Positions 1 through 64,000 of a DNA stretch of 64,000 bases are shown here, piece after piece. Positions within the stretch are counted from its first letter, which is position 1. The number at the start of each line of letters is the position of its first letter. The notes under the pieces are model-generated. The model had not been told where the DNA came from, did no database searches, and worked only from the letters and a program-made list of their open reading frames with translations. The stretch is from Chitinivorax tropicus (lineage in GTDB: Bacteria > Pseudomonadota > Gammaproteobacteria > Burkholderiales > SCOH01): NCBI RefSeq assembly GCF_014202905.1, contig NZ_JACHHY010000007.1:1-64000 (forward strand). Reading direction: 5' to 3'. Both the position numbers and the translations under genes were made by a program.

Positions 1-48
1 TTTCAGGATGCCAATGATCTGGACTTCGTTGAATCTCGCCTTGCGCAT
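1..48 (-). mobile_element. IS3-family transposase OrfA, N-terminal fragment at window edge
   Basis: Read on the minus strand, the first 48 bases encode MRKARFNEVQIIGILK, the characteristic opening of IS3-family OrfA proteins (helix-turn-helix subunit that binds the IS ends). An AGGAG ribosome site lies seven bases before the ATG at 48. The rest of the element lies left of the window, so I cannot tell whether it is intact. Its terminal inverted repeat should lie between 49 and the sugar transferase stop at 184, but I could not delimit it without the other end. The element abuts a polysaccharide gene cluster. Confidence 0.8.
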
Positions 49-183
49 GTGAGCTCCTATCGCCCTCCATGCTAACTAATTCTTGGTATACCGTGATGGG
101 GAAAGGTCAGTGTAGGAACCTTATTCTTGCAGGTTTGCACTCCTTCCATCTTCCCCTTTCTGCAAAACGTCAACAGCACCCAG

Positions 184-768
184 TCAGCGTCTGGGGTGAT
201 CACCGGTTGATACGGCTGGCCGTACTCGATCCCCTAGCCCCTTGCCGGTTGCTGTCATCAAAATGTAGCGGAAGTAATTGGATAAAGTCAGCGTGCTGAG
301 CATTTCGGCATCGACTTTAGCAAGCAGTTGAGGGGTAGACATATCAATGGCTTGCACTTGAGCCAATCCTGTAATTCCTGGCCTTGCTGCAAATACTTCA
401 AGTTGGTCCCTGGCTTCAATCAGCTCGACTTGATTGAACAGACAAGGCCGTGGCCCCACTAGGCTCATCTCGCCTTTCAGTACGTTCCACAGTTGTGGCA
501 ATTCATCCAGTTTGCTTTTACGCAGGAACCGCCCAAATGGCGTGATTGCATTGGCATGCACCAGATGTGTTGCGACAGAGGCGGTATCTGCGCGCATGGT
601 TCTGAATTTGATGAGGTTGAAAGCTTGCTTGTCTTTCCCAACACGTTGTTGGATGAATAAGGGTGAGCCAGTGTCAAACAGGCCGATCATATACAGCACG
701 GCCATCACTGGCGAGGCCAGCACCAAACCCAATCCTGCCAATAAAAGATCCAGAAAACGCAACATCAA
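184..768 (-). CDS. Bacterial sugar transferase (PglC/WcaJ-like phosphoglycosyl transferase)
   Basis: The 194-aa protein would transfer a sugar-1-phosphate from a nucleotide sugar to undecaprenyl phosphate at the inner membrane, starting assembly of a surface glycan repeat unit. It has one N-terminal hydrophobic re-entrant helix (about residues 3-27), the family motif KFRTM, the catalytic Asp-Glu in LDELPQL and the SLVGPRP block. It is the short form, without the multi-membrane N-terminal domain of WcaJ/WbaP. Its ATG overlaps the stop of the upstream epimerase gene (ATGA), so the two are probably co-translated. The substrate sugar cannot be read from the sequence. Confidence 0.9.
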   Translation of the reverse strand: MMLRFLDLLLAGLGLVLASPVMAVLYMIGLFDTGSPLFIQQRVGKDKQAFNLIKFRTMRADTASVATHLVHANAITPFGRFLRKSKLDELPQLWNVLKGEMSLVGPRPCLFNQVELIEARDQLEVFAARPGITGLAQVQAIDMSTPQLLAKVDAEMLSTLTLSNYFRYILMTATGKGLGDRVRPAVSTGDHPRR

Positions 769-1706
769 TATTTACCCTCACGCTGTCGATACCACTCAGC
801 CGTAGCGGCAAGCCCCTCTGCCATGCTGAATGGCGGTGACCACCCAAGCTCGCGTTGAATCGGCGCGATATCGACAGCTAACGATCCGATCAATCGGTCG
901 ACTGCGGCGCGCTTACCAAGCAAACTGCCCGCCCATTTCATCCATTGTACTGGGATGGGCATCAGATGGGCGGAATGCCCCATTGCGGTGGATATCCGAC
1001 GAATCAATTCTGGTGTGGAAACATCGTCACCATCACTCAGCAGGTAAGTCTTGCCTGCTGCTGCTGGGTGTGTCATGCAAATTTGAATAGCATGGATGAG
1101 GTTGCCGACATAGATCAAGCTGCGGCGGTTGCAAATGGTACCAAATGGCAGTGGTAGCCGCCTCTCTACGGTCTGTAGCAGGCGGAGGAAATTGCCTTTG
1201 ACGCCTGGGCCGTAGACAAGTGGTGGGCGCAGGATCACTACCTCCATGTCTGTCTCTGCGGCGATTTGCATCAGACCTTGCTCGGCTTTCCATTTTGATA
1301 TCGCGTACGCATCAGTTGGATCAGCCAGGTCATCTGCGCAATAAGGCTGATCTCTTCCCTCGCCCAACACTTTTATCGAACTGAGAAAAATAAAGCGCTT
1401 CACGCCGGAGGCGGCACATTGGCGAGCCAGATTCAATGTGCCCAGTGTGTTGGCCAAGTGATAGGCGGCCTGCGATTCAGCTTGGCCCGATGAATCTGGC
1501 ACTTTTGCAGCGGTATGGATGACAATAGCGATGTCTCTGGAAAGCACTTGGCTCCAATCCGTGGTGGCGTCCATCTCGCCTACTGCGATTTCTCCTGCTC
1601 TCGCATTGGCCCGCGTTGATCGGATAACCTTAAAACCAACTTCGTCTAGCTTTTTGCCCAGCGCGATGGCAACAAACCCCCGCGCCCCAGTAATCAGCGC
1701 ATTCAA
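765..1706 (-). CDS. NAD-dependent epimerase/dehydratase (extended SDR)
   Basis: The 313-aa protein is an extended short-chain dehydrogenase acting on a nucleotide sugar or lipid-linked sugar. It has an N-terminal Rossmann glycine motif (GARGFVA, residues 7-13), a Ser-Ser-Ile active-site strand and the catalytic Tyr-x3-Lys in YAISKWKAE. The position between a GT2 glycosyltransferase and a sugar transferase, with four-base overlaps at both ends, suggests it supplies or modifies the first sugar, for example as a 4-epimerase or 4-ketoreductase. The exact reaction is inference. Confidence 0.85.
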   Translation of the reverse strand: MNALITGARGFVAIALGKKLDEVGFKVIRSTRANARAGEIAVGEMDATTDWSQVLSRDIAIVIHTAAKVPDSSGQAESQAAYHLANTLGTLNLARQCAASGVKRFIFLSSIKVLGEGRDQPYCADDLADPTDAYAISKWKAEQGLMQIAAETDMEVVILRPPLVYGPGVKGNFLRLLQTVERRLPLPFGTICNRRSLIYVGNLIHAIQICMTHPAAAGKTYLLSDGDDVSTPELIRRISTAMGHSAHLMPIPVQWMKWAGSLLGKRAAVDRLIGSLAVDIAPIQRELGWSPPFSMAEGLAATAEWYRQREGKY

Positions 1707-2467
1707 CTTTTTCCCCTCAGATCCGCCGACGGGATGTTTGGTAAACGCCCACCATGTTTATAGAAGAAACGCATCATGCTGGTGATATGCCAGTATAGGT
1801 AACGGAATTTTCTCCTGCTGTCTCGTTGCGCCTCATGGATGATGGAAACCTTTGGGCAAGCAACAATTCTGATCTTTTGCTTCCACGCTCGGACGCAAAT
1901 ATCGACATCTTCGTAATAGAGGAAAAAAGCTTCGTCAAACCCTTTCAAACGAGCAAATGTATCATTTTTGAACAGCATGAACATGCCAGCCGCCCATTCG
2001 GGGAAGAATGCCGCCTGCCCAGGCTGAGCATGGTAACGTCCATCTGGACCACCTACTGCTTTGGACAGCAGCATCCAAGGCGTTGGAAAGCGTCGTAGAC
2101 TGTCCTCCATCTGTCCCTTTCCTGACAATACCAACGGTACGCCCAGGCCCGCCCCCAAGCTGTCCATGGTCGCCAACAGGGTTGGAAAAGGATTGCCAGA
2201 CAGGTGTACATCCGGATTGATCGGACAGAAGAAATGTAGCCTAGGGTCATTCTCAATGTGCCTGAAAGCTGCATTATGATTCGCCCCAAAACCTTTTGGG
2301 GATTCGTTCTGAATCAATAACACTCGCGCATCATCTGGCAATGCCAGCGTTTCAGGAACATTCAATGTGACAATCACCAGACCGACTTCTTTGCAATCCA
2401 GAAGCTCGGCTACCAGCGGGGGGATCATGGCGGCATGTCCATGGGAGATGATTGAGAGGGCGATCAA
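1703..2467 (-). CDS. Glycosyltransferase family 2 (rhamnosyltransferase-like)
   Basis: The 254-aa protein has a GT-A fold pattern: an N-terminal nucleotide-binding strand, the NHNAAFRH block, and a DEAFFLYYEDVD stretch typical of WbbL-type rhamnosyltransferases. It would add a sugar to a lipid-linked precursor on the cytoplasmic face of the inner membrane. No membrane helices are obvious. It is the first of three overlapping minus-strand genes ending near an IS3 element. The rhamnose assignment rests on family resemblance only. Confidence 0.8.
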   Translation of the reverse strand: MIALSIISHGHAAMIPPLVAELLDCKEVGLVIVTLNVPETLALPDDARVLLIQNESPKGFGANHNAAFRHIENDPRLHFFCPINPDVHLSGNPFPTLLATMDSLGAGLGVPLVLSGKGQMEDSLRRFPTPWMLLSKAVGGPDGRYHAQPGQAAFFPEWAAGMFMLFKNDTFARLKGFDEAFFLYYEDVDICVRAWKQKIRIVACPKVSIIHEAQRDSRRKFRYLYWHITSMMRFFYKHGGRLPNIPSADLRGKS

Positions 2468-2598
2468 GATTTACTAATTTTTATGGTCAACGTCAATTTG
2501 CGGCAATTTACACGCTAAGGCAGCTCCGCACAAATCCCCCATTGGGTAAATGTCCCATCACTATATTGTCCAACATCCGAAAGATCATGAGCGGACTT

Positions 2599-4050
2599 TT
2601 AGAAGTCGCTCTTGGCTTTGTTCTGATCTTTGTCTTGTTGCAAAATCCGGCGAATCTCGCGCAATCTTGCTTCAAGGGCGGATTGCAGGTAGAAATTGCC
2701 TTTGGCGTTGTCCATGGCGATCTTGAGTTGGGTCTGGGTTTCCATTGGATTGCCCCGTAGCCAGAAATATTCCGCCAGCGCTTGGTGTTCGCGGGCGTTG
2801 TCTTTCAGTGCTTCATAGGCTCTGGCGCGGAGGTGGTATAGCCGGGCATCGCCGGGTGTCAGGCTATGCTGTTCATTGATCTTGTCCAAGGCTGACTGGG
2901 CTTGGTCTTGTCGTAACAGGGCCTCGATACTGCCGAGGGATAAGCCCGGGTTGCCTGGGTAGTGTTGTAGTGCTTCCTGATAGATTTTCCCGGCTTTGGC
3001 AGGTTGATTCAGCGCCAGCTGGATATCTCCTGCCAATGTTTCCAGCATGGGGTGCTGCCACCGTTTTCGCGCTTTGTTGATTTCGAGCTGCGCACGCTCG
3101 TATTGGCGGTCTTTCAGTAAGGCAAAGGCCAATCCATAGCGGTAGGCGATTTCCTGGGTGTATTTCTTCTCCGCCAAGGCGTAATCGTAATATTGTACGC
3201 TGGCTTTTCCACCATTTTGCATGACCCGCAGTTTTTCCCGGATCAGCAAGAAGTCTGTACTGTCAGGAATTTGCCGATATGGCAGCAGATCGACCCGGCT
3301 TTGGGTGTCAGCCACGCGCTCGGTGGTCAATGGGTGGCTTCTCAAATAGGGTAGCGCGTTGTTGTCCAGCAGTGAGTAGGCTTTTTGCATGCGCTCAAGA
3401 AAGCGTGGCATGGCACGCGCGTCGAAGCCGGCTTTGCTCAATGTCTGCAGGCCCAACCGGTCTGCCTCTCGCTCGTGGTCGCGGCTGTAGGCCAACGTGG
3501 CGGAGGCTCCCAGTGCCTGAGTTGCGGCGAGCACGCCCATGCCTGGGTCGGAATTGGTGGTGCTGCGGGCCGATAAGATGGCCAGTGCCATAGCGGCCAG
3601 TAAGGGCACTGATAGCTTGCTCTGTACTTCCGCCCGCCGGGCCAGGTGGTGCTGGGTGACGTGGGCTATTTCGTGTCCGATGACGCCAGCCAGCTCGGAT
3701 TCGCTTTGAGCTGTCAGGAAAATGCCGGCATGGATGCCAATGAAGCCACCGGGCATGGCGAATGCGTTGATACTCTTGTCGTTGACCACGAAGAATTCGA
3801 ATGGAATGGTCGGGTCTTGGCTGGATGCGGCCAGTTTGTAGCCAACGCTGTTGATGTAAGCCATGATATCCGGGTCATCCAGATACTCGTCACTGGCGCG
3901 GATTTCACGCATGATGCTCTCCCCAATCGACCGCTCCTGCTGCATGGAGAGGGTGGATTGGGAGGAGTCGCCAAGATCCGGCAGGCCGTCAGCCATGACA
4001 GTCTGCCAGCTGAAGCACGCCAGTACGATAAGGGAAGTCAGAGATCGCAT
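2599..4050 (-). CDS. bepA: M48 family periplasmic metalloprotease with TPR tail (BepA/YfgC-like)
   Basis: The 483-aa protein begins with a signal peptide (residues 1-20, MRSLTSLIVLACFSWQTVMA). It has a zinc-protease HEIAH motif at residues 126-130 and a helical TPR-like C-terminal half of about 200 residues. BepA degrades or chaperones stalled outer-membrane proteins such as LptD at the BAM complex. I chose the ATG at 4050 rather than the longer frame start at 4098 because it places the signal peptide at the N-terminus. The gene is divergent from moaC. Confidence 0.9.
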   Translation of the reverse strand: MRSLTSLIVLACFSWQTVMADGLPDLGDSSQSTLSMQQERSIGESIMREIRASDEYLDDPDIMAYINSVGYKLAASSQDPTIPFEFFVVNDKSINAFAMPGGFIGIHAGIFLTAQSESELAGVIGHEIAHVTQHHLARRAEVQSKLSVPLLAAMALAILSARSTTNSDPGMGVLAATQALGASATLAYSRDHEREADRLGLQTLSKAGFDARAMPRFLERMQKAYSLLDNNALPYLRSHPLTTERVADTQSRVDLLPYRQIPDSTDFLLIREKLRVMQNGGKASVQYYDYALAEKKYTQEIAYRYGLAFALLKDRQYERAQLEINKARKRWQHPMLETLAGDIQLALNQPAKAGKIYQEALQHYPGNPGLSLGSIEALLRQDQAQSALDKINEQHSLTPGDARLYHLRARAYEALKDNAREHQALAEYFWLRGNPMETQTQLKIAMDNAKGNFYLQSALEARLREIRRILQQDKDQNKAKSDF

Positions 4051-4225
4051 GATGCTATGATAACGATTTTGGCTGTGGGTTCCGAGTCCATCTGTCACAG
4101 TCCGCCCCGGTTTTCGCTGGCATGCCGACCGTTTTGGCGGGTATCACCGGGAATCTGATCAGGAACAAGGTTGTCTCTGGATGAACCATGCCATATTAAC
4201 TGCCAGCATGCCCAGGAAACAGATC

Positions 4226-4702
4226 ATGAGCCAGGAATTTACACATTTTGACGCAACCGGCCAGGCCCATATGGTGGATGTGGCCAGCAAACAAGAAACG
4301 CATCGGGTGGCCCGGGCGGGTGGGCGGATCGTGATGCTGCCCGCCACGTTGCAGAAGATCCAGCAGGGTGATCATAAAAAAGGTGATGTACTGGGTATCG
4401 CCAGAATCGCCGCCATCCAGGCAAGCAAACGCACAGGGGATTTGATCCCGTTGTGTCACCCGATCCCCCTCACTCATGTAGCTGTTCAATTTGAGGTGGA
4501 TGAACCCAGCTCTGCCGTGTTGTGTGAGGTAACCGCTGAGACAGTGGGGCGTACCGGGGTGGAGATGGAAGCCCTGACTGCTTGCAGCGTGGCGCTGTTG
4601 ACTATCTATGATATGTGCAAGGCGGTTGATCGCGGCATGCAGATCGACGCGGTACGGCTGCTGGAAAAGCGGGGTGGCAAGTCGGGCGATTGGATGGCGT
4701 AG
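4226..4702 (+). CDS. moaC: Cyclic pyranopterin monophosphate synthase MoaC
   Basis: The 158-aa protein converts the MoaA product 3',8-cyclo-GTP to cyclic pyranopterin monophosphate in molybdenum cofactor synthesis. It shows the family blocks [14 protein letters not shown] near the N-terminus, [13 protein letters not shown], and [20 protein letters not shown]. The ATG at 4226 is preceded by AGGAA at good spacing and gives the usual family length; an in-frame start at 4181 would add 15 non-conserved residues. The convergent neighbour is a MoeB-type enzyme of the same pathway. Confidence 0.95.
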
Positions 4703-4802
4703 GTTCGCTACGTCATCTTGTCTGGGGATGCCGCTGGGGACAGGATTTTTCAAACCTGTCAGCAGCGCCAGATGCTTGATGGCGCACGGTGGTGCGCTCA
4801 GG

Positions 4803-5567
4803 TCAATTAGGGGTTGCTTGTCGGCGCTGGCAATGTAGGCAGGCTGGGTCTTGCTTGAAACGCATCTCACGCCAGGTCATGCTCCGCCCGTCCAATAACA
4901 GCAATCGACCGGCCAGTGTTTCTCCGTATGGAATCAATAACTTCAATGCTTCCGCAGCTTGCATGCTGCCGATGATGCCGACCAGTGGTGCGAAGACGCC
5001 GAACAGGGCGCAGGGGCCATCGTTGGCGTCACCCGTGTCTGGGAATAGGCAGTGATAGCATGGGGCTTGCGCCTGCCGGAGGTCAAAGACGCTGATCTGG
5101 CCATCGAACCGGACAGCTGCGCCTGACACCAATGGCTTTTTGAACTCACTGCAGGCGGCGTTTACCGCGTGGCGCGTGTCGAAATTGTCACAGCAATCCA
5201 GTACCACATCCGCTCCGGCGACCAGCGCCCGTAAATCATCTCCTGCCACGCGCTCTTGAATGGCCGTGACCTGGCAATCCGGGTTGATCTGTGCCAGCCG
5301 TGCTTTGATCGACAACGCCTTGTTCTGCCCGATACTGGACAGTGAGTGGGCTACCTGCCGTTGCAGATTGGTGGCATCGACAGTGTCATGGTCGCATACC
5401 GTCAGCTGGCCGACGCCAGCGGAGCCCAGATACAACGCGGCAGGTGAGCCCAGCCCACCCGCACCAATCATCAAAACTTTGGCATTCAGCAGATTCTGCT
5501 GGCCTTCCACCCCGATTTCATCCAGCAGGATGTGTCGGGAATAACGAAGCAGTTGGTCATCATTCAT
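4803..5567 (-). CDS. moeB: HesA/MoeB/ThiF family adenylyltransferase
   Basis: The 254-aa protein adenylates the C-terminal glycine of a small sulfur carrier (MoaD or ThiS) in the cytoplasm. Visible features are the family opening LLRYSRHILLDEIGVEG, the nucleotide loop GAGGLGSP, a central Asp region (VLDCCDNFDTRHAVN), and two zinc-binding Cys-x2-Cys pairs, CYHC and CLHC. The start at 5567 matches the family N-terminus. The nearby moaC favours MoeB, but ThiF is hard to exclude without a phylogeny. No rhodanese domain is present. Confidence 0.88.
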   Translation of the reverse strand: MNDDQLLRYSRHILLDEIGVEGQQNLLNAKVLMIGAGGLGSPAALYLGSAGVGQLTVCDHDTVDATNLQRQVAHSLSSIGQNKALSIKARLAQINPDCQVTAIQERVAGDDLRALVAGADVVLDCCDNFDTRHAVNAACSEFKKPLVSGAAVRFDGQISVFDLRQAQAPCYHCLFPDTGDANDGPCALFGVFAPLVGIIGSMQAAEALKLLIPYGETLAGRLLLLDGRSMTWREMRFKQDPACLHCQRRQATPN

Positions 5568-5616
5568 GGTGGCAGTGTAGCAGGCAGCGAACTGCTTGAG
5601 CATGATCTTGCGCAAC

Positions 5617-6093
5617 TCAGGCGTGGCCCAATGGTAAAGGGGCGCTACGTTTGACTGGTTCCAGCGCAATGGTGGATTTGACGCTGCGCACGCTGGGCAC
5701 GCACATCAAGGTATGCATCACAAACCGCGACAGTGAGGGTAGATCAGGCACCTGCACCCGTAGCCAGTAGTCGGCCTCACCTGACACCGCATAGGCTTCC
5801 AGCACTTCGGGCAGGTCTGCCACTGCACTGGCGAAATCACGCACCACGGCCTCGCCGTGATGATCGAGAAAGACATTGATGAACGCCAGAACGGACAGCC
5901 CTAAGCGCTCAGGGCGCAGATTGACACGGTAGCTGTCGATGACCCCGGCCTCTTCCAGACGCTGGATGCGCCTGCCGATCTGAGAGGGTGATAGCGGAAT
6001 GGTCTGCGATAGCTTCTGGTGTGTGCTGCGCGCGTCATGTTGTAGGGCATCGAGGATCTGGACATCAAAACGGTCAAAGTTGATGCTGCTCAT
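5617..6093 (-). CDS. Lrp/AsnC family transcriptional regulator
   Basis: The 158-aa protein has an N-terminal winged helix-turn-helix (LSQTIPLSPSQIGRRIQRLEEAGVI, residues roughly 29-53) and a C-terminal RAM ligand-binding domain containing VSGEADYWLRV. Proteins of this size sense amino acids. It is divergent from phhA and the shared region holds an AT-rich perfect palindrome (6124-6137), so it is a reasonable regulator of phenylalanine hydroxylation. That function is inference. The ATG at 6093 is preferred over one three codons upstream because it matches the family start. Confidence 0.92.
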   Translation of the reverse strand: MSSINFDRFDVQILDALQHDARSTHQKLSQTIPLSPSQIGRRIQRLEEAGVIDSYRVNLRPERLGLSVLAFINVFLDHHGEAVVRDFASAVADLPEVLEAYAVSGEADYWLRVQVPDLPSLSRFVMHTLMCVPSVRSVKSTIALEPVKRSAPLPLGHA

Positions 6094-6123
6094 TATCTGC
6101 ATTTGTTGTGGTCATGATGCGTC

Positions 6124-6137
6124 AATTATGCATAATT
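6124..6137. promoter_or_regulatory. 14-bp perfect palindrome, candidate Lrp-type operator
   Basis: AATTATGCATAATT is a perfect palindrome in the 133-base gap between the divergent Lrp-type regulator and phhA. It is followed by further AT-rich half-site-like sequence (TTTATGATATTTATGC). Position and base composition fit an autoregulatory operator, but no binding is shown. Confidence 0.4.
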
Positions 6138-6226
6138 TATGATATTTATGCGAATATTGCGGCCAATCCGCATGGCGGTAAGCGTAGACTGTGCAGCCTC
6201 AATCATTGCAGGACGCGAGGCACGTC

Positions 6227-7117
6227 ATGGATACGCATCAGCCTTACATCATTCCCGACATCACCATCCGGAAAAACGACGGCCTGGCCCATGCTGCGGA
6301 CTACACCATGCCGCAGCCACTCGATCGCTACACCGCTGACGATCACGCTGTGTGGTGCTTGTTGTATGAACGCCAAATGGCGCTGCTGCCTGGGCGGGTG
6401 TGTGATGAGTTTCTGGTGGGGCTGGCGCAGATCGAGCTGGCATGTGATCGAGTGCCCATATTTGAGGAGTTGAATGTCCGGCTGAGGGCTGCAACAGGCT
6501 GGCAGATTGTGGCGGTGCATGGCTTGATCCCTGATGATGTCTTTTTCGAGCACTTGGCCAATCGTCGGTTTCCAGTCACCTGGTGGTTGCGTGAGCGCCA
6601 CCAGATCGATTATCTACAAGAGCCGGATATCTTTCATGACCTGTTCGGCCATGTGCCGCTGCTGATGAATCCTGTGTTTGCCGACTATCTGCAAGCCTAT
6701 GGCCGGGGTGGCATGAAAGCCAAGGCACTGGGTGCATTGCCGATGCTGGCCCGCCTATACTGGTATACCGTCGAATTTGGCTTGCTGAAGACTGCGGAAG
6801 GCTTGCGGATCTATGGTGCGGGTATTGTGTCCAGCAAGTCTGAGTCGATCCATAGCCTGGAAAGCACCAGCCCGAACCGCGTCGGTTTTGATCTGGAGCG
6901 GATCATGCGGACTCGTTATCGCATCGACACCTTTCAGCAGACATATTTTGTCATTGACAGCTTTGAGCAATTGTTTACGGCCACTGCGCCGGATTTCACC
7001 ACAATCTATCAGTCTTTGCTGAGCCAGCCAGTCTTGGGTGCAGGCGCGCTGACCGAGGGGGATTGCATATTACAGCGAGGTGATCAACAGGGCTGGGTGG
7101 TGACGGGGGACGTGTAG
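6227..7117 (+). CDS. phhA: Phenylalanine 4-monooxygenase (tetrahydropterin-dependent)
   Basis: The 296-aa enzyme hydroxylates phenylalanine to tyrosine using iron, O2 and a tetrahydropterin. The iron ligands are visible as His137 and His142 (FHDLFGH) and Glu183 (YTVEFGL). Length and spacing closely match the Chromobacterium violaceum enzyme (ligands 138, 143 and 184). The ATG at 6227 follows a GAGG ribosome site. It is the first gene of a run with phhB and a dihydropteridine-reductase-like SDR, and it is divergent from an Lrp-type regulator. Confidence 0.96.
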   Translation: MDTHQPYIIPDITIRKNDGLAHAADYTMPQPLDRYTADDHAVWCLLYERQMALLPGRVCDEFLVGLAQIELACDRVPIFEELNVRLRAATGWQIVAVHGLIPDDVFFEHLANRRFPVTWWLRERHQIDYLQEPDIFHDLFGHVPLLMNPVFADYLQAYGRGGMKAKALGALPMLARLYWYTVEFGLLKTAEGLRIYGAGIVSSKSESIHSLESTSPNRVGFDLERIMRTRYRIDTFQQTYFVIDSFEQLFTATAPDFTTIYQSLLSQPVLGAGALTEGDCILQRGDQQGWVVTGDV

Positions 7118-7230
7118 ACTGGCTTGGGGCTTGGCTTGCCGCGCGGCTTGCAATGCCAGTATGCTCAACTTGATGTAGGCGCCAGCCTGTTTTGCTGGCA
7201 GGTTCTTTTTTGATGACGAGGGCTCAAATC

Positions 7231-7521
7231 ATGCTGGAACGACTGACACCCGAACAAAGCCAGCGGCTGGTCAGCGAGCTGCCTGGCTGGGCGCTGACCA
7301 ATGATGGCAAAGGCATGGTCAAACAATTTGTGTTTGCCGATTTCAAGGCTGCTTTTGCATTCATGACCCAGGTGGCATTGCAGGCAGAGGTGATGAACCA
7401 TCACCCTGAGTGGCGCAATGTCTATAACCGGGTCGAGATCGTCTTGACAACACATGACGTGGATGGCTTGTCCACGCGGGACAGGGATCTGGCTGATTAT
7501 ATCGAGCACATCACACGTTGA
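7231..7521 (+). CDS. phhB: Pterin-4a-carbinolamine dehydratase
   Basis: The 96-aa enzyme dehydrates the 4a-hydroxytetrahydropterin released by phenylalanine hydroxylase. The active-site signature [18 protein letters not shown] is present, followed by [12 protein letters not shown] chose the ATG at 7231, preceded by GAGG, because it aligns with the family N-terminus; an ATG at 7213 would add six residues. It lies 113 bases after phhA on the same strand, consistent with an operon. Confidence 0.93.
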
Positions 7522-7565
7522 GCGCCGATCGGCCATGAAGCCATGACTACGAAACGGAGATCCAA

Positions 7566-8267
7566 ATGAAGTCAACACTGACTGATAAGGTCATCGCCAT
7601 CCCGGGTGGCTTTGGCTACCTGGGCAGCGCGATTGCGCAGGTGTTGCTCGCTGCAGGGGCAAAAGTTGCCCTGATCGGCTTGGTGCGTGGCGAGCTGCCT
7701 GCGACCGAGGCCAACCTGCTCGCCCTGCCGGGGGTGGATTTGACCGACCTTGTTGCCAGTACTGCGGCATTCAAGCAAGTCGCCGCCCAGTTCGGTGGCT
7801 TGGATGGGGTGGTGAATGTGGCTGGGGGGTTTCGCTGGGAGCTGGTTAGAAGTGGTGATATTGCAAGCTGGGACGCCATGTACCAACAGAATGTCCGCAC
7901 CGCAGTGATTGCCTGCCAAGCCGCCTTGCCCTTGCTGCAAGCGCGTGGCATGGGACGGATCGTCAATATCGGCGCCAACGCGGCCACCAAGGCGGTTGCT
8001 GGCATGGGGGCTTATACAGCGTCCAAGTCAGGGGTGGCCAGGTTGACGGAAAGCCTGGCGGATGAGTTGAAATCGTCTGGTATCACCGTGAACGCGATTC
8101 TGCCTGCGATCATCGACACCCCTCAAAACCGTGTGGATATGCCCGACGCGGACTTCAGCCAATGGACCCCACCAGAATCGATCGCCCAGGTGATCGCTTT
8201 TCTGCTCTCTGATGAAGCACATGCCGTATCGGGAGCCTTGATCCCAGTGACCGGCGGACGCCCTTGA
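7566..8267 (+). CDS. SDR oxidoreductase resembling dihydropteridine reductase
   Basis: The 233-aa protein is a classical SDR with a glycine-rich dinucleotide loop near the N-terminus (GGFGYLGS) and a catalytic Tyr150-x3-Lys154. From Asp184 it reads DTPQNRVDMPDADFSQWTP, which closely resembles the corresponding stretch of animal dihydropteridine reductases as I remember it. The glycine loop style and 'VAGG' segment also fit that family. Located 44 bases after phhB, it probably regenerates tetrahydropterin from the quinonoid dihydro form with NAD(P)H. The substrate is inferred from motif and context; an ordinary SDR role remains possible. Confidence 0.75.
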   Translation: MKSTLTDKVIAIPGGFGYLGSAIAQVLLAAGAKVALIGLVRGELPATEANLLALPGVDLTDLVASTAAFKQVAAQFGGLDGVVNVAGGFRWELVRSGDIASWDAMYQQNVRTAVIACQAALPLLQARGMGRIVNIGANAATKAVAGMGAYTASKSGVARLTESLADELKSSGITVNAILPAIIDTPQNRVDMPDADFSQWTPPESIAQVIAFLLSDEAHAVSGALIPVTGGRP

Positions 8268-8326
8268 GCCACATTGACATTGTACCCCCGCACCTTGATT
8301 GGCCCAGTCAATGGGGGTGAAGGCGG

Positions 8327-9769
8327 TCAGCGCGGCAGATGGTTTTCCGCCAATTTACCCAGCCGCCGAATGGTGTGTTCGACTTCTGTTGTAAAAGGCA
8401 GGCCGCAGTTCAAGCGAATGTAGGTTTCGAACCGGATCAAGTTGGAAAACAGTGTGCCAGGGGCGATCAGGATGCCCGCCTGCAAAGCGTCCTCAAACAA
8501 ACGGGAGCCGGAGATCGGCTCTGGCAGCTCTACCCACAACATCAGCCCACCTTCGGGCACCACCAACCGCGTGCCTGCCGGAAAATACTGTGCGACAGCT
8601 TCAGCCATTTGCTCCCGCTGGGCGCGCAATGTATGCCGCAGCCGTCGCAAATGGCGGTCATAGGCGGCAGAGTTCATGAATTCCGCTGCTGTCAGTTGCG
8701 ACCACTCTTCGTTATGGCGCGATTGGGCGTATTTCAGCATCTCCACCTGATCGTGCCAGCGACCCGCCGCGATCCAACCCAGCCGCATGCCCGGAGCTAG
8801 CGTCTTGTGCAGTGACGCGCAGTGGATCACATTGCCCGTTTTGTCCCAGTGCTTGAGCGCCAGCAGCGGGATGTCACTGTTGGTCAGCGCGGTATAGGTA
8901 TCGTCCTCTATCAGCGGAATGCCTTGTTGCATACAGAGCTCGACCAGCCGTTGCTTGTGTGCATCCGGCATGATTGAGCCCAGCGGGTTTTGCAGATGGG
9001 GCACGACCACGACCGCTTTGATGCTGTCGTGACTGCGTATGGCCAGCTCCAGCGCGTCGATCGACAAGCCCGTTTGGGGGCTGGTCGGGATCTCAAGGGC
9101 ACGTAGACCTAAGCTTTCCAGCACCTGTAACAACCCATAGAAGGTGGGGGATTCCACCGCAATGGTGTCGCCTGGTTTGGTGACCGCTCGCAGGGCCAGG
9201 TTCAGCGCCTCGATACAGCCGTGGGTCACCAGGATGTCGGTTGGCGCCAGAGTCATGCCACTGGCCACCGCACGCCTGGCCAGCGCGACTTTCAAGGCCA
9301 TATTGCCACTATGAGTACCTGCGCTGACCAGCAGTTGGCGGTGCTTACGTAATAGTCGGCTTGCGATCAGGTTCAGTTGTGCATGGGGATACAAGCTGGG
9401 CGCTCCGCGTGCACCAGACAGATTGCATTGGATCGGATAGCGTTGTCCTTGAGCGACAAAGTGCGACACTCGTGCCTGAATCCCGACAAAGGCCGCAGGA
9501 TCGAGAGGTAATGCAGGATTGGGCTCGCGTGTGGGCGCCAAGGGCAATCGCCTGGGGTGTCTGACAAAGTAACCAGATCGTGGGCGCGCCTCAAGCCAGC
9601 CCTCGTTTTCCAGGTGCCGGCACAGCTGCAGCGCGGTGGTGAGACTCACATCATGCAAGCGCATCAACTCCCGAACCGAAGGCATCTTGTCACCACGAGC
9701 CAGTGAGCCAGCTTTGATTGCATCCAGATAACGATTGGCCAGGCGGCGGTAAAGCGGTTGTGTATCCAT
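8327..9769 (-). CDS. MocR-type regulator: GntR winged helix fused to PLP aminotransferase fold
   Basis: The 480-aa protein has a GntR-like DNA-binding domain at about residues 1-75 (PSVRELMRLHDVSLTTALQL) and a fold-type I aminotransferase domain with the PLP lysine in SLHKT. MocR proteins use PLP as a sensor to control B6, GABA or amino-acid genes. The upstream gap carries two direct AACAGAT half-sites and an inverted repeat, and the divergent gene at 9950 is the most likely target besides itself. The ligand and regulon are unknown. Confidence 0.92.
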   Translation of the reverse strand: MDTQPLYRRLANRYLDAIKAGSLARGDKMPSVRELMRLHDVSLTTALQLCRHLENEGWLEARPRSGYFVRHPRRLPLAPTREPNPALPLDPAAFVGIQARVSHFVAQGQRYPIQCNLSGARGAPSLYPHAQLNLIASRLLRKHRQLLVSAGTHSGNMALKVALARRAVASGMTLAPTDILVTHGCIEALNLALRAVTKPGDTIAVESPTFYGLLQVLESLGLRALEIPTSPQTGLSIDALELAIRSHDSIKAVVVVPHLQNPLGSIMPDAHKQRLVELCMQQGIPLIEDDTYTALTNSDIPLLALKHWDKTGNVIHCASLHKTLAPGMRLGWIAAGRWHDQVEMLKYAQSRHNEEWSQLTAAEFMNSAAYDRHLRRLRHTLRAQREQMAEAVAQYFPAGTRLVVPEGGLMLWVELPEPISGSRLFEDALQAGILIAPGTLFSNLIRFETYIRLNCGLPFTTEVEHTIRRLGKLAENHLPR

Positions 9770-9800
9770 ACCTAATCATGGTGTCAGGGTGGCTTGCCTG

Positions 9801-9862
9801 AACAGATATAGATTCCAACTATTCACACCATAACAGATTGATAAAAATACCATCTGTTATGG
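9801..9862. promoter_or_regulatory. Candidate MocR operator: direct and inverted AACAGAT half-sites
   Basis: AACAGAT occurs at 9801-9807 and again at 9832-9838. The second copy lies within the left arm of a perfect 11-bp inverted repeat, CCATAACAGAT (9828-9838) and ATCTGTTATGG (9852-9862), separated by 13 bases. The site sits between the divergent MocR gene and the gene at 9950. Combined direct and inverted half-sites are typical for MocR dimers; binding is inferred. Confidence 0.55.
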
Positions 9863-9949
9863 GATCATCACCATTCCCTGTCTCTGTCCTCGCTTTGCTT
9901 GTGTCACTAAGCTGTCCAGACATGATCGATGAAGATGGGAGGCGCAGGT

Positions 9950-10306
9950 ATGGACGGCGATAAAGTGGTGGATACAGTTTTGCTCAACCCTGGACAAGGG
10001 ATGGTTTGCCAGATCTTACGAGGGTCTGTCATCCAGGTGATGGCCGGGCAAATCGAGATTGGCTATGTGATCTGGATTGATGGCCGGCCCTTCACGCAAT
10101 CACAGCACTTGAGCGCTGGGCAGGCGACGACATTTGGCGACACCGTGTGGTTGACGGTCCGTAACATCGACTCACATCCCAGCCAAATCCGCCAGGGATC
10201 AATATCCCAGCCCCATTTTCTCAAACCCCTCCTGCGGCTGTTATGGAGTTTGACCAGCAGCCTCGTGGCCAAATGCGCGTCATACAGCCGGCATCGATCA
10301 TCATGA
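9950..10306 (+). CDS. DUF2917-like small protein
   Basis: The 118-aa protein has a first half rich in short beta-strand patterns (GMVCQILRGSVIQVMAGQIE ... LSAGQATTFGDTVWLTVRN) resembling the cupin-like DUF2917 family. The C-terminal third is basic and without recognisable features. The ATG at 9950 follows GGAGG at good spacing. It is divergent from the MocR regulator, a context I associate with DUF2917 genes, which suggests it is the regulated target. Function unknown. Confidence 0.55.
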   Translation: MDGDKVVDTVLLNPGQGMVCQILRGSVIQVMAGQIEIGYVIWIDGRPFTQSQHLSAGQATTFGDTVWLTVRNIDSHPSQIRQGSISQPHFLKPLLRLLWSLTSSLVAKCASYSRHRSS

Positions 10307-10522
10307 TGGGGCGGTATTGGCCGACCGCAGCGGGATCATCCTGATCAACACGTCGATCAAACATTCAGAATACGTATAACTCTCCAGCCCTGTGTCATCC
10401 ATGTCTGTGCCGGTGCAGAGTGTCGATCAAATTGCCACTGTCAGTGATGCTGGGGTGCCAAAAGTGAGGTAATGGGTTTTGTGTTGTATCTAATTATTTT
10501 TTAAAGAGAAAGTAAGGATTTG
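10307..10522. other. Gene-free stretch after the DUF2917-like gene
   Basis: No supported coding frame. The final 70 bases are AT-rich (TTGTGTTGTATCTAATTATT) and could hold a promoter for the small ORF at 10523. No clear terminator hairpin with a T-run is seen after the stop at 10306. Confidence 0.4.
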
Positions 10523-10657
10523 ATGAAGCGTGCATTGTGCGGCGGGACGGGTTGTCCAGGCAGCGTGGGCACCGCTACGGTGACCGGCCGGAAAAATGGG
10601 TGGGCTTCGTTGTCGGTGTTGACTGCACCTTCTTCCGAATTGCAATCAGTAACTTAA
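10523..10657 (+). CDS. Possible 44-aa peptide gene
   Basis: An ATG at 10523 is preceded by TAAGGA at six-base spacing and opens a 44-codon frame ending at TAA 10657. The peptide starts MKRALCGGTGCPGSVGTATV and contains two cysteines in a Gly-rich segment. The upstream DNA is AT-rich while the frame is GC-rich, as expected for a real gene start. I recognise no family, and there is no signal peptide or RiPP enzyme nearby. It could be chance. Confidence 0.3.
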   Translation: MKRALCGGTGCPGSVGTATVTGRKNGWASLSVLTAPSSELQSVT

Positions 10658-10878
10658 TGCATTTTGAATATACTGATGTAATTCTCATGCTATGAATATG
10701 TTATTGGTAATTTAACATGCCATTGTCAATAAGAGTTAAGTCGGAAATCTTTACACTTGTACTTTCGATCATTCCTTGTTGAATAAGGAAAATATTGATT
10801 CTGTATGTATTTCTTAAGCGAAAACCAACATGGCACGTGTTTTGCTTTTATATGCGTGCTTTCTACAAGGAGTTATAT
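10658..10878. other. AT-rich leader of the PEP-CTERM gene
   Basis: The 221 bases are markedly AT-rich compared with their surroundings and presumably contain the promoter of the PEP-CTERM gene at 10879. I could not choose one promoter with confidence, and no coding frame stands out. Confidence 0.4.
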
Positions 10879-11646
10879 ATGATCAAGGCATCAATCATTG
10901 CGGGAACCATCGCAATCGCAACAGTTTCCAGTTCCGCGTTTGCGGGTTTCATCAATGGGGATTTCGAGCAGGGCAATACCACCGGCTGGACGGTCGGCAC
11001 AGGTAACCGTGCAACAATTTTGAATGCGAATCTCGACCCCATGGCTTTCTTGCCTGGTGGTAGCAAATTCAATGCAAACCGTGACAATTCCGCTATCGTA
11101 TCTGGTGGTTTTGCCCCGCATACCGATAACCAGCTGAAGCAGGTTTATGCAGGTAATCATTCCATGCGAGTGGAAGATGTGCTCAACGGTGGATACGCTT
11201 CTGTCATTACGCAGAAGGTGGGCAAGTATCAAGATAAAGACATTTTCTTTGCCTGGGCGGCAGTACTTGAGGGTGCGCATGACTCAAGAGAAGCAGCGAC
11301 GTTCAAGCTGGTTCTGCGTGATGAAACCCGTGGACTGAATCTGATCACCCGTGAATACAATGCTGATCAAGCGGGTGGTGGCGTGGATAAATTGTTCTCC
11401 AAATCGACAGATGGCTATTTCTACACTTCATGGCAAGTTGAGCAGCTGAGCCTGGATGCCGCCGCTCAGGGAAATGACATTTCCCTGACCCTGCTGGCAG
11501 CAGACTGCTCACAAACTGGCCACGGTGGCTGGGTGTACCTGGATGGCTTTGGCCAAAGCGCACCTTCAGATGTGCCCGCACCTGGCGTCCTGGCGCTGAT
11601 GGGTCTGGGCCTGTGTGGTTTGGCTGCAGCGCGCCGTAAGCGCTGA
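10879..11646 (+). CDS. PEP-CTERM sorting domain protein (PAPG variant)
   Basis: The 255-aa exported protein has a signal peptide (MIKASIIAGTIAIATVSSSAFA), a FxNGDFExG...GWT opening typical of carbohydrate-binding-like beta-sandwich PEP-CTERM proteins, and a C-terminal sorting tail: VPAPGVLALMGLGLCGLAAA followed by RRKR. The tail would be recognised by an exosortase (EpsH/XrtA) outside this window. The Pro-Ala-Pro-Gly form replaces the usual Pro-Glu-Pro. The ATG at 10879 has AAGGAG upstream. A strong terminator follows. Confidence 0.85.
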   Translation: MIKASIIAGTIAIATVSSSAFAGFINGDFEQGNTTGWTVGTGNRATILNANLDPMAFLPGGSKFNANRDNSAIVSGGFAPHTDNQLKQVYAGNHSMRVEDVLNGGYASVITQKVGKYQDKDIFFAWAAVLEGAHDSREAATFKLVLRDETRGLNLITREYNADQAGGGVDKLFSKSTDGYFYTSWQVEQLSLDAAAQGNDISLTLLAADCSQTGHGGWVYLDGFGQSAPSDVPAPGVLALMGLGLCGLAAARRKR

Positions 11647-11692
11647 TCGCTTCGACAGACTAGGCTTTTCATTTGGTCTCGTCTGGCAGATG

Positions 11693-11724
11693 AAATTAAG
11701 CCGGGTTACCCGGCTTAATTTTTC
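11693..11724 (+). terminator. Intrinsic terminator of the PEP-CTERM gene
   Basis: A perfect 13-bp stem (AAATTAAGCCGGG at 11693-11705, complement at 11709-11721) with a 3-base loop runs into a T-tract. It lies 47 bases after the stop. Confidence 0.95.
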
Positions 11725-12204
11725 TCTTTCGAACATGCTATATGGATGTTCACTCTCTGGCGCGAAAATGACGTTCTGCTCAATGGTGTCTGAGCTCCGT
11801 AGCTTTGTCGAGCGCTGATCTGTCTGATGAGCTGCCTACCTTGTCCTGCCTTGCTGGATGGGCAATTCCTCATTGTCAGTGCTTGGCCCGGTGTCGGTAC
11901 GTATATCTCTCGAATTCAGCTTGATCCACCTGATCCACAAGGCATGTCTTTGCCGATATGGATATAGTCGAATTGCCGATAGTTATTTGGCATTAGCGGG
12001 TTCATATCGATATTGTGCGTTTTGGGCTCGCTCTTGCCATGTCGCCAAGTAGATGATTGTGTAATCAGCCTTGCAGTCACACGCCCACCACACGCTATGT
12101 AAGGGATTGCCCCTGATCCTCAATGGGCCATGTTGCTGCTACTCTTGATCGAGCACCTACCTCCCACCACCCTGACGTCAGGCTGACAACAAGCGAGGCC
12201 CATC
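11725..12204. other. Gene-free stretch
   Basis: About 480 bases without a supported gene. The only structure I noted is the 12-bp palindrome CCTGACGTCAGG at 12171-12182 close to the next start codon. Confidence 0.4.
12171..12182. promoter_or_regulatory. 12-bp palindrome near the start of the 12205 gene
   Basis: CCTGACGTCAGG is a perfect palindrome 22 bases before the ATG at 12205. It could be an operator for the small gene and the GST behind it; no further evidence. Confidence 0.25.
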
Positions 12205-12522
12205 ATGTATGCCATACTGGACACCCTGCAGACTTGGCCGGATGAATCATTACTGAGATTGATCGATCATTTGAAGTGGCATGGTTGGGTGACGGATGAA
12301 GATCGCCTGGGCCTGTCTTCCACCATGATTGAGCATTGGGATGCGGCCTGCACTGGATATCTGCGCGCTGTCGGCTATGCCGGTGCTGATCTTGGTCGGG
12401 TCGGGTACTTTCAGCCAGGGTGGGGGGCGATCTATGCTCTGTACGACTCGGTACAGTTCGATGCAATGTCTGCACGTGAGCACCTGATTCTGCTCGGCCA
12501 GCGGCTGGCTGAGTCTCTCTGA
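12205..12522 (+). CDS. Hypothetical protein, 105 aa
   Basis: A plausible gene: GAGG lies nine bases before the ATG, and the frame ends 26 bases before a GST start. The protein is acidic, Trp- and Tyr-containing, with no signal peptide or membrane segment, and appears globular (ESLLRLIDHLKWHGWVTDED near residues 14-33). I recognise no family. Co-transcription with the GST is likely. Confidence 0.6.
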   Translation: MYAILDTLQTWPDESLLRLIDHLKWHGWVTDEDRLGLSSTMIEHWDAACTGYLRAVGYAGADLGRVGYFQPGWGAIYALYDSVQFDAMSAREHLILLGQRLAESL

Positions 12523-12548
12523 AGTTGATCAACTTGAAAGGACAGTCT

Positions 12549-13166
12549 GTGAAAATCTATGGCACCTCAAACTCCCGTTCGACCCGTGTTCTGTGGGTGG
12601 CGGAAGAGGCTGGCATTGCTTACGACTATGAAAGTGTGGACCTGAAAAGCGGAGCGGCCCGTAGCGAGCCTTATCTCTCCATCAACCCGGCAGGGAAGGT
12701 GCCTGCGCTGGTCGATGGTGAGTTGGTGCTGACAGAGTCGGCGGCCATTTGCAATTATCTGGCGCATTGCGCACCTCAGTCCGGGCTGTTGCCGCCGGAA
12801 GGCACTAAGGAGCGGGCATTGGTCGATCGCTGGAGCTACTTTGCGATGACAGAAATGGATGCGCCGCTGTGGGTCATGACCAAGCATACCTTCATCTACC
12901 CGGAGGATATGCGTGTCCCAGCCATCGTGACCGTGGCGATGGGTGAGTTTGCCCGTGCGGTGGGTGTTTTGGACAAGGGCTTGGGAGAGCGGGAGTTCAT
13001 CGTTGGTGATCGCTTCACTGTTGCGGATGTGCTGCTGGGGCATTGCTTGAGTTGGGCGAAGGCATTTCAGGTGCCGATCGAATCAGAGCGTGTCATGAGC
13101 TACGCCAAACAGCTGTGGTCACGTCCGGCCTTGGCGCGTGCTAGGGAGCGCGAAACCGTAAAGTGA
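12549..13166 (+). CDS. Glutathione S-transferase family protein
   Basis: The 205-aa protein has the N-terminal thioredoxin-like GST domain (VKIYGTSNSRSTRVLWVAEE, then the cis-proline region GKVPALVDG and LTESAAICNYL) and an all-helical C-terminal domain. It would conjugate or reduce with glutathione in the cytosol. I start it at GTG 12549, which has AAAGGA six bases upstream and places the first beta-strand at the N-terminus. The substrate is unknown. Confidence 0.88.
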   Translation: MKIYGTSNSRSTRVLWVAEEAGIAYDYESVDLKSGAARSEPYLSINPAGKVPALVDGELVLTESAAICNYLAHCAPQSGLLPPEGTKERALVDRWSYFAMTEMDAPLWVMTKHTFIYPEDMRVPAIVTVAMGEFARAVGVLDKGLGEREFIVGDRFTVADVLLGHCLSWAKAFQVPIESERVMSYAKQLWSRPALARARERETVK

Positions 13167-13386
13167 CGTGACGGTTTGCTGGTTGATGATCTGATCAGCG
13201 CGAGGGTGCAAGTCCTGGCGCTGCGGGCTTGGCTAGATAGTTGAGTGACAGCCATGCCAACAGCGCCCAAAGGCCGCTTAATGGGTGGCTATTGGCAGGT
13301 TATCGTCCGACGGTTGTCTTGCCTTTTCCTGATTTCACCTGCATACCCCTGCCGAGGCAGGGTTTGGTGCCTGTTGTTTGCCCGGT

Positions 13387-14343
13387 TCACGACTGGGACG
13401 CTGTCGACAGGGCTCTTGCCACATGTTGCGCCACCTGCTCGATCAAGTCGGGCGCCAAACAATCCAATGTTGTCGTATCGACCATGGCGCGGAGCCAGGT
13501 CATCTGCCGCTTGGCCAATTGCCGGGTCGCGAAAATGCCTTTATCACGGAAGGTGGCGTAGTCGGTGTCGCCCGCTAAGTGCTCCCAGGCTTGGCGATAC
13601 CCCACGCAGCGCATGGAGGGTAGATCCAGGTGCAGACCTGGGTAGCTGGCCTGCAGCTGTCGCATCTCACCGAGAAAATCATGTGCCAGCATCTGATCAA
13701 AGCGCTCGGCAATGCGCTGATGCAGCACTGCGCGGTCGCTGGGCATCAGAGCCAGTTTGGTCAGCCGGTAAGGTAGCGGCTGGCTGGTTTGTCGTGCCAG
13801 ATGAGCGCTCATGGGCTCGCCAGTCAGGCGCCAGATTTCGAGCGCACGCTGGATGCGCTGTGAATCGCCCGGTTGTAGGCGGGCTGCAGTGTCAGGGTCG
13901 ATTTCCGCCAGCTTGGCGTGCATGGCCGGCCACCCCAGCAATGCTGCCTCTTCATCCAGCTCGGCGCGGGTGGCAGGGTCAGCTTCAGGCAGGTTGGATA
14001 GCCCATGCTCCAAGGCTTTGAAGTACAGCATGGTGCCACCCACCAGCATCGGCACCTTGCCACGGGCGGTGATGTCAGCCATCAGGCTGAGGGCATCGGT
14101 GCGGAATTGTGCTGCGGAATAGGCTTCCAGTGGGCTGATCAGATCAATCAGGTGATGGGGGGCACGCGCAAGTGTGGTGGCGTCTGGCTTGGCGGTGCCG
14201 ATGTCCATGTCGCGGAATACCAGTGCTGAATCAACGCTGATCAGCTCGATCGGCAGCTGTTGAACCAACTCAACGGCGGCGCCGGTTTTGCCGCTGGCAG
14301 TGGGGCCCATCAAGAACAGGGCCGGGGGAAGCAAAGGAGGCAT
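13387..14343 (-). CDS. miaA: tRNA dimethylallyltransferase MiaA
   Basis: The 318-aa enzyme prenylates A37 of tRNAs reading UNN codons. The P-loop GPTASGKT, the [18 protein letters not shown] block and the [12 protein letters not shown] motif are all present, at the usual family length. It lies on the minus strand downstream of mutL and a membrane protein gene, a frequent mutL-miaA association. The spacing from the membrane gene (15 bases) implies one transcript. Confidence 0.97.
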
Positions 14344-14358
14344 GGATAGTGTCGGTCA

Positions 14359-15138
14359 TCAATCAGAAGTGGTTGGCTCCAGCCGCCGTAGCAGGTGGCT
14401 GATGATCAGTGCGGTGCTGATCGACAGGGCGACCGCCAGGCAGAAGGCCCAGCCACCCAGGTCTACCAGCCCCAACCCTACGGTAATGGCAAAAGCCCCC
14501 AGGCCAGTCATGCCGGCGCAGAAGCCTTTCAGTTGCACCAGCAGGGCATTCCGGCCAGCGGTGGCAAAGGTAAAAGCAGGCATGACCGAGCTGGCCACTG
14601 GGAAGACGGTCAGCACCCCGGTCAGCGTAGTGCCCAGTCGGCTGGCCAGGGTTGTCAAGACCACCACCAGCAGCAGCGCAGCGCCCATGCGGGCGGCCAG
14701 CTCGGCCTTGGGGAGATGGGTGTCTGTGGGTGGGGCGACAGGATGCGGCACCAAGCGGGCGGCCAAGATCAGCGACAGCATGGCCGCAACGCTCACCCAA
14801 GCCTGATCTGCCTGCCCCATCACCACCAAGCCCAGACCAACCACGAGAAAGCCTGCCCAGCCGATCAATAGACTGGCCAGCCAACCGAAGCGCTGGCTGG
14901 CCAGGCCAAACAGCAATATGTGGGCGGCGATGCCAAGCAGGCCCGCCGGAATGGCCCGAGCGGCAGCGGCGGCAAAGCTCGCGCCATGTTGCAGCCACAA
15001 GGCCAGAATGATTGGCCCCGCCACCATCGGCAGGCCGCCAAGAAAGCCTGCCACTGCTTGGCCCCAGCGTTTGCCAGCCATGCTGGCGAGGCCGATGAAC
15101 ATCGGTGCGCCAAACAGCTTGATGACCAGCAGCTCCAT
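14359..15138 (-). CDS. Polytopic inner-membrane protein of unknown function
   Basis: The 259-aa protein is strongly hydrophobic, with about seven to eight predicted helices, starting MELLVIKLFGAPMFIGLASM. The start codon overlaps the mutL stop, and miaA follows 15 bases later, so it sits inside a mutL-miaA operon. The glycine-rich helix segments suggest a permease-like protein, but I recognise no transporter signature. Confidence 0.75.
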   Translation of the reverse strand: MELLVIKLFGAPMFIGLASMAGKRWGQAVAGFLGGLPMVAGPIILALWLQHGASFAAAAARAIPAGLLGIAAHILLFGLASQRFGWLASLLIGWAGFLVVGLGLVVMGQADQAWVSVAAMLSLILAARLVPHPVAPPTDTHLPKAELAARMGAALLLVVVLTTLASRLGTTLTGVLTVFPVASSVMPAFTFATAGRNALLVQLKGFCAGMTGLGAFAITVGLGLVDLGGWAFCLAVALSISTALIISHLLRRLEPTTSD

Positions 15139-16991
15139 CACTGTCCTCGCATGAACAGTTTGTCTAGCTCGTTCAGGCTGAGTTTGAACCAGGTCGGGCG
15201 GCCATGGTTGCATTGTCCGGAGCGCTCCGTGGCCTCCATGTCGCGTAACAGCGCATTCATTTCCGGTACGGTCAACTGGCGATTGGCTCTCACCGCGCCA
15301 TGGCAGGCCATGGTGGCCAACAGTTCGTTTCGGCGCTCGGTCAGCACGCGGCTGGCGCCTACCTCGCGGATGTCCTGCAGCACGGCGCGGGCCAGCTCTG
15401 CGGCATCGGCCTGTTGCAGCATGGTTGGCACCGCGCGCACGGCCAGATGCGTGGGGGACGCTACACCGATCTCGAAGCCCAATTGCGGCAGCAGGTCACC
15501 TTGTTCCTCCACGGTGGCCACATCCAGTCGATCAGCCTGGAAAACGACTGGAATCAGCAAAGGCTGCATGGATAATTCGTCTGCATCCAGCGCATGTTTC
15601 AAGCGTTCGTAGACAATGCGCTCGTGTGCGGCATGCATATCCACCACCACCAGCCCCTCGTTGGTTTGCGAGAGGATGTAGATGCCGTGCAGCTGCGCCA
15701 CGGCATAGCCCAGTGGAGGGACGATGACTTCCTCGGCGGGGCGCTCCAGCAGAGCGGTATCATGCTGTCCGGGCCAGGAGGTGGTTTGCAGGCTGCCAGG
15801 GTGGCTGTTGGGGGTAGGATCGCCGCCCTTGATACCGCCAAACAGGGTCTGGTAGAAATTGCGCGGCTCGTAGGCGGCCAGCGGCATCTTGGTCTGCTCG
15901 AACCGTGGCTGATAGGGTTGAGAATGGCGCTGGCCCGAGCCGGGTGCCGCGCTGATGGTAGCGGGTGCTCCGCCATCGTCGGCCTGCATGGCTGCCGCGC
16001 CAGCAGTGGTGCTGGCCAGGGCTTTATGCAAGGCATGGAACAAGAAGCGATGAATCGGCTGCGATTCCCGAAAGCGGACTTCGATTTTGGTCGGGTGGAC
16101 ATTGACATCCACGCCCTCAGGGTTCAGCTCGAAAAACAGTGCATAGCAGGCGTGCCGATCATGGTGTAGGACATCTTTGTAGGCTTCGCGGATGGCGTGA
16201 GTGACGACTTTGTCGCGCACAAAGCGACCGTTCACATAGAAATACTGCGCGTCCCGACTGGACTTGGACACGGTTGGCGAGCCCGCCACGCCGTACAGGC
16301 GCAGACTGTTGGCGGATTCATCCAGCAGCAGGCCCGCCTGCACGAAATCCTTGCCCAGAATCGCCTCGACACGTTTCTCAAGTGTCTGTCGTGGTAGCCG
16401 CCATTGCGCCTTGGCATTGTGAAACAGGGTAAAAGCCACGTCGTGGTAGGCCAGCGCCATACGCCGGAACATCTCTTCACAATGAGCGTATTCGGTGGCT
16501 TCGCTTTTCAGGAATTTACGACGGGCCGGTGTGTTGTAGTAGAGGTCATTCACCTCGACCCGCGTGCCTGCTTGCAGGGCGGCGGGTTGCGGGTCGCTGA
16601 TCTGGCCTTCCAACGTATCCACCTGCCAGGCCATGTCGGCCCCGGACAGACGGCTGGTCAAGGTCAGTCGTGACACTGAGGCAATGCTCGCCAGCCCTTC
16701 GCCGCGAAACCCCAGGGTGCCGACTTGTTGCAAGTCTTCCAGCGAGCTGATCTTGCTGGTGGCGTGCCGTGACAAGGCCAGGGCCAGGTCTTCCTTGGCC
16801 ATGCCGCTGCCATTGTCGGTGACCCGCAGCAGCTTGATGCCACCTTGTTGCAGATCGACCTGGATCTCGGTTGCACCGGCATCCAGGCTGTTTTCCAGTA
16901 TCTCTTTCAGCGCGGACGCAGGCCGCTCCACCACTTCGCCTGCTGCGATCTGGTTGATCAGGTGGTCGGGAAGAAGGCGGATGGCTGGCAT
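15138..16991 (-). CDS. mutL: DNA mismatch repair protein MutL
   Basis: The 617-aa protein has the GHKL ATPase N-terminus (IAAGEVVERP, ENSLDAGA, DNGSGM) and a C-terminal dimerisation domain. It retains the endonuclease metal motif as DMHAAHERIVYE at about residues 451-462 and a CNHGRP motif near the C-terminus, so it is probably a nicking MutL that needs no MutH. The start matches the family (MPAIRLLPDHLINQIAAGEV). It heads the mutL-membrane protein-miaA run. Confidence 0.97.
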   Translation of the reverse strand: MPAIRLLPDHLINQIAAGEVVERPASALKEILENSLDAGATEIQVDLQQGGIKLLRVTDNGSGMAKEDLALALSRHATSKISSLEDLQQVGTLGFRGEGLASIASVSRLTLTSRLSGADMAWQVDTLEGQISDPQPAALQAGTRVEVNDLYYNTPARRKFLKSEATEYAHCEEMFRRMALAYHDVAFTLFHNAKAQWRLPRQTLEKRVEAILGKDFVQAGLLLDESANSLRLYGVAGSPTVSKSSRDAQYFYVNGRFVRDKVVTHAIREAYKDVLHHDRHACYALFFELNPEGVDVNVHPTKIEVRFRESQPIHRFLFHALHKALASTTAGAAAMQADDGGAPATISAAPGSGQRHSQPYQPRFEQTKMPLAAYEPRNFYQTLFGGIKGGDPTPNSHPGSLQTTSWPGQHDTALLERPAEEVIVPPLGYAVAQLHGIYILSQTNEGLVVVDMHAAHERIVYERLKHALDADELSMQPLLIPVVFQADRLDVATVEEQGDLLPQLGFEIGVASPTHLAVRAVPTMLQQADAAELARAVLQDIREVGASRVLTERRNELLATMACHGAVRANRQLTVPEMNALLRDMEATERSGQCNHGRPTWFKLSLNELDKLFMRGQ

Positions 16992-17167
16992 GGAATCAAT
17001 GATGACGACGAAACCGTCATTATACCAGCCGATCTGCTCCGCTTTGCCTCGCCCGTGACTTGGGGGTGCAGTTCAGGCTGCCAAGTGATTTTTGCCTGCC
17101 CCTGGCTGCGTGGCCGCGTTGCTTGGCCACGCTCTGCACGCCTTGCCCATGGTGCCTTGCAGGCGGC

Positions 17168-17995
17168 TCATTTCACCTTGCGGGTGCTCATGTGGCGCAA
17201 ATAGGCCAGGAGGTCGGTCAGGTCACGTTCCGACAGGGTTTTCTCATCCACGGCGGGCATGGCCGAGCGCTCCCAGTGGCGCAGCTTCTGGGGGTTGCGG
17301 ACCAGGGTGCGCAGGTAGGGCGCCCGGAGGTATTCGGTTGGGTTGTGGGGGATATTCAAATCCGGCGCCAGGTTTGCGTCCCCTGCTTTGTTCAGCGAGT
17401 GACAAGGCAGACAATGCTGTTTGAACTGAGCAAACCCGTTGCGGATCGGGCTGTTGGCCGGCAATGTGGCGGCGGGCTGCAGCTGGGGGTAGCGGATTTC
17501 CACGGGTTGGACGCGCTCGATGCGGGCCAACTGATAGGGCCACATTTCTGGCGTGATGCCGCTCTTCTCGGGGCTCAGCCAGACCACATACAGCGGGCCT
17601 GCCGTACCGGGCTTGCCTGGTTTGACGGGTGGCCAGGGGGCATCGTCCGTTTCAATCGCCAGGTACGGCTCTGCTTTGCCCTCGGCCAACAGCAGGCTGG
17701 CTGACAGCGTGACGGCAAAGCCATCGGACGCGGTGAATTTCAGGCTATCGCTGGCTTGGATACCGGCTTTTTTCAACAACGGTTGCAGTGGCACAGCCTG
17801 ATAGCGCATGGCTTTGTGATAGCTGACATCATTCGGCACATCAATCTCACGCAAACCCGTCTCAGCCAGCAGGGCCTGTTTTTCGTAGGCTTGCTGATAT
17901 TGCTCGTTGGCAATGGACAGGACAGGGGTGGCGAAAGACAGACTGCTACAGGTGAATAAGGCTGCCGCCAGGGCTTGTTTCAACAACGTGTGCAT
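17168..17995 (-). CDS. Periplasmic mono-heme cytochrome c with molybdopterin-oxidoreductase-like N-domain
   Basis: The 275-aa protein has a signal peptide (MHTLLKQALAAALFTCSSLSFA). Its N-terminal domain of about 150 residues carries the segment GPLYVVWLSPEK, resembling the beta-structured part of molybdopterin-binding oxidoreductases but with no visible cofactor cysteine. The C-terminal cytochrome c domain has heme motif CLPCH and a likely axial Met in SAMPAVDE. It is probably a small electron-transfer protein. The fusion is unusual, and the domain call is tentative. Confidence 0.75.
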   Translation of the reverse strand: MHTLLKQALAAALFTCSSLSFATPVLSIANEQYQQAYEKQALLAETGLREIDVPNDVSYHKAMRYQAVPLQPLLKKAGIQASDSLKFTASDGFAVTLSASLLLAEGKAEPYLAIETDDAPWPPVKPGKPGTAGPLYVVWLSPEKSGITPEMWPYQLARIERVQPVEIRYPQLQPAATLPANSPIRNGFAQFKQHCLPCHSLNKAGDANLAPDLNIPHNPTEYLRAPYLRTLVRNPQKLRHWERSAMPAVDEKTLSERDLTDLLAYLRHMSTRKVK

Positions 17996-18188
17996 GGGTG
18001 ATCCCGTTCTTGTCTGAAATTGAGGCGACAAGATCATAGAACAAGGCTGCGCGGGGCGGATAGCCTTGTGTAAACGTCGTTATTTGCTGATTCAGGGATG
18101 TAGCAGATGCAACAAGGCCAAGCCAGGCGTCCGCTCAAAACGGCCATACTCAGGCATTTGCGGGGCGGTCATGCTTTGCGGGTCGTGA

Positions 18189-18665
18189 TCACAGGCCGTG
18201 GCTGCCCGCAACGGCCCCCAGGATGGTCAACAAGCTGATCGCCAACAGAACACCATGCAGGCGTTGAACCAATCGGAAGGTTGCCGCTGGCGATTGGCTG
18301 GCGCGTCGGCTGAACCAACGATGCAACCAGAGTGGCTCCAGCACGAACAGAATCAAGCTGAAGATCGCCCAGATACCCACCATGGCGTGCATCCACCAGT
18401 AGTGTGGATCAGCGAATCGTCCCCATAAGCCCAGCCGCTCGACCAGGAAAAAGCCGCTGATACCTGTCAGCAGCGTGGTGGCCTGCGCAATGCGGGCAAA
18501 TCGATGTTCGATCATTTCAAACATCGGCGCTTGCTCGGCTGGCTGGAACCGTTGGCGGATGGCGGGCAGGATCACCAATGTGACCATGGCCACACCGCCA
18601 ATCCAGATGACCACGCCCAATACATGAAGGGCGCGGGCAAGGGCGAGTAAGGCGTAGTCTGACAT
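18189..18665 (-). CDS. CopD-like four-helix membrane protein
   Basis: The 158-aa protein has about four transmembrane helices and opens with ALHVLGVVIWIGGVAMVTLV, the His/Gly-rich first helix typical of CopD-domain and related putative integral membrane proteins. A second conserved helix reads YWWMHAMVGIWAIFSL. Such proteins may bind copper or heme, but no function is established. It lies upstream of the cytochrome c gene on the same strand, 193 bases away. Confidence 0.75.
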   Translation of the reverse strand: MSDYALLALARALHVLGVVIWIGGVAMVTLVILPAIRQRFQPAEQAPMFEMIEHRFARIAQATTLLTGISGFFLVERLGLWGRFADPHYWWMHAMVGIWAIFSLILFVLEPLWLHRWFSRRASQSPAATFRLVQRLHGVLLAISLLTILGAVAGSHGL

Positions 18666-18804
18666 GGGGGCGGCTTGGGTGGTGAGATGGCGTCATTGTA
18701 GATGACCGGGCTGGTTGCCACTTTGTGTTGAATCAAGCCCCGCTCTGCACCGGAAGCAGTACTCATGGCCAGCTGCCGGTGGTGGCGAATCCACCTCTAC
18801 GGGT

Positions 18805-19323
18805 CTACAGCTGCTTGTAATACAGCGAAGTGGGCCGCAGCTGGCCATCTGGAGAGCAGGCAAAGTCAGGAATCACCCCTGCAAACTGGTAGCCAGCCTG
18901 TCGATAAAAGCCCTCCGCCGGGGAGCCGGTTTCCGTATCGAGGTACAGCAGTCGACGGTGTAACGTGGCTGCTGCTTCCTCCAGTGTCTTGACTAACGCA
19001 TGGCCGATGCCCATGCGGCGGGTGTCGGTGTGAACCAGCAGCTTCTGCACTTCCGCGCGGGCCAAGCCGTTTTCACGCTGACAAAGATCCAGTTGGATGG
19101 TGCCAACGATTTTGTCATCACACATGGCCACCCACAGCCAGCGGCTGCCATCCTGCAAACTGGCTTCCAGCCCGCGCCAGTATTGGCGTGCGCGGGTCGC
19201 ATCCAGGGTGGCTAGGAAGCCGACCGATGCACCATGATGGACCGCATCGATCAGCAGCGCGATCAACTGGGGTGTCGCTTCGTGGAGCGTAGTGTGGCTT
19301 AAGCGGACAATTTGTAAGGTCAT
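18805..19323 (-). CDS. GNAT family N-acetyltransferase
   Basis: The 172-aa protein has the acetyl-CoA-binding motif A (VQKLLVHTDTRRMGIGHALV) and a following YLDTETGSPAEGFYRQAGY segment, typical of small-molecule N-acetyltransferases related to phosphinothricin or amino-acid acetyltransferases. The ATG at 19323 is preferred over an upstream TTG. The substrate is unknown. Single gene, with bioA divergent on the other side. Confidence 0.9.
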   Translation of the reverse strand: MTLQIVRLSHTTLHEATPQLIALLIDAVHHGASVGFLATLDATRARQYWRGLEASLQDGSRWLWVAMCDDKIVGTIQLDLCQRENGLARAEVQKLLVHTDTRRMGIGHALVKTLEEAAATLHRRLLYLDTETGSPAEGFYRQAGYQFAGVIPDFACSPDGQLRPTSLYYKQL

Positions 19324-19607
19324 GATGTCATCCAATCAGTGGCTTTTTTGTATGCCATCCATACCAAGCATGGTTTGTGCCAACCGTGTGAAAGGGTATG
19401 GATCAGGCTTGGTATGCCGCGATTCGGTCAGTAGGCGGCAGAGTGAGCAGGTAACTGGATGCGGCGTGGCACCAGATTGGGGCACTGGAATACGGATCTG
19501 GCGAGGGTTGTGCGGCCAGATGCCATGATCATGACGCCCACAGCGATCAAACAAGGCGAGGCGGGCATCGGTTAGAATGGCTTTTTGATTGTTTCAGGGC
19601 GATTTGA

Positions 19608-20915
19608 ATGACTGAGAACGAAGCATGGCTGACACGTAGCAAGCAGGCCGTCTGGCACCCGTGCACCCAGATGAAGCGCCATGAAACCTTGCCGCTGGTA
19701 CCGATTGCGAGAGGGGAGGGGCCTTGGCTGTTCGATTTCGATGGCAATCGTTATCTGGATGCCGTATCGAGCTGGTGGGTGAATCTGTTTGGTCATTGCA
19801 ACCCTCGCATCAATGAAGCCATCAAATCACAGCTGGATACGTTGGAGCATGTGATCCTGGCGGGCTTCACGCAGCAACCGGTCGTGGAGCTGTCAGAGCG
19901 GCTGGCCAAGCTGACGGGGCTTGGGCATGCGTTTTATGGCTCGGATGGTGCATCGGCCACGGAAATCGCGCTGAAGATGAGCTTCCATTATTGGCGGAAT
20001 GTCGGCCTGTCGGGAAAAGTCGGTTTTGTCAGCCTGCAGAATAGCTATCACGGCGAAACGTTAGGGGCTTTGTCGGTGACCGATGTCGCATTGTTCCGCG
20101 ATACCTATGCCCCCCTACTGCGGCAAAGCCACCAGGTGCGAAGCCCCGATTGGCGCCTGGCCGAGCCCGGTGAATCAAAGGAAGCCTATGCCGAGCGCTG
20201 TGCTTCCGAGCTGGCTGACTATCTGGCGGCGCACCATCACACCACTGCGGCGTTGATTCTGGAGCCGCTGGTGCAGGGCGCCGCTGGAATGGGCATGTAC
20301 CACCCGATCTATCTGCAGCGGGCTCGGGCGCTGTGTGATCAATACAACGTCCACCTGATTGCAGACGAGATCGCGGTGGGGTTTGGGCGTACCGGCACAA
20401 TGTTTGCCCACGAGCAGGCAGCAATCAAGCCAGACTTCATCTGCCTGTCGAAAGGCATCACCGGTGGGTATTTGCCATTGTCGGTGGTGTTGACGACCGA
20501 CACGGTCTACCAGGCGTTTTACCATGATGAAGTGACCCGTGGTTTCCTGCATAGCCACAGCTACACCGGCAATGCGCTGGCGTGCCGCGCGGCCTTGGCA
20601 GTGCTCGATATCTTCGAAGAAGAGGATGTGATTGCCTCCAATCGCATACGCGCTGCTTGGTTCACCGCGCTGATGGAGCCGATCCGCCGCCATTCCAAAG
20701 TCACGCATTTCCGGCAGCTGGGCATGATCTGGGCAATGGATGTGCTGACCGATCAACCAGACTTTGCCAATCGCTGTTTCCAGCAGGCCCTGCAGCAAGG
20801 CGTGTTGTTGCGTCCAATCGGGAAGTCGCTGTATTTCATGCCACCCTATGTGGTGGATGGCGAGGCAGTCAGCTTGTTTGTCAGCACAGTGCTGTCGATA
20901 CTGGATCAAGTTTGA
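19608..20915 (+). CDS. bioA: Adenosylmethionine-8-amino-7-oxononanoate aminotransferase
   Basis: The 435-aa PLP enzyme makes 7,8-diaminopelargonate from KAPA with SAM as amino donor in biotin synthesis. It shows the BioA-specific opening WHPCTQMK, the SSWWVNLFGH segment, the cofactor region GSDGASATEIALKM and the PLP lysine in CLSKGITGGY. Other bio genes are absent from the window, so the pathway is split in this genome. No BirA-type operator was recognised in the 284-base upstream gap. Confidence 0.96.
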   Translation: MTENEAWLTRSKQAVWHPCTQMKRHETLPLVPIARGEGPWLFDFDGNRYLDAVSSWWVNLFGHCNPRINEAIKSQLDTLEHVILAGFTQQPVVELSERLAKLTGLGHAFYGSDGASATEIALKMSFHYWRNVGLSGKVGFVSLQNSYHGETLGALSVTDVALFRDTYAPLLRQSHQVRSPDWRLAEPGESKEAYAERCASELADYLAAHHHTTAALILEPLVQGAAGMGMYHPIYLQRARALCDQYNVHLIADEIAVGFGRTGTMFAHEQAAIKPDFICLSKGITGGYLPLSVVLTTDTVYQAFYHDEVTRGFLHSHSYTGNALACRAALAVLDIFEEEDVIASNRIRAAWFTALMEPIRRHSKVTHFRQLGMIWAMDVLTDQPDFANRCFQQALQQGVLLRPIGKSLYFMPPYVVDGEAVSLFVSTVLSILDQV

Positions 20916-21036
20916 TCCACGGGCTCTGATTGTGTGTTGCGGCCATGTCGATGGCATGGCGGCTTTGTTTTACCATTCATGCAACTTGGCATGTTTTGCA
21001 TGGTCAATGTGTGCTTGCCATCCTTGATTCGGTGTC

Positions 21037-21702
21037 ATGGGTACAGTCAGTTTACAGTCAACTTTTTTGAATGATGATCCCGTTCCTGCCGTACCCTGGT
21101 ATCGGACAGGGAGCGGGCTGCTGATTTCGCTGTTGCTGCATGCGGCGTTGCTGGTGTTATGGCAGGGGTGGCAAGCGAAGCCCCCGGCTCTCGCACCTGC
21201 CCAGCGCATCATCGAGCTGCGCCTGCAACCCATTGCCAAACCAGCTCCACCCCCCGCTGTTGATTTGATCCCACCGCCCCAGGCGCCTATTGCAACCACT
21301 ACACCCAAGCCCGCGCTTACCCCTACCCCCGCCAAGCCGACACCCGCCAAGGCTGCTGCCGCCACCGCACGTATCGCCCGCCCAAAGACAGAAGAGGAAG
21401 AACAAGCAGTACCCGAGGCACCCTCGCGTGCAGCACCGATTCAGGCTGATCTGGCACCAGCTGCCGGACATATCGATCTGGAGGCGGCCAAGCGGATCGC
21501 ACGGGAAGCGGGCCAGGAAGGGAGCAAGTCAGCACCCCCAGCCTATCTGGCGAAGCCTGCGCCGGAGCGCGAAACTGCGCTAGGGAAGGGCATCAACCAG
21601 TCGGAACGTGCCGATTGCCGTGAAGCCTATGCCGGGCTCGGATTGCTTGCCGTGCCGTTACTGTTGAAGGATGCCGCCACCGGCGGTGGCTGCAAGTGGT
21701 GA
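21037..21702 (+). CDS. Proline-rich, TonB-like inner-membrane-anchored protein
   Basis: The 221-aa protein has a single N-terminal membrane anchor (about residues 27-44, GLLISLLLHAALLVLW), a periplasmic Pro/Ala/Lys-rich region of about 90 residues and a short C-terminal domain with two cysteines (ADCREAYAGLG...GGGCKW). The layout mimics TonB, but the recognised TonB C-terminal fold and its YP motif are not evident. It may be a TonB-like or cell-wall-spanning adaptor. No exbBD genes are nearby. Single gene after bioA. Confidence 0.6.
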   Translation: MGTVSLQSTFLNDDPVPAVPWYRTGSGLLISLLLHAALLVLWQGWQAKPPALAPAQRIIELRLQPIAKPAPPPAVDLIPPPQAPIATTTPKPALTPTPAKPTPAKAAAATARIARPKTEEEEQAVPEAPSRAAPIQADLAPAAGHIDLEAAKRIAREAGQEGSKSAPPAYLAKPAPERETALGKGINQSERADCREAYAGLGLLAVPLLLKDAATGGGCKW

Positions 21703-22274
21703 TGGGTATCGTTTTACCGACAGTGCCCGTGTCGGGTCATGCCTGCAGCGCCCGGTTTGGCAGCCCCGCATGGCTGTTTTCAATGCACCCTCCATTCAAA
21801 TTTCCCACCTGATTTGATGAATCATTTTGTACATCTCACTGAGATTTGAAATCGATTTCACATGGCCGACTGACAAGCGGACAAACGGTCATTTTCGATA
21901 TCAATGGTCAATTATATTGGGCGAAGCGATTTCGAATTGGCCCGATCGATATGGTAGTCACATGTGATTTTCATTAACTAAAGCGTTTTCTTTTTCGGTA
22001 AAAACGTCTTTAACTTTTTGAAAATAATTGTTTTTTTTGAGATGCGAGGGGGGTGTTGCATCACTTTGACTTATCGCATGTGCAGCTTCGCATGTATTGC
22101 TCGTGTGGCACCGAAAAACGGCCATGTCATTGGCAGAAAGTGAACGCCGTAAATTTGACGAACGGAGGAAACTTCTGGAGGGTGGGTGAGGTGATGTCAT
22201 ATTGACACGTAGGAAAGCAGCATGATCAAATCAACCCCGCTTTATGACAATTAAATAGTTCAAAGGGGCGCTGC
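21703..22274. other. Long AT-rich upstream region of the M4 protease gene
   Basis: The 572 bases contain no supported gene. The DNA is AT-rich from about 21960 onward, consistent with a regulated promoter region. The clearest element is the palindrome at 21847-21860. Confidence 0.45.
21847..21860. promoter_or_regulatory. 14-bp perfect palindrome upstream of the protease cluster
   Basis: TGAAATCGATTTCA is self-complementary and lies about 415 bases before the M4 protease start. It could be a regulator binding site for the exported protease cluster. Nothing more supports it. Confidence 0.3.
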
Positions 22275-24233
22275 ATGTTACAAGTAACTACCAAACGAAT
22301 CATTAAGTTATCAACTTGTGCAGTATTGGTCGCCGGGGCAATGCAAGCCATGGCGGCTACGCGCGTTGATCTGGGCTCCCAATCCTTGGCTGCTGCAGAT
22401 CTGCCACAGCTGGGCGCAGACCTGCGTCCGGTGACATCCATCAACGTTGCGAATGGTGCAACCAAGGTCAAGTACCAGCAATATTACAACGGCATCCGTG
22501 TCTATGGCGAGCACGCTCCGGTAGGGGTGCAGCAACGTGGTGCACAGGGAATGCAGGCTGACTCAGTCGCCTCATTTGTGGCTGGTACCTATGTATCTGA
22601 TATTGAAAGTGATCTGCCCAATGCCCGTCCGACGCTGTCAAAAGACGATGCGCTGAAGATTGCGCGCAGCCGTGCTCTGTTCGGCAGCCCGGTCAAGCAA
22701 GGGCAGGGCGAGAAAGCTGAGTTGCTGATTCGCCTGGATGATGCTGGCCGCGCTCAGCTGTTCTACCTGACTTCCCTGTATGTAGGTGGGCCGCGTCCGA
22801 CTCAACCTGTGTTCATGATCGATGCAATGAGTGGTCGTATCCTCAAGCAATGGGAAGGTTTGGCCCGTCGCGATGCAGTCGGCCCCGGTGGCAATGAGCG
22901 TACTGGCCGTTACGAATTTGGCCGTGACCGCAAGGCGATGAAGGTGGCTGAAGACTGCCGTTTCGAAACCGACAATGTGGTGACGGTCGATCTGCAACAC
23001 TCTCAGGATACACGCAATACCACTCCATTCCGCCCTGCGGACTGCCCTGCATCCGGCCCGGTTCGTAATGAATACAAGGCGATCAACGGTGCATATTCGC
23101 CTATCAATGATGCTCATTATAGCGGTGGCGTGGTGTTCGATATGTACCAGGACTGGTTCCAACGCCGCCCGCTCAATGGCAAGTTGATCCTGCAAGTGCA
23201 TTTTGACAAGGATCACGAAAATGCATACTGGGGCAATGGCCGGATGCAGTTCGGTGATGGTGCTTCGCGCATGCATCCGCTGACCTCGCTTGGCGTGATT
23301 GCGCATGAAGTGAGCCATGGCTTTACCGAACAGAACTCTGGCTTGGAGTATTCCGGGCAGTCGGGTGGGATGAACGAGGCATTCTCGGACATCGCATCAC
23401 AAGGCGCTGAGTTCTACAGCAACGGTCAAGCCAGCTTCCAGATCGGCCATGACATTTTCAAGGCGCGTGGCGAGGCAATGCGCTACATGGATGAGCCCGA
23501 GAAGGATGGCCGGTCGATTGGTCATGCCAGCAAGTATCGCGATAACATGAATGTGCACTTCACCAGCGGCGTGTACAACAAGGCATACTATCTGTTGGCT
23601 CACAAGCCGGGTTGGGATGCACGTAAGGCATTCGAGGTCTTCGTTGTTGCCAACATGATGTACTGGCGTTCAAACAGCACCTTCAACGATGGCGCGTGCG
23701 GTGTGATCCGTGCAGCGGATGACAAAGGGCGTAACCGCAATGACGTGATTGACGCATTCAGCCAGGTAGGTGTGACATGCGCCAACGTGCCACCGACACC
23801 CACCCCGACGCCGACACCTACTCCGACGCCGACACCTACTCCAACACCGACACCGACACCGACACCCACCCCAACGCCGACACCTACTCCAACACCCACA
23901 CCGACACCAACAGGTGATGTGCTGAAGAATGGTATTGCTGTCACCGGCATTGAGGCATCTGCAAACACCAAGAAGCAGTTCACGATCGACGTGCCAGCAG
24001 GCGCTCGGTTCCTCGCTGTGCGTACAGGTAGTGGGACGGGTGATACGGATCTTTACGTCAAACATGGCAGCGTGCCCAGCACTGGCCGTAACAGTGATGC
24101 GGATGGCATGTCAGGTGGCGAAACCAACGCCGAGTACGTACTGATCAACAATCCCAAGGCCGGCAAGTATTACGTGCTGTTGCACGCATACTCCGATATC
24201 AAGAATGTTTCGGTCATCGGCGCGGTTCGCTGA
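22275..24233 (+). CDS. Secreted M4 (thermolysin-like) metallopeptidase with TP linker and PPC domain
   Basis: The 652-aa preproenzyme has a signal peptide (ends near AMQAMA), an FTP/PepSY-type propeptide to about residue 210 and a catalytic domain. The zinc motif is H344-E-x2-H348 with third ligand Glu368 (GGMNEAFSD), and the transition-state His lies in VHFTSGVYNKA. Thr-Pro repeats occupy roughly residues 508-546, followed by a C-terminal PPC domain. It is probably exported by type II secretion and degrades extracellular protein. Two further exported peptidases with the same linker follow directly. Confidence 0.93.
   Translation: MLQVTTKRIIKLSTCAVLVAGAMQAMAATRVDLGSQSLAAADLPQLGADLRPVTSINVANGATKVKYQQYYNGIRVYGEHAPVGVQQRGAQGMQADSVASFVAGTYVSDIESDLPNARPTLSKDDALKIARSRALFGSPVKQGQGEKAELLIRLDDAGRAQLFYLTSLYVGGPRPTQPVFMIDAMSGRILKQWEGLARRDAVGPGGNERTGRYEFGRDRKAMKVAEDCRFETDNVVTVDLQHSQDTRNTTPFRPADCPASGPVRNEYKAINGAYSPINDAHYSGGVVFDMYQDWFQRRPLNGKLILQVHFDKDHENAYWGNGRMQFGDGASRMHPLTSLGVIAHEVSHGFTEQNSGLEYSGQSGGMNEAFSDIASQGAEFYSNGQASFQIGHDIFKARGEAMRYMDEPEKDGRSIGHASKYRDNMNVHFTSGVYNKAYYLLAHKPGWDARKAFEVFVVANMMYWRSNSTFNDGACGVIRAADDKGRNRNDVIDAFSQVGVTCANVPPTPTPTPTPTPTPTPTPTPTPTPTPTPTPTPTPTPTPTPTGDVLKNGIAVTGIEASANTKKQFTIDVPAGARFLAVRTGSGTGDTDLYVKHGSVPSTGRNSDADGMSGGETNAEYVLINNPKAGKYYVLLHAYSDIKNVSVIGAVR
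23796..23912 (+). repeat. Thr-Pro coding repeat in the M4 protease
   Basis: The 117 bases encode alternating Thr-Pro (39 residues) using ACx-CCx codons with partial 12-base periodicity. The encoded segment is a rigid extended linker between catalytic and PPC domains. Related tracts occur at 25533-25640 and 27480-27560. Confidence 0.95.
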
Positions 24234-24314
24234 TCCAGATATTTCCAAGGTGGCCATCTCAATGATGGCCATGAGTCAATCGCCCTGGGTAGGGCGAGCA
24301 TGCAACGGATAGGA

Positions 24315-26090
24315 ATGAAACATATGCAAAGCTTCAAAAAAACTTATTTGGCAGGCGTAATCGGGTTTGCATTGGCTGGTTTGGCTTATGCAGGGGCCGC
24401 AGATGAATTGGGCATCAACACAGGCCGTAGCGCCCAAGGCAAACAGGCATCGGTCACGCTGCAAAGTGGTGAAGTCGTCAAGTACGTCATCATTGATGGC
24501 TACGCCGTTGCTGGCGACATGGTGTTGGGCCGCCATGATGAGATCCAGGCCAAGCGTGAATTGCGCGAATTTGCCGGTAACTGGCAGCGCCCGGTGGTTG
24601 AGCTCAAAAAGGGTCAGCAAAGCGACAATCATGCAGCCCAGTCCACCCGCTGGCCGAACAACACCGTGTACTATGCCTTCGCGTCAGGTTTGTCTCAGCG
24701 GACACGCGATGCAGCTTTGGCAGGTATGAAGCTGATCACGAATCGCACAGCAATCAAGTTCGTAGAGCGCACTAACGAGCGTAACTACGTAGAGTTTTTC
24801 CAAGGCGGCGGTTGCTATTCATCAGTTGGTATGGTGGGTGGTAAACAACAGATTTCGCTGGGCTCAGGTTGTGAACATGCTGGTATCGCAGCGCACGAAA
24901 TGCTGCATGCGCTGGGATGGCACCACGAGCAGATGCGCCCTGACCGCGACAATTATGTCACGATCCACCTGAACAACATCTCCTCTGGCATGCAACACAA
25001 CTTTGACAAGTTGCGCGCTTCTCAAGGGGATTCAGCAGGTTCCTACGACTTCAAGTCGATCATGCACTACAACGCGTATGCCTTCTCCAACAATGGTCAG
25101 CCAACCATTACACCGAAAGACACCAGCATTCCGCTTTCGGGGCTGGGCCAACGCCAAGCATTGAGTGATGGTGACGCCGCATCGGTAAACAAGTTCTACC
25201 CTGGCGCGGTTACCCCGACCGACCTGCAGATGACGTTGAGTGCGGCTGAGTTGCGTCTGGATGAAAACACCAAGGGTGAGCTGGTGTTGGATGTTGCTGG
25301 CTCTGCAGAGGATCTGCGCACCCTCAGCTTCCGCGTCAAGACTGACAATGCGTCTGTGATCGCCCCCAGCGGCGTACGCGTTGAGGATGCGGCCTCCGGC
25401 AATCAGCGTAGTGTGGTCATCGTTCCTCAGGCCAATGCTTCTGGCGTGGTGAATGTCACGATCGCAGCCAGAGCCCAGAGCGGTAAGCAGGCCGTGGTGA
25501 ATCTGAAGGTAACAGTGGTTGATGATCCAACCACCCCAACACCTACTCCGACACCAACACCTACTCCGACACCAACGCCTACTCCGACGCCAACGCCTAC
25601 TCCAACGCCTACTCCCACACCTACGCCTACTCCGACCCCTGCAGGCAAGTGTGACACCCAGTTGAGCGTGAGTGGCGAAGTGTCCATCAGCAACAAGCTG
25701 AGCGGAAGCAATCTGGTGCCGGCTGGTGATGCATCGTTGGCACCCATGATCGTGTGGAATGATGGCAACGCAACCCGCTGGAATCTGCAGCGCAATAACG
25801 ATGGCTTCTACTTCATCGTATCCAAGGCCAGCGGCCTGGTGCTGGATCTGAACGGCTCCACACGCAATAAGGTAGGCGGCTCATCCATCCTGTTCACTCG
25901 CCATGGCGGAGTCAACCAGCAATGGTGCCCGGTTGCAACGGGTGATGGCTCCTATCAGCTGGTGTCCCGCTTTAGCGGCTCCCCACTGGGTATCGCGGCT
26001 GCGGACGATGGCACGCACGTGCTGCAGTTCGCCAAGGGCGCAACTGGTGATGGTCTGAAGTGGGTTTTCACCCCTCGCAGATCTCGCTGA
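24315..26090 (+). CDS. Secreted M12A (astacin-like) metallopeptidase with TP linker and ricin-type tail
   Basis: The 591-aa protein has a signal peptide (cleavage near YAGA), a short propeptide, and an astacin catalytic domain with H194-E-x2-H198-x2-G-x2-H204 and the Met-turn SIMHYNAYAF. A beta-sandwich-like region (about 300-400) follows, then Thr-Pro repeats and a C-terminal domain with ricin-B-like blocks (GLVLDLNGSTRN, NQQWCPV), probably carbohydrate binding. Starts at 24315 and 24324 are both possible; AGGA is best spaced for 24324. It lies 81 bases after the M4 gene. Confidence 0.9.
   Translation: MKHMQSFKKTYLAGVIGFALAGLAYAGAADELGINTGRSAQGKQASVTLQSGEVVKYVIIDGYAVAGDMVLGRHDEIQAKRELREFAGNWQRPVVELKKGQQSDNHAAQSTRWPNNTVYYAFASGLSQRTRDAALAGMKLITNRTAIKFVERTNERNYVEFFQGGGCYSSVGMVGGKQQISLGSGCEHAGIAAHEMLHALGWHHEQMRPDRDNYVTIHLNNISSGMQHNFDKLRASQGDSAGSYDFKSIMHYNAYAFSNNGQPTITPKDTSIPLSGLGQRQALSDGDAASVNKFYPGAVTPTDLQMTLSAAELRLDENTKGELVLDVAGSAEDLRTLSFRVKTDNASVIAPSGVRVEDAASGNQRSVVIVPQANASGVVNVTIAARAQSGKQAVVNLKVTVVDDPTTPTPTPTPTPTPTPTPTPTPTPTPTPTPTPTPTPTPAGKCDTQLSVSGEVSISNKLSGSNLVPAGDASLAPMIVWNDGNATRWNLQRNNDGFYFIVSKASGLVLDLNGSTRNKVGGSSILFTRHGGVNQQWCPVATGDGSYQLVSRFSGSPLGIAAADDGTHVLQFAKGATGDGLKWVFTPRRSR
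25533..25640 (+). repeat. Thr-Pro coding repeat in the astacin-like protease
   Basis: Alternating ACx-CCx codons form a Thr-Pro linker between the middle domain and the ricin-type C-terminal domain. Codon choice (CCTACTCCGACG-type units) is similar to the tracts in the two neighbouring protease genes. Confidence 0.93.
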
Positions 26091-26546
26091 TCAGGTGAGG
26101 TTAGGCTGGCATGACATCCATTGATTGAAATGCAATGGCTGCCATTGCCAGCCTTCTGGGTCACCGGATTCTGCTGACATGGTTTTGTAGGCTCACGCTG
26201 TCTTTTTGCAGATCATATGCCATTGATCGTGATGTGATTGTTCTGCATGTCGTCTGGGTGCTGAATCATGCCAGCAGAGTCTGGTTACCTAATGGGCTGT
26301 TGTCCTGACATGCGTCGGGGTGGCAACCCTTTGCCAGTGAATCAAATACGCCGCGTCATATTCTGTCCTGGGCCTTGACTGAATCAACATCAGAGGGCCA
26401 TTTCCTATTGAGATGCAGGTGAAGGGCGATGCGGGCGGTTGGGTCATTGGCGAATGAACACTGCTGCTGTTTGTTTTCTGTTTGGTCTGACGATTCAACG
26501 CGCTGGAAAAATCGGCAGATATCACGGTATTTCAGGAGATTCCATC
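26091..26546. other. Intergenic stretch with a long hairpin
   Basis: The 456 bases hold no supported gene. A 9-bp inverted repeat (26103-26111 with 26146-26154) encloses a second one (CCATTG at 26118-26123, CAATGG at 26133-26138). It forms a long stem-loop 13 bases after the astacin gene, but lacks a good T-run. Confidence 0.5.
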
Positions 26547-27881
26547 ATGAGTCGAATTCCACGCATGCCATTGTTGGCCATGTTATTGGGTTGTGCGCTG
26601 CCAGTCATGTCAGGTCAGCTTCAAGCGAAACTGGTGAGCGACACCAAGTTGATTCAAGCCGCCAATCAGGCCTTTTCTGGGCAAACCCAGGGTCTGCTCG
26701 CCAATGCCGTCGCTACAGGCGAAACCATTGTCGAAGTGAATAAGCAAGATGCGCGTGGCGAATGGATGATGGGGTCGGTCACCGCCATCATCAGCCACCG
26801 TGCGCATCAGGCGCCCAAGTCGCTGTTCTTCATTGCGCACAAAACGGACGCAGGCTGGCGTCTGGGCATGGAAGGTTCGCCTGAATATGCCGCCCTGGTG
26901 GAAGAAGCGCCCGATGAGCTGCTTGCGGAAGATGAGAAGCGCAGCTTGACCGCCTCGGATGACCAGGGTTTTGCTACCGATACCGGTCTGGCCTTGCCCT
27001 GGCGGGAAGGTGATGCTTGGGTTATGGGTGGTGGGCCGCACGGCAATTCGGGTAGTAGCCGCCCATTCAACTCGATTGATTTCAATGGTCGTGATGGCCG
27101 TGTATTGGCACCTGCATCAGGCCGTTTTTACAAGAGCTGTGTCCGCAATGGTAGTGCGTTGGTCAAAATCGTTCACGACAATGGCTACACCACGACTTAC
27201 TATCACATGACCAATCTGGCCAATCTCGCTGATGGCACACAGATTACGAAAGGTACCTATCTTGGGCAGATCGATGTACAGCTGCCATGCGGTGGGGCAG
27301 CCAGTGGTCCTCATGTGCATTTCTCGTTGCTGAAGGATGGGAAAGACATTGCGGTGGATGGAATGACCATCGGCGGTTGGACTTTTACCGAGGGTAGCCA
27401 ACCCTATGGCGGTTTTGCTCGGCATGGAACTCAACAGGTCAACGCGGGGCGAGGGTCTTTGACCAACTTCGGCACGGGTACGACACCTACTCCGACGCCT
27501 ACCCCCACGCCAACACCAACGCCAACGCCAACGCCTACCCCCACACCGACACCCACACCTGATGTGGTTCTGAGTAGCGGTAAGGTGGTGACAGGTATCG
27601 CAACAGGGACGAACACAGAAAAGCATTACACCATCGAAGTGCCAAAGGGTGCGAAATTCCTGGCAGTACGTACAGGCAGTGGTACTGGTGATGCAGATCT
27701 GTACGTGAAGTTTGGCAGCGTACCGAGCAAAGGGCGAAACAGCGATGCTGATGGTAAATCCACTGGTGAAACCAGCGCGGAGTATGTATTGATCAAAAAC
27801 CCCAAAGCTGGCGAGTATCATGTCCTGGTACATGCATACAGTGCTATCAGCGGTGTTTCATTGCTGGCGGTCAGTCGGTGA
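26547..27881 (+). CDS. Secreted M23 (beta-lytic/LasA-like) metallopeptidase with TP linker and PPC domain
   Basis: The 444-aa protein has a signal peptide and a propeptide-like region to about residue 150. The M23 catalytic domain has zinc ligands His165 (GGPHGNSGSSR), Asp178 (NSIDFNG) and His256/His258 (SGPHVHFSL). The GPHGNSGSSRPF stretch is typical of beta-lytic endopeptidases that cut glycine bridges or bacterial cell-wall peptides. Thr-Pro repeats and a PPC domain follow. AGGAG precedes the ATG at 26547; a frame extension to 26439 is unlikely. The function as a cell-wall-lytic enzyme is inferred from the family. Confidence 0.92.
   Translation: MSRIPRMPLLAMLLGCALPVMSGQLQAKLVSDTKLIQAANQAFSGQTQGLLANAVATGETIVEVNKQDARGEWMMGSVTAIISHRAHQAPKSLFFIAHKTDAGWRLGMEGSPEYAALVEEAPDELLAEDEKRSLTASDDQGFATDTGLALPWREGDAWVMGGGPHGNSGSSRPFNSIDFNGRDGRVLAPASGRFYKSCVRNGSALVKIVHDNGYTTTYYHMTNLANLADGTQITKGTYLGQIDVQLPCGGAASGPHVHFSLLKDGKDIAVDGMTIGGWTFTEGSQPYGGFARHGTQQVNAGRGSLTNFGTGTTPTPTPTPTPTPTPTPTPTPTPTPTPDVVLSSGKVVTGIATGTNTEKHYTIEVPKGAKFLAVRTGSGTGDADLYVKFGSVPSKGRNSDADGKSTGETSAEYVLIKNPKAGEYHVLVHAYSAISGVSLLAVSR
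27480..27560 (+). repeat. Thr-Pro coding repeat in the M23 protease
   Basis: The 81 bases encode 27 residues of alternating Thr-Pro, joining the catalytic and PPC domains. It is shorter than the tract of the M4 gene. Confidence 0.94.
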
Positions 27882-27958
27882 TTGGATGGGTGACCCCTAC
27901 CGTATCAGTGCCGCTGGGTAAGGTTGCGTGATGGGGGATTCAGCCTGATTGGTCAAGC

Positions 27959-27984
27959 AAAAGGGGATGGTGACATCCCCTTTT
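27959..27984. terminator. Bidirectional intrinsic terminator
   Basis: A perfect 11-bp stem (AAAAGGGGATG, loop GTGA, complement) has A and T tracts at its ends. It lies between the convergent M23 protease and YihY-type genes and can serve both. Confidence 0.88.
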
Positions 27985-28017
27985 GTTCATCTACCCGGAT
28001 CGAAAGCGCATTGCAGA

Positions 28018-30303
<2,286 letters not shown>

Positions 30304-30307
30304 CCGG

Positions 30308-30345
30308 AAAAAAAGAGCCCATGCATCCCGCCGGTACGCATGGGC
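30308..30345 (-). terminator. Intrinsic terminator for the minus-strand PEP-CTERM gene
   Basis: On the minus strand, the stem GCCCATGC (30338-30345) and its complement (30317-30324) with a 13-base loop lead into a T-run (plus-strand A-run 30308-30314). It lies 22 bases after the PEP-CTERM stop. Confidence 0.88.
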
Positions 30346-30366
30346 CATGGCCTGCCAGCTAAATCA

Positions 30367-31572
30367 CTACGCCAGCAGTCTCGTCGCCTGAATACGACGG
30401 ATTTGCCAACTCAAAGCCAGTAAGCCCAGTGCGATCAATGCCGCAGAGTGTGGCTCTGGCACATCTTCTGGTGGCGGTGGCGGCAATATGCCGCGAGCCA
30501 TGAACAGTTGTTCATAACCATTGTCGATCATCTGCGCATTGGTGCAGCGCTGAGCAAATTCGCTGTTGCAGCCCATCCTGAAATCGATGCTGAGTACATC
30601 GTATCCCGTGCCGCCGCCTGAGCCGCCGTTCCACCACTTGTTCAATTGCGAATCCAGCTCGGGCGAGAACACCGCATAGGCAGCCTGATTGGCACCCAGA
30701 TTGTGGTTGATGGTCTCGGCCACACTGGGGTCGCTGCAATCGACAACCACACCGGTCGCGGTCAGGCAGACATTGCCACCGGAGATCACGAAATCAGACA
30801 GTGATGGGGTGCTGCCGACAGGGCCGATTGGGTAGGAATTATCTGTTGCCGGTCGGCTATAGAGCGCTGGGTCTTTGTCCGGGCCACTCACGATGCCGCC
30901 TGTGCTGCCGATCACGCCACCACTCAAGCAGACGTTGCCGGCAGGGCAGTTGTTGGCGAAGGTGAAATACTGGGTGGGGAGATTGCCATCGGTATCCCGC
31001 AACGAAATCTGTGCCCAGGCAAGCAGGCTTTGAAATGCGCCGCCCCCACTATTGATTTCATTGTTATTGAACATCAGCACCATCGAGTTCAACAAACCGG
31101 CACTGCCGCCGAGATACCCTGTCAGCGAGGCAAGCGTTGCATTCCAAGTGGTGTTTTGATCAGCAGCACCGGCCAGCCCGCCTGACCCCGTGGGATGTAG
31201 GCTTGTTTGCCCGGTGCTGAAATAGGGTAGGCCACCATTGCCACTGGGCGTGGCATAGGCGTCGTTCATCCCCGCAAAGTTGGTGTTGACGCCGCTGCCG
31301 CTGGCTCCGGTTGCAACCACAACGTCATTCTGAATGGCACCCGGTGTGGAGGTGACATAGAACGGATTGCCCGGGCCGACACCACCGCCGTTGAGTTGAT
31401 CATATTGCCATGCCAGTATGGGCAAGGAGTAAGAGTAGAAATCACCATACAGGACAGCGCTGGTTGAAGCAGAGGGCAGCGTGATGGTGGTCGCTTGTAC
31501 ACTGGGGCTGAAATAACATGCAGCGATGGTCAGGGTGGCCAACAACCGTAGCTTCGGTACTTGAGTGGACAT
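30367..31572 (-). CDS. PEP-CTERM sorting domain protein
   Basis: The 401-aa exported protein has a signal peptide (to about residue 27), a Gly/Ser/Asn-rich body of low complexity with paired cysteines (NCPAGNVCLSGG), and a C-terminal PEP-CTERM tail: VPEPHSAALIALGLLALSW then basic residues. A Pro-rich segment (PPPPPEDVPEP) precedes the tail. It would be sorted by an exosortase encoded elsewhere. It is the second PEP-CTERM protein in the window. Function unknown. Confidence 0.85.
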   Translation of the reverse strand: MSTQVPKLRLLATLTIAACYFSPSVQATTITLPSASTSAVLYGDFYSYSLPILAWQYDQLNGGGVGPGNPFYVTSTPGAIQNDVVVATGASGSGVNTNFAGMNDAYATPSGNGGLPYFSTGQTSLHPTGSGGLAGAADQNTTWNATLASLTGYLGGSAGLLNSMVLMFNNNEINSGGGAFQSLLAWAQISLRDTDGNLPTQYFTFANNCPAGNVCLSGGVIGSTGGIVSGPDKDPALYSRPATDNSYPIGPVGSTPSLSDFVISGGNVCLTATGVVVDCSDPSVAETINHNLGANQAAYAVFSPELDSQLNKWWNGGSGGGTGYDVLSIDFRMGCNSEFAQRCTNAQMIDNGYEQLFMARGILPPPPPEDVPEPHSAALIALGLLALSWQIRRIQATRLLA

Positions 31573-32071
31573 GATTTCCTCCTATCCAGTGGTAACTGAT
31601 ATATGGAATAGCATATTTGATGCCAAGATTAAATTTCCTTTTATTTCAATTATTTATATTTTGTTTGTTTAATGTAATGTATGGAATGTAAGATATTCTG
31701 ACGTTGATATATGACTGAATTGGGCCTGTATGTGCGGGTTTTCATGGGGAGCGGCAAGCTGAGCGACAGGTGAATCGGCGCGGATGAAAGCTCAGCGTGT
31801 TGTGAGAGCATGAGTGGTGGTCTGTTGGGAAGAGGGGAGTAGGTGATTTGGCCATGTAAGGTTTCCCGACACCACCTGTCAGGAGGGTGGGGAATGCATA
31901 TCTATATGATGTGAAATTAATTTTTGGTAAGGTGAATGGTGTGGGGCGACCGCCTGTTGGCGCTGGCCAGTATTGGCTGGATTTGTCCGCAAGTCGTCCG
32001 GATGAGGCATTGGGCAGTTGTTTGGGTGTGCTTAAACTGCATGCATCTTTCACCGTGCTGGAGCACCCGCC
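31573..32071. other. Intergenic region between divergent genes
   Basis: Nearly 500 bases separate the PEP-CTERM gene from the isochorismatase gene. The PEP-CTERM side (31600-31720) is strongly AT-rich and probably holds its promoter. I see no gene or clear repeat in the rest. Confidence 0.45.
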
Positions 32072-32650
32072 ATGTCTCAGAACACCGCTTTGTTGGTCAT
32101 CGACGTTCAACAATCATTTCTACACCGCCCCTATTTTCGTGAGGCGGCCATGCACCCTTACCAGGAAAGGCAATTAGCCTTGATTGCTGCTGCAGAGGCG
32201 GCAGGGGTGCCGATCGTGCATATCTTTCATTCCGATGAGTCAGAGCCTGGTGGGCCGTTTTCGCGCTCGTCAGGTCTGGTCAAGGCCATGGCTTGGTTGC
32301 CCGACAATGCGGCGGTGACCTTCGAAAAACACGTGCACAATGCCTTCACTGACACCCAGCTGGGTGCCTGGCTGACCGGGCGCGGTATCCACCACTTGGT
32401 CATCAGCGGCCTGCGAACGGAGCAGTGCTGTGAAACGACCGCCCGTGTCGCGTCGGATATGGGCTACGAGGTAAGCTATGTCACCGAGGCCACTGGGACG
32501 TTCCCGATGACGCATCCTGTGTCGGGCCGTGAATTCAGCGTGGATGAAATCCAGGAAAAAACCGAGCTGGTGCTGGCCAATCGCTTTGCCAACATCCGCA
32601 CGGTCGAGGACATGGCTGCTGCTTGGCGCCAAGTGGCCGTGGCGGGTTGA
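32072..32650 (+). CDS. Isochorismatase-like cysteine hydrolase
   Basis: The 192-aa protein has the catalytic triad of the family: Asp11 (LLVIDVQQSF), Lys86 (FEKHVHNAF) and Cys119 (RTEQCCETTAR). The C-terminal part is typical of nicotinamidase-like amidohydrolases. The substrate is unknown. A GlxA-type regulator with a DJ-1 domain lies 1.2 kb downstream on the same strand, a frequent pairing with such hydrolases. Confidence 0.9.
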   Translation: MSQNTALLVIDVQQSFLHRPYFREAAMHPYQERQLALIAAAEAAGVPIVHIFHSDESEPGGPFSRSSGLVKAMAWLPDNAAVTFEKHVHNAFTDTQLGAWLTGRGIHHLVISGLRTEQCCETTARVASDMGYEVSYVTEATGTFPMTHPVSGREFSVDEIQEKTELVLANRFANIRTVEDMAAAWRQVAVAG

Positions 32651-32944
32651 ATAAAATCCGTTGCCACGGCAACCCTGAGGCGGGCTGGGCGCTATAGGCT
32701 GCCAGCCCACGCCTGCATAGGTATTTGTACGTTCGAATGCACTTTCTGTGTATCCTGTACAGAGGCTGTGTGGGGTGGCCAGCGCCGGAGCTGTGGGGCG
32801 AGCTGGTGGCACACCTGTCCCGCCGGTAGATTGTTCGATACCCGATCTCCATCAAGTGGCGGTCGATTTGGGGGCGGCCAGGTCGCCCATCCGCAGGGTA
32901 TCGGCTGATATTTGACCACCTGCAGCAAACCTGACGGAGCCGTC

Positions 32945-33853
32945 ATGCCAATTCGTGATATCGCACTGGCCCTGATCATCGTGACGATCTGGGGCTTCAA
33001 TTTTGTTGTGATCAAATGGGGCCTGCATGGCGTGCCGCCGTTGCTGCTCTGCGCTTTACGCTTTCTGGCCGTGGTGTTCCCGGCGATTTTTCTGGTGAAA
33101 CGACCCAAAGTACCCTGGCAGGACGTGGCCTTATACGGCGTGACCTGGGCGGTGGTGCAGTTCGGGTTCCTGTTTTCAGCTTTGCATGTTGGCATGCCAG
33201 CGGGCTTGGCCTCAGTGGTGTTGCAGTGTCAGGCATTCTTTACGCTGTTGTTTGCCGCAGTCTGGGTCAATGAGCGCTGGCGGCCCAGCCAATTGCTGGG
33301 TTTACTGGTGGCGACTGGCGGGCTGTGGCTGATCGGCAGTGCACATGGGCAGGCCATGTCGTTGATGGGCTTTGTGCTCACCATCTGCGGGGCGGCTGGC
33401 TGGGGGCTGAGCAATGTGGTGGTGCGGCGGATGACGCAACGTGTCGCCAATGTCGATATGCTGGGCTTCGTGGTGTGGGCATCGCTGCTGCCCATGCTGG
33501 TGTTCACGGCGCTGTCCTTGGCGTTGGAGGGGGTCGGGCCGGTGATGCATGCGTTGACGAATCTGGACGGTACCTCGATCTTCTCTGTGTTGTACTTGGC
33601 CTATGCGGCCACCGTGGTGGGCTATGGCCTGTGGACGGGCCTCCTCAAGCGCCACCCGGCCAATTCGGTTGCACCATTCAGCCTGCTGGTACCATGGGTG
33701 GGCTTGTTGTCCGCCTCGCTGTTGCTGGATGAGCAGCTCAACCCCCAGCAATGGGCCGGTAGCCTGTTGCTGATGAGCGGTTTGATCATGAATGTGTTTG
33801 GCAGTCGCGTCATGACATGGATGCGAGCAAAATTGAACTGGGGAGTGGAGTGA
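32945..33853 (+). CDS. EamA/DMT family transporter
   Basis: The 302-aa protein has ten predicted helices as two EamA repeats. Typical segments are IIVTIWGFNFVVIKWGL at the N-terminus and GAAGWGLSNVVVRRM at the start of the second half. Members export amino acids such as O-acetylserine and cysteine or other metabolites. The ATG at 32945 gives the family start. It lies between the isochorismatase and GlxA-type genes, so it may export a product of that pathway (inference). Confidence 0.88.
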   Translation: MPIRDIALALIIVTIWGFNFVVIKWGLHGVPPLLLCALRFLAVVFPAIFLVKRPKVPWQDVALYGVTWAVVQFGFLFSALHVGMPAGLASVVLQCQAFFTLLFAAVWVNERWRPSQLLGLLVATGGLWLIGSAHGQAMSLMGFVLTICGAAGWGLSNVVVRRMTQRVANVDMLGFVVWASLLPMLVFTALSLALEGVGPVMHALTNLDGTSIFSVLYLAYAATVVGYGLWTGLLKRHPANSVAPFSLLVPWVGLLSASLLLDEQLNPQQWAGSLLLMSGLIMNVFGSRVMTWMRAKLNWGVE

Positions 33854-33879
33854 TCGGTCCATCCTGATCGGCTTATGTC

Positions 33880-34848
33880 ATGACTCCACGGCATCTCTAT
33901 TTCATCTTGACCCCACGCTTTGCGCTGCTGGATTTCGCCGGGCCAGCGGAAGCATTCCGTATTGCCAATGGATTTGGTGCCCGGTTTGTGACCCATATCG
34001 CCGCGCCGGTCGTCAGCCTACAGTGCTCCATCGGGTTGCGTCATGATGGCCTATCGCCGCTGCCTGAGCCGCTGTCTTGCGAAAATAGCTTGGTCATCCT
34101 GACCGGCACGACTTGCTCGGCCATCGACTACCAGCAGCCAGAGGCTCAGCAAGTCGTGGATTGGCTCAAGCGGGTCGTGACACCGGAGCATTGCCTGGCG
34201 ACGGTGTGCTCTGCTACCCAACTGGCGGCCCGGGCGGGCTTGCTGGATGGGCGCGTCTGCACTACCCACCATAGTGTGGTGGATCGGCTGCGGATGTTAG
34301 CGCCCACCGCCAAAGTGCTGGAGGATCGCGTATTCGTTGAGGATGGCCCAATTGCGACCGCCGCTGGCATCACGGCAGGTATCGACCTGGCGCTCTATCT
34401 GATCGAGCGCCACGCCGGGGCGGCCATTGCCCAGCAAACCGCCCGCGAGATGGTGGTATACATGCGGCGAAGCGGCCAAGACCCGCAGCTGTCGCCGTAT
34501 CTAGCCCATCGCAATCACCTGCACCCAGTGATCCACAAAGCACAGGACCTGATCAGCCAGGACCCGGCTCACCCCTGGCAGTTGGAAAGCCTGGCTAAGG
34601 CAGTCAATGTCAGCGCACGCAATCTGACGCGATTGTTCAAAGAGCACACCGGGGTGACCGTGAACGATTACCAACTGTCCATTCGCCTGGCGCACGCCCG
34701 CAGCTTGTTGGAGAGCACCCGACAGCCCATCGAGCGGGTTGCCGAGCTGGCGGGTTTCGGCTCTGCCCGAGACTTCCGCCGGGCCTGGTCACGCCTGCAC
34801 CCGGAAAGCCCGTTGATGTATCGGCGGTCGCTGGATGGTGCCAAGTAG
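33880..34848 (+). CDS. GlxA family transcriptional regulator (DJ-1/PfpI + AraC)
   Basis: The 322-aa protein has an N-terminal DJ-1/PfpI-like domain with a nucleophile-elbow-like segment (CLATVCSATQLAARAG), and a C-terminal AraC DNA-binding domain with two helix-turn-helix units (LESLAKAVNVSARNLTRLFK; IERVAELAGFGSARDFRRAW). It probably controls the isochorismatase and EamA genes just upstream. The effector is unknown. Confidence 0.9.
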   Translation: MTPRHLYFILTPRFALLDFAGPAEAFRIANGFGARFVTHIAAPVVSLQCSIGLRHDGLSPLPEPLSCENSLVILTGTTCSAIDYQQPEAQQVVDWLKRVVTPEHCLATVCSATQLAARAGLLDGRVCTTHHSVVDRLRMLAPTAKVLEDRVFVEDGPIATAAGITAGIDLALYLIERHAGAAIAQQTAREMVVYMRRSGQDPQLSPYLAHRNHLHPVIHKAQDLISQDPAHPWQLESLAKAVNVSARNLTRLFKEHTGVTVNDYQLSIRLAHARSLLESTRQPIERVAELAGFGSARDFRRAWSRLHPESPLMYRRSLDGAK

Positions 34849-34918
34849 CCAGCCAGGCTGAAGCCAGGGAGACACCCGGCATGGCAAGGCCGCCTGTGTA
34901 TGCCCGCAGTACCCGACG

Positions 34919-35944
34919 TTAGGCCAAGCATTCCTGAAACCGCGCCCGTAGCTCATCGTGGGGCAACGACCGTCCGATCAGTACGATGTCGGTCGTTGGC
35001 GGGGTGTCGCCCCAGGGGCGGCCATAGTCAAAACCGGCAATCTGATGTACGCCCTGGAACACCAGCCTGCGTGGCTCATCGGCAATCGCAATCACGCCTT
35101 TGTGGCGCAATAGGTCTTCTCCATGAATCTGCATCAAGGCAGTCATGAATGCACTGATACGTTGCATGTCCACCGGGCCCCGGTGATGCAGATGAAGCGC
35201 TGCAATGTCGTCACCAAATGAGCGGTTGGCCGATATCCCTATCGATGATGACGTCGGGCCAGGGCTGTAGATGCGGGCTTGGCTGGGGGCGGGTTTATCC
35301 AGTAGGTCCTCATCCAGGTGAAAGCCACGGACATTGAACAATAGATCGAGTGACACAGCGCCCTGATCGAGTTGGAATTGCGGGGCATGTGAGTTCATGA
35401 GGCGCAGCCGTTCGCTCAGGGTGGCGACCTGCTCGGCAGGCACCAGATCGGTTTTGGAGAGCAGCAGGCGATCGGCAAACCCGATCTGTTTCCGCACGAC
35501 CGGGTGTGTATCCAGTTGCATCGGGCCATGCAGGCAATCGACAACCGTGATGACGGCATCCAGGGTGTAGGCGTCTGCCAGCTCCTGGGCAGCGAAGAAT
35601 GTCTGTGAGATCGGAGATGGATCGGCCAATCCTGTGGTTTCGATCACGACCCGGTCGAATTTCAATTCTCCCAACATCTGCCGCTCGTGTAAGGAACGCA
35701 GGTGGTGGGCCAGATCACCACGGATGGTGCAGCACAGGCAGCCATTGGTCATTTCGATGACTTCGCTGGCCTCTTGAATCAACAATTGGCTATCGATATT
35801 GACTGGGCCAAACTCGTTTTCGATCACGGCAATCCGCATGCCATGTTGGCCACGGAGAATATGGTTCAGCAGGGTGGTTTTTCCTGCGCCCAGAAAGCCT
35901 GTGAGTAAGGTAACGGGGGTTTGGGTCAGTGGGTTGGGGCTCAT
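34919..35944 (-). CDS. CobW/COG0523 family GTPase (metal chaperone)
   Basis: The 341-aa protein is a G3E GTPase with Walker [11 protein letters not shown], the metal-binding CxCC motif in [12 protein letters not shown], the [10 protein letters not shown] switch segment and SKTDLV for guanine. A CobW C-terminal domain follows. Such proteins insert or deliver zinc or other metals to client enzymes. No metal-enzyme gene lies beside it, so the client is unknown. ATG 35944 is preferred over the TTG at 35965. Confidence 0.9.
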
Positions 35945-36067
35945 GATGTCAAACTTGCTTGGCAATGGTTCAAAAGCAGCGTGTATGCGCTGCGGTGGGT
36001 TTTCAGGCGCGGAGGCATGGCGGCATTTGTCATCGTCACCTCAGCTGCGACACCCTGTCAACCGCGC

Positions 36068-36814
36068 CTAACGCCCACCTGACACATCCAATATGGCGCC
36101 AGTGGTGAAAGAGGCCAGGTCAGATAGCAGCCACAAAATCGCTTCTGCCACTTCCTCTGGTTGGCCGCCGCGTTGCATCGGAACACTTTGTCTGACCCGA
36201 TCGACACGCTCTGGTTCTCCGCCACTGGCGTGCATCTCGGTATAGATGAAACCTGGGCGCACCGCATTGACCCGGATGCCTTCCGCCGCCACCTCAATCG
36301 CCAGACCTCGCGTCATCGTGTCCAGTGCGCCTTTGCTGGCCGCATAGTCAATATATTCGCCCGCAGCGCCCAGCCTGGCAGCGGCAGAGGAGACGTTGAC
36401 GATGGCTCCTCCTTCGCCATCATATCGGGTGGACATATGCTTGATGGCTTCCCTGGCACATAAAAAAGGGCCGACCACATTGGTGCTCAGAATACGTTGC
36501 AGGCGTGCTGCGTCCATCTGCTCCAGGCGCATCTGTTGAGCGAGGATGCCAGCATTGTTGACCAGGGCCGCTACGCGACCGATGCGCTGTTCGATGGTGG
36601 CAAAGAGCCGGACCACATCCTGTTCGCTGGCAACATCCGCCTGCAGGGCAAGCGCCATGCCGCCCTGGTCGTGAATCTGCGCTACAACCCGCTCGGCAGC
36701 CAATTGATTGCGTAGGTAGTTGACCACGACAGCATAGCCATGGCTGGCCGCCAAGCACGCGGTGGCGGCGCCGATACCACGGCTGGCGCCGGTGATGAGT
36801 ACGACTTTGGGCAT
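36068..36814 (-). CDS. SDR family oxidoreductase (FabG-like)
   Basis: The 248-aa protein has [10 protein letters not shown] at the N-terminus, NNAG at the middle, and the catalytic Ser...Tyr-x3-Lys ([21 protein letters not shown]). It ends in ILDVSGGR. Such enzymes reduce or oxidise small carbonyl or hydroxyl substrates with NADP(H). The substrate is unknown. It lies 123 bases upstream of the GTPase gene on the same strand. The frame start at 36850 is discarded in favour of ATG 36814. Confidence 0.92.
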
Positions 36815-36972
36815 TGTGTGACCTCTCGGGGGTAAGCCGGTGAACAACATGGTGGGTGTAAAACCGCACCACGTGCTGTTCGGGAGAGCTTACCTGATCA
36901 GGTCGGACAGGGCTTGCCCGGATTTACCTGGATACAGCCTGGCCGCCAGTTGATGGCGGCTGCCTGGCTCAG

Positions 36973-37167
36973 TCAACAACACTTTCCTGTCTTGCCGCCA
37001 TAGCGTGCCTCCTGGCGTTCCCGAAAAAAGGTCTCGTAACTCATTGGCACCTGATCAGGATGCGTAGTCTGCATGTGCCGCACATAGGCCTCATAATCGG
37101 GCAGGCCGACCATCAGATTGGCGGCCTGCCCGAGATACTTGCCCAGCTTGCTCAGTTGATCAAACAT
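36973..37167 (-). CDS. YbdD/YjiX family small protein (CstA partner)
   Basis: The 64-aa protein carries the family core [20 protein letters not shown] and [17 protein letters not shown], and ends with a Cys-Cys pair. In E. coli, YbdD and YjiX are required with CstA and BtsT for pyruvate uptake. Its ATG lies three bases after the cstA stop, with AGGAC upstream, so it is translationally coupled. Confidence 0.93.
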
Positions 37168-37170
37168 GGC

Positions 37171-39228
37171 TTACGTCCTGACCGTAGCGGGCAAGGGCAA
37201 TTCACGCGCCGTGGGATGCGCGGTACGATAGGCCTGCCAGCACGCGCGGGCACCAAACAGCACGATGCTGATCACCAGTAGCATGAAGCCGCCAGCCAAC
37301 GTGGCATCGAGATAGTCGTTGAATACCACCTGCTGCATCTGTGCCAGGCTCTTGGCCGGAGCAAGCACCTCACCCTGCGACAAGGCTGTCTCGTATTTGT
37401 GGGCATGGGCCAGGAACCCGACCTTGGGGTTGTCCGAGAACACTTTGAGCCAGCCAGCCGTCAGCGTGCAGATCAGCAACCAGACGGTGGGAATGATAGT
37501 CACCCATGCATAGCGCTCGCGTTTCAATTTGAACAGCACAACCGTCGCCAGCACCAATGCGGTGGCCGCCAGCATCTGATTGGCGATGCCGAACAAAGGC
37601 CAGAGCGTGTTGATACCGCCCAGCGGATCAACCACGCCTTGATACAAGAAATATCCCCAGGCCGCGACACACAGGCCGGTTGCAGACAGATTGGCCACCC
37701 ATGAGTCTGTTTTCTTCAAAGCCGGGACAAAGGTGCCCATCAGATCCTGCAGCATGAAGCGCCCAGCACGAGTTCCCGCGTCAACAGCTGTCAAGATGAA
37801 CAGTGCCTCGAACAAGATGGCGAAGTGATACCAGAAGGCTTTCATGGCTGGGCCACCAAACACGTTGGATAGGATTTCCGCCATGCCCACCGCCAAGGTC
37901 GGCGCCCCGCCAGCCCGCGAGATGATCGAATGCTCACCCAGCTCCTTGGCTGTTTGGGTGATCATGTCCGGCGTGATGAGGAAGCCGAAATTCGATACGG
38001 CTGTCGCGGCGCTTTCCGCTGTTTTGCCAATGACCGCAGCGGGGCTGTTCATGACGAAATAGATGCCCGGGTCGATGACCGAGGCTGCAATCAGCGCCAT
38101 GATGGCGACAAAGCTTTCCATCAACATGCCACCGTAGCCGATGAATGGCATATGGGTTTCGTTTTCCAGCAACTTGGGCGTAGTGCCAGAGGCAATCAGC
38201 GCATGGAAGCCAGAAACTGCGCCACAGGCGATGGTGATGAACAGGAATGGAAACAGATTGCCGCCCCAGACCGGCCCCGTGCCGTCGATGAAGCGGGTCA
38301 GCGCGGGCATCTTCAGCTCAGGTGCCACGATCAGAATGCCGATCGCCAGCCCGACAATCGTGCCGATTTTCAGAAAGGTGGACAGATAGTCGCGTGGTGC
38401 CAACAGCAGCCAGACGGGCATCACCGAGGCGATGAAGCCATAGGCGATCAACATCCAGGTCAGCTGCACACCGGTGAAGGTGAATGCCGGTGCCCAGACC
38501 GGGCTGGCGGCCACCATGCCACCACCCCAGATCGCCAGCATCAGCAAGACAAAACCGATGATCGATACTTCTCCGATGCGGCCTGGGCGCAGATAGCGGC
38601 TGTATACCCCCATGAACAGTGCGATCGGGATGGTGACCGCAACGGTAAACGCCCCCCAGGGGCTTTCTGCCAGCGCTTTGACCACAATCAGCGCCAGCAC
38701 CGCGAGAATGATCACCATGATCATGAAGGTGCCAAATAACGCAATCACCCCCGGTACATGACCGACCTCCGATTTGATCAGGTCACCCAGCGAGCGGCCA
38801 TCACGACGGGTCGAAATGAACAGCACCATGAAATCCTGTACGGCACCGGCCAGCACGACACCAGCCAAGATCCACAGCATGCCCGGCAAGTACCCCAATT
38901 GCGCGGCCAGTACCGGCCCAACCAGCGGCCCCGCCCCGGCAATGGCGGCAAAGTGGTGCCCGAACAGCACATACTTGTTGGTGGGGACATAATCCAGGCC
39001 ATCGTTATGACGGACAGCGGGCGTGGCGCGCATGGCATCAAGCTTCATGACGTGCTTGGCGATGAACAGGCCATAATAACGGTACGCAATCAGGTAGACC
39101 GATACCGCAGCAACCACAATCCACAAGGCATTGATGGATTCACCGCGATGTAATGCGACGACGCCCAGCGCAAAAGCGCCAATGGCACCGATTGCGCCAA
39201 ACGCCGCATGGCGGGCAAAAGGGGGCAT
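37171..39228 (-). CDS. cstA: Carbon starvation protein A (CstA/BtsT-type pyruvate or peptide transporter)
   Basis: The 685-aa protein has about 16 to 18 membrane helices. Conserved CstA segments include TNKYVLFGHHFAAIAGAGPLVGP in two parts, the ISTRRDGRSLGDL loop and SGFHALIASGTTPK. The family imports pyruvate and possibly peptides under carbon limitation. GGAG precedes the ATG at 39228. ybdD follows directly, and a cache-domain two-component pair is divergent, which suggests control by that pair. Confidence 0.95.
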   Translation of the reverse strand: MPPFARHAAFGAIGAIGAFALGVVALHRGESINALWIVVAAVSVYLIAYRYYGLFIAKHVMKLDAMRATPAVRHNDGLDYVPTNKYVLFGHHFAAIAGAGPLVGPVLAAQLGYLPGMLWILAGVVLAGAVQDFMVLFISTRRDGRSLGDLIKSEVGHVPGVIALFGTFMIMVIILAVLALIVVKALAESPWGAFTVAVTIPIALFMGVYSRYLRPGRIGEVSIIGFVLLMLAIWGGGMVAASPVWAPAFTFTGVQLTWMLIAYGFIASVMPVWLLLAPRDYLSTFLKIGTIVGLAIGILIVAPELKMPALTRFIDGTGPVWGGNLFPFLFITIACGAVSGFHALIASGTTPKLLENETHMPFIGYGGMLMESFVAIMALIAASVIDPGIYFVMNSPAAVIGKTAESAATAVSNFGFLITPDMITQTAKELGEHSIISRAGGAPTLAVGMAEILSNVFGGPAMKAFWYHFAILFEALFILTAVDAGTRAGRFMLQDLMGTFVPALKKTDSWVANLSATGLCVAAWGYFLYQGVVDPLGGINTLWPLFGIANQMLAATALVLATVVLFKLKRERYAWVTIIPTVWLLICTLTAGWLKVFSDNPKVGFLAHAHKYETALSQGEVLAPAKSLAQMQQVVFNDYLDATLAGGFMLLVISIVLFGARACWQAYRTAHPTARELPLPATVRT

Positions 39229-39534
39229 GGTTTGTCTCCAAAATTCGCTGGCCGACTACTTGGGTCAGCACGTTGTCAGTGGGGAAGTCGGATATGGCTT
39301 GTGCCAGGCTCGAAAAACGATCTGGTGGTGCTGGTGGGTCCAAAACCATCTCATCAGAGCTTAGGCTCTACTATTCTCTTTTTAAGGAATGTAAAGAATT
39401 CGCAGAAATACCCCTGGCTGGCTTACGTAGAACTACCAGGTACTGTTGACACGGCCATATTGCTCCAGCGCACAATCAGCCCAGAGCGGGCCTTGGAGCC
39501 GCATTAATAGATGCTTGGCATGCACGCGACTTAC
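39229..39534. promoter_or_regulatory. Divergent promoter region of cstA and the two-component genes
   Basis: The 306-base gap contains a TTGACA at 39446-39451 oriented toward the kinase gene, with a poor -10 (CACAAT at 39471, spacing 19). No gene or strong repeat is visible. Both cstA and the sensor genes must start here. Confidence 0.45.
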
Positions 39535-40896
39535 ATGACGATGAATCTGAAACACAAAATATTTGCGTTGACCATTCTGCCGTTGTTGCTGGCGCTGGCG
39601 GTGATTGCACTGCTGGTCTGGCAGCGTGCCGAGGACATTGCCGATCAGCAGGCCAAGACGATTGAGGAAGCCTTGCTGACCAGCAAGCGTGCGGAACTCA
39701 AGCACTATGTCAGCCTGGCGCTGAGTGCAATCGAGCCGCATTACCAACATGGGCTGGCGGATGCCAACGCACAGGCGCGAGCCAAGGCGGCTTTGCGAGC
39801 GCTGAGCTTTGACAGCGATGGCTATTTCTTTGTCTACGACCTGACCGGAACCAATCTGGTTCACCCACGCCAGCCCGATCTGGAAGGTCGGAACCTGTGG
39901 GACATGCAGGATCGGCAGGGGCGGTATGTGATCCGTGCATTGGTCGAGGCGGCCAAGGCTGGCGGAGGATATCCACGTTACGGTTGGGAGAAACCCTCTA
40001 CCGGCCAGTTGACTGAAAAGTTGGGGCATGTGGTGCTGCTGGACAGATGGGGCTGGGTGGTGGGAACGGGTATCTACCTCGATGATGTGGCGCAGGCGAT
40101 TGCCGAGGCCAGAAAACGGGCCGGTGACAATGCCCGCAATACCCTATACAGCCTGGGTGGAATTGCTTTGGTGGCGGTGCTGATCGTCTTTGGCGCGGGG
40201 CTCGCGTTGAACGTCAGCGAACAGCGTCTGGCGGACGACAAGCTGAAAACGTTGGCGCAACGTATCGTCACCTTGCAGGAAGAAGAGCGCGCGCGCGTAG
40301 CGCGTGACCTGCATGATGGTATTTCACAGGTGCTGGTTTCGACCAAATTTCAGTTCGAGCTGGCGCAATACAAGGTTGAACACGGTGGTGTGGGCGCGGC
40401 GGATGATTTGCGCAAGGGGATCGACGATCTCTCCAGCGCCATCCACGAGGTCAGGCGTATTTCCCATGACTTACGCTCGTCGATTCTGGATACGCTGGGC
40501 TTATCTGCCGCCATTGCGCAGCTGGCCAACGAATTCGAGCTACGGAACTGGGTTGCCGTCAATTTCGACAATCAATTGGGCGATTTCGAGCTGCCCGACC
40601 ACGAGGCCATCGCCTTGTTCCGGATCGCCCAGGAGGCGCTGACCAACACCGAGCGCCATGCTGAGGCCAGCGAAGTCCAGATCAAGCTGGTCAAGGAGCC
40701 AAGGCAAGTTCGCCTGGCCATCACCGATAACGGTCAGGGCTTTGACGCCACCCGTATCGATCGGGACGGCGGCATCGGCCTGCGCAATATCCGCGAGCGG
40801 GTCGAGCACCTGGGCGGCCAATTCCATATGACATCTGCGCCAGGGTGTACCCGCCTGGAGGTATGCCTGCCGCTTTCCCTTGAGGCCCATACATGA
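39535..40896 (+). CDS. Cache-domain sensor histidine kinase
   Basis: The 453-aa kinase has an N-terminal membrane helix (about 10-30), a periplasmic single-cache domain (SDGYFFVYDLTGTNLVHP, WGWVVGTGIYLDDV), a second helix near 205-225, a HisKA_3 dimerisation region with phosphoacceptor His260 (ARVARDLHDG), and an ATPase domain (ITDNGQGFD, GGIGLRNIRERVE). It is of the NarL-partner class. It overlaps the response regulator gene by ATGA. Divergent from cstA, it may sense pyruvate or another small acid (inference). The start codon is uncertain (39535 or 39541). Confidence 0.9.
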   Translation: MTMNLKHKIFALTILPLLLALAVIALLVWQRAEDIADQQAKTIEEALLTSKRAELKHYVSLALSAIEPHYQHGLADANAQARAKAALRALSFDSDGYFFVYDLTGTNLVHPRQPDLEGRNLWDMQDRQGRYVIRALVEAAKAGGGYPRYGWEKPSTGQLTEKLGHVVLLDRWGWVVGTGIYLDDVAQAIAEARKRAGDNARNTLYSLGGIALVAVLIVFGAGLALNVSEQRLADDKLKTLAQRIVTLQEEERARVARDLHDGISQVLVSTKFQFELAQYKVEHGGVGAADDLRKGIDDLSSAIHEVRRISHDLRSSILDTLGLSAAIAQLANEFELRNWVAVNFDNQLGDFELPDHEAIALFRIAQEALTNTERHAEASEVQIKLVKEPRQVRLAITDNGQGFDATRIDRDGGIGLRNIRERVEHLGGQFHMTSAPGCTRLEVCLPLSLEAHT

Positions 40897-41540
40897 CACG
40901 AATCCTTCCGCCCAACAAACCCCGCGTGCGCCTCATCCTGGTGGACGATCACCCCCTGGTGCGTGATGGCCTGAAAGCCAGGCTGGCCGCCGTGCCGCAA
41001 TTCGAGCTGATCGGTGAGGCTGGTGGTGGCGCCGAGGCATTGAACCTGGCCGAGATCCACAAACCAGATCTGATGCTGGTGGATATCAGCATGAAGGACA
41101 TGAACGGCATTCGCCTGACGGAATTGCTACGAAACCGCTGCCCCAATGTGAAGGTCCTGATCCTTAGCATGTATGACAACAATGAATACGTGACCAGCGC
41201 CATGCGGGCTGGTGCCAAGGGCTATGTGCTGAAAGACGCCGGTTCGCAGGAGATCATCGCCGCCATCGATGCCGTGGCGGCGGGCGGCAGCTATTACAGC
41301 GCCGCTGTGGCCAGCGCGCTGGTGGCGCCGAAGATCACGAACGATTCGCTGACCGATCGTGAACGGGAAGTACTGATGCTGCTGGCCCAAGGCCTATCGA
41401 ACAAAGCGGTGGCCAAGCAGCTCGATATCAGCGTGCGGACGGCAGAGGCGCACCGGCTGAGCATGCGCCGCAAGCTGGGGATCGACACCGCTGCAGGCTT
41501 GGTGAAGTATGCCATCGCGCAAGGCTGGATCAAAAGCTGA
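40893..41540 (+). CDS. NarL/LuxR family response regulator
   Basis: The 215-aa protein has a receiver domain with phospho-acceptor Asp64 (LMLVDISMKDM), conserved Asp-Asp near the N-terminus (LVDDHPLVRDGLK) and Lys in the KDAGS loop, and a C-terminal LuxR helix-turn-helix (LTDREREVLMLLAQGLSNKAV). It is the cognate partner of the upstream kinase by overlap and type. The likely target is the divergent cstA-ybdD unit. Confidence 0.95.
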   Translation: MTRILPPNKPRVRLILVDDHPLVRDGLKARLAAVPQFELIGEAGGGAEALNLAEIHKPDLMLVDISMKDMNGIRLTELLRNRCPNVKVLILSMYDNNEYVTSAMRAGAKGYVLKDAGSQEIIAAIDAVAAGGSYYSAAVASALVAPKITNDSLTDREREVLMLLAQGLSNKAVAKQLDISVRTAEAHRLSMRRKLGIDTAAGLVKYAIAQGWIKS

Positions 41541-41545
41541 CAGAC

Positions 41546-42865
41546 TTACTGGGTCAGCCCGCCCACTTGGCGGGCCAGATAGCCTGCGTAGTTGTCCGTC
41601 ATGCCGCCGATGAAATCCAGCACTCGCATATAGGCCAAATACAAGGGCCAGCTGGGGTCGGGTACGTTGTGCTCCATCAGATCCAGCGTCCGTTTGGCAC
41701 GGAATGAGAGGCTGCCACTGGTCTTGAGCTGATAGACCGCGCTCAGGAATGTTTCCAGTAACACCTCCAACGTGGTGTAGGCACCAACCTCGATCTCGAC
41801 CTTCTGTCGGGTATTGAAGATCTTGGCGCGGGCCAGCCGCTTGGCTTCGTTCAAGCCATCCACGATATGTCGGGGACAGGTCACCAGTAGATCCTGTGTC
41901 AATTCACCTGCCAGCAGCAGATCGTGGTGTTCCGCAAAACTCAACGCCACCGCGTTCACCAGCCGCTGAATCGCCTTGCCCCGCAGCAAGGAGATCTTAC
42001 GGCGGGTGGTGGGGGCCTCGCACAGCTCTTCACGTAACGCAGTGCAATCCCCGATCAGCTCTACCAGAATCGGCTCGACCTGCTCATAGCTCAACACCCC
42101 GATTTCAATACCATCTTCCAGATCAAGAATGGCATAGCAGATGTCATCCGCCGCCTCCATCAAGTAAGAGAGCGGGTGTCGCGCCCAGCGATGGTGGCTG
42201 ATTTCGATCAAGCCCAGCTCAGCGGCAATGATCTCCAACTGCGGCAATTCAGATTGATAACAAGAGAACTTCTCTTTATTGCCAGCATGCTCAACCGTCC
42301 AAGGGTATTTCAGCAACGCGCCCAAGGTGGCATAGGTCAGCCGCAGGCCACCGGCGAAGCGATGGTTCTCCAGCTGCGTCACCACCCGGAATCCATGCGC
42401 ATTGCCCTCAAAAGTCTGCAGATCCCGTTGCTCAAGAGCGGTCAGTGGTGCGATCAAAGGCTGGTTGCGTTCCTGGCAAAACCAGTCCCGAATGGCGTAT
42501 TCACCAGCGTGGCCAAAAGGTGGGTTGCCAATGTCGTGTGCCAGGCAGGCTGACTGAACAATCGCCCCAAGATCGGTCGGAACGATGCCTGTGGGCAGCT
42601 TGTCGGCCAGCCGCTGGCCTGCCATCACACCAAGGCTACGCCCCACCGCAGCCACTTCGATGGAGTGGGTCAGTCGGGTGTGGACGTGATCATTTTCAGA
42701 CATCGGGTGGACTTGGGTCTTACGTCCCAGCCGTCGGAATGCGCTGGAAAAGACAATGCGATCATGGTCTTTGTGAAAATCGGTACGCCCGGCATCTTGT
42801 CCGGTGGGTTTGGCATTGCCCAGCCGTTCGGCGGATAGCAATTGAGTCCAGGTCATCAGAGGCAT
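41546..42865 (-). CDS. dgt: dGTP triphosphohydrolase-like dNTPase
   Basis: The 439-aa HD-domain enzyme removes triphosphate from deoxynucleotides. Visible motifs are RRLGRKTQVH, HTRLTHSIEVA, and the HD pair in CLAHDIGNPPFGHAGE. The sequence suits the type-2 dGTPase subgroup. It is convergent with the response regulator, with only five bases between them. Its start region faces the SAM-II-like RNA elements, so their promoters are divergent. Confidence 0.92.
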   Translation of the reverse strand: MPLMTWTQLLSAERLGNAKPTGQDAGRTDFHKDHDRIVFSSAFRRLGRKTQVHPMSENDHVHTRLTHSIEVAAVGRSLGVMAGQRLADKLPTGIVPTDLGAIVQSACLAHDIGNPPFGHAGEYAIRDWFCQERNQPLIAPLTALEQRDLQTFEGNAHGFRVVTQLENHRFAGGLRLTYATLGALLKYPWTVEHAGNKEKFSCYQSELPQLEIIAAELGLIEISHHRWARHPLSYLMEAADDICYAILDLEDGIEIGVLSYEQVEPILVELIGDCTALREELCEAPTTRRKISLLRGKAIQRLVNAVALSFAEHHDLLLAGELTQDLLVTCPRHIVDGLNEAKRLARAKIFNTRQKVEIEVGAYTTLEVLLETFLSAVYQLKTSGSLSFRAKRTLDLMEHNVPDPSWPLYLAYMRVLDFIGGMTDNYAGYLARQVGGLTQ

Positions 42866-42935
42866 GGTGGTGTTCGCTCGATATTGAACAACATGATCGG
42901 ATCGAGTCCGCCCCTTTCACCGTGAAAAAGGCAGC

Positions 42936-42965
42936 TTGACATGCTTAGCATGTGGGTTTTACATT
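42936..42965 (+). promoter_or_regulatory. Sigma-70-like promoter of RNA element A
   Basis: TTGACA at 42936-42941 and TACATT at 42960-42965 are separated by 18 bases. The predicted start (about 42972) falls four or five bases before the first stem of the RNA element, as expected for a leader RNA. Confidence 0.65.
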
Positions 42966-42975
42966 ACAGGCACTT

Positions 42976-43026
42976 CGCGCCAATTTGAACACAGCTTGCG
43001 GGCGCGCTACAAATACAGCTAAAGCG
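42976..43026 (+). ncRNA. SAM-II-like riboswitch candidate, copy A
   Basis: A perfect 6-bp stem (CGCGCC 42976-42981 with GGCGCG 43001-43006) encloses ATTTGAAC (42983-42990) and CTTGC (42995-42999), and is followed by GCTACAAATAC and GCTAAAGCG (43018-43026). This order (stem, GATTTrA block, CTTGC, stem, AAA-rich strand, GCTAAAG) is the conserved layout of SAM-II aptamers, a pseudoknot in which loop CUU can pair with tail AAG. A promoter lies just before it and a terminator 27 bases after it. Ligand identity is inferred from the pattern only. Confidence 0.6.
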
Positions 43027-43053
43027 TGGTGAGAAATGGCAACTGATTTCCCA

Positions 43054-43085
43054 AACCCGCTTGGCATGTGCAAGCGGGTTTTTTG
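43054..43085 (+). terminator. Intrinsic terminator after RNA element A
   Basis: A perfect 10-bp stem (AACCCGCTTG 43054-43063, CAAGCGGGTT 43071-43080) with a 7-base loop and six Ts (43079-43084). CCCGC of its 5' arm can also pair with GCGGG of element A (42998-43002), so a switch between aptamer and terminator is possible. No ORF separates aptamer and terminator. Confidence 0.92.
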
Positions 43086-43104
43086 CTTTATGGCTGTTCA
43101 TCGC

Positions 43105-43134
43105 TTGTTCAATATGTGTGTGACAGGCTATAGT
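43105..43134 (+). promoter_or_regulatory. Sigma-70-like promoter of RNA element B
   Basis: TTGTTC (43105-43110) and TATAGT (43129-43134) are spaced by 18 bases. The expected start (about 43141) lies four bases before the first stem of element B, the same geometry as for element A. Confidence 0.65.
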
Positions 43135-43144
43135 CTGACGTTCA

Positions 43145-43196
43145 GCGCCGATTTAACGAACAACTTGCGGGGCGCAATCGAAATTCCGCTAAAGCG
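43145..43196 (+). ncRNA. SAM-II-like riboswitch candidate, copy B
   Basis: Stem GCGCC (43145-43149) and GGCGC (43171-43175) encloses GATTTAAC (43150-43157) and CTTGC (43164-43168), followed by AATCGAAATTCC and GCTAAAGCG (43188-43196). GATTTAAC, CTTGC and GCTAAAG match the SAM-II consensus as I recall it, better than copy A at the first block. It lies in the leader of the 111-aa gene at 43253, with 56 bases to the start codon. No terminator lies in between, so translational control is more likely here. Confidence 0.65.
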
Positions 43197-43252
43197 TCGC
43201 CGGCGGGGCTCATCTCAAGGCGCGCGATTCATGCTCGCAACAGGAGATCACT

Positions 43253-43588
43253 ATGTTTGACTGCTATCTGGACGAATCCAGCTTCACCACCAACCAAGCC
43301 GCGACGGGTTCATCCGTGGCGCGTGTCGGGGATGCTGGTCTGCCGCCACGTGGCCATCCTCATAGCCGTATCGATATCGTATTCCATGCTGATACGATGT
43401 CCGGTGCCCGCCAGCAGATTCTTGCCCAGATTGCCAAGTTGGTTGCGGAGCCCATCGAATACAATGCCGGGCGCTACAGTGTCCGAGCCATCACCTTTGA
43501 GCAGGCCTTATTGATCAATCGCCTGGCTGGCGATTGGGGGGTGATCAACGCCATCGTCACGGCGGAGCGCCCTGGCCGGTTGGCTTGA
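43253..43588 (+). CDS. Unrecognised 111-aa protein under SAM-II-like leader
   Basis: AGGAG at ideal spacing precedes the ATG at 43253. The protein is soluble, mixed alpha/beta in appearance, with a His/Pro segment (GLPPRGHPHSRIDIVFHAD) and a helix SGARQQILAQIAKLVAEP, then an alternating hydrophobic C-terminal half. I recognise no family. It is the only gene between RNA element B and the terminator at 43684, so its regulation by the element is the main clue to function; methionine, SAM or one-carbon metabolism would be the guess if the element really senses SAM. Confidence 0.7.
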   Translation: MFDCYLDESSFTTNQAATGSSVARVGDAGLPPRGHPHSRIDIVFHADTMSGARQQILAQIAKLVAEPIEYNAGRYSVRAITFEQALLINRLAGDWGVINAIVTAERPGRLA

Positions 43589-43683
43589 GTGACACGCTGA
43601 TGATCCATTATCGAACCAGGCTGCCCATTAGGTCTTGCGCTGTGTGGCGTGCCGACAGAATTTAGATTTCATTTGCCACAACT

Positions 43684-43707
43684 AAAGCGGCGTTGGCCGC
43701 TTTTTTT
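43684..43707 (+). terminator. Intrinsic terminator between the 111-aa gene and the MATE gene
   Basis: A perfect 8-bp stem (AAAGCGGC 43684-43691, GCCGCTTT 43696-43703), loop GTTG, with seven Ts (43701-43707). It ends 16 bases before the MATE start codon. It either ends the 43253 transcript or attenuates the MATE transcript. Its 5' arm overlaps another ACTAAAGCG sequence preceded by a 6-bp hairpin (TGTGGC 43643-43648, GCCACA 43675-43680). Confidence 0.9.
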
Positions 43708-43723
43708 ATTTCATCGTGAATTT

Positions 43724-45115
43724 ATGTCGAGTCTTCCTGCAACCTCTTCACAAGCATTACCTGGCTTTGTCGGTGAGAGTCGCGCCATCTTGAAGTTGGC
43801 AGGTCCGATCATCGTGGCACAGCTCGCCCAGACAGCCATGGCCTTTGTCGATACCGTGATGGCAGGGCGTGTCTCGGCTGCTGATCTGGCCGGCGTGTCG
43901 CTGGGGGCCAGTATCTGGATCACTATCGTGCTGACTTTCACGGGCGTGCTATTGGCTGTCAGCCCCTTGATTGCACAGGCCTACGGCGGAAAACGGCATG
44001 TGGAAATCGGTGGCATCATGCGCCAAGGGATGTGGCTGGCACTCTTGCTGGGCGTCGTCTCCATTGTCATTCTGAAATATGGCGCACCCGTGGTGCTGAC
44101 ATTGGCCAACGCCGCGCCAGATGTGGCGGTTAAGGCAACTGGCTTCATGGATGGCGTGGCAGTCGGCATGCCCGCCTTCCTGCTGTACAAAGTCTTCAAT
44201 TCCTATACTTCTAGTGTCTCGCGCACCAAGCCCATCATGATCATCAGCCTGTTGGCCTTGGCGCTGAATGTGCCTGCCAACTACGTGTTGATCTACGGCC
44301 ACCTCGGTTTGCCCGCCATGGGTGGGGCGGGGTGTGGGTGGGCCAGCGCCTTGGTCAACTGGTTTTCGGTGCTCGCCCTGGTGGTGTACACCTGGCGCCA
44401 TCGCTTTTATCAGCAGTTTGAAGTCTGGAGCCGCTTTGAGTGGCCCAACTGGGATGCGCAGAAACGTCTGATCAAATTGGGTCTGCCGATCGGCCTGACC
44501 TTACTGGCCGAGGTCAGCGCGTTTACCATTGTTGCGCTGATGCTGGCGCGGCTGGGGGCTGCTGTGGTGGCATCCCACCAGATTACGTTGAATTTCTCTG
44601 CCCAGACCTACATGCTGCCATTTGGCATTGCCTCAGCCTTGACGGTGCGTGTGGGGCAACACATTGGCGCAGGTCACCATCACCTCGCGGCCCATACCTG
44701 CAAGGTGGGCCTGAAGCTGGTGCTGTTGATCGCATCCGCCACAGCGTTGTTGATCTGGGTCGGCGCAGGCTACATTGCGGCCATGTACACGCCAGACAAG
44801 GCTGTGCAAGCCATGGCCGCCACCCTGTTGATGTTTGCGGCAGCATACCAGATCCCCGATGCCGTCCAGGTCAGCGCGACTGGTGCATTGCGAGGCTATA
44901 AGATCACTACCTTTCCGATGGTGATCCAGATCGTCGCATTCTGGGTGGTCGGCATCCTGGGTGGCTATCTGCTTGGGTTGCGGGGCGTCTGGTTCATCAA
45001 TCAGGGGCAACCGTTGGGTGCGTCTGGGTTCTGGATTGCGCTGGTGTTATCGCTCACTGCAGCGGCCATCCCACTATTGGCGTATCTCGTGCGGATTGCC
45101 CGCCGCTATCGGTAA
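43724..45115 (+). CDS. MATE family multidrug/sodium efflux transporter
   Basis: The 463-aa protein has twelve helices in two MATE repeats. NorM-type segments include KLAGPIIVAQLAQTAMAFVDT and MAGRVSAADLAGVSLGASIW. It would export cationic drugs or metabolites using Na+ or H+. The ATG at 43724 has no strong ribosome site, and a terminator precedes it, which suggests conditional expression. A GTG-started extension through the terminator (43649) is rejected. Confidence 0.93.
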   Translation: MSSLPATSSQALPGFVGESRAILKLAGPIIVAQLAQTAMAFVDTVMAGRVSAADLAGVSLGASIWITIVLTFTGVLLAVSPLIAQAYGGKRHVEIGGIMRQGMWLALLLGVVSIVILKYGAPVVLTLANAAPDVAVKATGFMDGVAVGMPAFLLYKVFNSYTSSVSRTKPIMIISLLALALNVPANYVLIYGHLGLPAMGGAGCGWASALVNWFSVLALVVYTWRHRFYQQFEVWSRFEWPNWDAQKRLIKLGLPIGLTLLAEVSAFTIVALMLARLGAAVVASHQITLNFSAQTYMLPFGIASALTVRVGQHIGAGHHHLAAHTCKVGLKLVLLIASATALLIWVGAGYIAAMYTPDKAVQAMAATLLMFAAAYQIPDAVQVSATGALRGYKITTFPMVIQIVAFWVVGILGGYLLGLRGVWFINQGQPLGASGFWIALVLSLTAAAIPLLAYLVRIARRYR

Positions 45116-45162
45116 CGCATTGAGTCTTTGAACATGTGTTGCACCAAAACACGGAGTATCGC

Positions 45163-46188
45163 GTGAATATGCCTCAGATTGAGACACATGTCTCGTTGAA
45201 ACCATATAACACCTTTGGAATCGATGTGCCGGCTCGCCATTTCGTGCGGGTGACGACCCTGGCGGCACTGAGATCGGTGCTGAGCCTGCCTGCATTGCAA
45301 GCCATGCCACGCTTGATCTTGGGCGGGGGGAGCAACATCTTGCTGACACAACCCTTTGATGGATTGGTGATCAAGCTGGCGTTGCTGGGAAAAGCACAGG
45401 TATCGGAGGACGATGAAGCGGTCCATGTCAAAGCCATGGCAGGAGAAAACTGGCACGACTTTGTCTGTTGGACGATCCAACAGGGGTGGGCAGGTTTGGA
45501 AAACCTGTCATTGATCCCAGGCACCGTGGGCGCCAGCCCCATCCAGAACATTGGCGCCTATGGCGTTGAGATGAAAGACTGCTTCCATAGCCTGACGGCG
45601 CTGGAAGTCTCAACCGGCACCGTGCACACATTTGATCATGCTGCCTGTCGGTTTGCTTATCGTGACAGCATGTTCAAACATGTGGCACCTGGGCACTACA
45701 TCATCTTGGATGTCACCTTCAGACTGCCCAAAAAACCGCAATGGCATACCAGCTATGGTGAAGTCCAAGCCGAGCTGGCCAGACAAGGCGTTGTCGAACT
45801 CAGCGCCCAGGCGATCTCTGACGCCATCTGTACCATTCGGCGCCGAAAATTGCCCGATCCAGCCCAAATCGGCAATGCTGGTAGTTTTTTCAAAAATCCG
45901 GTGGTGTCCACAGTATTGGCGGAGAGCTTGAAAAAACAATTCAATCAAATGCCTACCTACCCGCAGCCAGACGGAACCACCAAGCTGGCAGCGGGTTGGC
46001 TGATTGATCAATGTGGCTGGAAAGGGCATGTGGAAGGGGCTGTGGGTGTGTATGAAAAGCAAGCATTGGTATTGATCAATCGAGGCGGGGCTGCTGGCAG
46101 CGAAATATGCAACCTGGCTAAGCGGATTCAGCACTCGGTCATGGCAAAATTTGGCATCGAAATTGAACCTGAGCCCTTGATTTTGTAA
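45163..46188 (+). CDS. murB: UDP-N-acetylmuramate dehydrogenase MurB
   Basis: The 341-aa flavoenzyme reduces UDP-GlcNAc-enolpyruvate to UDP-MurNAc in peptidoglycan synthesis. Type I (E. coli-like) features are LKPYNTFGIDV, LGGGSNIL, PGTVGASPIQNIGAYG, and the catalytic Ser in GNAGSFFKNP. The long form with the Tyr loop is present. GTG 45163 is chosen because it has GGAG upstream; ATG 45169 is an alternative. Confidence 0.96.
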   Translation: MNMPQIETHVSLKPYNTFGIDVPARHFVRVTTLAALRSVLSLPALQAMPRLILGGGSNILLTQPFDGLVIKLALLGKAQVSEDDEAVHVKAMAGENWHDFVCWTIQQGWAGLENLSLIPGTVGASPIQNIGAYGVEMKDCFHSLTALEVSTGTVHTFDHAACRFAYRDSMFKHVAPGHYIILDVTFRLPKKPQWHTSYGEVQAELARQGVVELSAQAISDAICTIRRRKLPDPAQIGNAGSFFKNPVVSTVLAESLKKQFNQMPTYPQPDGTTKLAAGWLIDQCGWKGHVEGAVGVYEKQALVLINRGGAAGSEICNLAKRIQHSVMAKFGIEIEPEPLIL

Positions 46189-46327
46189 CGTATATTGGTG
46201 TGTGATGCCCTCTTGTCTATAGTGTAGTCAGTAGCCGGTGTGACTTGCAATGTATATTCGTATATTATGATATGCAACTCAAGTGCCGCACCGTGGCGCG
46301 AGTTGATACCTTTAAGAGAGGGGCATC

Positions 46328-47131
46328 ATGTTAAAAACAATCTTTCTGGCCGCTACCCTGTTTACCGCAGCAGTGGCGCCTGTCATGGCTGATGACCTGG
46401 ATGACATCCAGAAGAAGGGTGAATTGGTCGTCGGGGTAAAGGATTCCTTGCCGCCATTTGGTGTGCTGGACGCCAAGACCCGCACCGTGTCAGGGTATGA
46501 CGTTGATTTTGCAGCAGGTATTGCCAAGCGCCTGAATGTCAAACTGCTTGCCAAGCCGGTTGATTCCGCAGACCGGATTCCCTGGCTGAAAGACAAAAAA
46601 GTTGACATGATCATTGCAACGTTCACCAAAAACGCGGAACGTGAAGCGCAAGTCGATTTCAGCTATGGCTATTTCGTCACCGGACAGAAGTTCCTGACCA
46701 AAGCAGGGCGGATGAAGGATCTGGCAGACATCGAAACCGCCGTCATCGGTACGGTCAAGGGCTCCACCTCGGAAAAACAAGCACGCAAGGCACTGCCTAA
46801 TGCCAATATCATGCTGTTTGAAGACTATCCGGAAGCGGTCAAGGCCCTGTCGGATGGTAAACTGGAAGCAGTCACCACAGATGAGCCGATACTGGCCGGG
46901 CTGTTGAACAAGATGCCCAACAAGAAGCAATATGAAATCCCCAATGTTCCGATTTCACTCGAAACCTATGGCATTGCCGTGCGAAAGGGCGAAAAACGCT
47001 TGTTGAAAGCGGTTAACGACGCGCTGCTGGACATGGAGAAAACCGGTGAAGCCACGAAGATCTTTGAACGTTGGTTCGGCTACACCACACCAAACCCGAT
47101 GCCACGTATTTTCGTGATTCGTGGTGGTTGA
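46328..47131 (+). CDS. Periplasmic amino-acid-type solute-binding protein
   Basis: The 267-aa protein has a signal peptide (cleavage near PVMADD) and a family-3 binding fold (GELVVGVKDSLPPFG, VSGYDVDFAAGIAKRL, TDEPILAG). Such proteins deliver polar amino acids to ABC transporters. There is no permease or ATPase beside it, so it is an orphan that works with a transporter elsewhere. AGAGAGG precedes the ATG and a terminator follows. Confidence 0.93.
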   Translation: MLKTIFLAATLFTAAVAPVMADDLDDIQKKGELVVGVKDSLPPFGVLDAKTRTVSGYDVDFAAGIAKRLNVKLLAKPVDSADRIPWLKDKKVDMIIATFTKNAEREAQVDFSYGYFVTGQKFLTKAGRMKDLADIETAVIGTVKGSTSEKQARKALPNANIMLFEDYPEAVKALSDGKLEAVTTDEPILAGLLNKMPNKKQYEIPNVPISLETYGIAVRKGEKRLLKAVNDALLDMEKTGEATKIFERWFGYTTPNPMPRIFVIRGG

Positions 47132-47155
47132 TGGTGCATCAACCATGAGCCGTAG

Positions 47156-47181
47156 AGGCCGCCGACCAAGGCGGCCTTTTT
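47156..47181 (+). terminator. Intrinsic terminator after the solute-binding protein gene
   Basis: Stem AGGCCGCC (47156-47163) pairs with GGCGGCCT (47170-47177), loop GACCAA, and runs into five Ts. It lies 25 bases after the stop. Confidence 0.9.
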
Positions 47182-47301
47182 ATTTGGGCTGCTCAGCCAG
47201 TCATGTTGACGGTTGTGCTGTAAACGCCCGGCTGTTGATGCTACAACCATGTATAATTGCGCCACTTTTCGCGATATTTTCGCTATATAACAAAACCTTC
47301 A

Positions 47302-48651
47302 ATGATTCAAAAACTTATCCAGCGCGTATTTGGCCGGCGAAAAGCAGGCAAGGGACATCGTGCTGCCATCATCCCGCATCCGCAACATGGCATTGGTCGA
47401 GATCAGATCGCACACAGCGCCCTGAAAGTCATCGATAAGCTCCAGGAGGCAGGCTATGAGGCCTTCGTGGTGGGCGGGGCGGTTCGCGATCTGCTGCTTG
47501 GCAAGATACCCAAAGACTTCGACATCGCAACCAATGCGACGCCGGAGCAGGTGCATGGCTTGTTTCGCCGCTCCAGGATCATTGGTCGTCGCTTCAAGAT
47601 TGTCCATGTGACTTTCGGGCGGGATGAAGTCATCGAGGTGACCACCTTCCGGGGGGATTCGGACGATGGGCAGGTGATCGACGCCACCGGGCGTATCCTG
47701 CATGACAACGTGTGGGGGAGCCAAGAGCAAGACGCCCGTCGCCGTGATTTCACTGCCAACGCTCTGTATTACAACCCTGCTACGCAGGAGATCATCGACT
47801 ACCACCGTGGGGTGGAAGACATTGCGGCGAAGCGGTTGGTGATGATCGGTGACCCGTCGCTGCGCTATCGGGAAGACCCGGTGCGGATGCTCCGCGCGGT
47901 GCGCTTGTCAGCAAAGTTGGGCCTGACCATCGACGCAGCTACCAGCCAGCCGATTGCTACGTTGGCTGCCTTGTTGAAAAACGTCCCAGCGGCGCGTCTG
48001 TTTGATGAGATGTTGAAGCTGTTGTTCTCGGGGCACTCGCGCCAGTGCTTGCAGCAACTACGCCAGCAGGGCTTGCATCATGGGTTCTTCCCGCTGCTCG
48101 ATGTCATCATGGAGCAGCCGCTGGGCGAGCGTTTTGTGCAATTGGCATTGGATAACACCGATCAACGCATCCAGGCCGATAAGCCAGTTTCGGTAGGCTT
48201 TCTGTTTGCCTCACTGCTTTGGCATGAAGTGCTGGCCAGCTGGAAGGATCGCCAGGCAACCGGCGAGTTGCCGATCCCGGCCTTGTTCAGTGCAATGGAT
48301 GAAGTATTGGCGGTGCAGGAAGAGAAGTTGGCCATTCCACGCCGCTACAGCGTCACCATGAAAGAGATCTGGGCGTTGCAGCCACGCTTTGAGCAGCGGG
48401 CAGGCAAAAGGCCGTTCCGGTTGCTGGAGAACCCACGGTTTCGCGCCGGGTATGACTTCCTGTGCTTGCGGGCGGAGAGCGGCGAGGTCGAAATGGAATT
48501 GGCCGAGTGGTGGACACGCTTTCAAGATGTGGATGGCGCTGAACGTGAGCGGATGTTGATCAAAGACGAGGCGCAGCCCGCCAAGAAACGCCGTCGTCGT
48601 CGCCGCAAACCCAATGCCAAAGGGGGGGATGGCGCAGGAGACGCGGAATGA
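47302..48651 (+). CDS. pcnB: Poly(A) polymerase PcnB
   Basis: The 449-aa nucleotidyltransferase adds poly(A) tails that mark RNA for decay. The class II core is visible: FVVGGAVRDLLLG, KDFDIATNATP, RRRDFTANALYY, YREDPVRMLRAVR. A very basic tail (KKRRRRRRKPNAKG) ends the protein. It heads a run with folK (ATGA overlap), a deoxynucleoside kinase, panB, panC and hldE-C. A CCA-adding enzyme is less likely given the tail and gene order. Confidence 0.93.
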   Translation: MIQKLIQRVFGRRKAGKGHRAAIIPHPQHGIGRDQIAHSALKVIDKLQEAGYEAFVVGGAVRDLLLGKIPKDFDIATNATPEQVHGLFRRSRIIGRRFKIVHVTFGRDEVIEVTTFRGDSDDGQVIDATGRILHDNVWGSQEQDARRRDFTANALYYNPATQEIIDYHRGVEDIAAKRLVMIGDPSLRYREDPVRMLRAVRLSAKLGLTIDAATSQPIATLAALLKNVPAARLFDEMLKLLFSGHSRQCLQQLRQQGLHHGFFPLLDVIMEQPLGERFVQLALDNTDQRIQADKPVSVGFLFASLLWHEVLASWKDRQATGELPIPALFSAMDEVLAVQEEKLAIPRRYSVTMKEIWALQPRFEQRAGKRPFRLLENPRFRAGYDFLCLRAESGEVEMELAEWWTRFQDVDGAERERMLIKDEAQPAKKRRRRRRKPNAKGGDGAGDAE

Positions 48652-49133
48652 GTCGAGCCCAGGTGGTAGTCGCCCTGGGGGCCAATCTGGCTGACCCGGC
48701 GGCACAAGTGTTGCATGCTGTCGATCAGCTGGCCGCCTTGCCTGACACCCAGCTGCTGAAAGTATCGCCCCTTTACCGTAGCGCGGCGGTGGGATATGTT
48801 GACCAGCCTGATTTCGTCAACGCAGTCGCGCTGATCGAGACGGCCATGCAACCGGACGCGCTGCTGGTGGCGCTTCAGGCCATCGAGCAGGCTTGTGGGC
48901 GGGAGCGCACTTTTCGCAATGCGCCACGTACACTGGATCTGGACATTCTACTTTATGACGATCTGCACATCGTCAAGCCATCATTGACCATTCCACACCC
49001 TCGGATGAGTGAGCGTGCGTTTGTGTTGCTACCGTTGCTGGATATATTGCCAGAGTGCATCATTCCCGGTCTTGGCCCTGCCCAAGCATTTTTGTCGGGT
49101 TGCGCTGATCAGGTGATCGAGCGTCTGAAGTGA
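48648..49133 (+). CDS. folK: 6-hydroxymethyl-dihydropterin pyrophosphokinase FolK
   Basis: The 161-aa enzyme pyrophosphorylates 6-hydroxymethyl-7,8-dihydropterin in folate synthesis. Motifs ALGANLADP, QPDFVNAVALIET, RTLDLDILLYD and PHPRMSERAFVLLPL are present. The start overlaps the pcnB stop (ATGA). Confidence 0.96.
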   Translation: MSRAQVVVALGANLADPAAQVLHAVDQLAALPDTQLLKVSPLYRSAAVGYVDQPDFVNAVALIETAMQPDALLVALQAIEQACGRERTFRNAPRTLDLDILLYDDLHIVKPSLTIPHPRMSERAFVLLPLLDILPECIIPGLGPAQAFLSGCADQVIERLK

Positions 49134-49140
49134 GGTTGAG

Positions 49141-49779
49141 ATGGATCTGGCGCAGTGTCGATATATCGTCGTGGAGGGTTTGATTGGCGCCGGCAAGACC
49201 AGTCTGGCCAAGCAGTTGTCCACGCATCTGCAGGCACTGCCGATTCTGGAGTCACCCGAATCCAATCCGTTCCTGGCTAAGTTCTACCAAGATCCATCAC
49301 GATACGCATTGCAGACGCAGCTGTCATTTCTGCTGCAGCGCACAGAACAATTGGCACCGTTACAGCAGCTGGATATGTTTTCCACCCAGGTGGTGTCAGA
49401 TTACATGCTCGCCAAAGAGCTGATTTTTGCCGAGCAGAATCTCAGCGACGAAGAGTGGCGTCTGTACCGATCCATATACCAGTCATACAGCCCCGAGGCG
49501 CCCAGGCCGGATCTGGTCATCTACCTGCAATTGCCTGTTTCCATTGCCATGCAGCGTATACAGCAACGCGCACGTAGCTACGAGACAGGCATCGAAGAAC
49601 AATATCTCAAACAGCTTGCCGAACGTTACAGCCGCTATTTCCACTCTTATGATGATTCTCCCTTGTTGATTGTGAACGCATCGCAGTTAAATCTGGTTGA
49701 TGATGACGGGGACTTTGAGTTACTTTTGCAGTGCATCAAACAGATGCGAGGCGGACGGGAATTCTTCAACAAAGGTTGA
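49141..49779 (+). CDS. Deoxynucleoside kinase (dAdo/dGuo kinase-like)
   Basis: The 212-aa protein has a P-loop (VEGLIGAGKTSLAKQL), a conserved LQRTEQL region and an ARSYETGIEEQYLKQLAERY lid-like segment. It would phosphorylate deoxynucleosides for salvage. It lies seven bases after folK, within the folK-panBC run, an order also found in related beta- and gammaproteobacteria. The exact base preference is unknown. Confidence 0.88.
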   Translation: MDLAQCRYIVVEGLIGAGKTSLAKQLSTHLQALPILESPESNPFLAKFYQDPSRYALQTQLSFLLQRTEQLAPLQQLDMFSTQVVSDYMLAKELIFAEQNLSDEEWRLYRSIYQSYSPEAPRPDLVIYLQLPVSIAMQRIQQRARSYETGIEEQYLKQLAERYSRYFHSYDDSPLLIVNASQLNLVDDDGDFELLLQCIKQMRGGREFFNKG

Positions 49780-49886
49780 CCCGTTTTATCCTTTTGAATA
49801 AAAAGCTTGCATAGCCAGTCCCTCACAGCTGGGGGCGTGGCCACAGATATTCAATAATTCGAGCAAGCGCTTGATGGAAGTTAACC

Positions 49887-50678
49887 ATGCGGATCACGAT
49901 TAGCACGTTGCAGAAAATGGCGGACGAGGGCCAGAAAATTGCCATGTTGACCTGTTACGACGCCAGCTTTGCGGCGTTGATGGATGAGGTCGGTGTGGAT
50001 GTCCTGTTGGTGGGCGATTCCCTCGGCATGGTGTTACAAGGCGCCGACAGTACATTGCCCGTATCGCTGGAGGACATGGTCTACCATACTCGCTGCGTTG
50101 CCAAGGGCGCCAGGAAAGCCTTGGTGCTGGCTGATCTGCCTTTCGGGGCCTACCAGGAAGGCCCTGCGCAGGCGTTCCGCAGCGCTGCCAAGCTGATGCA
50201 GGCAGGGGCGCATATGGTCAAATTGGAAGGGGGCGCCACTATGGTGGAGACAACCCGTTTTCTGTCCAAACATGGCATTCCGGTCTGTGGGCATATCGGC
50301 CTGACACCACAGTCAGTCAATCAATTGGGTGGTTATAAGGTGCAGGGTAAGACCGATCAGCAAGCGCAGCAATTGCAGGCGGATGCCCTGGCCTTGCAGG
50401 AGGCAGGGGCATCGGTCGTGTTGATGGAAGTGATGCCTGCCAGCTTGGCCCGGTCGATCACCGAAGCACTGCATGTCCCAACCATCGGTATTGGGGCGGG
50501 TGTCGATTGTGATGGTCAGGTACTGGTCTTGCATGACATGCTGGACATCTACCCTGGCAAGAAGGCACGCTTCGTCAAAAATTTCATGCAAGGCGCGACC
50601 TCGGTGCGTGGGGGCATCGAGTCCTATGTCAAAGCCGTCAAAGCCAAAACCTTCCCCTCAGAAGAGCATAGTTTCTAA
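49887..50678 (+). CDS. panB: 3-methyl-2-oxobutanoate hydroxymethyltransferase PanB
   Basis: The 263-aa enzyme adds a hydroxymethyl group from methylene-tetrahydrofolate to alpha-ketoisovalerate, the first step of pantothenate synthesis. Motifs are [35 protein letters not shown] and the [15 protein letters not shown] segment. panC follows after three bases. Confidence 0.97.
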
Positions 50679-50681
50679 GTC

Positions 50682-51512
50682 ATGAAAGTCTTGCACTCCA
50701 TTGCCGAACTCCGGGCCTTCCGCCAGCATGCCGGTCGGGTCGTATTCGTTCCCACCATGGGCAATCTCCATGAAGGCCACCTGTCATTGATCCGTCTGGC
50801 CAAGCAGCATGGTGATTCGGTCATCGTCAGCATCTTTGTCAACCGCTTGCAGTTTGGAGTGGGTGAAGATTTTGAGCGGTATCCACGTACCCTGGCACAG
50901 GACTGTGCCAAACTGGAGTCGGTTGGCACCGCAGCCGTGTTCGCACCGGCGGAGGATGCGCTCTACCCGAATCCACAACAGTATTGCATTGAGCCACCCG
51001 GCATCGCCAATGAGCTATGCGGCAAGTTCCGGCCAGGACATTTCCGTGGCGTGACAACGGTGGTTTCCAAGCTGTTCAATATCGTCCAGCCTGATGTGGC
51101 GATTTTTGGCAAGAAGGACTACCAGCAATACTTTGTACTGCGTGATATGGTGCTGGATCTGAACATGCCGATCGAAATCATCGGCGCGGAAACGGGCCGT
51201 GCAGAGGATGGCTTGGCGCTCAGCTCCCGTAATGGCTATCTGTCCGAATCAGATCGGGCGGAGGCCCCACGGATCTATCGTCACTTGTCCCAGCTTCGGG
51301 ATGCCGTCCAGCAGGGGGCGCGGGACTTCGAGCTGCGTTGTCAGCAGGTGGTGGCAGATTTGGCGCAGCATGGGTGGAAGGTCGACTATGTCGAGGTGCG
51401 GGACGCCCACACGCTGGGGGCGCCCAGCGCCACTTCAACCCGCTTGGTTGCGTTGATCGCCGCTAAAATCGGCAATACCCGATTGATCGATAACATCGAA
51501 ATCCAGCTTTAA
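50682..51512 (+). CDS. panC: Pantothenate synthetase PanC
   Basis: The 276-aa enzyme joins pantoate and beta-alanine with ATP. Motifs are [14 protein letters not shown] (HIGH-like), [35 protein letters not shown] and a KMSKS-like LSSRNGYLS. It is translationally close to panB. panD is not in the window. Confidence 0.97.
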
Positions 51513-51546
51513 ATCACCTCAAGGGGCCTGTTGGAATACAGGCCAT

Positions 51547-52047
51547 GTGCCGATGACCTATCTTCCTCCTGAATTTGAAAACAAGATCTGCACGCTGGAT
51601 ACCCTGCCTGATCGTGCAGCAGCATTGCCCAAGCCCTTGGTGTTCACCAATGGCTGTTTCGATATCCTGCACCGAGGGCACGTCACCTACCTGGCCCAAG
51701 CCCGCGCATTGGGTGCCGCCATGGTGGTGGGCGTCAATACCGACGCGTCAGTGAAGCGACTTGGAAAAGGCGATGATCGCCCGATCAATTGCACAGCGGA
51801 TCGGATGGCTGTGTTGGCTGCCCTGAGTTGCATCGATCTGGTGGTGGCGTTTGATGACGACACCCCGTTGCAGCTGATTCTGGCCGCCAGACCCGATATC
51901 CTGGTCAAGGGCGGTGACTGGTCGGTAGACAATATCGTCGGTGCCAACGAAGTCAAAGGATGGGGAGGGGCAGTGCATTCCATCCCTTTCCTGTTTGAGC
52001 GCTCGACCACGTCCACTTTGAACAAGATCCGGCAGACACAGCGGTAA
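51547..52047 (+). CDS. D-glycero-beta-D-manno-heptose 1-phosphate adenylyltransferase (HldE C-domain type)
   Basis: The 166-aa nucleotidyltransferase makes ADP-heptose for the LPS core. It has FTNGCFDILHRGH, the HxGH motif, and NCTADRMAVLAALSCID. It corresponds to a stand-alone C-terminal half of HldE (RfaE2); the kinase half must be encoded elsewhere. The GTG at 51547 has AGG at five bases, but ATG 51553 is also possible. A terminator follows. Confidence 0.93.
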   Translation: MPMTYLPPEFENKICTLDTLPDRAAALPKPLVFTNGCFDILHRGHVTYLAQARALGAAMVVGVNTDASVKRLGKGDDRPINCTADRMAVLAALSCIDLVVAFDDDTPLQLILAARPDILVKGGDWSVDNIVGANEVKGWGGAVHSIPFLFERSTTSTLNKIRQTQR

Positions 52048-52071
52048 ACCAGTTTGGCGTAAGCGCCATAG

Positions 52072-52101
52072 AAAAGCCTGCGGATGCAGGCTTTTTCTTT
52101 T
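52072..52101 (+). terminator. Intrinsic terminator after the heptose adenylyltransferase
   Basis: Stem AAAAGCCTGC (52072-52081) pairs with GCAGGCTTTT (52086-52095) with loop GGAT and a T-rich tail. It ends the pcnB-folK-pan run. Confidence 0.92.
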
Positions 52102-52118
52102 CCCATCCCAGCATGCTT

Positions 52119-52145
52119 CAAAAAAAGGCCACCGAGTCGGTGGCC
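52119..52145 (-). terminator. Intrinsic terminator for the TonB-dependent receptor gene
   Basis: On the minus strand a GGCCACCGA stem (plus-strand 52127-52135 with 52137-52145) leads into a T-run (plus-strand A-run from 52120). It lies about 35 bases after the receptor stop. Confidence 0.88.
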
Positions 52146-52179
52146 AGAAAAGAAGAGTGAGAGTACGGCTGATGATGGC

Positions 52180-54765
52180 TTACTTGAACTTGTAGTTCAC
52201 CGAGCCATAGACATAGCGACCACGACCATCATGGGCGGCGCGTGCGAAGCCATAGTTCGCGTCGTTGCCGAATGTGATGAACGGCGGCTTACGATCGAAC
52301 ATGTTCTTCATGCCCAAGGTGAACTTGGTGTTTTTCAAGCCGCTGTATGTGCCTTGCAGATCAAACGTGCTGAAAGAGGCAATTTGGCGGGTGTCATTGT
52401 CGACGCGCTCGCCATTATTTTCATCTAGGAAGCGGCCTGTATAGTTCCAAGCGATGGTGCTACCCCAGGTGCCAGCATCCAGTGACACACTCATATTGTT
52501 GTGCCATTTCGGATCAGCATACAGCCCCACAGTCTGTTGCATGTGATCTTCAGGACGTTTGGCACTTTCATGTTTGTGCTTATAGGTCGCTGAATCTGTG
52601 ATGGTCAACGCGCCAATGCCATCCAGCTTGAAGCGATAGCGCAGATCGATGTCCACACCTTTCAACAATGAGCTGGCAATATTCATGAATGGGCGTTTGA
52701 CATGGTCGATTTCGCCTGGGTCTCCAGCACCGGCACCTGGCTGGCGCACGATCAGGTCGCTGTATTGGCTGGCGTGATCCAGGATGTACTGCTCATCCAG
52801 GGTATCGACAACGTTCTTTTGGCTGATCTTCCAGAAATCCATGCCAAACGACAGCGATTGGATAGGCTCAACCATGAAGCCCAACGAGTAATTGCGTGAG
52901 GTTTCCGGCTTCAGGTGCGGGTTGCCTGAAGTTCTGGCCTCGATCGATACCTTGCTGCAAGCCTTGATGGCGTCACAGCGAGGGGTGTCCGTCACGCGCT
53001 GGAAACCGGTCTGCGAGCCCAAGTACAACTGGCTCATGGATGGCGCACGGAATGCTTCACTGACTGAGCCACGGAACATCAATGACTTCATCGGCTGGAA
53101 GCGGAACGCATATTTGGGAGAGGTCTTTGAGCCAGAGTCGCTATAGCTGTCGCGACGCACGGCAAGTTGCAGCTCCAGCATGGAGTGCACGGGCAGGTTC
53201 GCCTCCAGATAAGCGGATCTGGTCGTCCGTTCCCCATCCGACCTTGCGCCGCCAGTGCCTTCGATCTTGCTGGCAGCCGATGCCGCGTCGCGCTGGTTGT
53301 AGACGGTTTCGCGGCGATATTCCGCGCCACCCGCCAAGCCCAGACCACCACCTGGCAGTTTGACGACATCTGAGCTGCTGAGTTTGAGATCTGCAAACTT
53401 GATGTCCGATTTACCGGTTTCAGAGGTGGATGCCTTGACTGTATCCCAGGTCGCGGGGTCGTTGGCGCCAAATGGATTCAAGCGGCCATCCTTCAGGGCA
53501 TTGGCCAGCAGATCTTTGTGAAGGTAGTTCTTACCATTGCGCTCGGAAACCGACTTGGTGATCCCGACCGCTGTGTCGAAGTCAACATTGAACAGGGTGC
53601 CCTTCAAACCTGTCAGCAGGCGGCTGGCCTTGGTCGTGGTGGTAGTTTCACGATTGCCTGCCTCAATGGAACGCCAGCGGATGGAGGCCGTCTTTTTGAA
53701 AGGGTTGTTGGGGTTATTGGCTGCAATGGAATAGTTCGAACCAGAAATCGGTGTCGGTGCATTGATGGTCAAAGCTTCGCTTTGGCTGTAGCCCATTTCG
53801 GTGAACCAACGGACATTGTCGGTCACATCCACATTCAACAGGCCAAATAGGTTCTGACGACTGGTTGGCGGGGTGTTGTCCAATGCTGTCATGAAATCGT
53901 AAGCGCAATTACGATCTGCACCCGATGGCTGCACATTGCCTGCCGGGCAGCCCGGCATCGGCTTCCAGCCGGTCTGGTCATTGAAGTTATATGAGCCAGG
54001 CGCACCAGTTGGGCTGCGCAGGTCATCGCCACCCAGCTCGCGCTTATCAGCGCTGGCGGAGAAGGAACGATCACGGCTGGCAATGCGTTCGATCTTTTGT
54101 ACATCCACTGAGAACAGGAAGTTGTACTTGTCAGCTTCCAGATCACCAACACCGGCAGTCAGATTGTAGTTCTGCTGCTGGCCATCACCCTTGGTGGTCT
54201 GACCATAGTTCACCTTGCTTTCCAAGCCTTGGTAGGACTTACGGGTGATGATGTTGACCACCCCGGCAATGGCATCCGAGCCATAAATGGCGGATGCGCC
54301 GTCTTTCAGGACTTGCACCTGCTCTACCGCAGACATCGGCAATGAATTGATGTCGACGAAATTCACCGTGCCGCCCAGTGCCAGACCATAGCTGGCGATA
54401 CGGCGACCATTCAGCAGAACCAATGTGTTCTGCTCACCCAGGCCGCGCAGGCTGATACCCGCTGCCCCTGGTGCAAAGCCACCCGTGCCAGCAGTTTCAT
54501 TTTGGCTGGAAACGTTGGATGACAGGGTTTGAACCAATTCGGAAATGCTCTGTGCACCGGTGCGGTCAATGTCTGCACGCTTGAATACGGTGACCGAGGT
54601 AGGGCCTTCCTTGCTGATGCGCTTGATGTTCGAGCCAACGACTTCGATGCGTTCGGCCTTCTTAGGCGCTTCTTTTGCGGCTTCTTCCGCGAACACCATC
54701 GGCACTGCAAATGCACTTGCTGCACCGATCAGGCCGATTTGATATGCCAATTGTTTGAGGCGCAT
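52180..54765 (-). CDS. TonB-dependent outer-membrane receptor
   Basis: The 861-aa receptor has a signal peptide (cleavage near MVFAEE), a plug domain with AERIEVVGSNIKR and GLGEQNTLVLLNGRRIASYG, and a large beta-barrel with many aromatic-ended strands. The plug type (long DGASAIYGSDAIAGVVNI) is that of receptors for peptides or carbohydrates rather than classic siderophore receptors. ATG 54765 has AAGGGAG nine bases upstream. The final residues are NYKFK, a Lys after the usual terminal Phe. The substrate is unknown, and no Fur box was recognised. Confidence 0.92.
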   Translation of the reverse strand: MRLKQLAYQIGLIGAASAFAVPMVFAEEAAKEAPKKAERIEVVGSNIKRISKEGPTSVTVFKRADIDRTGAQSISELVQTLSSNVSSQNETAGTGGFAPGAAGISLRGLGEQNTLVLLNGRRIASYGLALGGTVNFVDINSLPMSAVEQVQVLKDGASAIYGSDAIAGVVNIITRKSYQGLESKVNYGQTTKGDGQQQNYNLTAGVGDLEADKYNFLFSVDVQKIERIASRDRSFSASADKRELGGDDLRSPTGAPGSYNFNDQTGWKPMPGCPAGNVQPSGADRNCAYDFMTALDNTPPTSRQNLFGLLNVDVTDNVRWFTEMGYSQSEALTINAPTPISGSNYSIAANNPNNPFKKTASIRWRSIEAGNRETTTTTKASRLLTGLKGTLFNVDFDTAVGITKSVSERNGKNYLHKDLLANALKDGRLNPFGANDPATWDTVKASTSETGKSDIKFADLKLSSSDVVKLPGGGLGLAGGAEYRRETVYNQRDAASAASKIEGTGGARSDGERTTRSAYLEANLPVHSMLELQLAVRRDSYSDSGSKTSPKYAFRFQPMKSLMFRGSVSEAFRAPSMSQLYLGSQTGFQRVTDTPRCDAIKACSKVSIEARTSGNPHLKPETSRNYSLGFMVEPIQSLSFGMDFWKISQKNVVDTLDEQYILDHASQYSDLIVRQPGAGAGDPGEIDHVKRPFMNIASSLLKGVDIDLRYRFKLDGIGALTITDSATYKHKHESAKRPEDHMQQTVGLYADPKWHNNMSVSLDAGTWGSTIAWNYTGRFLDENNGERVDNDTRQIASFSTFDLQGTYSGLKNTKFTLGMKNMFDRKPPFITFGNDANYGFARAAHDGRGRYVYGSVNYKFK

Positions 54766-55027
54766 TGCGCTCATCTCCCTTACTTTGTTGATTTCCTGTG
54801 CGGTGGACGGTATTGCCTGGCCGAGCGAGGCGAGTGCCAAGTCCGCATATGGATTGCTCTTTCGCATGGATTTATATGCGGTTTGAGCGGGGGGGCAAGT
54901 GTAAAGGAAATCGAGCGGTGGAAACGTGATGCCTGATAAATTGCAAAATTATGTAAAGAATGTTTTGTTTGTGTGAAATTTTTATGTTGTTATGTAATGT
55001 TTTGAGGTGGAAAATTGCGCAAAAGGT

Positions 55028-56830
55028 TCACTTGGCATGATTTAAGCGGTGCTTTTGCAGCACTTCCAGAAAGTCCGTGCCATATTTCTCCAGCTTGACA
55101 TCACCGACCCCGGTGATGCCATGTAGGCCCTCCAGGCTGTTCGGGCGTTTTTCCAACATCTGCTTCAGTGTGGCATCACCGAAGATCATGTATGCCGGTA
55201 CATTCTGTTCCTCTGCCAGCTGCTTCCGACACTGTCGCAACGCAGCCCACAGTTCCCGTTGTTCATCCGTATCCAGGGTGACGGTCGAGGCTTTGGTGCC
55301 CCCCCATTGTCGGGCTTCGCTGACTTTGCGCAATTGCAGGTGTTGCTCCCCACGCAGGATGCCACGGCAGGCGTCGAGGAGGTACAGTCCGCCATGCTCA
55401 CTGACCCCGATCATGGCCATGGCGACCAGCTGGCGTAGCAAGGAGCGCCACTGGGCCTCGCTGATGTCTTTGCCGATGCCAAAGGTGGAAAGGTGCTGGT
55501 GGCCACATTCACGCATCTTGGCGGTGTCCTTGCCGCGTAGGATGTCGATGATGTGGCCCGCACCATAGCGTTGCCCGCTGCGATAGATGGTGGAGAGCGC
55601 TTTCTGGACTGCGGTGGTGGCGTCCCAGGTCTGTGGCGGGTTGGTGCAGAGATCGCAGTTGCCGCAAGGGGTGGCGTCTTCATTGAAGTAATGCAACAGC
55701 ACTTGGCGACGGCAGCTGGGTGCCTCGCAATAGCCCAGCATGGCGTCCAGCTTCTGTCGTTCGATTCGCTTGATTTCGTCGGGCGTGCCTGATTGCTCGA
55801 TCATGTCACGCAGTAGCACCATGTCTTGCAGGCCATAGGTCATCCAGGCGCTGGCCGGCAGGCCGTCCCGCCCGGCCCGCCCGGTTTCCTGATAATAGCC
55901 TTCCAGGCTTTTGGGCAGATCCAGGTGGGCCACGAAGCGGACATCCGGTTTGTCGATGCCCATGCCAAAAGCAACGGTTGCGACGATGATCGTACTGTCC
56001 TCTCGCAGAAATCGGGTCTGATTGGCCTGCCGGGTGCTGGTATCCAGGCCAGCATGGTAGGGCAGGGCGCGCAGGCCTTGTTCTTGCAGCCAGGCGGCGG
56101 TCTCTTCTACCTTTTTGCGTGACAGGCAGTAGACGATGCCAGCATCGCCTGGGTGCACATTGCGGAGGAAGTACAGGAGTTGCTTGCGGGGGTTGTCCTT
56201 TTCGACCACGGTATAGTGGATGTTGGGGCGATCGAAGCTGGATAGGAAAACCCGGGCAGATTGCAAAGCCAACCGATCGACGATTTCCTGTCGGGTGAGT
56301 TGATCCGCAGTGGCGGTGAGGGCGATGCGGGGGATGTCAGGGAAGTTCTCATGCAGAACTGAGAGCTGGATATACTCCGGGCGGAAATCATGGCCCCACT
56401 GCGATACGCAATGGGCTTCGTCGATGGCGAACAATGCGATGTTGCTTCGATGCAACAAGCTTTGGAAGCGTGGTGTCAGCAGGCGCTCCGGCGCGACATA
56501 CAGCAGCTCCAATTCACCTGCCAGCAGGGCTTGTTCGATATCGTTGGCCTCGTGAAGCGCCAAGGTTGAATTCAGGAATGCTGCGCGAACCCCCAGCTGA
56601 ACCAGTGCATCGACTTGATCCTGCATGAGCGCGATCAAGGGTGAAACGACAATGCCACATCCTTCTCTCAGCAATGCCGGGATCTGATAGCACAGCGACT
56701 TGCCGCCGCCGGTGGGCATCAGCACCAGGGCATCTCCCCCTGTGGCAACATGCTCGACGATTTCTGCTTGTTGCCCTCGAAAGGCGCTGTAACCAAAGGT
56801 GTGTTGAAGTACGCTGAGAGCTGTGGACAT
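55028..56830 (-). CDS. recQ: ATP-dependent DNA helicase RecQ
   Basis: The 600-aa helicase has the RecQ motif [14 protein letters not shown], Walker [16 protein letters not shown] box [14 protein letters not shown], a helicase C domain ([24 protein letters not shown]), a zinc-binding RecQ-Ct region with spaced cysteines (CGNCDLC), and a C-terminal HRDC domain ([15 protein letters not shown]-like). The ATG at 56830 gives the family length. Confidence 0.97.
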
Positions 56831-56902
56831 GAAAGGATGGAAAGGCGAAGTCAGGGCGGGATTATACCCTGACATGCCAACACAGCTGACTGTGGCTGAG
56901 GC

Positions 56903-57661
56903 TCAGTCCTCCAGCACATGCCCCAGATAGGCCCGGTCTTGTTTGCCGAACACCGCCCAGGCACGGTCATACAGGCCATTGAACGGCAGAATGCTGACAT
57001 CGCCCACTGTGCGTTGCTGGCGGGTGATCAAGGCCTGCAGCTTGGTTTTGACCGGGGGGGTGATGGCTGGGTTGTCCAGTGGGGTGGCTTGCTTCTGTAG
57101 GCGTTGTGCATCCACGTTTTGAAATGGCATATACCAGTGTGCGTAGACAAACAGCGAGCGGCCACTGCCCAGTGCTTCACCCAGCATCTGCTGCAGCTCT
57201 TGAGTTGATTGGGGTGGCCTGATGGCCACGATTGGTAGGCCCAGTGCCTTGTCAGCTTTGTCCAGCAGGGCATGGACATCGGCCTCGGTGGTCTGGTCAT
57301 ACACCAGTTGATGATGGCGTACTGAGTTCAGGCTGCCATCAGAGTAGACAAGCAGCGTGGGGCGCTGCTGGTGGATGGCGTGAATGCCCCAGGCCAAGGC
57401 GCCGAGCTGGAGTGCGGCGATCATGGCCAGGTCGAATTTCAGACCTTTCTTACCCGGCACAAACAAGATCAGGGTCAGTAGCGGCCCCAAGATCAGATCG
57501 ACTGGTGTTGCAATGCGCAGCCCTTGCCAGCCGCCATCGATCCAGAAGAAAGGGCCTGGGTACCAGTAGTAGATGCAAATACCGACCACAATACAGAAAA
57601 TGACCAGGCTCATTGCAAAATGTATCAATGCAGCGCGTATGCGTGTCATGGCTTGCATCAT
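56903..57661 (-). CDS. TfpX/TfpZ family type IV pilin accessory protein
   Basis: The 252-aa protein has membrane helices at about 10-30 and a hydrophobic pair at 50-100 (TPVDLILGPLLTLILFVPGKKG is the family hallmark region), followed by a periplasmic C-terminal domain. TfpX/TfpZ proteins aid assembly or modification of particular type IVa pilins. No pilin gene is adjacent. AAGGA precedes the ATG at 57661. Confidence 0.85.
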   Translation of the reverse strand: MMQAMTRIRAALIHFAMSLVIFCIVVGICIYYWYPGPFFWIDGGWQGLRIATPVDLILGPLLTLILFVPGKKGLKFDLAMIAALQLGALAWGIHAIHQQRPTLLVYSDGSLNSVRHHQLVYDQTTEADVHALLDKADKALGLPIVAIRPPQSTQELQQMLGEALGSGRSLFVYAHWYMPFQNVDAQRLQKQATPLDNPAITPPVKTKLQALITRQQRTVGDVSILPFNGLYDRAWAVFGKQDRAYLGHVLED

Positions 57662-57809
57662 GTCTTCCTTGTTACCTTGTTACCTTGTTTCAGCAGTGAT
57701 ACGTCATATTCTATAAAAATTGGCGCGTGATTGCCTGTTGTCGGATCGGTCATCAAAGTTTCATTGGATATTCATGTCGTTGTAGCCGTGGTGGCGCACA
57801 TTGAAGTAC

Positions 57810-59015
57810 ATGGATACGCGATTACTTGTGATGAACGATCTGCCCGTATTGCGTAGGCAATTACGCTTGGCCATCGTCACCGAAACCTACCCGCCTGAAG
57901 TCAACGGCGTGGCCATGACCATTGGGCGGATGGTGTCGGAGCTGCAGGTCAGAGGGCATCAGATCCAGTTGGTGCGCCCACAACAGCATGCTGAAGATGC
58001 CCCGCGAGAAGGCGAGCAATATCAGGAGCTGTTGCGCAAGGGACTGCCGATACCTCGATATCAGGGGTTGAAGTTCGGCCTGCCAGCCAAGCAGGCGCTC
58101 ACGACAGCCTGGCGGCGTAAACGGCCAGACTTGGTACATGTGGTCACGGAAGGCCCGCTCGGCTGGTCCGCCATCTCTGCGGCCATCAAGCTGAAACTGC
58201 CGGTCACTTCTGACTTCCACACCAACTTCCACTCCTACAGCCGCCATTATGGCCTGGGTTGGCTCAACAAGCCTATCCATGCTTATTTGCGCAAGCTGCA
58301 CAATCGCTCTTTGCTGACATTTGTGCCCACCAATGAAATGGTGCAAGCGCTCGATGCAGCTGGCTACCGCCATCTGGCAGTGGTTGCCAGGGGGGTCGAT
58401 ACCCAGTTGTTCAGCCCTACCAAGCGTAGCGAGGCGTTGCGTCAGCAATGGGGGGTGAAGCCTGACGAGCTGGTGGTGTGCCATATTGGGCGCTTGGCGC
58501 CGGAGAAAAACCTGATGGTGGCGGCCCGGGCATTCGAGGCCATGCTGAGCACCGGCAGACGCTGCCGGATGCTGTGGGTGGGCGATGGCCCAGAGCGCAA
58601 CGCCATGCAGGCACGTTTCCCTGACCACCTGTTCGCCGGCATGCGGCAAGGTGAAGACCTCGCCGCCCACTATGCCAGTGCGGATGTATTTCTGTTCCCC
58701 AGTCTGACCGAAACCTATGGCAACGTCACCGCCGAAGCGTTGGCCTCTGGCTTGGCTGTCGTGGCTTATGACTACGCTGCAGCCCGCGAACACATCCGCT
58801 CCCGACAGAGTGGCATGCTGGCAGCATTCAACGACGAGGCCGCCTTCATCGATGTCGCCTGTGAGCTGGCCAAGCACAGCCAATTGTTGAGCGACGTTCG
58901 GCAGCAGGCCGCCCTGTCAGTGGCGCATTTGAGCTGGGGGCAGGTTACGGCGGATTTCGAAACACATCTGATCAACGTCATTCAACAATGGGAGGCGCGT
59001 CATGAGCAGGTTTGA
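57810..59015 (+). CDS. Glycosyltransferase family 4 (MgtA/diglucosyl-lipid type)
   Basis: The 401-aa GT-B enzyme has the N-terminal acceptor half (VTETYPPEVNGVAMTIGRM) and a donor half with GRLAPEKNL, and the PSLTETYGNVTAEALASGL motif binding the nucleotide sugar. It resembles GDP-mannose-dependent mannosyl- or glucosyltransferases acting on lipids. The next gene, a PAP2 phosphatase, overlaps by 14 bases, suggesting a lipid substrate. The start codon is uncertain (57810 or 57831). Confidence 0.88.
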   Translation: MDTRLLVMNDLPVLRRQLRLAIVTETYPPEVNGVAMTIGRMVSELQVRGHQIQLVRPQQHAEDAPREGEQYQELLRKGLPIPRYQGLKFGLPAKQALTTAWRRKRPDLVHVVTEGPLGWSAISAAIKLKLPVTSDFHTNFHSYSRHYGLGWLNKPIHAYLRKLHNRSLLTFVPTNEMVQALDAAGYRHLAVVARGVDTQLFSPTKRSEALRQQWGVKPDELVVCHIGRLAPEKNLMVAARAFEAMLSTGRRCRMLWVGDGPERNAMQARFPDHLFAGMRQGEDLAAHYASADVFLFPSLTETYGNVTAEALASGLAVVAYDYAAAREHIRSRQSGMLAAFNDEAAFIDVACELAKHSQLLSDVRQQAALSVAHLSWGQVTADFETHLINVIQQWEARHEQV

Positions 59016-59538
59016 TCACTCACTGGTCAGAATCGCAGATTGGGATCGTCGCCTGACCGAGCGGGCCAATCGGGCCAGCGCCTATCGCGGAGTACGCTGC
59101 TGTTTTTCGGTGATCAGCCGCCTGGGCGATGGCGTGTTCTGGTATAGCCTGATGGCCTTGCTGGTGTTGACAGAGGGTGCAGCGGCACTCAGGCCGGTAT
59201 TGCACATGATCGTGGTGGGGCTGGCCTGCACCGCGCTCTATAAATGGCTCAAGGCATTGACCTCGCGGCCACGCCCGTATTGCCACAACGAACGGATCAT
59301 GTTGTTCGTCGCCCCGCTGGATCAATACAGCTTCCCCTCTGGCCACACCCTGCATGCCGTCAGCTTTACCTTGTTGGCGGTGTATTACTACCCAGTGCTG
59401 GCCTGGGCGCTCATCCCTTTTGCGTGCTTGGTCGCCTTGTCCCGCTTGGTGCTTGGCTTGCACTACCCAAGTGATGTGTTGGCGGGCATGCTGATCGGTG
59501 CCTCGGTCGCCAGTCTGTCGATCAGCCTGCTGGGCTGA
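59002..59538 (+). CDS. PAP2 family phosphatase (membrane)
   Basis: The 178-aa protein has about five helices and the three PAP2 motifs: KALTSRPRP, SFPSGHTLHA and SRLVLGLHYPSDVLAG. It probably dephosphorylates lipid phosphates such as undecaprenyl diphosphate or phosphatidate at the outer face of the inner membrane. Overlap with the glycosyltransferase gene argues for a joint role. Confidence 0.93.
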   Translation: MSRFDHSLVRIADWDRRLTERANRASAYRGVRCCFSVISRLGDGVFWYSLMALLVLTEGAAALRPVLHMIVVGLACTALYKWLKALTSRPRPYCHNERIMLFVAPLDQYSFPSGHTLHAVSFTLLAVYYYPVLAWALIPFACLVALSRLVLGLHYPSDVLAGMLIGASVASLSISLLG

Positions 59539-59661
59539 CCTGACCTGACCTTGCCGGGTATATTGACTGGGCTCGGCGGTATTGCCTAAGTCATTGAATG
59601 GCATTGAATCAACCTGATGCACAGGCTATGCTGGAAATCTGATGATCAGGTATGAATTAAC

Positions 59662-59856
59662 ATGCGAATATATTCAATTATTATTCTGGCCGTATTGCTC
59701 AGCGCCTGTGGTAAACGGGATGAGCCCCCCGTGGCAATCTATCAGCATGAGCGTGAGCAGCTTGATAAAGCCAAGGCAATCGAGCAGACCTTTCAGAAAG
59801 CCGATCAGGATCAACGCAAGGCGATCGACGAAGCCAGTGGTGCCGAAAAACCATGA
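59662..59856 (+). CDS. Small lipoprotein, 64 aa
   Basis: The protein has a lipoprotein signal peptide ending in lipobox LLSAC (Cys16) and a short charged helical mature part (YQHEREQLDKAKAIEQTFQK). It would be anchored in a membrane facing the periplasm. Function unknown. Independent of the flanking genes. Confidence 0.8.
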   Translation: MRIYSIIILAVLLSACGKRDEPPVAIYQHEREQLDKAKAIEQTFQKADQDQRKAIDEASGAEKP

Positions 59857-59993
59857 GCTGACCCGCCCCGGCCATCCATCATGGTATGGCCGAGGGGGCG
59901 GTCTGACCGGGGCTCGGTCATGTGATCATTCTGCAAACTGGCACCCGGCGCCTGGATGTGTCCGTCGTGGGTGTGGCCAACCTGAGCACAATG

Positions 59994-61553
59994 TCAGTGG
60001 CTGGTACCCGCTGAGCGGGTGATTTTGTTGTAGACGTTGTATTTGCCGACGGGTTTGCTCATGGGAATGCGTTTGATTTCCTTCCAGGTGGCCGCGTCAA
60101 ACACGATCAACGCGCCATCTTGTTCCCACAGGCTGGCCAAAGCGTATTTGCCATCACGAGTGAATTCGATGTGGGCCAGGGTCTTGCCGGGCTCGGGGCG
60201 GACTGTCTTGACCACTTCCAGCGTGGCTTTGTCGATGATCTGCAGGGTGTCCTTGCCGGTGGGGCTCATCATGCTGTCCACCCAGACATAAGGCGTGTTC
60301 TCGTGGCTGCGCATGAAAAAACCCGGCCCCAGTGTGGGGATCTGCTTGATGGTCTGCCAGGTGCGCATGTCGATGACCGTGACTTGTCCATCTTTCAGAT
60401 TGGGGGTGGCCAGGATGGGCTGGCCGTCTCTCAGCCAAGTGATGCCTGAGCCCAGATGCGGCATGCCAGCCAAATCCAGATCAGCGATCTTGCGGCGGAT
60501 GTTGAGGTTGATGACTTGCCCCTTGCCATTTCGTGAGGCACCGATCAGGTGGGTGTAGGGCGGGTCGAAGAAGAAATCGTCGAGAATGTCATCCAGTGGG
60601 ATGGTGATGGGGGTGAATTGACCGGGTTGAAAGACCGCCTCACCCAGTTGATGGTCATGCACCTGTCCCTTTGCCACGGGTGGCGCATCATCGGCATAGG
60701 GAATCTCCCAGGCCTCGGGTACATCTTTCAGCGCCACGATGAAGCTCTTGCGGGGGGCTGCATCATACACAGCCGAGACACGCGATATTTTTCCTTCCGC
60801 GCTCTGCGCGTCATACACCCGTAACAGGTTCAAATCCTGATCGAACAGCACGACCGATTGCGGCAGGTAATTGCCCGCCAGCACATAGCGGCCATCCGAC
60901 GAGACGGCGATATTGCGGGTGTTGAGCCCCGCGCGGATTTCCGCAACGGTTTTGAGGTTCCAGATATCGAATTTGCTGATCCAGCCATCGCGCGAGGCAA
61001 AATAGACATAGCGGCCATCGGGGCTGAATTTGGGCCCGCCGTGCAAGGCGTAGCGTGTGGCAAAGCGATGGATAGGGGTGAGCTTGTCACCATCCAGAAT
61101 GGTGGCGTGATGGTCGCCGCCTTCCACCACGACGAACAGGTTATGTGGGTCTGCCTTGAATACCGGCTTGTTCTTGAGCTGATCGGGGGCAGTGGTCTGC
61201 TGGCGTGACTGGCGAATCTGCTCGGCTGTCCAACCCGGCGTGTCGGCGGGCGGGGTATACAGATGATCGACCAGAGCCTGCAGCGCAGCGGGCTCCAGTG
61301 TGGTTCCAAAGCCGGGCATCTGGGTGGCGGGGCGACCATCGCGGATCGTCTTCAGTGCATCACTCCGCTTCAGGCGCTCCAGGCTTTGTGGCAACAGTGC
61401 TGGCCCCATGCCACCGGTGCGCTGCGCGCCGTGGCAGCTCAAGCAGTGTTGCTGATACAGCTCTGCCGCGTTGGGCATGGGCTCGGCCAAGACATGGCCA
61501 GTCATCAGGCCCGCCAACAGCGCGGCCCAGCGGATAAGGGTAGGATTCAGCAT
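59994..61553 (-). CDS. nirN: Cytochrome c / heme d1-domain protein, NirN-like
   Basis: The 519-aa exported protein has a signal peptide, an N-terminal cytochrome c domain (CLSCH; axial Met in TQMPGFG) and a C-terminal eight-bladed d1-type beta-propeller (repeats like FSPDGRYVYFASRDGW). NirN is the heme d1 dehydrogenase that finishes the cofactor. Nitrite reductase NirS has the same layout, and I cannot exclude it without alignment, but linkage to nirJ and the C-terminal VGKYNVYNKITRSAGTSH favour NirN. Confidence 0.78.
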   Translation of the reverse strand: MLNPTLIRWAALLAGLMTGHVLAEPMPNAAELYQQHCLSCHGAQRTGGMGPALLPQSLERLKRSDALKTIRDGRPATQMPGFGTTLEPAALQALVDHLYTPPADTPGWTAEQIRQSRQQTTAPDQLKNKPVFKADPHNLFVVVEGGDHHATILDGDKLTPIHRFATRYALHGGPKFSPDGRYVYFASRDGWISKFDIWNLKTVAEIRAGLNTRNIAVSSDGRYVLAGNYLPQSVVLFDQDLNLLRVYDAQSAEGKISRVSAVYDAAPRKSFIVALKDVPEAWEIPYADDAPPVAKGQVHDHQLGEAVFQPGQFTPITIPLDDILDDFFFDPPYTHLIGASRNGKGQVINLNIRRKIADLDLAGMPHLGSGITWLRDGQPILATPNLKDGQVTVIDMRTWQTIKQIPTLGPGFFMRSHENTPYVWVDSMMSPTGKDTLQIIDKATLEVVKTVRPEPGKTLAHIEFTRDGKYALASLWEQDGALIVFDAATWKEIKRIPMSKPVGKYNVYNKITRSAGTSH

Positions 61554-62779
61554 GTGGATACCCGTTTGATCGGAATATAGGGCGTGGTGGTGATGCGTTG
61601 GCTGGCGGCGGTGATGCCCAGCTCTTCATCCAACATGTAGCAGGCGGGATCTTCCTGCCAGGCGTCACCAGTGATCTGCCAAGCACGCACACGGGTGTTG
61701 CCACCACAGATATCGACATATCGACACTGCTGGCAACGGCCTTTCAATGGCCTGGGGTGTTGCTTGAGGCCTGCCATCAATGGGTCGCGGGTGTCCTGCC
61801 AGATGTCACCGAATCCACGATCCCGCACGTTGCCAAGCGGGTAGTCCCACCACATGGTGTCTGGGTGGACCACGCCCAGGTTGTCGATATTGGCGACATT
61901 GACCCCCGACGCGTTGCCACCCCATCTGGCCAGCTGATAGCGCATGGCTGCTTCATAGGCGGGGAAGCGCTCTCTTACCCACTGCAGCAGATACACGCCA
62001 TCGGCATCGTTGTTGCCGGTGACAAATTCACGATGGCGACCCTGGCGGGCATCTTGCCAACAGGCTTCGAACAGCTGATCCATCGCCCAGCGGGTGGTGC
62101 GGTGCATCACATCATCGGCACGATGCTTGTTGCCGCGTCCGGCGTAATTCAGGTGCGAGAAGTAGAATTTGTCGATCTGCTCCTGATTCATCAAATCCAG
62201 TAAGAGCGGCAACTCCGCCGCGTTGTCCTGAGTCATGGTGAAGCGGATGCCGACCCGGATCTGCCGGGATTTGCAAAGCCGGATGCCCGCCAAAGAGGCA
62301 TCGAATGCCCCGGCTTTGCGCCGGAAGCGGTCATGGGTGTCGCCCAGGCCATCCAGGCTGATACCGACATAGTCAAAACCCGTTGTGGCGATGTCATCGA
62401 TGTTCTGATCGTTGATCAATGTGCCATTGGTGGATAGCCCGACATAAAAGCCCATAGCCTTGGCGCGGCGGGCAATCGGAAAGATGTCCGGATGAAGCAG
62501 CGGCTCGCCGCCCGATAGGATCAGCACCGGTACGCGGGCGGCTTTAAGGTCGTCCATCACCCGGTAGATCTCGTCGGTGCCAAGCTCGCCCTTGAAATGG
62601 GTGTCCGCCGAGATGGAATAGCAATGCTTACAGGTCAGATTGCAGCGGCGGATCAGATTCCAGATCACCACCGGCCCAGGCAAGGTCTGGCGCTTGGGTG
62701 GGGTAGTGGGCACCGCTGCGGGCTCGTCTGTTTGTTGAAGCTGGTGCAAGGCTTGCATGAACTGACTGATGCGGAACAT
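61547..62779 (-). CDS. nirJ: Heme d1 biosynthesis radical SAM protein NirJ
   Basis: The 410-aa enzyme has the radical-SAM cluster motif CNLTCKHCYS, the SGGEPLLHPD segment, and a C-terminal SPASM-like cysteine set (CQQCRYVDICGGNTRVRA). It removes propionate side chains in heme d1 synthesis. The start at 62779 is four bases after nirH; the end overlaps the nirN-like start by seven. Confidence 0.95.
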   Translation of the reverse strand: MFRISQFMQALHQLQQTDEPAAVPTTPPKRQTLPGPVVIWNLIRRCNLTCKHCYSISADTHFKGELGTDEIYRVMDDLKAARVPVLILSGGEPLLHPDIFPIARRAKAMGFYVGLSTNGTLINDQNIDDIATTGFDYVGISLDGLGDTHDRFRRKAGAFDASLAGIRLCKSRQIRVGIRFTMTQDNAAELPLLLDLMNQEQIDKFYFSHLNYAGRGNKHRADDVMHRTTRWAMDQLFEACWQDARQGRHREFVTGNNDADGVYLLQWVRERFPAYEAAMRYQLARWGGNASGVNVANIDNLGVVHPDTMWWDYPLGNVRDRGFGDIWQDTRDPLMAGLKQHPRPLKGRCQQCRYVDICGGNTRVRAWQITGDAWQEDPACYMLDEELGITAASQRITTTPYIPIKRVSTC

Positions 62780-62783
62780 GGCA

Positions 62784-63257
62784 TTACTCCGGAAGGCGTA
62801 GGCCGGTTTTTTTGAGGATACGGGTGCTGTAGAGGGTATCGCTGCCTCGGCAGGCATCGCCCAGCACTGTGCGGATCACCGCAATCTGTTGGGTGGTTTC
62901 CTCACGGGTTTTACCGTGCACCATGGCAAATAGGTTGTAGGGCCAAGCCGGCAGGTGGCGTGGTCGTTGATAACAGTGGCTGACAAATGACAAGGCACCG
63001 ATCTGTTGCCCAAGGACGTCGATCTGGCTGTCATCCACGTCCCACACGGTCATGCCATTGTGCCGATAGCCCAACCGATAGTGATTGGGCACGGCAGCAA
63101 TACGGCGGATCAGGCCATGCTGCTGCATGGCCATCATGCGATCGATCACCTGCTGCTCGGTCAGGCCCAACTGCAGCGCCAGCGCGGCAAAAGGCTGTGA
63201 AACCAGTGGCAGGCCGGATTGCGTCAGCTGCACCAAGCGGTAATCGATCTCATCCAT
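62784..63257 (-). CDS. nirH: Siroheme decarboxylase subunit (NirH/AsnC-like)
   Basis: The 157-aa protein looks like an Lrp/AsnC regulator but belongs to the heme d1 Nir D/L/G/H group, with YQRPRHLPAWPYNLFAMVHGK. NirDL/GH complexes convert siroheme to didecarboxysiroheme. Gene order before nirJ matches nirH of Pseudomonas. The partner subunit is not in the window. The ATG at 63257 overlaps the upstream stop. Confidence 0.87.
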   Translation of the reverse strand: MDEIDYRLVQLTQSGLPLVSQPFAALALQLGLTEQQVIDRMMAMQQHGLIRRIAAVPNHYRLGYRHNGMTVWDVDDSQIDVLGQQIGALSFVSHCYQRPRHLPAWPYNLFAMVHGKTREETTQQIAVIRTVLGDACRGSDTLYSTRILKKTGLRLPE

Positions 63258-64000
63258 CACTTACTCTTTTCAAACCGCTGGGTGACATTGTCGAGCACTT
63301 CCAGAATCCGCTCGCTGGTGCTGACGACGTTTTGGGCGTTGCCGGCGTTGTGAGGCTGGGTCAGGGCCATATCCAGAAAGACCCATTGCTGGCTGGCCAG
63401 ATCCAATTGTTGTTTGAGCGTGTTGCTCAGGTTTGGAGTGGCCGATAGCTGGGTCAGGTTTCGGTTGAACTCACCGCGCGCCTCTTGGATCACCTTGTCG
63501 CCATCAGCTTGGGTCACCCCCCAGAACTTCGCCAGATATTGTCTGGACAGCATCTGTGACAACATCCGTTGGCGGCCTGCCAGGTTGACGAATTTGCCAC
63601 TGGGTTGGCCATAGGCGTCCTGCAGCGCCAGTGTGACCTCATTGGCTGTTGCCAACAGGCTGTCAGACTGGCTTTGCAGCTTTCTGGCCGTCACTTGGGT
63701 CACCGGGCCGCTGACCAGCTCGCGGAAGGCTTTCCACTGTTGTTCCTCTTTCTCGATGGCCGCGTCCACATTGGCTGGCAGGTCCGCTTGCTTCAAATCC
63801 GCCAATTGCTGCTCAAACGTCTTCATCGATTCATTCAGTACCTGCCGCCCTTGTTCCGGCAACACATTGGCCCCAAGCTGCAGATAGGCCTTGACGATGC
63901 GCTGCGACAACATGCGCTGGCGTCCGGCCTTATTGATCAGATCGGGGTAGGGGATTTCAGCGGCATAGGCGCTGGCCGAAACCAAAGCTGCCAATGCAAA
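63257..64000 (-). CDS. Exported PilJ/NarX-type sensor-domain protein, start beyond window
   Basis: At least 248 residues; the N-terminus lies past base 64000 and reads into a hydrophobic signal peptide (AALVSASAYAAE). Two helical repeats each start with a P-box-like motif, NKAGRQRMLSQRI and NLAGRQRMLSQML, the nitrate/nitrite-binding region type of NarX and PilJ. There is no downstream kinase, HAMP or methyl-accepting part, so it ends as a soluble periplasmic protein. Position at the front of heme d1 genes suggests nitrite or nitrate sensing or binding (inference). Confidence 0.8.
   Translation of the reverse strand, partial: FALAALVSASAYAAEIPYPDLINKAGRQRMLSQRIVKAYLQLGANVLPEQGRQVLNESMKTFEQQLADLKQADLPANVDAAIEKEEQQWKAFRELVSGPVTQVTARKLQSQSDSLLATANEVTLALQDAYGQPSGKFVNLAGRQRMLSQMLSRQYLAKFWGVTQADGDKVIQEARGEFNRNLTQLSATPNLSNTLKQQLDLASQQWVFLDMALTQPHNAGNAQNVVSTSERILEVLDNVTQRFEKSK

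Follow-up and report, generated by a model that had tools for sequence, protein, structure and literature searches.

Organization of the locus

Two elements resembling SAM-II riboswitches, copies A and B, stand in tandem on the forward strand of a 64,000-nucleotide stretch of Chitinivorax tropicus DNA (the window), followed by a small open reading frame (ORF) and a transporter gene. A sigma-70-like promoter (TTGACA-18-TACATT; 42936–42965) was located before copy A with 10 of 12 consensus matches, 1.1 such sites being expected by chance in the stretch scanned. The divergent gene on the opposite side of this promoter (41546–42865, minus strand) encodes an HD-domain protein (Pfam PF01966), which we take to be dGTPase-like. 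Aptamer A, assigned to the beta-proteobacterial type of SAM-II, spans 42975–43028; it comprises the P1 stem CGCGCC/GGCGCG, the third strand AATTTGA, CTTGC and GCTAAAGC, with P1 starting at 42975, CTTGCG at 42995 and GCTAAAGCG at 43018. A terminator scan placed its intrinsic terminator at 43053–43087, composed of a hairpin (43053–43081) plus a T run, in agreement with an earlier note on this DNA that had a terminator follow copy A. Before copy B, a candidate weak promoter (TTGTTC-18-TATAGT; 43105–43134) was recognized by eye below the scan threshold, with a poor TTGTTC box at 43105–43110 and TATAGT at 43129–43134. Aptamer B, the putative variant SAM-II subtype, occupies 43144–43200 and carries GCGCC at 43145–43149, CTTGCG at 43164, GGCGC at 43171–43175 and GCTAAAGCG at 43188; re-reading of the sequence confirmed the block positions claimed earlier for both copies.

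The segment downstream of B contains a candidate anti-Shine-Dalgarno sequence, ATCTC (43212–43216), complementary to GAGAT at 43244–43248, and a GGCGC (43219–43223) that, according to the minimum-energy fold, may pair with the 5' strand 43145–43149 as an alternative to B's P1. The Shine-Dalgarno (SD) sequence AGGAGAT (43242–43248) precedes a 111-aa ORF (43253–43588) of a family beginning M-[YF]-D-C. This is the gene that the earlier note had called unknown, and indeed no Pfam or NCBIfam match was obtained for the 111-aa protein or for three of its relatives. A terminator-like hairpin found by the terminator scan (43684–43711) lies between it and a MATE family transporter gene at 43724–45115 (alternative start 43649; Pfam PF01554, E 6.4e-62).

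Copy A and the Rfam SAM-II model

In a permissive Rfam search, copy A matched RF00521 (SAM_alpha, SAM-II) at 42967–43042 with 30.4 bits and an E-value of 4e-5, which is below the gathering cut-off of 36 bits; the gathering-score search of the whole window reached zero families. It was also matched at 42970–43037 (45.8 bits) by R1, a covariance model that we built from 10 aligned B copies of leaders other than those of metK and that detects both A and B copies. As in the RF00521 family, the P1 stem, third strand and CTTGC/GCTAAAG pseudoknot are all in SAM-II order, and a terminator follows. When 60 relatives were searched with RF00521 at E ≤ 0.01, 28 gave a match, 7 of them above the cut-off and 21 without any match above it, and the matches below the cut-off included metZ leaders, whereas none of 14 control genomes matched at this threshold. 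Rfam therefore under-calls the SAM-II elements of this branch. One of the 42 hits in relatives (G057b) is apparently false, since it lies in a coding region. By eye, a TTGAC box was seen about 40 nt upstream of many A copies in relatives, and terminators were seen 3' of them as well.

The C. tropicus genome holds a further credible SAM-II element of 28.5 bits with a terminator (L002 1501–1572, minus strand; C11:101864–101935), flanked by genes that, named from their translations, are presumably purF and metZ. In this element, GCTAAACCG stands in place of the GCTAAAGCG block. Five of the seven RF00521 matches in this genome (E 0.4–2.5) were disregarded because the 14 control genomes match likewise at E ≤ 10. 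Copy A was also covered on the minus strand (42948–43084) by RF02424 (Bp2_287, "Burkholderia sRNA") with 36.5 bits against a cut-off of 70 (E 1e-6). The printed consensus of this family, once reverse-complemented, reads as a SAM-II element plus terminator, so RF02424 probably corresponds to a SAM-II leader read in antisense.

SAM-II elements of alpha- and beta-proteobacteria are described as mostly terminator-linked in the relevant part of PMC2258182. Copy A further resembles, by description, the "metXZ" element of Leyn et al. (2014, PMC4239095), a conserved-block pseudoknot with a terminator before metX or metZ; in the passages concerned, that element was named as new, with one copy per genome and none for metK. 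Judged from these features, copy A is predicted to be an ordinary beta-proteobacterial SAM-II riboswitch with a terminator, of a type already published.

Copy B and its relation to known families

Copy B scored 15.0 bits against RF00521 (43135–43212, E 0.12), far below the cut-off of 36 bits and only when its short stretch was searched alone. The comparison with RF00521 that the earlier note had suggested thus bore out copy A, at a score under the cut-off, and failed to do so for copy B. R1 returned 79.6 bits (E 1.9e-20) for copy B, whose own sequence is part of that model. The assignment of B draws on this match together with the RF00521 score, its conservation in two relatives and its kin before metK. 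None of the B copies at 20 loci (17 before metK, 3 before the small ORF) was matched by RF00521 at E ≤ 1, and the 11 Rfam matches at E ≤ 1 in these loci all lay off the B copy: six were SAH riboswitches, L086 had RF00521 and RF02424 matches on its A copy, and L123 had one match to mir-4423 and two to potC outside its B.

The earlier note had also proposed SAM-V (RF01826) as a comparison. It gave 0 matches at E ≤ 10 on 42900–43300 or on B alone, and a SAM-V identity for copy B was rejected. Trp_leader (18.4 bits) and Oskar_OES (20.5 bits) on the 42900–43300 stretch were far below cut-off and were rejected. The GGAM motifs, as described in part of PMC7736828, sit upstream of sugE and so differ from B, and the "SAM-II long loops" elements of PMC2864571, described there from Bacteroidetes and marine sequences, were absent from our Rfam searches. 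As a post-hoc chance check, a loose core pattern composed after the elements had been seen was counted: the window has a single occurrence, at B, copy A not fitting the pattern, and 60 simulated windows averaged 0.017 occurrences each. The real argument against chance for the pair rests on conservation, more than on this pattern count.

B copies before metK

Among 399 genomes of the order, 314 were matched at E ≤ 0.01 by R1, which reports A and B copies alike. We examined 90 of the best matches, consisting of 30 loci and 60 matches picked from the list. Three of the 30 loci stood before metK; the 60 picked matches comprised 41 before metK, 13 before the small ORF and 6 before other genes or A copies. 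No A copy was seen within 300 nt upstream of the 41 metK B copies. A set chosen independently of R1, consisting of one metK from each of 60 relatives (extra copies of G032 and G033 omitted), had an R1 leader element at E ≤ 5e-7 in 16 cases. The leader of G010 was cut by a contig end, and R1 found no B before metK in 43 of the 59 readable relatives, nor before the metK of C. tropicus itself. A DNA-pattern scan of named species genomes yielded at least 117 stretches, 99 before metK, 11 before the small ORF, 6 before other genes and 1 unreadable, shares that describe the scan pattern only because it was written from known B copies. Eighty of these stretches divided into 65 before metK plus the cut-off L227, 9 before the small ORF (7 plus the cut-off L232 and L244) and 5 others; the other 37 divided into 32 before metK plus the cut-off L304, 2 before the small ORF, 1 before another gene and 1 unreadable (L312). 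Genera with metK B copies include Cupriavidus, Bordetella, Polynucleobacter, Undibacterium, Thauera and Dechloromonas, and those with small-ORF B copies include Chromobacterium, Aquitalea, Vogesella, Silvimonas and Andreprevotia. B without A occurs before metK across many families.

According to the passages of PMC4239095 on this subject (2014), beta-proteobacterial metY, metK and metNIQ lay outside the known methionine regulators, and attempts at finding new elements for them were unsuccessful. The B subtype would be a concrete, testable candidate regulator for beta-proteobacterial metK, and R1 a probe for copies missed by Rfam's SAM-II model. In the openly available literature, of which we consulted parts, on SAM-II with metK, beta-proteobacteria or Burkholderiales and on SAM riboswitches with MATE transporters, no paper on B was found. 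As far as its sequence and placement tell, B appears to be a new variant, mostly found before metK.

Conservation of the A–B pair

G001 and G003 show A, terminator, B and ORF in the same order as the window, which makes three genomes from two genera of the family to which the window belongs. The 111-aa ORF was matched in the same 3 of 60 genomes (C. tropicus, G001 and G003), and none was found in G002 and G004 of the same family. The check proposed in the earlier note, a search for the same pair in relatives with covariation of P1, came out in favor of the elements. A B copy follows A's terminator in 10 of the 42 RF00521 hits of relatives, the window counted. Furthermore, R1 matched 126 of 274 genomes of the class at E ≤ 1e-4 (three from the same order are among the matches listed), and A–B pairs outside the order were found in L319, L320, L322 and L328. 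One such genome, G643, holds ten R1 matches on contigs C2 and C6, forming five pairs 93–107 nt apart.

The locus is quite probably a tandem two-stage SAM OFF switch, in which one leader RNA would be controlled in transcription and then in translation. A second SAM-II in the same genome, before metZ, supports this reading; against it stand the score of B far below the Rfam cut-off and the terminator-like hairpin at 43684–43711, between the small ORF and the MATE gene. Alternatively, A and B might be separate transcription units, A yielding a terminated small RNA that serves as a sponge or acts in trans, and B acting alone from its own promoter. The strong terminator that closes A, the presence of TATAGT/TATATT before B in G000 and G001, and the occurrence of B without A before metK would suit this arrangement. 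It is nevertheless unlikely, as the window scan found no sigma-70-like site before B, the TATAGT kept in G001 was unseen in G003, less than about 20 nt separate A's terminator stem from B in G057, and in L319, L320 and L322, which lie outside the taxonomic order, A, terminator and B again follow one another before other genes. Of the promoters that the earlier note had given to each copy, the one before A consequently stands, and that before B is reduced to a non-conserved box seen by eye. Likewise, A as a stand-alone terminated RNA is not supported.

A two-stage SAM switch on one leader has published parallels, and, contrary to what the earlier note had supposed, the duplicated arrangement is not unusual in itself: the parts of PMC9481103 that treat tandem SAM-II report 44 cases, two SAM-II per leader, some combining a terminator first with ribosome-binding site (RBS) control second. 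The B copies may be among these cases. The B subtype, metK leaders and the present operon go unmentioned in those passages. The Pelagibacter tandem of SAM-II and SAM-V, as summarized there, is similar in that the first aptamer acts on transcription and the second on translation, with the same pocket fold. It differs in that B has no SAM-V match and that the SD in the window is not beside P2 but about 40 nt 3' of B.

Covariation and pocket bases

The P1 and pseudoknot pairing was examined in 116 distinct elements (A and B), in which 93.3% of cells were paired against 85.6 in shuffles, a value reached by 0 of 500 shuffles; slid versions of the pairing gave at most 45.5%. For four of five covariation measures, none of the 500 shuffles came as high; for the fifth, further pair types, 18 did. 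P1 pair 8/74 was GC in 59, CG in 27, UA in 26 and AU in 2 of the 116 elements. In 82 distinct B rows, found with R1 and selected by the bases before CUUGC, it was GC 27, TA 26, CG 25 and AT 2, paired in 80 of 81. In P2b of these rows, the innermost pair was CG in 82/82, the second AT in 72 with 8/82 unpaired, the third GC in 69, AT in 6 and GT in 3 with 4 unpaired, and the outermost was formed in 49 and unpaired in 29 of 78. These pair counts are inflated by relatedness, and the alignment was fitted to P1, not P2. As A rows form the second P2b pair in just 13 of 30 and the third in 4 of 17, the P2b extension belongs to B; B of the window has one A–C mismatch in it. Copy B's P1 and P2 pseudoknot are hence supported by covariation. 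The loss of CTTGC and GCTAAAG and the non-compensatory stem changes that the earlier note had held against such elements are absent for P1, and one P2b position is unpaired in a few lineages, including window B.

The third-strand base and the base before CUUGC were A/A in 157, G/G in 77 and other combinations in 7 of 241 distinct elements collected with a strict pattern; a looser pattern with many false matches gave 175, 85 and 33, respectively (n = 293). A homopurine G–G or A–A coupling was predicted for SAM-II in the pertinent section of PMC2258182, and the difference between A and B fits it, although the placement on these bases is our own reading; two large clades could yield the split in few events. 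The linker after CTTGC has two bases in 157 of 161 B copies and at most one in 65 of 79 A copies. The 82 R1-found B rows keep the third-strand UU in 81 (one row is misaligned), CUUGC in 80 and GCUAAA in 82, so that, by our own mapping of contacts from part of PMC6061858, the SAM-contacting bases (UU of the third strand, UUGC and UAAA) appear to be kept in B.

B thus agrees with RF00521 in block order, pocket blocks and the A–A form of the homopurine pair. It differs in having A/A against the G/G of A copies, the two-base linker, a CGAC/GUCG extension of P2 and no terminator, and in its score far below the cut-off; in most metK copies, G also replaces the first third-strand U. In counts for which the pattern itself demanded the next two U and GCUAAA, this first base is U in 76 of 79 A copies, G in 108 of 114 metK B copies, and U in 14, G in 11 and A in 2 of 27 small-ORF B copies. 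Its counterpart by order is probably U8 of SAM-V, a base in contact with the U that holds SAM's adenine in the structural account of PMC6061858. Since most metK copies (108/114, against 11/27 small-ORF copies) carry G at this third-strand place, beside the U that binds adenine, B might sense a ligand other than SAM, or SAM with altered selectivity. We regard this as improbable: window B keeps U there, the other SAM-contacting bases of SAM-V have kept counterparts in B, and metK is the expected place for a SAM sensor. That B is a functionless, decaying duplicate of A, as its low RF00521 score and the P2b mismatch in the window might suggest, is highly improbable, since B is maintained, along with compensatory changes, both in two genera of this family and as a lone element before metK in many families. 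In the favored two-stage SAM switch, B would be a coherent SAM-II subtype that retains its pocket bases, has the coupled G/G replaced by A/A, mostly carries one more linker base and lacks a terminator. The SAM-II-like identity proposed earlier for both copies is supported by the covariance match of A, the homology of B, covariation and the kept pocket bases.

Expression platforms and proposed mechanism

In 139 distinct metK leaders, the best stem between the 26 bases after GCTAAAGC and the SD region scored 16.15 on average, compared with 12.38 (sd 0.16, 60 deals) when SD regions were dealt among leaders and 12.01 with shuffled segments. The complementary words differ by metK lineage, as in CTGCTCC/GGAGCAG, CAGGCTC/GAGCCTG and GTTCCT/AGGAAT. 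In the small-ORF leaders of three genomes, ATCTC/GAGAT was recognized by eye in the window and G001, and TTGCTTC/GGAGCAA in G003; the window stem has just 5 bp, and the scripted best stem for the window was GCGGG/CTCGC instead. B apparently acts on the ribosome-binding site. No coupling between P1 and GUCGCC (3' of the pseudoknot) was seen by eye, and the minimum-energy fold of the window B region, with pseudoknots unscored, was no stabler than shuffles (z +1.44).

Homology, conservation, covariation, gene context and the covariation of anti-SD and SD in the metK set make a two-stage SAM switch the most likely reading of the locus. In the first stage, SAM binding to aptamer A would favor the terminator at 43053, and transcription would stop. 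RNA that reads through would carry aptamer B, the variant SAM-II, on which SAM would stabilize the P1/P2 pseudoknot and free the 3' segment; this segment would then pair with the SD and block translation of the 111-aa protein. At low SAM, P1 of B would be undone, with its 5' strand pairing with GGCGC at 43219, and the start site would open. Plentiful SAM would reduce expression of the small protein at both stages, and perhaps that of the downstream MATE transporter too. SAM binding by A and B and the function of the operon are predictions from sequence, and we infer that SAM is the ligand, that it turns expression off, that transcription reads through from A to B, that the start site opens as described and that the MATE gene is controlled.

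The small protein, the MATE gene and other genes behind B

Behind a GCTAAAGC element, 39 distinct small proteins, some near-identical, begin with M-[YF]-D-C. In 35 of these 39 loci, a MATE-like sequence was detected downstream by motif search; two of the remaining four have less than 1 kb of downstream sequence, and two have no MATE motif. An A copy lies upstream of at least 34 of the 39 small ORFs, 27 flagged by script and 7 more in which A had itself served as the script's anchor. L094 has its A further upstream, L234 is cut at the locus end, and none was seen at L069, L070 and L093. In an alignment of 25 small proteins, M1, D3, C4 and L86 (window numbering) are invariant; the small protein is fast-evolving. 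The AlphaFold model of the 111-aa protein is weak (mean pLDDT 57, pTM 0.44), and its helix–strand–strand–helix order with short strands at both ends gives a weak hint of a ferredoxin-like pattern. A PDB search with this model returned 966 matches at E ≤ 10 and 0 at E ≤ 0.001. As a tentative and rather doubtful extension, B might be a separate, widespread SAM-II subclass that provides the missing metK feedback in many beta-proteobacteria, and the A–B pair might drive a new SAM-homeostasis operon, whose small protein of ferredoxin (ACT-like) fold and MATE transporter would detect or transport a SAM-cycle metabolite.

B copies also stand before AAA ATPase genes (L064–L067, L269, L321 and L322), with an A–B pair in L322. 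We presume these genes to be MoxR-like and know of no link between them and SAM. The pair may hence represent a reusable transcription-plus-translation SAM module placed before genes without a known SAM link, such as those of the orphan small protein and MATE and the AAA ATPases. In G033, an A–B pair (C22:46497–46710) precedes an ORF, and a second metK-like gene (47941–49065) lies about 1.2 kb downstream.
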